Assembly (NCBI GenBank): GCA_002839335.1
Contig: PGXU01000029.1
Span: 1-33,369 of the forward strand
DNA length: 33,369 bases
Origin: Spirochaetae bacterium HGW-Spirochaetae-4
GTDB lineage: Bacteria > Spirochaetota > Spirochaetia > Sphaerochaetales > Sphaerochaetaceae
Direction: 5' to 3'
A program made the translations under genes and the position numbers. How positions within the stretch are numbered: position 1 is the first letter of the stretch; every line of letters starts with the position of its first letter. Of the stretch, positions 1-33,369 are shown one piece after another. The notes below the pieces were generated by a model. It was given only the letters and a program-made list of their open reading frames with translations. It was not told the DNA's origin and ran no database searches.

Positions 1-267
1 GAACAGAAACGGATACTTGCCCCGCACCTGCACCAGACCCATCGGTTCCCACATGATGCCACTATTGGAGACATAATGCTGGATACCCAACCAGGAGTGG
101 GCGAACAAGTGCCATTTGCCGTCGGGAGCATCCTCCGGAAACAGGAATACCGGACAGGATAACCGCGGAACATACCACAGTCCCTCGATCACCGGTTCAT
201 CGGAGAAGGGAAACCACGAGGAGTCCTGCAGCTGTTCAACCGGTTGAACGCGTGAACCAAGCATCAT
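1..267 (-). CDS. Beta-propeller glycosidase-like protein, N-terminal part only
   Basis: This is the first 89 codons of a minus-strand gene that runs off the window edge. The start ATG overlaps the stop of the preceding gene (TGATG), so translation is probably coupled. The visible protein has no signal peptide and contains the stretches GKWHLFAHSWLGIQHYVSN and MGLVQVRGKYPF. These tryptophan/aromatic-rich strands resemble the first blades of five-bladed beta-propeller glycoside hydrolases (GH43/GH68/GH130-like) and the related N-terminal domain of glucosamine inositolphosphorylceramide transferase-like proteins. The catalytic acids lie outside the window, so substrate and activity cannot be stated. 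It is the last visible gene of the nif3-lspA operon. Confidence 0.6.
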   Translation of the reverse strand, partial: MMLGSRVQPVEQLQDSSWFPFSDEPVIEGLWYVPRLSCPVFLFPEDAPDGKWHLFAHSWLGIQHYVSNSGIMWEPMGLVQVRGKYPFLF

Positions 268-554
268 CACAATCCCCGTTTTCGATCCTTACGTTTCTTG
301 GTGAATATCGGATCGAGATACTTTTCCAGGTCATACTTTGCGGTAAGCTTCCTCATACCCAATGTGTAGAGGAAAAAACTGCCACCGATGGAGACAAGGA
401 ACATCATTCCAAGCCACAACGGCAACATCGGACTTTCAGGATCGACAAACCGTGCGATCAGGAACATGCAAACCAGAAACAGGATCGCCATGACCACAAT
501 ATTGATTACGGTTGCGCCCAAGACGAACAACACCGTATTGATCTTTTTATTCAT
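267..554 (-). CDS. Small membrane protein downstream of lspA
   Basis: A 95-residue protein starts at the ATG at 554, inside the last codons of lspA (8-bp overlap). A strong GGAGG lies 7 nt upstream, which rules out the longer reading from 575. It has a long hydrophobic segment at about residues 6-36, a second at about 44-66, and a very basic tail ending KKRKDRKRGL. The topology looks like two or three membrane helices with a cytoplasmic C-terminus. No catalytic motif is visible and I do not recognise a family. Its position directly after lspA, translationally coupled on both sides, suggests a role near the membrane or in lipoprotein maturation. That is context only. Confidence 0.75.
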   Translation of the reverse strand: MNKKINTVLFVLGATVINIVVMAILFLVCMFLIARFVDPESPMLPLWLGMMFLVSIGGSFFLYTLGMRKLTAKYDLEKYLDPIFTKKRKDRKRGL

Positions 555-1110
555 GTGGAACCTCCTCGACTTCATCCGTTTCCACTTTCCCCTTCCTCGA
601 ATCGAAGAAAAGAATACTCAGCATGAGCAATATTCCTGTCATCACGATGGAAGCATCGGCCACATTGAAAGTCGGCCATCGCTCGAAACCGAGGAATCCA
701 TAGACCTTGACACTAATGAAGTCGACTACCCACTCGGGTCGGAACATGCGATCGACGATGTTTCCCAATCCTCCACCGACGATTCCCGCCAGCATCCAGC
801 GTTGGAACCGTGTAAGGTCGTTCGACCTCACCAGGTATATGACCAGAAATACCATCAGGATCAGGGGAAACACGATGAAAAGTATCCGTTTCACCATTTC
901 GGGCAATCCGTCGCCGATACTGAATCCGATGGCGGAATTGCGGACATGGCAAATCCAGAGGAAATCGGAAAGGAACGATGCATGTACGGTGCCTTGGGGA
1001 ATGGTTGCGACAACCCAAGCCTTGGTCAGCTGGTCGGCTGCCACAATGATTGCGGGGAGAACGAATGGGAACAACTTCTCGCGTCTGGTAATCTCCATGT
1101 TGGGATTCAT
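547..1110 (-). CDS. lspA: Lipoprotein signal peptidase (signal peptidase II)
   Basis: LspA is the inner-membrane aspartyl protease that cleaves the signal peptide of diacylglyceryl-modified prolipoproteins. Family motifs are present in order: AADQLTKAWV near residue 25, RNSAIGFSIG near 58, GNIVDR with the first catalytic Asp near 120, VVDF, and FNVADAS with the second catalytic Asp near 142. About four hydrophobic segments and a length near 187 residues are normal. The start at 1110 lies 4 bp after the nif3 stop. The alternative ATG at 1098 has an AGGA about 11 nt upstream and cannot be excluded. The long upstream extension in this frame lies over nif3 and is not real. Confidence 0.92.
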   Translation of the reverse strand: MNPNMEITRREKLFPFVLPAIIVAADQLTKAWVVATIPQGTVHASFLSDFLWICHVRNSAIGFSIGDGLPEMVKRILFIVFPLILMVFLVIYLVRSNDLTRFQRWMLAGIVGGGLGNIVDRMFRPEWVVDFISVKVYGFLGFERWPTFNVADASIVMTGILLMLSILFFDSRKGKVETDEVEEVPHE

Positions 1111-1114
1111 CCTA

Positions 1115-1876
1115 CTATAGTGCGGTCGGAAGCGCAATGAAAGATGCGTCAAGACCCAACTTCCCACTGAACTCGTTCGCCATCTGGCGCACACCGAACA
1201 CCTCGGTGGCATAATGGCCTCCACAGATCATGGTGATTCCAGCTTCCTGGCAGTAGGGGTACATGGTATGCGAGGTCTCACCGGTGATATAGGCATCCAA
1301 TCCCATGGCAACCGCTTCCTGGACTTCAAATGCCGCACCACCCGAGATGATGCCGACTGTCGAAACCAGATCCTTGCCGAACGGGAGGACATGCAGTCCG
1401 GTCTCCGGTCCGAGGTCCAATATGCTTGCAATCTCATCCACCCCCATCGGTTTTGGAAGCGTTCCGCTGTATCCGATATATTTCCCATGGTACAGACCGA
1501 ACGGTTGTGGATCGGCAATCCCCAACAGCTTTGCCATAGTGGCGTTGTTACCCAACTCGGCATGCGCATCCAAAGGCAAATGGGCGGCGAACAGGGCGAT
1601 ATCATGCTCGAGCAATACGGCGAGCCGTTGGTAATGGGCACCCGTGACAGCGATCGGCTTTCCCCAAAAGAGTCCGTGGTGTACAAAGATCGCATCGGCC
1701 TGCATCTCGGCGGCTTGTCGGAATGTTGCCAGCGAGGCGTCGACGGCACATACGATCCGTTTGATTTCCTTGCCAGGTCTACCGACCTGCAATCCATTCA
1801 GCGACACGTCCGCATCGACAAATTCGTCAAGATTCAGACGTGTACGTATATAGTCTGCAAGCACTTCAATCTTCAT
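1115..1876 (-). CDS. Nif3/YbgI-family dinuclear metal-binding protein
   Basis: This 253-residue protein belongs to the Nif3-like family, often annotated as GTP cyclohydrolase I type 2, whose true function is unsettled. Metal-ligand regions are visible: HHGLFWGKP near residue 67, AAHLPLDAH near 98, and GGHYATEVFG near the C-terminus, matching the two halves of the dimetal site. The start ATG at 1876 has no Shine-Dalgarno site. Instead a perfect TATAAT ends 6 nt before it, so the mRNA is probably leaderless. It is the first gene of a minus-strand operon with lspA and divergent from the Lon-like gene. An upstream in-frame ATG near 1903 is possible but would lie upstream of the predicted transcription start. 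Confidence 0.88.
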   Translation of the reverse strand: MKIEVLADYIRTRLNLDEFVDADVSLNGLQVGRPGKEIKRIVCAVDASLATFRQAAEMQADAIFVHHGLFWGKPIAVTGAHYQRLAVLLEHDIALFAAHLPLDAHAELGNNATMAKLLGIADPQPFGLYHGKYIGYSGTLPKPMGVDEIASILDLGPETGLHVLPFGKDLVSTVGIISGGAAFEVQEAVAMGLDAYITGETSHTMYPYCQEAGITMICGGHYATEVFGVRQMANEFSGKLGLDASFIALPTAL

Positions 1877-1882
1877 ACGGGC

Positions 1883-1911
1883 ATTATAGAGAGTTGACAT
1901 CAATTATTCCA
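1883..1911 (-). promoter_or_regulatory. Promoter of the nif3-lspA operon (leaderless type)
   Basis: On the minus strand TATAAT occupies 1888-1883 and is followed by 6 nt and the ATG at 1876. The matching -35 (TGGAAT, 17-bp spacing) is weak. The element is interleaved with the opposite-facing promoter of the Lon-like gene. Confidence 0.55.
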
Positions 1912-1922
1912 CCACCTATAGT
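1894..1922 (+). promoter_or_regulatory. Promoter of the Lon-like protease gene (leaderless type)
   Basis: TTGACA at 1894-1899, a 17-bp spacer and TATAGT at 1917-1922 form a near-consensus sigma-70 promoter. Only 7 nt separate the -10 from the ATG at 1930, so transcription should begin at or next to the start codon. Confidence 0.75.
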
Positions 1923-1929
1923 GAGCCTC

Positions 1930-3999
1930 ATGGCAGATTTACGGTTCTCCCGCCGTGAGCTTACGGCTGATGAGGCCAGGTTCACGTATTCTCCTTCAAT
2001 TGTGGAATCTTGTGGTCCGATACCGGAGCACCCCGCTATCATAGGCCAACCGAGGGCTATGCGGGCTTTGGAAATGGGCCTTTCCATCCCTGGAAAAGGC
2101 TACAATATCTTTGTGAGCGGAGATCCGGGTACCGGCAGGTCCACAGCGATCCGCTTGGCTACGGCCACCTATGCCAACGACATCTCCCAATTGCGGGATA
2201 TCGCCTTTATCCACAACTTCCGCCACCCCGATACGCCGGTCGCGGTCACCTTCCGTCCCGGAGAGGGCAAGGCGTTCGTGTTGGCGATGAAGAATTTCGT
2301 CACCCGGCTACGGCAGGAAATCGCCAAGCGCTTGGCCCAGTCCGACAGGATCGATAGTCCGACCCTGTCCACATTGGCCCATACTCTGTTGACCGATATT
2401 ACCGAGAAATTTACCGATACCACTATCCAGACGCATATGCACCATATCCAGCAGGACTTGGCCGAACATGCATACCTGTTCGACCAGGATTCACCGCAGG
2501 AAATGCCCAATGGAAGCTTTTTCCTGCGCTATAGCGTCAATCTCCTCATAGACCACGAACTGACGGACGCCCGGCCGCTGGTATTCGAGTCGCATCCGAC
2601 ATTCGCCAACCTCTTCGGATCACTGGATGCGCCGGGAGAGACTCGCGACGAACGCTACCTCCCCTTCCTCTCCATCCATGCAGGGTCGTTGTTACGGGCC
2701 GCAGGTGGCTATATCGTCATCAGCGCCGAAGAGATGCTTACCGTCGAGGGCCTTTGGGAAGCATTCAAACGCTTCCTCACCACCAGCGCACTGGTAATCC
2801 AGAATGCCACCCTCAGCCCTTCCCGCAGTGCCGGCATCCGACCCGAACCGGTACCCCTGTCTCTCAAGGTATTGCTGGTCGGCAGCGAGGATTCCTACGA
2901 CGCGTTTTGCGAACACGATCCCGACTTCCTCAAACTCTTCAAGGTCTCGGCGGAATTCGACTACACCATGCCGGCGACTACAGAGAACATCGCGGGGTGC
3001 ATCGGTTTCGTCCGTATGATCGAAAGCGAGGAACACCTCTTGCCGATCGATGCGACAGCAATCGCAGAATTGTTGCGATTCAGCGCACTGGCAGCCGAAT
3101 CGCGCGATGAATTGACCACACAACTCTCGTTGTTGGCCGACCTGTTGCGCGAATCCGACTATTGGGCCAAAACCATGGGAGTTGCTGCGATCGACAAGGA
3201 AGTGGTGCTCCGAGCGATCCAGGAACGCGACTATGTCTCCAGTGTCACGGAGAACAGGATCTTCGATGAGATCGCAAGCGGAGAGATGATCATTGCGCTG
3301 GATGGCCACAAGACAGGCGTCGTCAACGGGCTGGCAGTCCTCGACAGGGGCCCGTCCTCGTTCGGCACCCCCACGGTCATAAGCGCCACTGTCGCTCCGG
3401 GAAACGAAGGAATCGTGAACATCGAGCATGAAGCGGGCTTATCGGGTGAGATCCACGACAAGGGACTGCTTATCCTGGAGGGGTACCTGCGCAAACGCTA
3501 CGCCCGCAATTTTCCCCTTTCCATCTATAGCGGCATCTGTTTCGAACAGTCCTATGCCGAAATCGACGGCGATTCGGCATCATCCAGCGAGCTCTACGCG
3601 CTGCTGTCCGCTATCGGAGAAATCCCGGTCAAACAGAATATCGCGGTGACCGGATCGGTCAACCAGATGGGAGAATTGCAGCCGGTGGGGGGAATCAACG
3701 AGAAGATCACCGGATTCTACCATGTGTGCGAACGCCTGAAGCTGAAGAACCATCCCGGTGTGATCATTCCGGTCCAGAATATCAAGAGCCTGATCCTTCC
3801 GTATGAAATCATCGAGGCAATCGAACGCAAGGAGTTCCATATCTATCCTGTGCAGACGATAGACGAGGGCATGCAGATACTCACCGACCGATTGGCCGGG
3901 AGCCGCAATCAGAAGGGCAATTTCCCTCCCGATACGCTCAACAGGGCTATCGAGGACCGTCTCAAGGATTTGTTCGAGATTTCACGCCCGCAGAACTGA
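1930..3999 (+). CDS. Lon-like ATP-dependent protease (AAA_32 / LonB-type)
   Basis: This 689-residue protein is predicted to unfold and degrade proteins in the cytoplasm. A Walker A motif GDPGTGRS lies at residues 64-71 within an AAA+ region that lacks the long N-terminal domain of classical LonA. The C-terminal Lon protease domain has the catalytic dyad Ser549 (DGDSASS) and Lys592 (NEKITGF). The 43-residue spacing equals that of E. coli Lon (Ser679/Lys722). The start at 1930 is chosen because TTGACA-N17-TATAGT ends 7 nt upstream; the in-frame extension to 1840 would precede the transcript. The last 38 bp overlap the end of the convergent MATE gene. Confidence 0.9.
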   Translation: MADLRFSRRELTADEARFTYSPSIVESCGPIPEHPAIIGQPRAMRALEMGLSIPGKGYNIFVSGDPGTGRSTAIRLATATYANDISQLRDIAFIHNFRHPDTPVAVTFRPGEGKAFVLAMKNFVTRLRQEIAKRLAQSDRIDSPTLSTLAHTLLTDITEKFTDTTIQTHMHHIQQDLAEHAYLFDQDSPQEMPNGSFFLRYSVNLLIDHELTDARPLVFESHPTFANLFGSLDAPGETRDERYLPFLSIHAGSLLRAAGGYIVISAEEMLTVEGLWEAFKRFLTTSALVIQNATLSPSRSAGIRPEPVPLSLKVLLVGSEDSYDAFCEHDPDFLKLFKVSAEFDYTMPATTENIAGCIGFVRMIESEEHLLPIDATAIAELLRFSALAAESRDELTTQLSLLADLLRESDYWAKTMGVAAIDKEVVLRAIQERDYVSSVTENRIFDEIASGEMIIALDGHKTGVVNGLAVLDRGPSSFGTPTVISATVAPGNEGIVNIEHEAGLSGEIHDKGLLILEGYLRKRYARNFPLSIYSGICFEQSYAEIDGDSASSSELYALLSAIGEIPVKQNIAVTGSVNQMGELQPVGGINEKITGFYHVCERLKLKNHPGVIIPVQNIKSLILPYEIIEAIERKEFHIYPVQTIDEGMQILTDRLAGSRNQKGNFPPDTLNRAIEDRLKDLFEISRPQN

Positions 4000-5371
4000 C
4001 CGCCATTCTCTTGTTGAGGGTATGCCAAAAACGCAGGACGAGGAACAGCGAGAAGGCGAAGGTCGCCAAGTCCGCGATCGGCTGGCTCAGCTGCATCCCC
4101 CTGATTCCAATCAGTTTCGGAAGAGTCAGGATCACCGGGACGAAGAACAGTCCCTGGCGGGACAAAGCTGTCAGCGAAGCCTGTTTCGCCTTTCCGATGG
4201 ACTGGAACAACATGGCCACAATGATATTCATGGCCTGTAGCGGCATGACCACACATTGCAATCGCATGGCCAACGCCCCTATTTCCACTACCGTCCGGTC
4301 GGTCTTGATGAAGAACCGCATGATGGTTGGAGCGAACAAGAACCCGAGGGTCCCAAGAATCGTAAATCCCACCACACCGGTTATCAACGAGAAGCGGAAG
4401 GCTGCCTTGAGCCTATCCAATCGCCCCGCCCCCCAGCTGAACCCGGAGACAGGCTGGAAGCCTTGCCCGAACCCTATGAGCGCGGAACCAAGGAATTGCA
4501 TGGTCCTGGTGACAATGGTCATGGCAGCCAGGGCGGAATCGCCGAAAGGTGCCGCCACATTGTTGAGCAGGATCATGGAGATACTCGCCATCCCCTGACG
4601 ATAAAAGGCCGGCATGCCCGTGGTGACGACCTCTTTGTAAACCCATTTCTTCCAACGGAAATTCGCGAGGGAGAGGTGGAGCGTGCTTTTCCCGCGTAGG
4701 AAAAACGAGAGTAGGATGACGAAGGAGACCGATTGGCTGAATATCGTGGCAATAGCAGCTCCCTTGATACCCATATCGAAACCGAATATGAGCAGGGGAT
4801 CGAGCACGACATTCAGCACGGATCCGACAACCATCCCCCGCATACCCAGACGTGCATTGCCTTCACTTCGAAGCGTGGTGTTCATGACAAACGATGCTGC
4901 CATGATGGGAGCTCCGAAGAGTATGATGCCGCCATAGGCCATCGCATAGGGAAGTATCGTATCGGTGGAACCGAGAAGCCGCATGAACGGCTCGAGGAAA
5001 GATACTCCCATGACCAACAGCAGCAGACCGATTCCCAATGCGGTGAAATAGGCTGTGGAGAGGACCTGGTCGGCCTTGTCGTTCTCCTTCGCCCCCAGTA
5101 GCCGGGCGATATAGTTGCCTGCGCCCAGTCCCAACGTCATGCCGATGGCCTGGATGATCGACATGAGGGAGAATACGATACCGACGGCTCCGCTGGCCTG
5201 TGTTCCCAAGCGGCTGACGAACACGGTATCGGCCATATGGTAGAAGGTGGTGACCAGCATGGATATGATTGTGGGAACTGCCAACGAGGAGATGAGCCGG
5301 GACACGGGAGTCTCGGTCATCCGTATATAGTTCTCCTCGGCTGTCAAGCGTTTGGAGACGAAGGCACCCAT
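3962..5371 (-). CDS. MATE-family multidrug/sodium antiporter
   Basis: A 469-residue integral membrane protein with about 12 hydrophobic segments and the typical MATE opening: TETPVSRLISSLAVPTIISM followed by FYHMADTVFVSRLG and GAGNYIARLLGA. Members export cationic drugs or metabolites in exchange for Na+ or H+; the substrate here is unknown. The start at 5371 lies 2 bp after the stop of the SpoU methyltransferase gene, with AAGGGA 9 nt upstream. The longer upstream reading lies over the methyltransferase gene and is rejected. It is the third gene of the rsmI operon and overlaps the Lon-like gene tail to tail by 38 bp. Confidence 0.9.
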   Translation of the reverse strand: MGAFVSKRLTAEENYIRMTETPVSRLISSLAVPTIISMLVTTFYHMADTVFVSRLGTQASGAVGIVFSLMSIIQAIGMTLGLGAGNYIARLLGAKENDKADQVLSTAYFTALGIGLLLLVMGVSFLEPFMRLLGSTDTILPYAMAYGGIILFGAPIMAASFVMNTTLRSEGNARLGMRGMVVGSVLNVVLDPLLIFGFDMGIKGAAIATIFSQSVSFVILLSFFLRGKSTLHLSLANFRWKKWVYKEVVTTGMPAFYRQGMASISMILLNNVAAPFGDSALAAMTIVTRTMQFLGSALIGFGQGFQPVSGFSWGAGRLDRLKAAFRFSLITGVVGFTILGTLGFLFAPTIMRFFIKTDRTVVEIGALAMRLQCVVMPLQAMNIIVAMLFQSIGKAKQASLTALSRQGLFFVPVILTLPKLIGIRGMQLSQPIADLATFAFSLFLVLRFWHTLNKRMAVSSAGVKSRTNP

Positions 5372-5373
5372 GG

Positions 5374-6174
5374 CTACCGATCCCTTATCGCGTTGTACCA
5401 GGCATGCATCAATATCCCGAAAGCCACCGAGACATTCAACGAACCCTTGCTCCCGGCGAGGGGGATGCTCACTCGTCCCAAGGAGGCGTCGGCGAGAGCC
5501 AGCAGGGCGGGACTGACTCCCAATTCCTCCGAACCCAGCACAACCGCACCGGATGTGGGAAATTCGAACGATGCGATATCGGTTCCTCCCAGTTCCAGTG
5601 CGAACAGGGGTGTATTCGAGAATCGGGTCACGACCTGGTCTTCGGCCAGTTCCTCCCACGGTATGGTCCCGGTGCATCCGCGCGCGCTGCGTGTCGCCCT
5701 GGGGTGTTCGGGCGAGGCGGTCGGTTCCACCAACACCATGTGTTGTACTCCAAAGGAATCACCGGTCCTGAAAACCGATCCCACATTGAACGGAGAACGG
5801 AGACGGTCCAGTACCACCGTGAAGGGAAGGACCGTACGGTGGGAGGCATCCAATCGGGCTTCGTGTGCATCCCGAAAATCCCAGTCCGCCTTTTCGATGC
5901 CCAAATCGGTATGTAGGGTATGGGATGCATCGGCCAAGGCCCAAAGCAACCGGTCGTTCCCATCTGAGGAGAGGACTTTACGGCAAGCCGTACGCGTCGG
6001 CCCGCTGATTCTGGTGTCGTTCGAGTCGAGCACGATCTGGCATACGGCACAAAGATAGGGAATATCCACAGGCGCCTGCTGTCCGAAAGACACTGCAGTC
6101 TCATCGAGTATGCGTGCGCACTTTCTCAGTTTCGTTCCCTCGGCGAGCGAGGAAAGCTTTGCAATGGTAATCAC
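5374..6174 (-). CDS. SpoU/TrmH-family RNA 2'-O-methyltransferase
   Basis: The 266-residue protein has the three SPOUT motifs that form the knotted SAM-binding site: SPFNVGSVFRTGDSFG (motif 1), VVLGSEELGVS (motif 2) and IPLAGSKGSLNVSVAFG (motif 3). The N-terminal ~110 residues include cysteines (YLCAVCQ) and are not a standard substrate-binding domain that I recognise, so the RNA target (rRNA or tRNA) is undetermined. It starts with GTG at 6174, overlapping the rsmI stop (GTGA), so it is translationally coupled to another RNA methyltransferase. Confidence 0.88.
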   Translation of the reverse strand: MITIAKLSSLAEGTKLRKCARILDETAVSFGQQAPVDIPYLCAVCQIVLDSNDTRISGPTRTACRKVLSSDGNDRLLWALADASHTLHTDLGIEKADWDFRDAHEARLDASHRTVLPFTVVLDRLRSPFNVGSVFRTGDSFGVQHMVLVEPTASPEHPRATRSARGCTGTIPWEELAEDQVVTRFSNTPLFALELGGTDIASFEFPTSGAVVLGSEELGVSPALLALADASLGRVSIPLAGSKGSLNVSVAFGILMHAWYNAIRDR

Positions 6175-6875
6175 TCTGTCTCTTCATCCTCGGTCCGGGC
6201 GGTTTCCGAAGGGGATATGCAAATGGCGAACTCCCCTTTGATCGAAGTCCGTTTCGCAAAATCCCCGGCAACCGTTTGCGCCGTCCCGTCCACGAACTCT
6301 TCGAAAGCCTTGGTCATCTCCCTTCCCACCAATATGCGGCGATCCGGTGCCAAACTGGCCAATTCCTCGAGCAATTTCACCACACGGAAAGGCGACTCGT
6401 ATACGATGAAGGCTTCGTCCCTCGCAAGCAACTCCACAAGCCGCTTGCGTCGACGACCTGCACGCGGACTCATGAATCCCTCGAACAGGAAAGCCTTGCC
6501 GACAAATCCACTGACAGAGATGAGTGTGGCCAAGGCCGACGCACCTGGAATCGGCACGATGGGAAACCCTGCTTCCCGCACGGCATTCACAACACGTGCC
6601 CCCGGATCGCTGATACCAGGGGTCCCCGCATCGGAAACAAACGCAATATTGTTGTCTTCCGAGAGCAACTTCACGATTCCGGCGGCCGAAGAGGTTTCGT
6701 TGTGTGCATGGCAGGCGATCAGCCGCTTGTGTATATCGTAACGGGTCAGCAACCGCTGCGTATGCCGTGTATCCTCGCATGCGATAACATCGACCTCCCG
6801 AAGGGTCTGCAATGCACGCATCGTGATATCTTCCAAATTGCCGATCGGTGTCGCCACCATGAATAATGTTCCCAT
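6171..6875 (-). CDS. rsmI: 16S rRNA (cytidine(1402)-2'-O)-methyltransferase
   Basis: RsmI methylates the 2'-O of C1402 in the decoding centre of 16S rRNA. The 234-residue protein has the tetrapyrrole-methylase fold signatures: ATPIGNLEDITMRALQTL at the N-terminus, EDTRHTQRLL, ACHAHNE and the SAM-binding VSDAGTPGISDPG near residue 80. The C-terminal extension domain of E. coli RsmI is shorter here. The ATG at 6875 has no Shine-Dalgarno site; a TAGAAT box ends 6 nt upstream, so the transcript is probably leaderless. It leads an operon with a SpoU methyltransferase and a MATE exporter. Confidence 0.93.
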   Translation of the reverse strand: MGTLFMVATPIGNLEDITMRALQTLREVDVIACEDTRHTQRLLTRYDIHKRLIACHAHNETSSAAGIVKLLSEDNNIAFVSDAGTPGISDPGARVVNAVREAGFPIVPIPGASALATLISVSGFVGKAFLFEGFMSPRAGRRRKRLVELLARDEAFIVYESPFRVVKLLEELASLAPDRRILVGREMTKAFEEFVDGTAQTVAGDFAKRTSIKGEFAICISPSETARTEDEETE

Positions 6876-6881
6876 GCCGCC

Positions 6882-6910
6882 ATTCTATCGGTTAAACGGG
6901 CCATGGGCAA
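6882..6910 (-). promoter_or_regulatory. rsmI promoter (leaderless type)
   Basis: On the minus strand TTGCCC (6910-6905), a 17-bp spacer and TAGAAT (6887-6882) are followed by 6 nt and the rsmI ATG. The -35 lies 1 bp from the predicted PspF site at 6912-6924. Confidence 0.7.
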
Positions 6911-6911
6911 T

Positions 6912-6924
6912 GGTGAAATTTACC
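6912..6924 (+). promoter_or_regulatory. Predicted PspF enhancer site for the first psp operon
   Basis: GGTGAAATTTACC is an imperfect palindrome (GGT.AA.TT.ACC). Its centre lies 118 bp from the -24 GG of the pspA1 sigma-54 promoter and 143 bp from the inferred start site, exactly the geometry found at the second psp operon. The site is inferred from sequence similarity and position. Confidence 0.6.
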
Positions 6925-7033
6925 AACACCCTTGCCACCACTTCCCGGTTTTGCTTGGACTAACCATGCATGAATTATCATCTAATCCAAAAAATGTGTA
7001 AAATTTGCTATTCAGATGCAGGTTTTACAAGAG

Positions 7034-7050
7034 TTGGCACGGTGTTTGCA
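7034..7050 (+). promoter_or_regulatory. Sigma-54 promoter of pspA1-pspC1
   Basis: TTGGCACG-N4-TTGCA matches the -24/-12 consensus, with GG at 7036-7037 and GC at 7048-7049 separated by the required 10 nt. The inferred start site is near 7061, leaving a leader of about 55 nt with a strong AAGGAG before pspA1. Confidence 0.9.
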
Positions 7051-7115
7051 TAGTAGTGGTGCAAGAAGAGACAATACGGTACGCCGCCAGTGGCACCGAT
7101 ACATAAGGAGAACAT

Positions 7116-7781
7116 ATGAAGACTTTCAAAAGATTCAAGGACATTGTGAACGCCAATGTGAATGCAAAACTCGACAAGATGGAAGACCCGGAGAAGATGA
7201 TCCGTTTCATGCTTTCGGAAATGGAAGAGACCCTTATCGAGGCGAAGAGCGCCGCGGCGGAACGCTTGGCGAACCGCGCTATCATCGAAGATGAGATCAA
7301 GCATGCCAAAGAGCTGCTCAACCGTTGGGAAAACCGCGCCAAGCTTGCGGTCGAGAAGGAACGCGACGACCTGGCCCGCGAAGCCTTGGTTGAGAAGAAC
7401 CGGGCTGTCAAGCGCCTTGCCGGACTTGAAGAGGAACTGATCCAGATCCAGTCTATCGTCGATTCCATGCAGGACCAGATCGCCAAGCTCGAATCGAAAC
7501 GGGAAGAGGTCCGGGACAAGCAACGCATGTTGGTCCAGCGCGCCTACCACGCCAAGGAAAAGAAAAAGGTCGTGGAGACCTTGCGAGAGATCGACGCGGT
7601 ATCTTCCTGCAGAAAGTTTGCGGAGTTGGAAGAGAAGATCGAACGGATGGAAGCCGATGCCGAGATGGCTGGATTCTCCGGATCCGCCCACTCCACCGAG
7701 AAGCAATTTTCCCAGATGGAATCGGACGAGGCTATCGAAGCTGAACTTGCCAGCATGAAAGCGGCAAAGACCAAGAAATAA
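7116..7781 (+). CDS. pspA: Phage-shock protein A homologue, copy 1
   Basis: PspA is a peripheral membrane, ESCRT-III-like coiled-coil protein that stabilises damaged inner membrane and, in enterobacteria, inhibits PspF. The 221-residue protein has the family N-terminus (FKDIVNANVNAKLDKMEDPEKM), almost uninterrupted heptad helices from about 25 to 190, and the conserved segment DDLAREALVEKNRA. AAGGAG lies 5 nt before the ATG. It is first in a two-gene sigma-54 operon with a PspC protein. A diverged paralogue lies at 9397. A tail of about 45 residues, ending in a short acidic then basic segment, differs from the paralogue, hinting at different partners. Confidence 0.95.
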   Translation: MKTFKRFKDIVNANVNAKLDKMEDPEKMIRFMLSEMEETLIEAKSAAAERLANRAIIEDEIKHAKELLNRWENRAKLAVEKERDDLAREALVEKNRAVKRLAGLEEELIQIQSIVDSMQDQIAKLESKREEVRDKQRMLVQRAYHAKEKKKVVETLREIDAVSSCRKFAELEEKIERMEADAEMAGFSGSAHSTEKQFSQMESDEAIEAELASMKAAKTKK

Positions 7782-7807
7782 TCTAGAAGAAACAAGGAAG
7801 GAATAGT

Positions 7808-8086
7808 ATGGAAAACCGGTACAGCGAACGCTACCGACAATATATGAGAAGCGAGTACCGCAAGGGCTATCATGATGGAATTTTCGATGCGGCACCTGCC
7901 AGAGGGTTGCGTCGATCACGGGATGGGGTGCTCTTTGGTGTCTGCCAGGGAGTCGCCGATTGGCTCGAGATCCCTGCCTGGCCACTGCGCCTTGGAGCGG
8001 TCATCGCATTCTTTGCCAGTGGATTTTGGCCCGTCGGAGCGATATATCTGATTGCGGCGTTGTTGATGAAACCCGCGGCAAAGTAG
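7808..8086 (+). CDS. pspC: PspC-domain membrane protein, copy 1
   Basis: This 92-residue protein has a charged, aromatic N-terminal extension of about 35 residues, followed by a PspC domain: LRRSRDGVLFGVCQGVADWL and the hydrophobic helix LRLGAVIAFFASGFWPVGAIYLIAALL split across this region. PspC proteins sense envelope stress in the inner membrane and bind PspA. The start is set by AAGGAAGG about 6 nt upstream of the ATG at 7808. The gene lies 26 bp after pspA1 and is followed by a strong terminator. It lacks the long cytoplasmic helical tail of the second PspC at 10327. Confidence 0.9.
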   Translation: MENRYSERYRQYMRSEYRKGYHDGIFDAAPARGLRRSRDGVLFGVCQGVADWLEIPAWPLRLGAVIAFFASGFWPVGAIYLIAALLMKPAAK

Positions 8087-8110
8087 ACAACAAGGTATGC
8101 GTGCAGAAAT

Positions 8111-8155
8111 AGGCTGTTGCGAAAGTCTGAAAAACTTGAGCGACAGCCTGTTTTT
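8111..8155 (+). terminator. Terminator of the pspA1-pspC1 operon
   Basis: AGGCTGTTGC (8111-8120) pairs with GCGACAGCCT (8140-8149), with an inner AAGT/ACTT stem, and is followed by GTTTTTA. The T-run overlaps the pspF stop codon, so the hairpin may also serve the convergent pspF transcript. Confidence 0.85.
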
Positions 8156-9179
8156 ATGCCTCCAGGATCTCCTTGTATTTCCTGTACAATCCACGGAATT
8201 GGTCATAGGTCAGTCCCATGGCCGAGGCGGCTTCCTTCTGATTGCCCTCGGCTTCGGACAGAGCCCTTCGGATGAAGGAGATATCAAGGTCACGCTTGGC
8301 CTGTTCATAGGAATCCAGCGCAAGCGTTGCTTCGAACGGCACGGCGGGAACCTCGTCCTCAGGCACTTCGGGCTTTGCCACGGGTATGCAGGGGGCATAG
8401 GGATTCTCGAACGGATTGAACTGGATCGTGGTTATCTCTCGCCCAGCTGCCCGATACACCGCACGTTCCACCACATTCTTCAATTCACGGACATTGCCGG
8501 GCCATGGATAGGACAGCAGTTGTCTGCGGACAGCTTCGGTGAGGACAGGCATATCGGATCTACCGCACTCCAGGGACATCTTTGCCGCAAAGAATTCAGC
8601 CAATAGCAGGATATCCTCTCCCCGTTCCCGCAATGGAGGCAGGAACAGCACCTCGAACGAGAGCCTGTCCAGCAGGTCCTCCTTGAACTTTCCTTCGGCA
8701 CACAAGGTGGGCAGGTCGGCGTTCGTCGCACCGACAATCCGCACATCGCTTTCATGGGTCTTCGACGATCCCACCCGCTCGAATGTCCCGTACTCGACCA
8801 CCCGCAGAATCTTCTCCTGGACTTCCAGGGGAATCAAGCCGATCTCGTCCAGGAACAACGTCCCGCCTTCGGCTTCCTCGAACCGTCCCTTGCGCGTTTT
8901 TGTCGCACCGGTGAAGGCACCTGCCTCGTACCCGAACAGTTCGGTCTCTATCAAAGAGGGTGGAAGGGCCGCACAGTTGACGGTGACCAGGTTGTGTTGC
9001 CAGCGTGGACTCAGATAATGGAGACGGGATGCCGCGATCTCCTTGCCGCTTCCGCGTTCACCGACTACGAGAACACTCCTGTTTACCGTTGCTGCACGAC
9101 TGAGGGCTTGCTGAAAATTCAGGAAGGTTTCAGATTCTCCCAAAGGGGCCTGGGCATAGCCCGAACGCTCTTCACTCAT
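8154..9179 (-). CDS. pspF: Sigma-54 activator PspF
   Basis: A 341-residue enhancer-binding protein made of an AAA+ domain and a C-terminal DNA-binding domain, with no N-terminal receiver or sensor domain, as in PspF. Visible motifs are Walker A GERGSGKE (40-47), the sigma-54 contact loop GAFTGA (87-92), Walker B FLDEIG (109-114), and a helix-turn-helix NQKEAASAMGLTYDQFRGLY near the C-terminus, which closely resembles E. coli PspF. It lies between two sigma-54 psp operons and convergent to the first. The ATG at 9179 has no Shine-Dalgarno site; TAGAAT ends 6 nt upstream. Lacking a sensor domain, it is presumably held inactive by PspA. Confidence 0.93.
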   Translation of the reverse strand: MSEERSGYAQAPLGESETFLNFQQALSRAATVNRSVLVVGERGSGKEIAASRLHYLSPRWQHNLVTVNCAALPPSLIETELFGYEAGAFTGATKTRKGRFEEAEGGTLFLDEIGLIPLEVQEKILRVVEYGTFERVGSSKTHESDVRIVGATNADLPTLCAEGKFKEDLLDRLSFEVLFLPPLRERGEDILLLAEFFAAKMSLECGRSDMPVLTEAVRRQLLSYPWPGNVRELKNVVERAVYRAAGREITTIQFNPFENPYAPCIPVAKPEVPEDEVPAVPFEATLALDSYEQAKRDLDISFIRRALSEAEGNQKEAASAMGLTYDQFRGLYRKYKEILEA

Positions 9180-9185
9180 AGGTGG

Positions 9186-9215
9186 ATTCTACCATAGGTT
9201 GGTCAATTTCACCAA
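9186..9215 (-). promoter_or_regulatory. pspF promoter (leaderless type)
   Basis: On the minus strand TTGGTG (9215-9210), an 18-bp spacer and TAGAAT (9191-9186) precede the ATG by 6 nt. The -35 hexamer lies partly inside the predicted PspF site at 9201-9213, as expected for autorepression. Confidence 0.65.
9201..9213 (+). promoter_or_regulatory. Predicted PspF enhancer site for the second psp operon and pspF operator
   Basis: GGTCAATTTCACC is centred 118 bp upstream of the -24 GG (143 bp upstream of the inferred start), identical to the spacing at 6912. The extended 18-mer matches the element at 30332 at 16 of 18 positions. It overlaps the -35 of pspF. Confidence 0.65.
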
Positions 9216-9322
9216 TATCTATCTGCCACACAAGCAGGACAGATTCAATACAAAGTACCACAAATCCTGCTTGCAAGAGAGTTAAGAATGTTTCATAGTG
9301 TTCTGGGGAGTTTTTTCTGATG

Positions 9323-9339
9323 TTGGCACGGTTCATGCT
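9323..9339 (+). promoter_or_regulatory. Sigma-54 promoter of the second psp operon
   Basis: TTGGCACG-N4-ATGCT has GG at 9325-9326 and GC at 9337-9338 with 10 nt between. The inferred start is near 9350, about 47 nt before pspA2. Confidence 0.88.
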
Positions 9340-9396
9340 TTATACAAGATAGAGAGTATGAAGATGCTCTGATATCAGTTGTACAAGGAGTAGAAT

Positions 9397-10053
9397 ATGG
9401 GAGTTTTCTCACGTTTCATGGACATAGTAAACGCCAACATCAACGCTTTGCTGGACAAGGCTGAAGATCCCGAAAAGATGATCAAGCTGATGATGCAGGA
9501 AATGGAAGATACCTTGATCGAGCTCAAGTCATCCTGCGCCGGCAAAATGGCCTCAAAGGCCAAATTGGACCGCAATCGCAGCGATCTCGAATCCCTCGTC
9601 AGCCGCTGGATGAGCCGCGCCGAGATAGCCCTGGCTAAAGGTCGCGAGGACCTCGCGCGGGAAGCGCTGGTAGAGAAGCGCCGGGCACAGGACGATTTGG
9701 CCCGGATGGAAGAGGAGAGCGCACGCTATGCCGACATGATCGGCAAAAGCAAGGAAGATATCGGTAGACTGGAAGACAAGCTGCAATCGTTGCGGCAGAA
9801 GCATCAGGTTATTGTCGAGCGGGCCGCACGGGCACGTGAGGAACAAGCAGCCAACGACACCATCCGCAAAGCTTCGGATGCCGCAGCCTTCTCCCGTTTC
9901 GATCATATGGAACAGCAGGTTGACCGCATGGAGGCCAGCGCAAGCATGGGAAGACCCAGGGCCGACTTGGATTCCAAGTTCGCGGACCTCGAGGAATTGG
10001 ATGATATCGAAGCGGAGCTCGAACAGTTGCGCAAACACGCGAAGAAAAACTGA
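9397..10053 (+). CDS. pspA: Phage-shock protein A homologue, copy 2
   Basis: A 218-residue PspA/IM30 protein with the N-terminus FMDIVNANINALLDKAEDPEKM, long coiled-coil helices, the shared segment EDLAREALVEKRRA and a C-terminal helix ending DDIEAELEQLRK. It is clearly paralogous to the protein at 7116, nearly identical around residues 8-35 but divergent over most of the helices. AAGGAG lies 6 nt before the ATG. It heads a four-gene sigma-54 operon with PspB, PspC and a secreted repeat protein. This is the more complete psp set, so this copy is likely the one that partners with PspB/PspC. Confidence 0.95.
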   Translation: MGVFSRFMDIVNANINALLDKAEDPEKMIKLMMQEMEDTLIELKSSCAGKMASKAKLDRNRSDLESLVSRWMSRAEIALAKGREDLAREALVEKRRAQDDLARMEEESARYADMIGKSKEDIGRLEDKLQSLRQKHQVIVERAARAREEQAANDTIRKASDAAAFSRFDHMEQQVDRMEASASMGRPRADLDSKFADLEELDDIEAELEQLRKHAKKN

Positions 10054-10081
10054 GTGACGGGCATCCGGGGGAAGGGAAATA

Positions 10082-10315
10082 ATGAATAGTGATAACTTGG
10101 TTGCAATCATTGCGATCGTCGCGCCGTTCTTGTTCGCTGCGTGGGTCATCAAGGCCAGCATACGGGCAAAGGAACGGAAGCGGGGAGCCTCCACCCAAAA
10201 GGAGAACGAGCGACGACAGAGCGATAGGGAATTGGAAGACGGAATTATGGATCTGGCCAAGCGGATAGAGAATCTTGAGATCATTCTCCGCAACAGACAC
10301 AACAATAAGGAATAG
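10082..10315 (+). CDS. pspB: PspB-like small membrane protein
   Basis: A 77-residue protein with one N-terminal membrane helix (about residues 6-25), a basic linker and a C-terminal coiled coil. The stretch LAKRIENLEIILRNRH matches the end of E. coli PspB (RIQALESILDAEH) in position and character. PspB works with PspC at the inner membrane to relieve PspA inhibition of PspF under stress. GGGGAAGGG precedes the ATG. It lies between pspA2 and pspC2; the first psp operon has no equivalent. Confidence 0.8.
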   Translation: MNSDNLVAIIAIVAPFLFAAWVIKASIRAKERKRGASTQKENERRQSDRELEDGIMDLAKRIENLEIILRNRHNNKE

Positions 10316-10326
10316 GAAGGATGTAT

Positions 10327-10698
10327 ATGGCTACCAAACGATTGTACCGGTCCCGAAGGGGTAAGATATTTGGCGTTTGCCAAGGGATTGCCGATTGGAG
10401 AGACCTCCCGGTCGATATTCTCCGTGCGATCACCGCAGTTTCGATTATCGTGACCGGCATTTTTCCCGGAATCGTGATCTACGCATTGATCGCGTTGTTC
10501 CTCCCATTGGAACCGGGATACGGCACACACTACGAGGAATCGGAACACAACCAGGAAGAACGGGGACCATTCAACCGGACCCGTGAGGACCTGCGCGAGA
10601 CGTTCGAGAACTTGAAGAGAAAAGTCGAAGGCATGGAAGAGAATATCTTCGACAAGGAACGGGATTGGGACCAACGGTTCCATGGGGACCAGAAATAA
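10327..10698 (+). CDS. pspC: PspC-domain membrane protein, copy 2
   Basis: A 123-residue protein with a PspC domain at the N-terminus (SRRGKIFGVCQGIADWRDLP), then one membrane helix (about 38-62) and a charged helical tail rich in Glu and Arg that probably faces the cytoplasm and contacts PspA. The ATG at 10327 is preferred over the one at 10321 because GGAAGG lies directly against the earlier ATG but about 6 nt before the later one. It is 11 bp downstream of pspB and followed directly by the DUF4097 gene (ATG 1 bp after the stop). Confidence 0.9.
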   Translation: MATKRLYRSRRGKIFGVCQGIADWRDLPVDILRAITAVSIIVTGIFPGIVIYALIALFLPLEPGYGTHYEESEHNQEERGPFNRTREDLRETFENLKRKVEGMEENIFDKERDWDQRFHGDQK

Positions 10699-10699
10699 T

Positions 10700-11560
10700 A
10701 TGAAACGAGTATGTGTATCGATACTTATCCTGCTTGCCGCAAGTCTTTCGCTTGGGGCTGCAGGGGAAACCTATAGGAACGATTTGACATTGAGAAAAGA
10801 CGGGGAAGTCCAGATCAAGAGTGACGTACCCGATATCACCATAATCCAGGAATCGAGGGGAGACTCGGCTGCGGTAACGCTCACCGGCGCCGCACGGGAC
10901 CGGTACAGCATGACAGTCCGTGAGGATCGCGATGGAATCTTTGTCGAAGTCAAACGAAAGCAACGATTGGGCATCGACCTGTTCCAGACACTTGATGCGC
11001 ACCTCACCGTCACGTTGCCGAATTCCTGGACCGAAGGCGAACTTTCCGTATCGACGGTTTCGGGGCAACTGAAGATTCCCGGTCCGTTGTATGCCGAAGA
11101 GGTGGAACTCCATTCCGTCTCCGGATCCATCGGCTTCGATTCGCTATCAACAACCGACTCGTTGGAGATAGCCAGCGTTTCCGGATCCATAGAAGGCAAG
11201 ACCATTGAAGCTGGAGTTGTAGGGATCACAAGTGTTTCGGGTGCCATCATGATCGACAAGATCATCTCGACTTCCAGATCGGATGTCGAAGTGGGCAGTG
11301 TATCCGGTGCCATCAAGCTTCCCTTGCTCGATGCTTCGAACGCTACGCTGGAGAGCATATCCGGAGCAATCAGTGTCACCCTGCCCCGGACTTTCGGCGG
11401 CCGCGTGTCGGCATCGTCCCTCAGCGGTTCGATATCGACCAGCATCGACGGTGTACATGATCTCAGTACCGAAAAGAGGACGCAAACCTTCGCTGTCGGC
11501 AACGGTTCGGCATCCCTTGAGGTCTCCACCACTTCCGGTGCGATCCAGATTGCACAGTGA
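10700..11560 (+). CDS. Secreted DUF4097-type beta-repeat protein of the psp operon
   Basis: This 286-residue protein begins with a signal peptide (MKRVCVSILILLAASLSLGA; no lipobox Cys) and is otherwise a series of short beta-strand repeats. About eight units of roughly 20 residues carry the core S(V/I/L)SG(S/A)I: for example SVSGSIGF, SVSGSIEG, SVSGAIMI, SVSGAIKL, SISGAISV, SLSGSIST. This is the pattern of DUF4097/putative adhesin proteins, which fold as beta-solenoids and often accompany PspC/LiaF-type stress genes. A periplasmic or surface location is inferred. The ATG at 10700 is preferred to 10682 because it starts the signal peptide directly. It is the last gene before a strong terminator. 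Confidence 0.85.
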   Translation: MKRVCVSILILLAASLSLGAAGETYRNDLTLRKDGEVQIKSDVPDITIIQESRGDSAAVTLTGAARDRYSMTVREDRDGIFVEVKRKQRLGIDLFQTLDAHLTVTLPNSWTEGELSVSTVSGQLKIPGPLYAEEVELHSVSGSIGFDSLSTTDSLEIASVSGSIEGKTIEAGVVGITSVSGAIMIDKIISTSRSDVEVGSVSGAIKLPLLDASNATLESISGAISVTLPRTFGGRVSASSLSGSISTSIDGVHDLSTEKRTQTFAVGNGSASLEVSTTSGAIQIAQ

Positions 11561-11605
11561 ACGGCAACATTTCCTGACTCCGGAGGCTTCACCTCCCGAT
11601 AGCAT

Positions 11606-11637
11606 ACCGCCGGTACTTGGTTCCGGTGGTTTTTTTA
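11606..11637 (+). terminator. Terminator of the second psp operon
   Basis: ACCGCCGG (11606-11613) pairs with CCGGTGGT (11623-11630), with one G-U pair, and is followed by seven T residues. Confidence 0.9.
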
Positions 11638-11639
11638 TC

Positions 11640-11668
11640 TTGACCATCACGAGGCTTTCCAGTATTTA
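11640..11668 (+). promoter_or_regulatory. Promoter of the marR-ABC exporter operon
   Basis: TTGACC (11640-11645), a 17-bp spacer and TATTTA (11663-11668), immediately followed by a MarR-type palindrome. Confidence 0.75.
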
Positions 11669-11684
11669 TTAGGTAGCTAACTAA
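11669..11684 (+). promoter_or_regulatory. MarR-type operator
   Basis: TTAGGTAGCTAACTAA is a 16-bp near-perfect palindrome (TTAG.TAGCTA.CTAA) lying directly after the -10, across the expected start site. Bound repressor would block initiation. It has the size and AT-rich form typical of MarR-family operators, implying autorepression of marR and the exporter. Confidence 0.75.
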
Positions 11685-11696
11685 TAGGATTGAAAT

Positions 11697-12164
11697 ATGG
11701 ACCCATCTTCCCACAGTTGCCCCACCATCCCGCTGCTTGCTCAAATCACACGGCTACGGTTTCTGCGTGGCCATGCGTTGCTCTCCTCGCTGGATATCCA
11801 TCCGGCGCAGTTCCATTTGCTGATGATGCTCGACCGCGCCAATCCCATGAGCCAGGCCGAACTGGCCGGAAAGCTCATGATTAAGCCATCTACCCTCACG
11901 GTCATGCTCCACCGATTGATGAAAAACGACCTGGTGCGGCGAGAGCGGGACCGTGTCGATGCCCGGGTCATGCGGGTACATATCACCGCGAAGGGAGCCG
12001 ACCTGCTCAAGCAGGCCCACGACCGGTTCCTTCAATTCGAATCGGAAACGTTCGAAGGGTTCAGCCCGGAGGAGAAGGCCCTCTTCGAGACCTTGGGCAA
12101 CCGTATACGGGACAACTTGATCAAAGCGGTCGAGGGGGAGGATCCGACATGTCCATGGTATTGA
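11697..12164 (+). CDS. MarR-family transcriptional repressor
   Basis: A 155-residue winged-helix protein. The DNA-binding region is clear: HPAQFHLLMMLDRANPMSQAELAG followed by the recognition helix KPSTLTVMLHRLMKNDLVRR and the wing RERDRVDARVMRVHITAKG, each split at its natural boundary. The flanking helices form the MarR dimer interface and usually bind small phenolic or lipophilic ligands. AGGA lies 8 nt before the ATG. It leads the operon encoding the heterodimeric ABC exporter and overlaps its first subunit by 16 bp. A 16-bp palindrome upstream is its likely operator. Confidence 0.92.
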   Translation: MDPSSHSCPTIPLLAQITRLRFLRGHALLSSLDIHPAQFHLLMMLDRANPMSQAELAGKLMIKPSTLTVMLHRLMKNDLVRRERDRVDARVMRVHITAKGADLLKQAHDRFLQFESETFEGFSPEEKALFETLGNRIRDNLIKAVEGEDPTCPWY

Positions 12165-14197
12165 AATATCTGAAGGAATCGACCTTTCCCATCGTATTGG
12201 TTTTTTTGCTGCTCATGTTGAAGGTCTTCGCGGACCTCACACTACCCCTGTACACTTCGAACATCGTGAATATCGGTATCCAACAGGGAGGTATGGAAAC
12301 GGCGGTGCCGGCGGTCCTTACGGCACAAACATATGCGGCCGTGGAGGCGCGTTTGGATAGCGGTGATGCGACTGTCCTGGCCGCCTCCTACCGGTACGAC
12401 ACCGAAACCTACCGGCTTCCCGCCTACGTGCTAGTCGAAGACGCTCCGATTCAGGAAGTAACGTTGTTGCCGATACTGGCCCGACTGGGCATGGGAGAAA
12501 CCGCCGGGCAACCGGCAACGGAAAGCATCCTCAAGCAAGCTGCCCTCGCCTATATCCGTACGGATCTTGAACTGTTGGGTGTCGATGTACCGGCAATCCA
12601 GAATTCCTATATCGTCCAGGTCGGATTGCGCATGCTCGCCATATCCGCATTGGGAGTAGCCGCGTCCATCCTGGTCTCCTATTTCGCCTCCCGGGTAGCC
12701 GCCCGATTGGGAAGACGGTTGCGGGGGGATGTGTTCAAGAAGGTAGTCTCCTTCAGCCAGGATGAGATGGACCGGTTCTCCACAGCCTCCCTGGTCACCA
12801 GAAGCACGAACGATATCCAACAGATCCAACAATCCTTCGTAATGATTCTCAGGGTAGTCATATTTGCCCCGATGATGGCACTTGGAGGCCTATTCAGGGT
12901 CCTGAGAACCAACAGCAGCATGTCTTGGACCATCGGAGTCGCGGTGCTGGCCATATTCACCATAGTGATCACCATGTTCGCACTTGCCATGCCGCGCTTC
13001 AAGCGATTGCAGATCCTGGTGGACAATGTCAACCAGGTTGTCAGGGAAACCTTGAACGGCTTGCAGGTCATCCGAGCCTTCAACACCCAAGACCACGAGC
13101 GCTCGCGGTTCGAAAAGGCCAACAGCGAGCTGACAGCCACCTCGCTGTTCGTGAACCGGGCCATGTCCGGCATGATGCCCCTGATGATGCTTATCATGAA
13201 CTTGACCGCGATACTCATCATCTTCAAAGGCGGACAGCATATCCAAGCCGGAACGATGCAGGTCGGGGATATGATGGCGTTCATCCAATATGCCATGCTG
13301 ATCATCATGTCCTTCCTCATGATCACCATGTTGACTATCATGTTGCCTCGTGCATCCATCTCTGCCGCCCGCATCAGGGAAGTCCTGCAAACCCCGGTTA
13401 CCATCGAGACCGCCTCGTCCACCGTACCCTTTCCCCCGGAACCACAGGGTCTGGTAGAGTTCAATCATGTGGGCTTCACCTACCCGGGAGCCAACACCGA
13501 GGCGATCTGCGACATATCGTTTGTCGCGGAACCAGGGACTACAACCGCCATAATCGGCAGTACCGGAAGCGGCAAATCGACTCTGCTGAATCTGATCCCA
13601 CGGTTCCACGACGTCACCTCGGGCTCGATCACCATTGACGGGATCGATATCCGGCAACGGGATCTGACAGCGCTGCGGAAACTGGTCGGATACGTTCCCC
13701 AACAGGGGTTGCTGTTCAGTGGAACGATTGCTTCGAATATCGCATATGGCGAACCGGATCTCAAATCCGAGGCGATCGAAGCGGCGGCGGACATCGCCCA
13801 GGCCGGCACCTTCATCGGAGAGAAACCGGAGACGTACCAGTCGCCTATAGCCCAGGGAGGCGTAAATGTATCGGGAGGACAACGGCAACGATTGTCGATT
13901 GCCCGAGCGATCGCAGCTACCCCAAAGATCCTGTTGTTCGACGATAGCTTCTCGGCTCTCGACTACCGAACGGAAAACCAATTGAGAAAGCGGCTGCATA
14001 CCGACGTACCCGATACTACGGTGCTGGTGGTGGCCCAACGCATCAGCAGCATCATCCATGCCGACACGATCCTCGTTATAGACGAAGGTCGGCTTGTCGG
14101 AAAGGGAACACATGCGCAACTCATGCAAAACTGTCCGGTTTACCAACAAATAGCACATTCGCAACTGTCCCTGCAGGAGATCAAGAACCATGGATAG
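12149..14197 (+). CDS. ABC exporter subunit with degenerate ATP site
   Basis: A 682-residue half-transporter (membrane domain plus ATPase) of the heterodimeric multidrug type (TM287/288, YfiBC-like). After the first membrane helix there is an extracytoplasmic insertion of about 110 residues (about 45-155). ATPase motifs: Walker A GSTGSGKS (470-477), Q-loop VPQQ, signature VSGGQ, Walker B LLFDDSFSALD. The catalytic Glu is replaced by Asp599 and the switch His by Gln630 (VAQRIS). These are the normal marks of the non-hydrolysing partner in heterodimeric exporters. GGAGG lies 7 nt before the ATG. Substrate unknown; likely drugs or lipids. Confidence 0.93.
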   Translation: MSMVLKYLKESTFPIVLVFLLLMLKVFADLTLPLYTSNIVNIGIQQGGMETAVPAVLTAQTYAAVEARLDSGDATVLAASYRYDTETYRLPAYVLVEDAPIQEVTLLPILARLGMGETAGQPATESILKQAALAYIRTDLELLGVDVPAIQNSYIVQVGLRMLAISALGVAASILVSYFASRVAARLGRRLRGDVFKKVVSFSQDEMDRFSTASLVTRSTNDIQQIQQSFVMILRVVIFAPMMALGGLFRVLRTNSSMSWTIGVAVLAIFTIVITMFALAMPRFKRLQILVDNVNQVVRETLNGLQVIRAFNTQDHERSRFEKANSELTATSLFVNRAMSGMMPLMMLIMNLTAILIIFKGGQHIQAGTMQVGDMMAFIQYAMLIIMSFLMITMLTIMLPRASISAARIREVLQTPVTIETASSTVPFPPEPQGLVEFNHVGFTYPGANTEAICDISFVAEPGTTTAIIGSTGSGKSTLLNLIPRFHDVTSGSITIDGIDIRQRDLTALRKLVGYVPQQGLLFSGTIASNIAYGEPDLKSEAIEAAADIAQAGTFIGEKPETYQSPIAQGGVNVSGGQRQRLSIARAIAATPKILLFDDSFSALDYRTENQLRKRLHTDVPDTTVLVVAQRISSIIHADTILVIDEGRLVGKGTHAQLMQNCPVYQQIAHSQLSLQEIKNHG

Positions 14198-16070
14198 ACC
14201 AGAACAAAAAAAATCGGGACAACAGGCACTCCCGGCTTTCCGCGGCGGACGTGGACCCGGAGGCCATGGGTTGGGTGCCCCAGTGCAAAAGGCCAAGGAC
14301 TTTTCAGGTACTGTGAAAAAATTGGCCAAACGCATCTCTCCCTATACATTCGCAGTGGTCATAGTCGTGTTGTTCGCCTTGGGTGCCACAGTATTCACTA
14401 TTGTCGGCCCGAAAATCCTGGGAACAGCAACCACCACAATCTTCGAGGGAATCACAGGCAAGCTTGCGGGAGGCGATGGAATCGATTTCGCGCGGATCGG
14501 CCGTATCCTCTCGACCTTGGTTGTCCTGTATGTGCTCAGCGCCCTCTTCATGTTCAGCCAAGGCTTTATCATGAGCACCGTCACCCAGCGCATCTCGAAA
14601 GCACTTCGCAAGGATGTGGCCGACAAGATACACCGCATGCCCATGCGAAGCTTCGATTCCACCACCCATGGGGAAATCCTCTCACGTGTCACCAACGATA
14701 TCGATACCTTGGGCCAGAACCTCAACCAGGGGCTCATACAAGTCCTCACCTCGATCACTACGATGATCGGAGTATTGGTGATGATGCTCTCCATCAGCTG
14801 GTTGATGACCATGGTCACCCTGGTCATCCTACCGATTTCCTTCCTGTTCATCGCACGGGTGGTCAAGGCTTCCCAAAAGCATTTCATGGAGCAGCAGAAA
14901 TCGTTGGGAACGATCAACGGTCAAGTCGAGGAAGTCTACAGCGGACATATCGTGGTCAAGGCCTTCTGCGCCGAGGACCGGGTGGTCGAAGCTTTCGACG
15001 AAGTGAATGAGAAGCTCTACGACTCCGCATGGAAATCGCAATTCCTTTCCGGTCTCATGATGCCGGTCATGCAGGGAATTGGAGACCTGGGGTATGTCGC
15101 GATCGCACTGCTGGGTGGGACCCTTGCGATTCGTGGAGTCATTTCGGTTGGCGATATCCAGGCATTCATCCAATACATGCGCAACTTCACCCATCCCATC
15201 GCGCAAGTGGCCCAGGTGACGAACCTGTTGCAGTCGACGGTGGCGGCGGCCGAACGGGTCTTCGAATTCCTCGAGGGGGAGGAGGAGACGGAAGAGCATG
15301 CCTCGTGTATCCTGGGACGGCTATCGGGGGACGTGGACTTCGAACATGTCCGCTTCGGGTATGACAAGGCAGTTCCGGTAATCAAGGATTTCTCAGCGAA
15401 GGTGGGCCAAGGCATGAAGGTCGCGATTGTAGGACCGACCGGAGCTGGAAAGACCACCATGGTGAAGCTGTTGATGCGTTTCTACGAACTCGATGGCGGC
15501 AAAATCAGTATAGATGGCAAGGATATCTCCACACTCTCACGCAGCGACCTCCGTTCACATTTCGGTATGGTGTTGCAGGATGCCTGGCTGTTCAACGGAA
15601 CGATCCGGGAGAATATCCGCTACGGTAGGTTGGATGCCACCGACGATGAAGTTGTCGCGGCGGCGAAAGCGGCGCGGATCGACCACTTTATCCATACCCT
15701 TCCCGATGGGTACGACATGGTGATCAACGAGGAATCCTCCAATATCTCCCAAGGACAACGCCAGCTTATCACCATTGCCCGTGCGATCCTCGCCAACCCC
15801 AGCGCCCTGATCCTTGATGAGGCGACCAGCTCAGTCGATACCCGCACCGAAGTGTTGATCCAAGAAGCGATGGACCACCTCATGGCAAGACGGACAAGTT
15901 TCATAATCGCCCATAGGCTCTCGACCATCCGCAATGCCGATATCATCCTGGTCATGAAGGACGGCGATATCGTGGAACAAGGGTCGCATGACCTATTGTT
16001 GCGGCAAAACGGCTTCTATGCGGATCTGTATCGGGCCCAATTCGAAGATATCGGATCCTTACCCGCATGA
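14190..16070 (+). CDS. ABC exporter subunit with canonical ATP site
   Basis: A 626-residue half-transporter that pairs with the product of the preceding gene, overlapping it by 8 bp. It has a basic, glycine-rich N-terminal tail of about 40 residues, six membrane helices, and a complete ATPase: Walker A GPTGAGKT, Q-loop VLQD, Walker B LILDEATSSVD with catalytic Glu544, and switch His575 (IAHRLS). Its signature is ISQGQ instead of SGGQ. That signature would face the degenerate Walker site of the partner, so the complex has one competent and one impaired ATP site. MarR controls the operon. Confidence 0.93.
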   Translation: MDRPEQKKSGQQALPAFRGGRGPGGHGLGAPVQKAKDFSGTVKKLAKRISPYTFAVVIVVLFALGATVFTIVGPKILGTATTTIFEGITGKLAGGDGIDFARIGRILSTLVVLYVLSALFMFSQGFIMSTVTQRISKALRKDVADKIHRMPMRSFDSTTHGEILSRVTNDIDTLGQNLNQGLIQVLTSITTMIGVLVMMLSISWLMTMVTLVILPISFLFIARVVKASQKHFMEQQKSLGTINGQVEEVYSGHIVVKAFCAEDRVVEAFDEVNEKLYDSAWKSQFLSGLMMPVMQGIGDLGYVAIALLGGTLAIRGVISVGDIQAFIQYMRNFTHPIAQVAQVTNLLQSTVAAAERVFEFLEGEEETEEHASCILGRLSGDVDFEHVRFGYDKAVPVIKDFSAKVGQGMKVAIVGPTGAGKTTMVKLLMRFYELDGGKISIDGKDISTLSRSDLRSHFGMVLQDAWLFNGTIRENIRYGRLDATDDEVVAAAKAARIDHFIHTLPDGYDMVINEESSNISQGQRQLITIARAILANPSALILDEATSSVDTRTEVLIQEAMDHLMARRTSFIIAHRLSTIRNADIILVMKDGDIVEQGSHDLLLRQNGFYADLYRAQFEDIGSLPA

Positions 16071-16090
16071 TCTTGCTGGAAGTTTTCATC

Positions 16091-16119
16091 TAGTCAAAGA
16101 CTCGGTTGCACTGTAGTAT
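16091..16119 (+). promoter_or_regulatory. Possible promoter of the activase operon
   Basis: TAGTAT at 16114-16119 with a weak -35 (TAGTCA) 17 bp upstream. The start site would be near 16126, giving a leader of about 22 nt containing AAGGGGG. No terminator was seen after the ABC genes, so read-through is also possible. Confidence 0.4.
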
Positions 16120-16147
16120 TGACGGAAGTTGTGAAGGGGGCGTTGGG

Positions 16148-19075
16148 TTGGTAATCGGCTTGGACGTGGGATCCACTACTATCAAATGCGTGGTTCTTGA
16201 TGAAGACAACCGTATTGTGTTCTCACAGTACGAACGGCATCTCTCCCAGATCGCTTCACAATCGGCACGCCTGCTCGAACATATCCGGACCAATGTCCTC
16301 CATGGCCAAAGCGCGAAACTCATGATCAGTGGTTCGGCGGGCATGGGTATGGCCGACCGCTGTAGCCTCCCCTTTATCCAAGAGGTCTATGCTACCCGGA
16401 TCGCTGCCCGAAAACTTACACCCCAGGCCGATGTGATCATCGAACTCGGCGGTGAGGATGCCAAGATACTCTTCCTTTCGCATGGCATGGAAGTACGGAT
16501 GAACGGTTCGTGTGCCGGAGGAACCGGGGCATTCATCGACCAGATGGCCTCCTTGCTTCAGATTTCTGCAGACGAGATGGACAGGGAAGCGGCCCGGGCC
16601 GAGAAAGTCTACACCGTAGCCTCCCGGTGCGGCGTATTCGCAAAGTCGGATATCCAGCCATTGCTCAACCAAGGGGCACGTAAGAGCGATATCGCGGCGA
16701 GCATATTCCAGGCAGTGGTGAACCAGACCATCGCCGGACTTGCGCAGGGTCGTGCGATCAAGGGCAACATCGTCTATCTCGGCGGTCCGTTGACATTCAT
16801 GAGCCAATTGCGGTCTGCCTTTGACGAGACATTGCATACCACCGGAATATGTCCCGAGAATTCACTCTTCTATGTAGCGCTCGGTGCAGCCTTCTGTGCG
16901 ACCAGCACCATAGACATCGCCGAGGCGGTGGATCATTTGCGCAAGCACAAGATCGAGGACTCGGTCGTCTCCATGGCCCCGTTGTTCGAACATGTTGCGG
17001 CCTACCAAGCCTTCACAGAACGCCACGAACGGGCAAGGGTTCCGACCGGTACCATTACGGAAACCACGTCATGCATCTATCTGGGAATCGACGCGGGATC
17101 CACGACTGTGAAGACTGTCGCGATCGACGACAATGGAGCCATTGTCGATACCACCTACCAGAGCAACAGCGGCAACCCGGTTCCCATTGTGCGTTCAGTC
17201 CTTGAACGCATCTACCGGGAACACCCCGATATCCGTATCCGTGGGAGTGCGGTGACCGGGTATGGGGAAGATATCATTCGGGCTGCATTCGGTATCGACG
17301 AGGGCCTGGTCGAAACGGTGGCGCACTTCACCGCCGCGAAACACTTCATGCCCGAAGTCGAATTTGTCATCGATATCGGGGGACAGGACATAAAGTGCTT
17401 CCAGATCCATAACGGTGCGGTCGACAATATCTACCTCAACGAGGCGTGTTCATCCGGATGCGGTTCGTTCCTGCAGACCTTCGCCCAAGCGTTGGGATAT
17501 CCGGTGGAGACTTTCGCGAAACTGGGTTTGTTCGCACGGCATCCCGTCGACCTGGGTTCCCGCTGCACGGTATTCATGAACTCTTCGGTCAAGCAAGCCC
17601 AGAAGGAGGGTTCGCCGGTAGAGGATATCAGCGCAGGTCTCTCGATCAGTGTGGTGAAGAACGCGTTGTACAAGGTGATCCGCGCAACGACTCCCGAAAG
17701 CCTCGGCCGGCATATCGTCGTCCAAGGAGGCACCTTCCATAACGATGCGGTCCTGAGGGCGTTCGAGCAAGAGCTGGATACGGAGGTTGTCAGACCGACC
17801 ATCGCCGGTCTCATGGGTGCATATGGAGCTGCTTTGCATGCTAAAAAGCATAGCAAGGGAGACTCTCAGATCATCAATGCGGAGGCCTTGGCTGCATTCG
17901 AACATACGGTGAAGGTAGCGACTTGCCGGCTCTGCACCAACACCTGCCGACTTACCATCAATACCTTCTCCAATGGAAAACGGTATATGAGCGGCAACCG
18001 TTGCGAACGTCCGGTGACCAACCGGGTCGCCAACGATGAACTGAATATCTTCGCCTGGAAACTCGCGCAACTGGATGCCCTGGGGTGTTATATACAGGAC
18101 CAGGTTCCCGAAGGTGCCATCGGTATTCCCTTGGGATTGAACATGTACGAGCTGGTCTACTTCTGGAAGGCCTTCTTTGAGACGCTCGGCAAGAAGATCG
18201 TGATCTCTCCCCTTTCGAACCGAAAACTCTACCTGTCCGGCCAAGCTACGATTCCCAGCGACACGGCTTGTTTCCCCGCCAAGCTCATGCACGGACATAT
18301 CCAGGCGTTGATCGATGCCGGGGTGAAGACCATCTTCTATCCCTGCATGACCTACAATATGGACGAGCACCTGGGAGACAACCATTTCAATTGTCCGATC
18401 GTGGCCTACTATCCGGAAGTGATCGGAGCCAACATGGAGCAGGTCGCATCCGTGGATTTCATCGACTGCCATGTAGGATTGCACAGGCGTGGGGACTTCC
18501 CCAAGAAGATGGCCAAGAACCTGGAACCCTATTTGGGAAAACTGGATGCCAAACTCGTGAGGAAGGCGTCCGATGCCGCCTATACCGCCCATGCGAACTA
18601 CTTGCAACGGATGCGTGAGGCCGGAAAAAGAATAATCGATACCGCACGCATCGAGGGGAAACAGATCATCATCCTTGCGGGTAGACCCTACCATGTGGAT
18701 CCGGAAGTCGGGCATGGCATCGACAAGTTGCTCGGTGCCTTCAATGTCGCCGTACTGAGCGAGGATGCGATTTCGCATATGGTCGATAAATTTCCCATAC
18801 ATGTGCTGAACCAATGGACCTACCACAGCCGGCTCTATGCCGCTGCCAAGGCAATCGCGGACCAGGACGACATGCAGCTTGTGCAGCTCGTCTCCTTCGG
18901 GTGCGGTGTGGACGCGATCACCAGCGACGAGACGCGGGATATCCTCGAAGCGGCCGGCAAGATGTACACACAGATCAAGATCGATGAGATCACCAACCTC
19001 GGTGCCGTTCGGATACGTTTCAGAAGCCTCCTGTCGGCGATTGAACAGCAGGAGAAGCCACATGCACATCATTGA
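16148..19075 (+). CDS. Acyl-CoA dehydratase activase with two ASKHA domains and DUF2229
   Basis: Family members are ATP-driven electron-transfer proteins (HgdC/BadF type) that pass a low-potential electron to 2-hydroxyacyl-CoA dehydratase-like partners; all are oxygen-sensitive. The 975-residue protein has two ATPase units, opening IGLDVGSTTIK and LGIDAGSTTVK. Each has a [4Fe-4S] cysteine pair 39 residues apart (Cys122/Cys161 and Cys434/Cys473), the spacing in HgdC. A DUF2229 region follows with CRLCTNTCRLT and YPCMTYN. The start is TTG at 16148, with AAGGGGG 7 nt upstream. It overlaps the next gene by 14 bp. The substrate is unknown; a role in anaerobic metabolism is inferred. Confidence 0.88.
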   Translation: MVIGLDVGSTTIKCVVLDEDNRIVFSQYERHLSQIASQSARLLEHIRTNVLHGQSAKLMISGSAGMGMADRCSLPFIQEVYATRIAARKLTPQADVIIELGGEDAKILFLSHGMEVRMNGSCAGGTGAFIDQMASLLQISADEMDREAARAEKVYTVASRCGVFAKSDIQPLLNQGARKSDIAASIFQAVVNQTIAGLAQGRAIKGNIVYLGGPLTFMSQLRSAFDETLHTTGICPENSLFYVALGAAFCATSTIDIAEAVDHLRKHKIEDSVVSMAPLFEHVAAYQAFTERHERARVPTGTITETTSCIYLGIDAGSTTVKTVAIDDNGAIVDTTYQSNSGNPVPIVRSVLERIYREHPDIRIRGSAVTGYGEDIIRAAFGIDEGLVETVAHFTAAKHFMPEVEFVIDIGGQDIKCFQIHNGAVDNIYLNEACSSGCGSFLQTFAQALGYPVETFAKLGLFARHPVDLGSRCTVFMNSSVKQAQKEGSPVEDISAGLSISVVKNALYKVIRATTPESLGRHIVVQGGTFHNDAVLRAFEQELDTEVVRPTIAGLMGAYGAALHAKKHSKGDSQIINAEALAAFEHTVKVATCRLCTNTCRLTINTFSNGKRYMSGNRCERPVTNRVANDELNIFAWKLAQLDALGCYIQDQVPEGAIGIPLGLNMYELVYFWKAFFETLGKKIVISPLSNRKLYLSGQATIPSDTACFPAKLMHGHIQALIDAGVKTIFYPCMTYNMDEHLGDNHFNCPIVAYYPEVIGANMEQVASVDFIDCHVGLHRRGDFPKKMAKNLEPYLGKLDAKLVRKASDAAYTAHANYLQRMREAGKRIIDTARIEGKQIIILAGRPYHVDPEVGHGIDKLLGAFNVAVLSEDAISHMVDKFPIHVLNQWTYHSRLYAAAKAIADQDDMQLVQLVSFGCGVDAITSDETRDILEAAGKMYTQIKIDEITNLGAVRIRFRSLLSAIEQQEKPHAHH

Positions 19076-20333
19076 ACCGGTCTTCACCCGTGAAATGCGG
19101 AAAACCCACACCATATTGGCGCCATCCATGGCGAAGATCCAGTTCAGGATCCTCGTCGAGGTCCTCAAGGATGAAGGCTACACGGTCAAGCTGCTTGAGA
19201 ACGAAGGCCCCCAGGTAGTCAGGAAAGGACTCAAATATGTCCACAACGACACCTGCTATCCGGCACTCCTGGTAATCGGACAGATGCTCGATGCCCTAGA
19301 CAGCGGCATCTACGACCTGGAGCACACCGCGCTGGCGATCACCCAGACCGGAGGCGGGTGCCGGGCCAGCAACTATATCCATCTGCTGCGGAAGGCACTG
19401 GACAAGGCAGGATACACCAACATCCCCATCGTCTCGCTCAACTTGAAGGGTATGAACCGCCACAGCGGGTTCCGCATCACCTACAAGATGCTGCGCAAGG
19501 GAATAGCCGCCCTCGTGTGCGGCGATACCCTCATGCTGTTGAAGAACCAGGTCAGCCCCTACGAAGTCCACCATGGAAAGACCCAGGAACTGGTCGACAG
19601 TTGGGTCCGACAGCTCTCCGAACAATATCGCCGTGGATCCGGATACACAAAACGGGAAATGGCCAAGGATCTGCGTCGGATGGTCGCCGAATTTTCGGCG
19701 ATCGAGACCGATTACAACCGACCTGTGGTGAAGGTGGGCATTGTCGGTGAAATCTATATGAAATATGCCCCGTTGGGAAACAACCACCTCGAGGATTTCC
19801 TCGCCTCGCAATCATGCGAGGTCATGGTTCCCGGCCTATTGGGATTCCTGCTGTACGGCTTGCAGAACCAGCTGGAGGATATCGACCTGTATGGAGGCAG
19901 CCGCATCCGCTATACGATCATGGGATATCTCAAACGTCACATGATCACATTGGAGACTCTCATGATCGATGCAGTGGCACGTTCGGGAAGGTTCACCCCT
20001 CCAGTTGCGTTCCACCGGACGATAGAATCGGCCAAGGAGGTGATCAGCCTCGGATGCAAGATGGGCGAGGGTTGGCTCCTGACCGCTGAAATGCGCGATC
20101 TGGCGGAAATGGGGTACCGGAATATCATTTGCGTGCAACCGTTCGGTTGTCTACCCAACCATATCGTCGGCAAGGGGATGATTCGGCGGCTCAAGGAGCT
20201 CGACGACGATGTGAATATCGTTCCGATCGACTACGATCCAGGGGCCACGCGTGTCAACCAGGAGAACCGGATCAAGCTGATGCTTGCGGTCGCGAACGAA
20301 AACCGGATCCTCGACAGGCAGGACGACCGGTAA
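19062..20333 (+). CDS. 2-hydroxyacyl-CoA dehydratase-like subunit of the activase system
   Basis: This 423-residue protein begins MHIIEPVFTREMRKTHTILA and contains NDTCYPALLVIGQML, TQTGGGCRASNY and QPFGCLPNHIVGKG. The conserved cysteines resemble the Fe-S ligands of HgdB-like (DUF2229-associated) proteins. In many anaerobes this region is the C-terminal part of one roughly 1400-residue activase polypeptide; here it is a separate gene. GGAG 7 nt before the ATG at 19062 sets the start. The longer upstream reading is out of frame with, and hidden in, the preceding gene. It probably forms a complex with that protein. Confidence 0.82.
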   Translation: MHIIEPVFTREMRKTHTILAPSMAKIQFRILVEVLKDEGYTVKLLENEGPQVVRKGLKYVHNDTCYPALLVIGQMLDALDSGIYDLEHTALAITQTGGGCRASNYIHLLRKALDKAGYTNIPIVSLNLKGMNRHSGFRITYKMLRKGIAALVCGDTLMLLKNQVSPYEVHHGKTQELVDSWVRQLSEQYRRGSGYTKREMAKDLRRMVAEFSAIETDYNRPVVKVGIVGEIYMKYAPLGNNHLEDFLASQSCEVMVPGLLGFLLYGLQNQLEDIDLYGGSRIRYTIMGYLKRHMITLETLMIDAVARSGRFTPPVAFHRTIESAKEVISLGCKMGEGWLLTAEMRDLAEMGYRNIICVQPFGCLPNHIVGKGMIRRLKELDDDVNIVPIDYDPGATRVNQENRIKLMLAVANENRILDRQDDR

Positions 20334-20376
20334 TCGATTGCACTCGTTCGACTATACGGAACACCAACCTATCCAA

Positions 20377-20405
20377 TTGAAACAGGTGCCACGAAATGCT
20401 ATATT
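20377..20405 (+). promoter_or_regulatory. aspS promoter (leaderless type)
   Basis: TTGAAA (20377-20382), a 17-bp spacer and TATATT (20400-20405), followed by 6 nt and the aspS ATG. No Shine-Dalgarno site fits in the gap. Confidence 0.78.
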
Positions 20406-20411
20406 GCGCCC

Positions 20412-22199
20412 ATGGAATACAAGCAGAGAACCGTGACATGCGGACAGTTACGAAAATCGGACGACGGAAAACCCGTTGTCCTCAACGGATGGGTCCACCG
20501 GGACAGGAACCACGGGGGAATCCATTTCATCAATCTTCGCGACCGCTACGGGATAACCCAGGTGGTGGTCGGTGAGAACGCGCCCAAGGACGTGGTGGAC
20601 GTAGCCGACCAGCTGCACATGGAATATTGCATAGCTGTCGAGGGTATCGTACATGCACGGCCCGACTCCATGGTCAATCCGGACATGCCCACCGGCGAAA
20701 TCGAGGTCGAGGTTGTCGGCATGCAGATCCTGAGTACCTGCGAGCCTGTACCGTTCTTGATCGATGAGGATTCGGACGCCAAGGAAGAGACCCGTCTCCG
20801 TTACCGGTACCTGGATCTCCGTAGCGGCAATATGCAGAAAAGGATCAAGTTGCGCCACGATTTCGTCCGCGCGATCAGGGAGTTCCTATCCGAACGGGAC
20901 TTCTATGAAATCGAGACGCCGACGTTGATCCGTTCCACTCCCGAAGGTGCCCGCGACTTCCTCGTCCCCTCCCGCATATATCCGGGAAAGTTCTATGCCC
21001 TTCCCCAAAGTCCCCAGCTGCTCAAGCAGATCCTCATGGTCAGCGGATTCGACAAGTATTTCCAGATTGCCCGCTGTTATCGTGACGAGGACGCCCGTGG
21101 AGACCGCCAGCTCGAGTTCACCCAACTCGATATGGAGATGAGTTTCGTAAAACGCGACGATGTCCTGCTGGTCATGGAACAACTCTTCGGCCATGTGTTC
21201 AAGAAGACCATGGACGTGCAGCTTCCCGAGCACTTCACTCGCTTGAGTTGGCATGACGCCATGAACACCTATGGTGTCGACAAACCCGACTTGCGATACG
21301 ACCTGCCGTTGGTGGATGTCGACGATCTTGCGCGGGAGAGTTCTTTCGCCACATTCAAGTCTGTCTTGGAAGCCGGTGGATGCGTCAAGGCCGTGAAGGC
21401 CCCCGCCTCGACTTCCGTGGCCTTCTCACGCAAATACATATCCGAATTGGAAGATGCCGCAAAGATCTATGGAGCCAAAGGGCTGGCATGGATCAAGGTC
21501 GGAACCGACAGTGCGTTGGAGGGTGGCGTGTCGAAGTTCTTCGGTGGACTCGAAGCCTCCCTGGTCGAACGGATGGGCGCCAAAGAGGGCGACATGATCC
21601 TCTTTGTGGCCGACCAATGGAAAAAAACCTGCAATTCACTCGGAGCAGTACGTATCAAGTTGGCGAAGGACTTGGCGTTGATCGATCCCAAGGCATTCGC
21701 CTTCTGTTGGATCATTGACTTCCCCCTGTTCGAGTTCAACGAGGACCGTGGCCACTGGGAAGCCGCGCACCATATGTTCAGCATGCCCCAGGCACAGTAT
21801 CTCGACACCCTTGAGGACGATCCGGGTAGTGTAAAGGGCGACTTGTACGATCTGGTCCTCAATGGCTACGAAGTCGCCTCGGGCTCGATCAGAATCCACG
21901 ACGTCGAGTTGCAGAAACGGATCTTCCGCATCTGCAACATACCCGATGACGAGGCCGAGGAACGGTTCGGATTCCTGCTCAATGCGTTCCGCTATGGACC
22001 ACCACCACATGGAGGCATAGCCCCAGGTATCGACCGCATGGTCATGATCATGGCTGGACAGACTTCGATCAAGGAAGTTATCGCATTCCCAAAGAATACG
22101 GCGGCGATCTCCCCTATGGACGATTCCCCCTCCTATGTTGACCAGAACCAGCTCGACGACCTGCACCTGATCATCAAGCAACCGGATAAGAACGCGTGA
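20412..22199 (+). CDS. aspS: Aspartyl-tRNA synthetase
   Basis: A 595-residue class IIb synthetase of the bacterial type, charging tRNA-Asp. It has the N-terminal OB-fold (VVLNGWVHRDRNHGGIHFIN), motif 2 around FQIARCYRDEDARGDRQ, the bacterial GAD insertion domain in the middle, and motif 3 (GGIAPGIDRMVM). Whether it is discriminating or also charges tRNA-Asn cannot be decided by eye; no gatCAB genes are present in the window. The ATG lies 6 nt after the -10, so the mRNA is probably leaderless. The stop overlaps the GTG start of the flavoprotein gene (GTGA). Confidence 0.96.
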   Translation: MEYKQRTVTCGQLRKSDDGKPVVLNGWVHRDRNHGGIHFINLRDRYGITQVVVGENAPKDVVDVADQLHMEYCIAVEGIVHARPDSMVNPDMPTGEIEVEVVGMQILSTCEPVPFLIDEDSDAKEETRLRYRYLDLRSGNMQKRIKLRHDFVRAIREFLSERDFYEIETPTLIRSTPEGARDFLVPSRIYPGKFYALPQSPQLLKQILMVSGFDKYFQIARCYRDEDARGDRQLEFTQLDMEMSFVKRDDVLLVMEQLFGHVFKKTMDVQLPEHFTRLSWHDAMNTYGVDKPDLRYDLPLVDVDDLARESSFATFKSVLEAGGCVKAVKAPASTSVAFSRKYISELEDAAKIYGAKGLAWIKVGTDSALEGGVSKFFGGLEASLVERMGAKEGDMILFVADQWKKTCNSLGAVRIKLAKDLALIDPKAFAFCWIIDFPLFEFNEDRGHWEAAHHMFSMPQAQYLDTLEDDPGSVKGDLYDLVLNGYEVASGSIRIHDVELQKRIFRICNIPDDEAEERFGFLLNAFRYGPPPHGGIAPGIDRMVMIMAGQTSIKEVIAFPKNTAAISPMDDSPSYVDQNQLDDLHLIIKQPDKNA

Positions 22200-23491
22200 A
22201 CGGATTATCGTATGCAATAATCGGCGGAGGGCCTTCCGGGCTCTTCGCCGCTTTGTTTACCGCCCTTGCCTTGCGGGAAGCCGAACTGGCCGGAACCGTC
22301 ACTGTGTATGAGCGCAACCGATCCTGCGGAAGGAAGATCCTCGTCACTGGCGGTGGACAATGCAACCTGACCCGCGACGATTCAGTCGAACACATGATGG
22401 CCCACTATGGAAAGAACGGACGGTTCCTTTCCCATGCCATCCACTCCTTCCCGCCGAAACGTACCATGGAATTCTTCGAGGAGTTGGGACTCCCGTTGCT
22501 AATCCGTGATGACGACAAGGTCTTTCCCGCCTCACTCAAGGCAACAGAGGTGGTGCAGATATTGGTCCAAGCCTGCCTCCAGATGGGAGTGGTTTTTTCC
22601 AACGAACGGCGGATAACCGGAATTTCACGGGAGAACTCGACCTTCCTCCTCGTGTCCGAACACGAAAACCCCCTCCGTGCCGATGCGGTTGCGATCTGTA
22701 CGGGAGGAAAATCATTTCCCAAGACGGGTTCCACCGGTGACGGATACCGGCTTGCCCAGCAATTGGGACACACGATCGTACCGGTGCATCCCGCCCTTAG
22801 TGCGGTGACCACCCCCTCCAGCTCGATCGGCACGTGCAGTGGGATCTCCGTAGATCCGGTGACCCTCATGTATACCGACAAGATGGGAAAACGCGTGTAT
22901 GCGACAGGCCCGATACTCATTACCCATAGCGGACTTTCGGGACCGGTGGTGTTGAACAATAGCCGTGATTTCGCGACAGGAGACCGCATCGATGTCTGCT
23001 GGATTCCCCAAACCGATAGGAAAAAGGCTCCAACCCGACAAGAGATGGAGAACCTGATACTGGACGCATGTGCAAAACAAGGATCTGCCCAGCTGTCAAC
23101 AGTAGTACATAAGCTTGGATTGCCCAGCAAATTGCTTACCTACCTTATGCAAGAGGCTGCTATCGATGGCACACGCAAAGCTGCCGAGGTCGGACGTAAG
23201 ACTATCGCACCCTTGGCATCCCTGCTGGTCGCCCATCCGTTCGAGATATCATTGGAAGGGGCTTTCGGCCAAGCGATCGTGACCGCTGGTGGTGTCGACC
23301 TCACCCAAGTCGACCCGAAGACCATGCAATCCCGGCTGGTGGAGGGGCTGTTCTTCGCCGGCGAGGTGCTCGATATCGATGGTGATACGGGTGGATACAA
23401 TCTCCAGGCGGCATGGTCGACCGGAGCCTTGGCGGGGACTTCCATGGTCGCGGCTACCCATACCCGTCGAGCCTTTACGCCGTTACGGTAA
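22196..23491 (+). CDS. BaiN/HI0933-family FAD-dependent oxidoreductase
   Basis: A 431-residue flavoprotein with an N-terminal dinucleotide-binding motif (AIIGGGPSGLFAA), the family signature GRKILVTGGGQCNLT near residue 44, and a C-terminal FAD segment (FFAGEVLDIDGDTGGYNLQ). Family members are annotated as aminoacetone oxidases or flavin reductases; the physiological substrate is generally unknown. It starts with GTG at 22196, sharing bases with the aspS stop, with a weak GGAT upstream, so it is translationally coupled to aspS. Confidence 0.9.
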   Translation: MNGLSYAIIGGGPSGLFAALFTALALREAELAGTVTVYERNRSCGRKILVTGGGQCNLTRDDSVEHMMAHYGKNGRFLSHAIHSFPPKRTMEFFEELGLPLLIRDDDKVFPASLKATEVVQILVQACLQMGVVFSNERRITGISRENSTFLLVSEHENPLRADAVAICTGGKSFPKTGSTGDGYRLAQQLGHTIVPVHPALSAVTTPSSSIGTCSGISVDPVTLMYTDKMGKRVYATGPILITHSGLSGPVVLNNSRDFATGDRIDVCWIPQTDRKKAPTRQEMENLILDACAKQGSAQLSTVVHKLGLPSKLLTYLMQEAAIDGTRKAAEVGRKTIAPLASLLVAHPFEISLEGAFGQAIVTAGGVDLTQVDPKTMQSRLVEGLFFAGEVLDIDGDTGGYNLQAAWSTGALAGTSMVAATHTRRAFTPLR

Positions 23492-23534
23492 TTGTGTACC
23501 TTAGCACTATCAGAAACACGGAAAGGAGGACACT

Positions 23535-23930
23535 ATGGGCGCCAAGACGCACATTGTCTCACAATTCACACAACATGAAGGCCGTTTGGTAACCGACTCC
23601 GGAGCCATGGTGGCATTGGGACGCGAAGCCGATACCTTCGCTCCGTACGAATTGCTTCTGGGCGGACTCTCCTACTGCCTGTTCAGTACGTTCGAATCGA
23701 TTGCAGAGAAGATGCAGCTTGCATACGCAGGCATGGACATGCACATCACCGGTATCAAGCGCGACGACAAGATCGCCACGTTGGCGACCTGCAGCATCAA
23801 AGTATCGGCAAAAGGGGCTCCCGACCAGGAGAAGTTCTCCAAAGCCTTCGAGATTTCGACCCGCTATTGCTCTGTTTTCCAGACAATCAGCAAAGTCGCG
23901 ACCATGGACTGGGAGATTGCATTCGAGTGA
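23535..23930 (+). CDS. OsmC-family protein
   Basis: A 131-residue protein of the OsmC/Ohr fold. Conserved cysteines are visible at Cys48 (LSYCLFS) and Cys112 (TRYCSVF), the positions of the peroxidatic pair in peroxide-reducing members, and the central helix carries FESIAEKM. It may reduce organic hydroperoxides using thiols, useful in an anaerobe exposed to oxygen, but OsmC-like proteins without confirmed activity are common. AAGGAGG lies about 6 nt before the ATG. It sits 43 bp after the flavoprotein gene; I found no convincing promoter in the gap. Confidence 0.85.
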   Translation: MGAKTHIVSQFTQHEGRLVTDSGAMVALGREADTFAPYELLLGGLSYCLFSTFESIAEKMQLAYAGMDMHITGIKRDDKIATLATCSIKVSAKGAPDQEKFSKAFEISTRYCSVFQTISKVATMDWEIAFE

Positions 23931-23937
23931 CCGCTAA

Positions 23938-23949
23938 TTGTTGCAACAA
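23938..23949 (+). repeat. 12-bp perfect palindrome at a -35 region
   Basis: TTGTTGCAACAA covers the -35 of the promoter at 23941-23968 and begins 8 bp after the osmC stop. It could be an operator. No cognate regulator is encoded next to it. Confidence 0.45.
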
Positions 23950-23968
23950 CGCCTCGGTATGATACAAT
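23941..23968 (+). promoter_or_regulatory. Promoter of the unknown gene at 23976 (leaderless type)
   Basis: TTGCAA (23941-23946), a 16-bp spacer and TACAAT (23963-23968), then 7 nt to the ATG at 23976. GGGGAG in that gap is too close to the ATG to be a normal ribosome-binding site. Confidence 0.6.
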
Positions 23969-23975
23969 GGGGAGC

Positions 23976-24560
23976 ATGATGGGCCAAGAACACGAACGCT
24001 ATGGAATGATCCGCCTCTTTGAGACCTATATATTGGCTCTGTCCCATCTGGTGGATCAGGATTCTGCGTTGTTCCATTGGCGCAAGAATCGCATGGCTAT
24101 AAGCCATAGGCTCGCCCAACACTTGGAGCAGGGTCTCTTCGGCGCACTTCCCCCATCGCAACGGGACAATTTCTTGGTCGACCTGTGTGCTCCGATCATG
24201 GACGAGTCGCAAGGCTTGGTTCCCGACATACTGGTCCATGACCGACAGGAACGGGATCCGAAACGACTTATGGCGGTCGTGTGCCGCGACGGCTACCTCA
24301 CCGAGCAGGAATTGATGGGTTTGCATGACTTGAAGACCAAGGCGGGGTGCGAACTCACCTTGGCCATCGCCTTTCTACCCCTGAAAGAGTACATGCTCAT
24401 CTATCGGGCCGATGAGACCACTATCGACTACTACCACTTTCTCCGGTCGGAGAAGCACTGCCAGTTGTTCAAGCGCCGGCAGATTAGCGACGTTTCGACC
24501 GATGCGCACCAGCTCAAACTGGGGATTAAGAGCCGGAAAAGATCCGTCCCTCTCCTATAA
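23976..24560 (+). CDS. Unknown protein, possibly a degenerate PD-(D/E)XK fold
   Basis: A 194-residue soluble protein I do not recognise. The ATG at 23976 is preferred to the one at 23967, which lies across the -10 box. The segment GLVPDILVHDRQERDPKRLMAVV (shown here only to mark about residues 76-98) has the shape of a PD-(D/E)XK nuclease core: PD, a short turn, then a hydrophobic strand. The E-x-K triad is replaced by V-C-R, so if the fold is right it is not an active nuclease. The C-terminus is basic (KLGIKSRKRS). Its last 35 bp overlap the convergent DUF6062 gene. Confidence 0.7.
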   Translation: MMGQEHERYGMIRLFETYILALSHLVDQDSALFHWRKNRMAISHRLAQHLEQGLFGALPPSQRDNFLVDLCAPIMDESQGLVPDILVHDRQERDPKRLMAVVCRDGYLTEQELMGLHDLKTKAGCELTLAIAFLPLKEYMLIYRADETTIDYYHFLRSEKHCQLFKRRQISDVSTDAHQLKLGIKSRKRSVPLL

Positions 24561-25254
24561 GCTTGTTCACCAGCCGCTTATGTGCATCCTCACATCCATT
24601 CCACGGGGAATCCACATGCTCCGCCTTGTACTTTTGTGTCATCCACCAGAGGTCATGCTCCAGCCGTTTCAGGTTGTGGTGGACCAAAGTGGTCAGTTCC
24701 GCAGAGAATACCTGGATCTGTTTCGTATCCAACACCGCGGGGGCGACGTTCAACAGGGCTTCCAAATGGTGTAGGCAGACACCCTTGCCCTCCGAGAGCG
24801 CTTGGCGGAATTCCGCATCGTTTCCCCAGAGATAGACGATAGTGGTGGCATACCGATCCAACCTTCCCTTCATCTTGTCGCAAACCAGGCAACCGGCCTC
24901 CCGCTTCTGCATCGTGGCGACCACATCCCGGACAGCCGAGGTGGTTTTTCGTCCCGCCTTCCCTTTTGCTATCCGTTCGATCCGGCCTTCCAGTTGACCA
25001 AGCGTCTGCTCGAGGTAGGTATGGGAGATCAGTGCAAGCGCTTGCGGTTTGCCGGCTGCGGCGAGAAGTGCCCAGTGGTTTGGACAGAATCCGGTTTCGT
25101 TCACCGCAAGGCGGGTCTCGGGGTGCATGACAGAACTACCGAGGAAGTAGGAGACCGCATGGGTCTCGGCTTCCTTCATGAGCTCGCACAAGAAGCATTC
25201 CTTGTCGCTTTTCACGCCATCCCATACCGGAATCGTCTCAAGCTCCAACTTCAT
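24526..25254 (-). CDS. DUF6062-family cysteine-rich protein
   Basis: A 242-residue cytoplasmic protein with paired cysteine/histidine motifs: CFLCELMKE near residue 20, GFCPNHW near 56, CLVCDKMKGR in the middle and CLHHLEALL near 155. The repeat of CxxC-x-x-MK in both halves suggests an internal duplication binding metal (Zn or Fe-S). The function of DUF6062 is unknown. The start lies 4 bp after the class II aldolase stop, so the two form one minus-strand unit. The 3' end overlaps the convergent gene by 35 bp. Confidence 0.82.
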   Translation of the reverse strand: MKLELETIPVWDGVKSDKECFLCELMKEAETHAVSYFLGSSVMHPETRLAVNETGFCPNHWALLAAAGKPQALALISHTYLEQTLGQLEGRIERIAKGKAGRKTTSAVRDVVATMQKREAGCLVCDKMKGRLDRYATTIVYLWGNDAEFRQALSEGKGVCLHHLEALLNVAPAVLDTKQIQVFSAELTTLVHHNLKRLEHDLWWMTQKYKAEHVDSPWNGCEDAHKRLVNKLIGEGRIFSGS

Positions 25255-25258
25255 GGCA

Positions 25259-25915
25259 TTAACCGCGCTTCATGCGCATCAACTCGTCGCAACGTTCGGC
25301 ATCGAGCGCACTCGTGTCCCATCCGTTGCGTGTCGCGGCCAAGGATTCGGTTATGAACGTCATCTTCGCACTATTTTCCAATACCTCGATCAGGTCGAAG
25401 GCTTCTATGAGGGAGTTGCCGACAGTCAGGACCCCATGGTTTTCCATAAGCACCACATTGGATGATGCGAGACAGCTCGCGACCGAATCGGCGAGCGCCG
25501 GGGTGCCCATCCTGGCATAGGGGGCGAATGATGGTTCTTCAATGAGGAACCAGGATTCCGCCAGGAGTCTGGTGTTGATCGGCCGCTTCATGGCAGTGAA
25601 GGCCGAAGCGTAACAGGGATGCGCATGCACGACAGCCGAAATATCGGGTCGGGTGAGCAACGCCTGCCGATGCATCTCACTCTCGATGCTCAACGACAGG
25701 TGGGGAGTGAGGTTCTTCCCATCCATGTCCACAATGGCAATCAGATCGCCGGTCAGGTTGGCCTTGTCGAGTTTCGACGGGGTGATGCAGAAAAGGTCCC
25801 CGGTGAGGCGAAGACTGATATTCCCACCGCTGGTGGTGGTTAGGCGACAGGTGTAGAGACGGCTCATAAGGGCCGCCACCTGCATTCGTTCACTGGCAAA
25901 CCGTTCGATGTCCAT
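25259..25915 (-). CDS. Class II aldolase/adducin-family protein (fuculose-phosphate aldolase-like)
   Basis: A 218-residue Zn-dependent aldolase. Family residues are visible: TTSGGNISLR (phosphate-binding loop), TPSK, the catalytic Glu78 in SIESEMH, the Zn ligands His97 and His99 (VHAHP), and His160 (ENHG). Members cleave L-fuculose- or L-ribulose/rhamnulose-type phosphates; the exact substrate cannot be read from the sequence and no sugar kinase or isomerase is adjacent. The start is the ATG at 25915, with GAGGAGG 5 nt upstream. The long in-frame extension lies over proS and its promoter and is rejected. It is divergent from proS. Confidence 0.88.
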   Translation of the reverse strand: MDIERFASERMQVAALMSRLYTCRLTTTSGGNISLRLTGDLFCITPSKLDKANLTGDLIAIVDMDGKNLTPHLSLSIESEMHRQALLTRPDISAVVHAHPCYASAFTAMKRPINTRLLAESWFLIEEPSFAPYARMGTPALADSVASCLASSNVVLMENHGVLTVGNSLIEAFDLIEVLENSAKMTFITESLAATRNGWDTSALDAERCDELMRMKRG

Positions 25916-25970
25916 GAGTTCCTCCTCGTGCACTGTAGCGGTTTTCGCTGTGAAAGAGAAGAGCATACCG

Positions 25971-25999
25971 TTGAGCAGGCCAGTGCATTCTGGTACAAT
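25971..25999 (+). promoter_or_regulatory. Promoter of the proS transcript
   Basis: TTGAGC (25971-25976), a 17-bp spacer and TACAAT (25994-25999). Five nucleotides later comes the ATG of an 11-codon upstream ORF. Confidence 0.72.
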
Positions 26000-26004
26000 G
26001 CGCC

Positions 26005-26040
26005 ATGACGGACCACCGTCGATTAGGAGTTTCTGCATGA
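26005..26040 (+). CDS. Eleven-codon upstream ORF in the proS leader
   Basis: ATG at 26005 to TGA at 26038-26040 encodes MTDHRRLGVSA. It begins 5 nt after the -10, so it could be translated as a leaderless message. Its stop overlaps the proS start (ATGA), and the proS Shine-Dalgarno AGGAG lies inside it. It contains no proline codons, so classical attenuation by prolyl-tRNA shortage is not supported; coupling is the simpler idea. Confidence 0.5.
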   Translation: MTDHRRLGVSA

Positions 26041-27794
26041 GAATGTCACACGTCTTTTCCCGGACACTTCGTGAAGTCCCCGCTGGTGCGGAGAGTATGG
26101 GATATGGGTATTTGGTACGGGCCGGGTTCATCCAGCAACTGGGAGCCGGAATCTTCTCCTTGCTTCCCTTGGGATTGCGGTCGGTCAGGAAGATCGAGAC
26201 GATTATCCGCGAGGAAATGGATGGGATCGGTGGGCAGGAACTGTTGATGCCGGTGGTCAATCCAGCCGATATCTGGAAGGAGACGGGCAGATACTTCAGC
26301 ATCGACAAGGAGATGAGCCGCTTCCAGGACCGTGTCGGTCGGGATATGGTTCTAGCCATGACCCATGAGGAATGTGTCACCGATATCGCCCGCTTCGAGA
26401 TAGACTCCTACAAGCGCCTTCCCCAGTTGGTCTACCAGCTGCAGACGAAATGGCGCGACGATCCGCGACCCCGCGCGGGACTGATCCGCGTACGTGAATT
26501 CACCATGAAGGATTCCTACAGTTTCGACCGTGACCAAGCAGGATTGGAAAAGCAGTACCAGGCCCACTTTAGTGCCTATTTCAGGATATTCGACCGTTGC
26601 GCCCTACCGACTATCGCGGTCGGCTCCGATTCGGGCATGATGGGTGGCAAGGTCGCGCACGAATACATGTACCTCTCGCCTATCGGCGAGGATACGATCA
26701 TAACGTGTCCAAGTTGTGGCTATACGGCGAACCGGCAGGTCGCCGTCTTCAAGAAGGAACACAATTCCGGCGAGATGCTCCCGCTCGAGGAGAAGCTCAC
26801 CCCCAATTGCGCCTCGATCGAGGATTTGGCCAACTTCCTCTCCATCGACCAACGGAACACGGCGAAAGCCTTGTTCATGATGGGAACCTTTGTCGACAGT
26901 ACGACCGGGGAAGAGATGCAGAAGTTGATAGTCGGCGTAATCCGTGGGGACATGGAGGTCGAGGAGAACAAGTTGCAGAACGCGGCCAAAGCCAATGCGT
27001 TGCGCCCCGCCCATACCGATGAGATCAAGGCCGCGGGCATGGAGCCCGGATTCGGCAGCCCCATCGGGTGTGCACAGGATGTGATTGTGATCGTCGATGA
27101 TTCGGTCGCGAAATCCACCAATCTGGTCGCTGGTGCGAACAAGACCGATTACCACCTGTTGAACACCAATTTCGGCCGCGATTATACTGGTACGGTTGCC
27201 GACATCGCCTCGGCGGCGGCAGGGTATGCGTGCAGTGTCTGTTCGGCACCACTTCAGCAGAGCAAGGGAATCGAAGTGGGGAATATCTTCCAGTTGGGAA
27301 CGCGCTACTCGGAGTCGATGGGGTGCATGTACCAGGATGAGGACGGGACTCGCAAGCCGGTGATCATGGGTTCGTACGGTATCGGTGTGGGAAGGCTGCT
27401 GGCCTGTCTAGCCGAACAATACAACGACGAGTCCGGACTCAAGCTCCCCATTACAACCGCTCCCTACCAGGTCCACCTGGTATCGCTGGTCAAGGATGTC
27501 GAGATTGCCGAGAAGATCTATACCGATTTGACCGCCGCTGGGATAGAAGTCCTGTACGACGACCGCAAGGAATCGGCCGGAGTGAAGTTCGCGGACGCCG
27601 ACTTGATCGGTGTGCCGGTACGGATCACCTTGGGCAACCGCTCGTTGAAGGAAGGGAATGTCGAGGTGAAGCTGCGTGGCAGTTCGGAAGACGCCCAAGC
27701 CTTCCCGCTCGCCTCGCTGGTGGCGGATACCAAAGACCTGGTCGCTTCGTTGATGGCCGATATACGCTCGAACATGGTGCACCGGCAACTGTAG
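26037..27794 (+). CDS. proS: Prolyl-tRNA synthetase
   Basis: A 585-residue bacterial-type class II synthetase. Motif 2 is visible as RAGLIRVREFTMKDSYSF and motif 3 as GSYGIGVGRLLACLAEQ. The roughly 180-residue insertion between them contains the YbaK-like editing domain that clears Ala-tRNA-Pro (EEKLTPNCASIEDLANFL and the following region). The anticodon-binding domain ends the protein. The start is the ATG at 26037, with AGGAG 7 nt upstream, overlapping the stop of a short upstream ORF. The frame extends upstream to 25908 but that part lies before the transcription start. Confidence 0.95.
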   Translation: MRMSHVFSRTLREVPAGAESMGYGYLVRAGFIQQLGAGIFSLLPLGLRSVRKIETIIREEMDGIGGQELLMPVVNPADIWKETGRYFSIDKEMSRFQDRVGRDMVLAMTHEECVTDIARFEIDSYKRLPQLVYQLQTKWRDDPRPRAGLIRVREFTMKDSYSFDRDQAGLEKQYQAHFSAYFRIFDRCALPTIAVGSDSGMMGGKVAHEYMYLSPIGEDTIITCPSCGYTANRQVAVFKKEHNSGEMLPLEEKLTPNCASIEDLANFLSIDQRNTAKALFMMGTFVDSTTGEEMQKLIVGVIRGDMEVEENKLQNAAKANALRPAHTDEIKAAGMEPGFGSPIGCAQDVIVIVDDSVAKSTNLVAGANKTDYHLLNTNFGRDYTGTVADIASAAAGYACSVCSAPLQQSKGIEVGNIFQLGTRYSESMGCMYQDEDGTRKPVIMGSYGIGVGRLLACLAEQYNDESGLKLPITTAPYQVHLVSLVKDVEIAEKIYTDLTAAGIEVLYDDRKESAGVKFADADLIGVPVRITLGNRSLKEGNVEVKLRGSSEDAQAFPLASLVADTKDLVASLMADIRSNMVHRQL

Positions 27795-27808
27795 CCGGTG
27801 TTAGACCA

Positions 27809-28315
27809 CTAGTGCGCGCCGGCTTCCTTGAGAATCTTCACCACGTAGGTGCGGCGTGACATGCGGGCATAATCCAGTGCCGAACGGTCCTGGTAGTCGC
27901 GTGCATTGACGTCGCTACCGGCACGGATGAGCGCCGATATTACCTTGGTATCATTACCGCTGTTGACAGCCATTACCAGTGCGGTCTCGCCGAGGTAATT
28001 GACGTCGTGGATATCGGAACCGGCTTCTACCAACGCATCGATGATCTGGGGATTCGGATTGTGGTTCGCCGCCAATTGCAGCGCCGTCGACTTGTATTGC
28101 GGTTCGCGCTCGAAGACGTCCGCTCCGGCCTCGACCAACGCCCTGACGACCTTCGCACTCGAATTGAACAACGCCGCCCGCATGAGCGGGGTGAGCCCGA
28201 AGGAGTCGGTGCAATGGACATCCGCACCCTGACGAAGCAATTTGATCAATTCGCTCGCATCCTTCGCGCTGTCTGCTGCGGTCAGCAATTTTTCCTGGAG
28301 TTTCTCTTGATCCAT
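27809..28315 (-). CDS. Ankyrin-repeat protein
   Basis: A 168-residue protein made almost entirely of ankyrin repeats of about 33-36 residues: GLTPLMRAALFNSSAKVVRA, STALQLAANHNPNPQIIDA, GETALVMAVNSGNDTKVISA and DRSALDYARMSRRTYVVKI, preceded by a capping repeat ending LRQGADVHC. There is no signal peptide or membrane helix, so it is a cytoplasmic protein-interaction scaffold with unknown partner. The ATG at 28315 has GAGGAGG about 7 nt upstream; the longer reading from 28336 is less likely. It is convergent with proS and divergent from ada. Confidence 0.88.
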   Translation of the reverse strand: MDQEKLQEKLLTAADSAKDASELIKLLRQGADVHCTDSFGLTPLMRAALFNSSAKVVRALVEAGADVFEREPQYKSTALQLAANHNPNPQIIDALVEAGSDIHDVNYLGETALVMAVNSGNDTKVISALIRAGSDVNARDYQDRSALDYARMSRRTYVVKILKEAGAH

Positions 28316-28381
28316 GCAGTGGCCTCCTCGGTTCAACCTGAACCCGTCTTAAATATCACCAATAACAGCCCAATAGTAAAG

Positions 28382-28395
28382 GGGTAAGTTTACCC
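28382..28395 (+). promoter_or_regulatory. Palindrome between the ankyrin and ada genes
   Basis: GGGTAAGTTTACCC is a 6-2-6 perfect inverted repeat (GGGTAA / TTACCC). It lies 15 bp upstream of the ada -35 and upstream of the ankyrin gene, so it could regulate both. Its sequence partly resembles the predicted PspF sites, but no sigma-54 promoter is nearby. Confidence 0.5.
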
Positions 28396-28409
28396 ACATT
28401 CCAAATTTG

Positions 28410-28439
28410 TTGCCCCTGGAGCGCTTCCCATAGTACTAT
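28410..28439 (+). promoter_or_regulatory. ada promoter (leaderless type)
   Basis: TTGCCC (28410-28415), an 18-bp spacer and TACTAT (28434-28439), then 6 nt to the ATG at 28446. Confidence 0.65.
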
Positions 28440-28445
28440 GATGGT

Positions 28446-29531
28446 ATGATGACGAAAGAACTTATCAAACGTGTTCCCAAGGTGGAGCTGCACGACCACC
28501 TGGATGGCGGGTTGCGGCCACAGACCATTATCGAACTTGCCGACACCTATGGTGTTTCGATTCCAAGCCATGATCCCGAGGAATTGACGGCATGGTTCAC
28601 CCGTGGATGCGTTCAAAAGAGCCTTCCGCTCTACCTGGAGACGTTCGCGGTCACTGTTGCGGTCCTGCAGACACCCGAAGCCTTGCGCAGGGTCGCGATC
28701 GAAGCGATGGAGGACCTTTCCGCCGACCATGTCGTATATGCAGAGATTCGTTTCGCACCCATTCTCCATACGGAGAAAGGGATGAGCATGGACGAGGTGG
28801 TGGTTGCGGTGCTCGAAGGAATGGATGAGGGAAAACGAAGGACCGGCATGTCCTATGGGGTCATCCTCTGTTCCATGCGCAACCAGGATCCGGCACTGTC
28901 GCTCGAGGTGGCAAAACTTGCGGTCGCCTACCGTTCCCATGGGGTGGTGGGGTTCGACTTGGCCGGAGACGAAAGCGGGTATCCCCCCAAGAAGCACCTG
29001 GAGGCATTCCAATATATCCGCAACCAGAACTTCAATATCACTATCCATGCGGGGGAAGGTTTCGGCCTCGAATCGATCTGGCAGGCGATCCAAGTCTGCG
29101 GGGCGCATAGGATCGGACACGGAACCCGGTTGATCGACGATATGGCCATTTCGGGAACAAGAATCGAAAAGATGGGGTCACTTGCCCATTTTATCCAGGA
29201 TCGGCGGATCCCGATCGAGATGTGCCTGAGCAGCAATGTGGGAACCGGTGCGGCCCCCGATTTCGCCAGCCATCCCTTCCATACCTTCTTCCGTAATAAT
29301 TTCCGGGTCTTCCTGAGTGTCGACAACAGACTCATGAGCGATACGACACTATCGAAGGAGATGGAGATTGCGGTGGAGTACTACGGGTTGACCATCCGTG
29401 ATCTGGAGAAGCTTACGCTCAACGCCATGAAATCGGCATTCATCCACCACAACGAGAAGATCAAGATTATCTTCGATGTGATAAAGAAGGGCTACGCCGA
29501 GTTGCGCTCCGAATTGAACCTGACGGACTGA
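28446..29531 (+). CDS. add: Adenosine deaminase
   Basis: A 361-residue metal-dependent amidohydrolase converting adenosine (or a related aminopurine nucleoside) to inosine in purine salvage. Zn ligands and catalytic residues are in place: His16/His18 (LHDHLDG), His201 and Glu204 (HAGEG), His225 (HRIGHG) and Asp293 (SVDNRLMS). The second Asp of the usual TDDP is Asn294, a variant also common in actinobacterial enzymes, so it is probably active. The start follows a -10 box by only 6 nt with no Shine-Dalgarno site; the ATG 3 nt downstream is an alternative. It is convergent with the rhomboid gene, 13 bp apart. Confidence 0.92.
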   Translation: MMTKELIKRVPKVELHDHLDGGLRPQTIIELADTYGVSIPSHDPEELTAWFTRGCVQKSLPLYLETFAVTVAVLQTPEALRRVAIEAMEDLSADHVVYAEIRFAPILHTEKGMSMDEVVVAVLEGMDEGKRRTGMSYGVILCSMRNQDPALSLEVAKLAVAYRSHGVVGFDLAGDESGYPPKKHLEAFQYIRNQNFNITIHAGEGFGLESIWQAIQVCGAHRIGHGTRLIDDMAISGTRIEKMGSLAHFIQDRRIPIEMCLSSNVGTGAAPDFASHPFHTFFRNNFRVFLSVDNRLMSDTTLSKEMEIAVEYYGLTIRDLEKLTLNAMKSAFIHHNEKIKIIFDVIKKGYAELRSELNLTD

Positions 29532-29544
29532 CTTCCTGTGCTGG

Positions 29545-30177
29545 TCAGCGGTTCCTCCGCCACTCCTCGATGGGATTGAGTTTCAATCTGAACAGGAAGT
29601 ACAGGTACGCGAATCCGAACCCCGCCAAGTGGGTCAGGTGTGCCACGCCCCGGGTACTGCCGAATACCTGGTTGAACATTTCCAACAACGTATAGAGGAT
29701 TACCAGTATGGGCGCCCGCAAGGGGAATATGCCGAACACGAATACCCTCGCGTACGGATAGAGGACGGCAAAGGCGAACAGCACGGCATAGATCGCACCT
29801 GATGCGCCGACCAGAATCACATTGGTTCCCGCACTTACGTAGGATATCAGGGAGAATACACCCGATAGCGTGCCGGTGAGCAGGTAGAACAGCAGGAATT
29901 CCTTGCTGCCGATGCGACGTTCGACCTGTGTGCCGAACATGTACAATCCCAGCATATTGAAGAGGATGTGGGTGAAATCGGCATGGACGAACATATAGGT
30001 GAAGACTTGCCAGTACCAGTGGCGGTATACGATGTAGCTCGGCACCATGGCAAGGTATCCGTACGCCTGCGGCAAGACCATGGTGACGAGGAATACCACG
30101 ACGTTCGCAATGATCAATTTCAGCGCGACGTTGGTATAGGAATAGCGAAACTTTTTGTTCAACAATGTATTGGCCAT
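29545..30177 (-). CDS. Rhomboid-family intramembrane serine protease
   Basis: A 210-residue membrane protein with six predicted helices. The catalytic Ser126 is in the GASG motif (VGASGAIYA) and the catalytic His183 is in LTHLAGFGFAY; the conserved HILFNML (His70, Asn74) of helix 2 is present. Rhomboids cleave transmembrane segments of other proteins; the target is unknown. The ATG at 30177 lies 6 nt after TATGTT, so the mRNA is probably leaderless. The upstream reading from 30270 would precede the transcription start. Its promoter is divergent from the sigma-54 transcript at 30395. Confidence 0.92.
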   Translation of the reverse strand: MANTLLNKKFRYSYTNVALKLIIANVVVFLVTMVLPQAYGYLAMVPSYIVYRHWYWQVFTYMFVHADFTHILFNMLGLYMFGTQVERRIGSKEFLLFYLLTGTLSGVFSLISYVSAGTNVILVGASGAIYAVLFAFAVLYPYARVFVFGIFPLRAPILVILYTLLEMFNQVFGSTRGVAHLTHLAGFGFAYLYFLFRLKLNPIEEWRRNR

Positions 30178-30183
30178 AGCAGA

Positions 30184-30212
30184 AACATAGCTATCGGCGA
30201 ACGATTCGTCAA
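30184..30212 (-). promoter_or_regulatory. Rhomboid gene promoter (leaderless type)
   Basis: On the minus strand TTGACG (30212-30207), a 17-bp spacer and TATGTT (30189-30184), followed by 6 nt and the ATG. Confidence 0.7.
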
Positions 30213-30331
30213 TTGTGCATATGTTGCGCGTGGAGATTACGCTGTAACATTTTTTCACACCATCTCGCACTTCCCCTGACCCTAAAATTCAACCAGATGT
30301 CATGCTTTTACATCGAAATACCAATAAAATA

Positions 30332-30344
30332 GGGCAATTTCACG
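30332..30344 (+). promoter_or_regulatory. Predicted PspF-type site near the third sigma-54 promoter
   Basis: GGGCAATTTCACG continues into AATAT and matches the pspF/pspA2 site at 16 of 18 positions. Its centre lies 57 bp upstream of the inferred start, closer than the 143 bp at the psp operons. Confidence 0.55.
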
Positions 30345-30367
30345 AATATTAGGCACTTTTCACAAAG

Positions 30368-30384
30368 TTGGCACGGACAATGCA
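30368..30384 (+). promoter_or_regulatory. Sigma-54 promoter of a short non-coding transcript
   Basis: TTGGCACG-N4-ATGCA has GG at 30370-30371 and GC at 30382-30383 with exactly 10 nt between. The inferred start is near 30395. No ORF with a ribosome-binding site follows before the terminator at 30441-30501. Confidence 0.85.
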
Positions 30385-30394
30385 TATAGATTTG

Positions 30395-30501
30395 TACAGA
30401 GCAACAGTTTTTTCATACCTCCTTTAGTGTGATTTTCCTTGGAGGCCAGCGGAATTCTCTCCCCACCCCAACAACCCTCCCGCTGGCCTCCTCCCTTTTT
30501 T
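30395..30501 (+). ncRNA. Candidate sigma-54-dependent small RNA (or rlmE leader)
   Basis: The 371-bp gene-free stretch between the rhomboid and rlmE genes holds a sigma-54 promoter and, about 50-105 nt after its start site, an intrinsic terminator. The predicted RNA is about 107 nt. It has an unstructured 5' part containing ACCTCCTTT (30418-30426), identical to the anti-Shine-Dalgarno core of 16S rRNA, and a terminator hairpin with a C-rich 27-nt loop (CCCCACCCC). CU-rich single-stranded regions of this kind commonly pair with ribosome-binding sites. The CCTCC (30419-30423) could also pair with GGAGG at 30441-30445, competing with the terminator, so an attenuator ahead of rlmE is the alternative. 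Confidence 0.6.
30441..30501 (+). terminator. Terminator of the sigma-54 short transcript
   Basis: GGAGGCCAGCGG (30441-30452) pairs perfectly with CCGCTGGCCTCC (30480-30491) across a 27-nt loop, followed by TCCC and six T residues. The long loop and the 4-nt gap before the T-run are unusual. Confidence 0.75.
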
Positions 30502-30512
30502 CCCCTCCCCGG

Positions 30513-30541
30513 TTACCACATCAACCAATTCATGATAGAAT
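30513..30541 (+). promoter_or_regulatory. rlmE promoter (leaderless type)
   Basis: TTACCA (30513-30518), a 17-bp spacer and TAGAAT (30536-30541), then 7 nt to the rlmE ATG. It lies just after the terminator of the sigma-54 transcript. Confidence 0.65.
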
Positions 30542-30548
30542 TCCACCC

Positions 30549-31181
30549 ATGGCGAAAAGCAGACGTGATACAGCCGATTCATATACGCTCCGAGCACGCA
30601 AAGAGGGCTATCCTGCCCGTTCCGTGTACAAATTGGAAGAGATCCAGAAGAACCACGCATTGGTCCGTCCCGGCAACACGGTCCTCGATGTCGGGGCCGC
30701 TCCAGGTAGTTGGACACTCTATACGCACAGGGAGCTTATCAAAGGTAATGGAACCATCGTGGCGGTAGATCTCAATCCCTTGGGATTGCACCCGGTTCCA
30801 CCGACGGTAATCAGCTATATAGGGGATGCCTTCAGTGCCGAAATCAGGGAAAAATTGGTGTCGCACGGGCCCTACGATGCCATAATCAGCGACGCCGCCC
30901 CCATGACGACCGGCAACCGTTCGGTCGATACTTCCCGCAGCGAGTGGTTGGCGGAGAGCGTGTTGGCGTTGGCTGAGGAACACCTGAAGGTGCATGGGAA
31001 CCTGGTCATCAAGATATTCCAGGGCGGAGGAGAAATCGAGATCCTCAAGCGGATGCGCCAATTGTTCGTCAAGGCAAAACCATTCAAACCAAAAGCAAGC
31101 CGATCCGACTCCTTCGAGATTTTCCTCGTCGGGTTGAACCGGCTTCCATCAAAACCAGTCAGCTCTTCAGAGCCTCTTTGA
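30549..31181 (+). CDS. rlmE: 23S rRNA (uridine(2552)-2'-O)-methyltransferase
   Basis: RlmE (FtsJ/RrmJ) methylates U2552 in the ribosomal A-loop late in 50S assembly. The 210-residue protein has the SAM motif VLDVGAAPGSWT and the full catalytic tetrad Lys28, Asp115 (SDAAP), Lys155 (VIKIF) and Glu190 (SFEIF), matching E. coli Lys38/Asp124/Lys164/Glu199. The start ATG at 30549 follows a -10 box by 7 nt with no Shine-Dalgarno site; the in-frame extension to 30429 would run through a terminator. The 3' end overlaps mscS by 23 bp, tail to tail. Confidence 0.94.
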   Translation: MAKSRRDTADSYTLRARKEGYPARSVYKLEEIQKNHALVRPGNTVLDVGAAPGSWTLYTHRELIKGNGTIVAVDLNPLGLHPVPPTVISYIGDAFSAEIREKLVSHGPYDAIISDAAPMTTGNRSVDTSRSEWLAESVLALAEEHLKVHGNLVIKIFQGGGEIEILKRMRQLFVKAKPFKPKASRSDSFEIFLVGLNRLPSKPVSSSEPL

Positions 31182-32052
31182 CAGGTACTGTAGCATCCAA
31201 CCCTGGAACTGGAACGTTTTCGGGCATATGGACATCGACCTGGGGGAATGGGATTTCGACCTGTGCGGCACGGAACTTCTCCAGTACTTCCTGCTGGAAC
31301 CGGAAATAGACGGTCCAATAGTCGGCAGGCTTAGTCCAGGGACGGACCACAAGATCGACCGACGAATCGTTCAGCTTGTTGACTTCGATCACCGGTGCAG
31401 GTTGCCGTAGGACCTCGGGATAGCTGTTGATGATATCCCACAAAATTTCCTTCGCCTTTCCCACATCGCTGTCATAGGCAATCGAGACTCCCATCTCGAC
31501 ACGGCGGGTATCCGTATAGGAGTAGTTCACAATCGCTTGGCCCCAAATGAGTTTGTTGGCCATGATCACCCGCTTGTTGTCGGGGGTGGCCAAGGTGACA
31601 CTCATCATGTCCATGTCCCGGACCGTCCCGTTCATCGAGCCGACTTCGACATAATCCCCGATCCTGAAGGGAGCGTTGAGCACGATCATGACTCCGGCAA
31701 GCAGATTGCCGATGGTTTCCTGGAAGGCGAATCCCAGAATGAAACCGGTCACACCCAATCCGGCAAGGATAGGAGCAGGATTGACGCCCATCTGGGTCAG
31801 GACAATCAGAAGTACAAAGGTCCAACCGATCACCGACACGATTTTCAACAGGAACTTTGCCATGAGTTCGTTGATCTTCCTGCTCTTCGAGAACACTCTG
31901 CCCATCAACTTTCGAAGGACTACGATCAATATCTTTCCCACGATCAGAATCAACAGTATGCCCACAACACTGAAAAGCAGGCTCACGGATTCCTCGTTGA
32001 ACCAAAGTTGCATCGATTCCCATAATGAGCGTATTTCCATCTGTGCGTCCAT
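31159..32052 (-). CDS. Small-conductance mechanosensitive channel (MscS family)
   Basis: A 297-residue inner-membrane channel that opens under membrane tension to release solutes during hypo-osmotic shock. Three N-terminal hydrophobic segments are followed by the pore helix region GLGVTGFILGFAFQETIGNL and the beta domain (FRIGDYVEVGSMNGTVRDMD), then the C-terminal alpha/beta domain. The start is the ATG at 32052, with GGAGG 5 nt upstream; an in-frame TTG at 32064 overlaps that Shine-Dalgarno site and is rejected. The gene overlaps rlmE at its 3' end. Confidence 0.93.
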   Translation of the reverse strand: MDAQMEIRSLWESMQLWFNEESVSLLFSVVGILLILIVGKILIVVLRKLMGRVFSKSRKINELMAKFLLKIVSVIGWTFVLLIVLTQMGVNPAPILAGLGVTGFILGFAFQETIGNLLAGVMIVLNAPFRIGDYVEVGSMNGTVRDMDMMSVTLATPDNKRVIMANKLIWGQAIVNYSYTDTRRVEMGVSIAYDSDVGKAKEILWDIINSYPEVLRQPAPVIEVNKLNDSSVDLVVRPWTKPADYWTVYFRFQQEVLEKFRAAQVEIPFPQVDVHMPENVPVPGLDATVPVKEALKS

Positions 32053-32145
32053 TCTTTCCTCCAAATTATTGCACTGTGTTCACTTTTCTTATCATACGAC
32101 CTATCGCATACCGATGCAACCGGACCCTTCACAGGGAACCGGCTA

Positions 32146-33066
32146 CTACTCCAGTACCGAAAGCCAAAGCTTTTCCGATTCTACCACCAGCTCTGATACG
32201 AGTCGTAAGAAAGGGCCATAATCCATAGTAATATGGGCCAGATCGAGAACATCATAGTATCTTGCCCGTTCCTCATTCTTGATGATAATAGGCGTGTACC
32301 CATGCTTGATCAGTTCAAAATTCAAAAGCAATCTTGAAGTCCTGCCATTTCCATCGATGAATGGATGGATCTTTACAAACTCCCCGTGCAATAGTGTTGC
32401 CCGTACAACAGGATGCAAGCCTTCCCATTCAGTATGGTATTCCGCAATAAGCTTTTGCATCAATTCCCCAATCTCATGATGCTTTGGAGGAATATGTCTC
32501 GCACCACTTATCAAAACATTTTCCGTTCGGTACGTTCCGGCGTTCCTGGTATCGATTCCCTTCAATATCAAAGCATGGATGTTTCTGATATTCCATTCGG
32601 AAAGAGGCTGCCTATCGGAAACGAGCTCTTCCACAAAGAGAATCGCATCACGATGGTTGATTGTCTCCAGATGCTCGACAACACTCTTTCCACCGATTGT
32701 GATTCCTTCAAGAACGACTCTCGTCTCCGACAACGTCAAGGTGTTTCCTTCTATCGCATTGCTGTTGTAGGTCCACTCCACAATCAATTTTTTATGCAGT
32801 GAATCCGCAAGACCCTGTGAAAAAGGGCGGTACCGGTCGATTGATTGCTTGAGGGCATCAATGTGGCTGAAATCAAGATCCAGTCCCGTATACATTTTTC
32901 CAGTTCCTTCCCGAGCGTCGACAGGTTTTGGAGCATCCGCGGGAATAGACCAGTTCCGCCCGAACCTTATCGCACCTTCAATACGCCCCTGATTGCACAG
33001 CACCCGGACCCTGCGGTCACTGATTCCCCACTTTTCACTGGCTTTTTTGGTACCGATATACTTCAT
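32146..33066 (-). CDS. Fic-family protein with N-terminal DNA-binding domain
   Basis: A 306-residue protein with the Fic active-site loop HPFIDGNGR (214-222), predicted to AMPylate (or otherwise nucleotidylate) a protein target. An N-terminal inhibitory motif S102-x3-E106-G107 (SNAIEGN) marks it as a self-inhibited class II Fic. Residues 1-45 form an excisionase/MerR-like helix-turn-helix (KWGISDRRVRVLCNQGRI) that could bind its own promoter. The ATG at 33066 has GAGGTG 6 nt upstream. The gene is visibly more AT-rich than its neighbours and uses AT-ending codons more often, suggesting recent acquisition. No antitoxin gene is adjacent. Confidence 0.92.
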   Translation of the reverse strand: MKYIGTKKASEKWGISDRRVRVLCNQGRIEGAIRFGRNWSIPADAPKPVDAREGTGKMYTGLDLDFSHIDALKQSIDRYRPFSQGLADSLHKKLIVEWTYNSNAIEGNTLTLSETRVVLEGITIGGKSVVEHLETINHRDAILFVEELVSDRQPLSEWNIRNIHALILKGIDTRNAGTYRTENVLISGARHIPPKHHEIGELMQKLIAEYHTEWEGLHPVVRATLLHGEFVKIHPFIDGNGRTSRLLLNFELIKHGYTPIIIKNEERARYYDVLDLAHITMDYGPFLRLVSELVVESEKLWLSVLE

Positions 33067-33078
33067 CGCCATCACCTC

Positions 33079-33116
33079 ATGTACGTATTATATACCGCTA
33101 TCGGAATAATGTACAT
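33079..33116. repeat. Paired ATGTAC half-sites flanking the fic promoter
   Basis: ATGTACGTATTAT (33079-33091) and ATAATGTACAT (33106-33116) are related inverted elements about three helical turns apart. One covers the fic -35, the other the start region. They are candidate operators for the Fic protein's own helix-turn-helix. Confidence 0.55.
33087..33115 (-). promoter_or_regulatory. fic promoter
   Basis: On the minus strand TGTACA (33115-33110), a 17-bp spacer and a perfect TATAAT (33092-33087). The inferred leader of about 14 nt contains the GAGGTG ribosome-binding site. Confidence 0.65.
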
Positions 33117-33229
33117 ATTCGACCGGTACGGTATCGGGTTGGGTCCCCCATGCAGATGCTCGCCAAACGAAGCGGGCGAATAGGAACCAGAACACCGACA
33201 CCTCTCCCGAGCGAGCGCAGGAAACGTAA

Positions 33230-33263
33230 GAAACCACGCTCGAGTCTCCTCTCGCGTGGTTTC
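33230..33263 (-). terminator. Hairpin between fic and the gene at the right edge
   Basis: GAAACCACGC (33230-33239) pairs with GCGTGGTTTC (33254-33263) around a 14-nt loop. On the minus strand it is followed by an interrupted T-rich stretch (TTACGTTT), so it may terminate the gene ending at 33322. The rest of 33117-33321 shows no gene or other structure. Confidence 0.35.
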
Positions 33264-33321
33264 TGTTGAGGCAAGTGTAGGGTTACTTCCAATATAGAGT
33301 CCCCCACGTATAAAATTTCAG

Positions 33322-33369
33322 TTATCGCGAAAGCAATGCCGTAAGCCGTTTGACGAAATCGGCGGGATT
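33322..33369 (-). CDS. C-terminal end of a gene entering from the right edge
   Basis: Reading the minus strand from the window edge gives NPADFVKRLTALLSR followed by TAA at 33324-33322. Codon choice resembles the chromosomal genes, and a hairpin lies 58 bp downstream. Fifteen residues are too few to name a product, and the frame itself is only probable. Confidence 0.35.
   Translation of the reverse strand, partial: NPADFVKRLTALLSR

Follow-up and report, generated by a model that had tools for sequence, protein, structure and literature searches.

The locus analyzed here is, on comparison of genome sequences, a real and previously uncatalogued gene family of predicted small RNA (sRNA) in Sphaerochaeta-type spirochaetes. 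In the stretch of 33,369 nucleotides that was analyzed (the window), it appears as a stand-alone gene with its own putative sigma-54 promoter, terminator and palindromic enhancer pair. We consider it probable, at about 60%, that the product is a stand-alone trans-acting sRNA, induced by sigma-54 and a response regulator termed RR-A under envelope or efflux stress, that masks ribosome-binding sites independently of Hfq. It would then probably lower the translation of certain genes under stress. The elements of the RNA unit are the following.

30369-30384, plus strand: sigma-54 promoter TGGCACGGACAATGCA, with GG at 30370-30371, N10, and GC at 30382-30383
30395-30501, plus strand: predicted small RNA, its start placed by the spacing from −12 to +1; the match to model R1 covers 30396-30500
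30396-30406, plus strand: conserved 5' segment ACAGAGCAACA
30413-30432, plus strand: weak hairpin I, UCAUAC-CUCCUUUA-GUGUGA, with the anti-Shine-Dalgarno core in its loop
30417-30425, plus strand: anti-Shine-Dalgarno segment ACCTCCTTT
30441-30491, plus strand: terminator hairpin, a perfect 12 bp stem (30441-30452 with 30480-30491) and a 27 nt loop
30457-30469, plus strand: C-rich loop CTCTCCCCACCCC, inside the terminator loop
30496-30501, plus strand: T-run of the terminator

A preliminary description of this DNA had placed a −24/−12 element at 30370/30382, followed by a short terminated RNA with a 12 bp stem and no open reading frame between, and had pointed to an anti-Shine-Dalgarno segment and a C-rich loop. 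The coordinates are right and all of these elements are present; the promoter and the terminated RNA are kept in relatives, and the anti-Shine-Dalgarno segment is exposed. Between the promoter and the end of the terminator the predicted transcript is ∼106 nt long, and no credible open reading frame was found within it in the window. The interval from promoter to stem holds ACAGAGCAACAG, then a U-run and then ACCTCCTTT (30417-30425). The RNA from 30394 to 30503 folds with −32.2 kcal/mol (z = −5.6 relative to shuffled sequences). Given the −24/−12 element at its start, we infer that the RNA is transcribed, and in a sigma-54-dependent manner. The promoter pattern has four matches in the window at up to one mismatch where 2.2 are expected, a count that is not significant by itself. 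In 33 kb such a pattern can be expected by chance, so comparison had to decide, and it is conservation that settles the reality of the promoter.

The first loci of relatives were gathered with rlmE as bait, and in many of them the unit was present, single or in tandem. A covariance model trained on nine copies detected the sRNA in 116 of the 139 genomes of the family Sphaerochaetaceae, in 17 of its 22 genera, with one to four copies each. Two to four copies often lie in a row, every one of them equipped with a promoter and a terminator. One such array (L056, G118:C1:2227971-2229153) has four copies between the rhomboid gene and rlmE, each with promoter and terminator. Two copies are present in a cultured relative, Sphaerochaeta halotolerans 4-11 (L154). 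When a sample covering the whole phylum was searched, 31 matches reached the chosen threshold, all of them in the Sphaerochaetaceae. By the pattern of promoter plus anti-Shine-Dalgarno segment, the sRNA turns up in f1, f3, f4 and f17, four families of this class, and the reversed-pattern control gave no match in 395 genomes. The named records that carry it are Sphaerochaeta, Sphaerochaetaceae and uncultured Spirochaetales; pattern matches outside the spirochaetes (L087, L088 and L101, for example) are single scattered records that resemble chance. The promoter and the hairpin, whose conservation in related genomes the preliminary description had made one of its tests, recur in the 116 of 139 together with the anti-Shine-Dalgarno segment.

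The sigma-54 element TGGCA[CT][AG]N5TGC[AT] lies no more than 36 nt upstream in 41 of 42 distinct copies at loci that either the RNA model or rlmE had retrieved, although this count is not perfectly blind since a few of the nine sequences behind the model had first been noticed by their promoter. The one exception has a single changed base, and in two control stretches the element occurs in 0/42. Covariance analysis of homologous loci, which had been proposed earlier, shows that the terminator stem covaries throughout. Two-sided changes are found at 12/12 pairs among 103 distinct sequences, with 97.5% of cells paired. The covariation score is 0.753, compared with 0.210 for shuffled and no more than 0.17 for slid alignments. 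No family in Rfam 15 matches the sRNA at gathering scores, a search that covers LhrC, cuckoo/ar14 and Qrr if they are in Rfam 15, and at E ≤ 10 there were only two chance matches to lncRNAs. A description of the sRNA was not found in the open-licence papers searched.

The anti-Shine-Dalgarno segment is both conserved and accessible. CUCCU is present in 102 of the 103 distinct RNAs, and the mean probability that the segment is unpaired is 0.89, compared with 0.55 for the whole RNA. The surrounding hairpin I is more variable. It is longer in some relatives and missing in others, where the anti-Shine-Dalgarno segment is single-stranded. The sequence of its stem changes while pairing is kept, being UCAUAC/GUGUGA in the window and UUUUUCAUGC/GUAUGAAAAA, UUUUUCAUAC/GUGUGAAAAA or UUUUUUCAC/GUGAAAAAA elsewhere. 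Taken singly, 29 of 93 copies give p < 0.05 for hairpin I, so that its support is confined to some clades. The C-rich loop of the terminator also belongs to a subset, about 42 of the 103 distinct RNAs as judged by one loop pattern. Paralogues within one genome differ in these two parts, so subtypes of the sRNA exist. A second copy elsewhere in the genome of another species, G002 (L325, on G002:C48), has UGUCUCCUUU in place of UACCUCCUUU, possibly changing the range of targets.

The downstream neighbor of the sRNA is rlmE, which lies outside the RNA unit.

30513-30541, plus strand: sigma-70-type rlmE promoter TTACCA-17-TAGAAT, its −10 box 7 nt before the ATG
30549-31181, plus strand: rlmE

In most relatives the RNA precedes rlmE, and in this one genome a CCTCC-GGAGG pairing is possible. 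It might therefore be the 5' leader of rlmE, in which CCUCC pairs with the GGAGG arm and prevents termination, and attenuation of this kind had been suggested in the preliminary description. We regard it as extremely unlikely. The rlmE promoter sits downstream of the sRNA terminator, and in nearly all of 25 relatives a −10 box is found 6-7 nt before the rlmE ATG (TAGAAT in the window, TATAGT or TATACT in others). Such a conserved box adjoining the ATG suggests that rlmE is separately transcribed, starting at the ATG, so that its mRNA appears to be leaderless. Moreover, tandem copies of the sRNA each have a promoter and a terminator, several copies are located away from rlmE, and the 5' arm of the terminator is variable and usually not GGAGG.

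Upstream of the promoter lie the following elements.

29545-30178, minus strand: rhomboid-type membrane protein, the divergent neighbor in most relatives
30214-30230, plus strand: upstream enhancer site 1, TGTGCATATGTTGCGCG, with three mismatches to TGTGMAANNNTTKCACA
30243-30259, plus strand: upstream enhancer site 2, TGTAACATTTTTTCACA, with two mismatches to TGTGMAANNNTTKCACA, 29 bp from site 1

The 17 bp palindrome TGTGMAANNNTTKCACA lies upstream of the sRNAs, often twice with a separation of 28-29 bp. With up to two mismatches it is present in 87 of 111 copies where about 0.65 would be expected, a count that leaves out two copies whose upstream sequence is cut off. Both sites of the window are imperfect, and for site 1 relatives have better versions at the corresponding position, with two mismatches in L004, one in L015 and none in L020. 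Site 1 abuts a possible −35 element (TTGACG) of the divergent rhomboid gene (window 30184-30230), so the activator might also affect expression of that gene.

Within the host genome another sigma-54 promoter is preceded by an exact and a one-mismatch copy of TGTGMAANNNTTKCACA, at distances of 164 and 98 bp, the two palindromes being 66 bp apart. This promoter heads an operon (L259, G000:C23:26946-34341) encoding an outer-membrane efflux protein, an HlyD-type protein, an ABC ATPase, a MacB-type permease, a histidine kinase and RR-A. The same arrangement of exporter, histidine kinase and RR-A behind a double enhancer is repeated in the second species, G002 (L260, on G002:C18). RR-A is a sigma-54 response regulator, with a receiver domain, an AAA+ domain containing GAFTGA and a Fis-type helix-turn-helix. 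All of the sRNA-positive genomes sampled have orthologues of RR-A whose recognition helices are nearly identical, and in one of these genomes, G008, RR-A and one other are the only clear sigma-54 activators found. From the shared enhancer at its own operon, the GAFTGA motif, the orthologues throughout and the activator set of G008, we infer that RR-A is the best candidate activator of the sRNA. Many genomes hold RR-A alongside other sigma-54 activators, so that RR-A is tied to the sRNA by common sites and by its presence, rather than by observed binding. The sRNA is thus provided with both enhancer sites and a candidate sigma-54 activator, and its promoter is probably under the control of a two-component system. 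An exact palindrome also occurs at 1674-1690 of L261 (G000:C116), before a protein with InlB/Listeria-Bacteroides-type repeats; no sigma-54 promoter pattern was seen near it.

Control could instead be exerted by another activator, such as a second widespread sigma-54 response regulator that is encoded beside a DinG-type helicase and is also found in sampled sRNA-positive genomes. This seems rather improbable, given that the sRNA-type enhancer pair stands at the RR-A operon of two species, with none found near the DinG-adjacent regulator.

The preliminary description had assigned the sRNA to the PspF regulon, on the basis of an element matching the psp enhancer at 16 of 18 positions. PspF would bind this nearby upstream element, and envelope stress would induce the RNA together with pspA. 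PspF is a sigma-54 activator and is encoded in the same window, and the match can be seen in the sequence, but it is the palindrome's outer arms that hold the mismatches (AGGGCAATTTCACGA rather than TGGTNAANNTNACCA). At 30331-30345 the middle of the psp site is shared, and both arms are broken by three mismatches. With only 38 bp to the −24 element downstream of it, the match lies too near the promoter, and it was not seen in G002 or in the third species of the genus. The psp promoters themselves have TGGTNAANNTNACCA in 16/16 cases, at −89 to −177, and the sRNA-type enhancer TGTGMAANNNTTKCACA in 0/16. Conversely, a PspF-like site is present in about 6 of the 111 sRNA copies, which is near the expectation from shuffling. 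Finally, G008 and G018 carry the sRNA, and no PspF-like activator was detected in either. Membership of the PspF regulon is therefore very unlikely. What survives of the earlier proposal is control by envelope stress, now by way of the two-component system beside the exporter, and the two sigma-54 regulons of the family, those of PspF and RR-A, are separated by their enhancer sequences. The PspF enhancer TGGTNAANNTNACCA is found in the window at 9180-9340 and 6920-7050, the latter including a second PspA-type promoter at 7035, and also in the loci L317-L328.

How might the sRNA act? Hfq (PF17209) was found in 0 of 15 genomes by a search whose control detects it in E. coli and four others, so that action without Hfq is expected. 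We propose that an envelope or efflux signal would activate the histidine kinase and RR-A, which are encoded behind the MacAB/TolC-like exporter. Activated RR-A would bind the paired palindromes and switch on the sigma-54 promoter, and the sRNA would be made. Its exposed ACCUCCUUU segment could then pair with the Shine-Dalgarno regions of target mRNAs, blocking ribosome binding without Hfq. The C-rich terminator loop may provide a second pairing site in this subtype. The tandem paralogues of relatives vary in sequence around the same core, probably widening or dosing the set of targets.

Two pattern searches for targets gave no convincing match. TAAAGGAGGT before ATG was not enriched, its 9 matches standing against 28 of the reversed pattern, an imperfect control. 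The other pattern, complementary to the C-rich loop and joined to an ATG, gave one site conserved in two species, inside a coding region and not at a start; that region is zinc-dehydrogenase-like on reading of its translation. On this outcome the RNA could also be a decoy rather than a base-pairing repressor. By mimicking the 3' end of 16S rRNA, or through its C-rich loop, it would sequester a protein or the Shine-Dalgarno sequences of many mRNAs, without specific targets. The CCUCCUU core is the universal feature, and in some copies UCACCUCCUU has the letters of the usual bacterial 16S 3' end (the assembly contains no 16S rRNA of the host). The lack of Hfq in the genomes sampled and of enriched long complementarity before start codons would also fit a decoy. 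Yet specific contacts are suggested by the conservation of the 5' segment and by a C-rich loop that is clade-specific, and with only one to four gene copies a global titration would need very high expression. We therefore judge a decoy to be unlikely. It is less likely again that the RNA is a stress-induced mimic of the 16S 3' end, with which sigma-54 and the two-component system would flood an Hfq-less cell to lower Shine-Dalgarno-led translation; leaderless mRNAs, such as that of the neighboring rlmE, should then stay unaffected.

Masking of the ribosome-binding sites of particular mRNAs by an RR-A-controlled sRNA is the reading we prefer. The regulatory RNAs of these spirochaetes are apparently little known, and Hfq is absent from the genomes sampled. 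With a multicopy sRNA that is spread through the family and has a named candidate activator, a defined enhancer and a constant seed, RNA control without Hfq can be tested directly in spirochaetes. If the proposal is correct, control of anti-Shine-Dalgarno sRNAs by stress sensors arose independently in Listeria, alphaproteobacteria and spirochaetes.

Three known systems can be compared with the spirochaete sRNA. In promoter logic the nearest is Qrr1-5 of Vibrio, multicopy sRNAs each having a sigma-54 promoter activated by an NtrC-class response regulator. The Qrr RNAs are Hfq-dependent and are not known to have an anti-Shine-Dalgarno core; their sequence and targets differ, and the spirochaete sRNA has no Rfam match. 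The nearest in anatomy are the alphaproteobacterial 'cuckoo' or CcsR-type RNAs, which have anti-Shine-Dalgarno sequences in hairpin loops (the motif CCUCCUCCC in several of them), with conserved loops, variable stems and copies in a row (PMC3927594, PMC10253847). Those of Rhodobacter have an RpoH-type promoter and are co-transcribed and processed with a DUF1127 gene (PMC3927594, PMC10253847), whereas in the spirochaetes a separate sigma-54 promoter and terminator belong to each copy. The nearest in function is LhrC1-5 of Listeria monocytogenes, a multicopy sRNA induced by a two-component system under cell-envelope stress, whose CU-rich sites lie in a stem-loop, in a single-stranded stretch and in the loop of the terminator, and which blocks translation of a surface-protein mRNA and does not require Hfq (PMC4132741). 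The two have in common multiple copies and redundant CU-rich sites and, as proposed here for the spirochaete sRNA, two-component control under envelope stress and dispensable Hfq. They differ in that LhrC belongs to another phylum, has no sequence or Rfam match to the spirochaete sRNA and has known targets. The Listeria regulator, LisR, is not known to be a sigma-54 activator. With no sequence match to LhrC, cuckoo or Qrr, the spirochaete sRNA would work like these RNAs but is not a member of their families.
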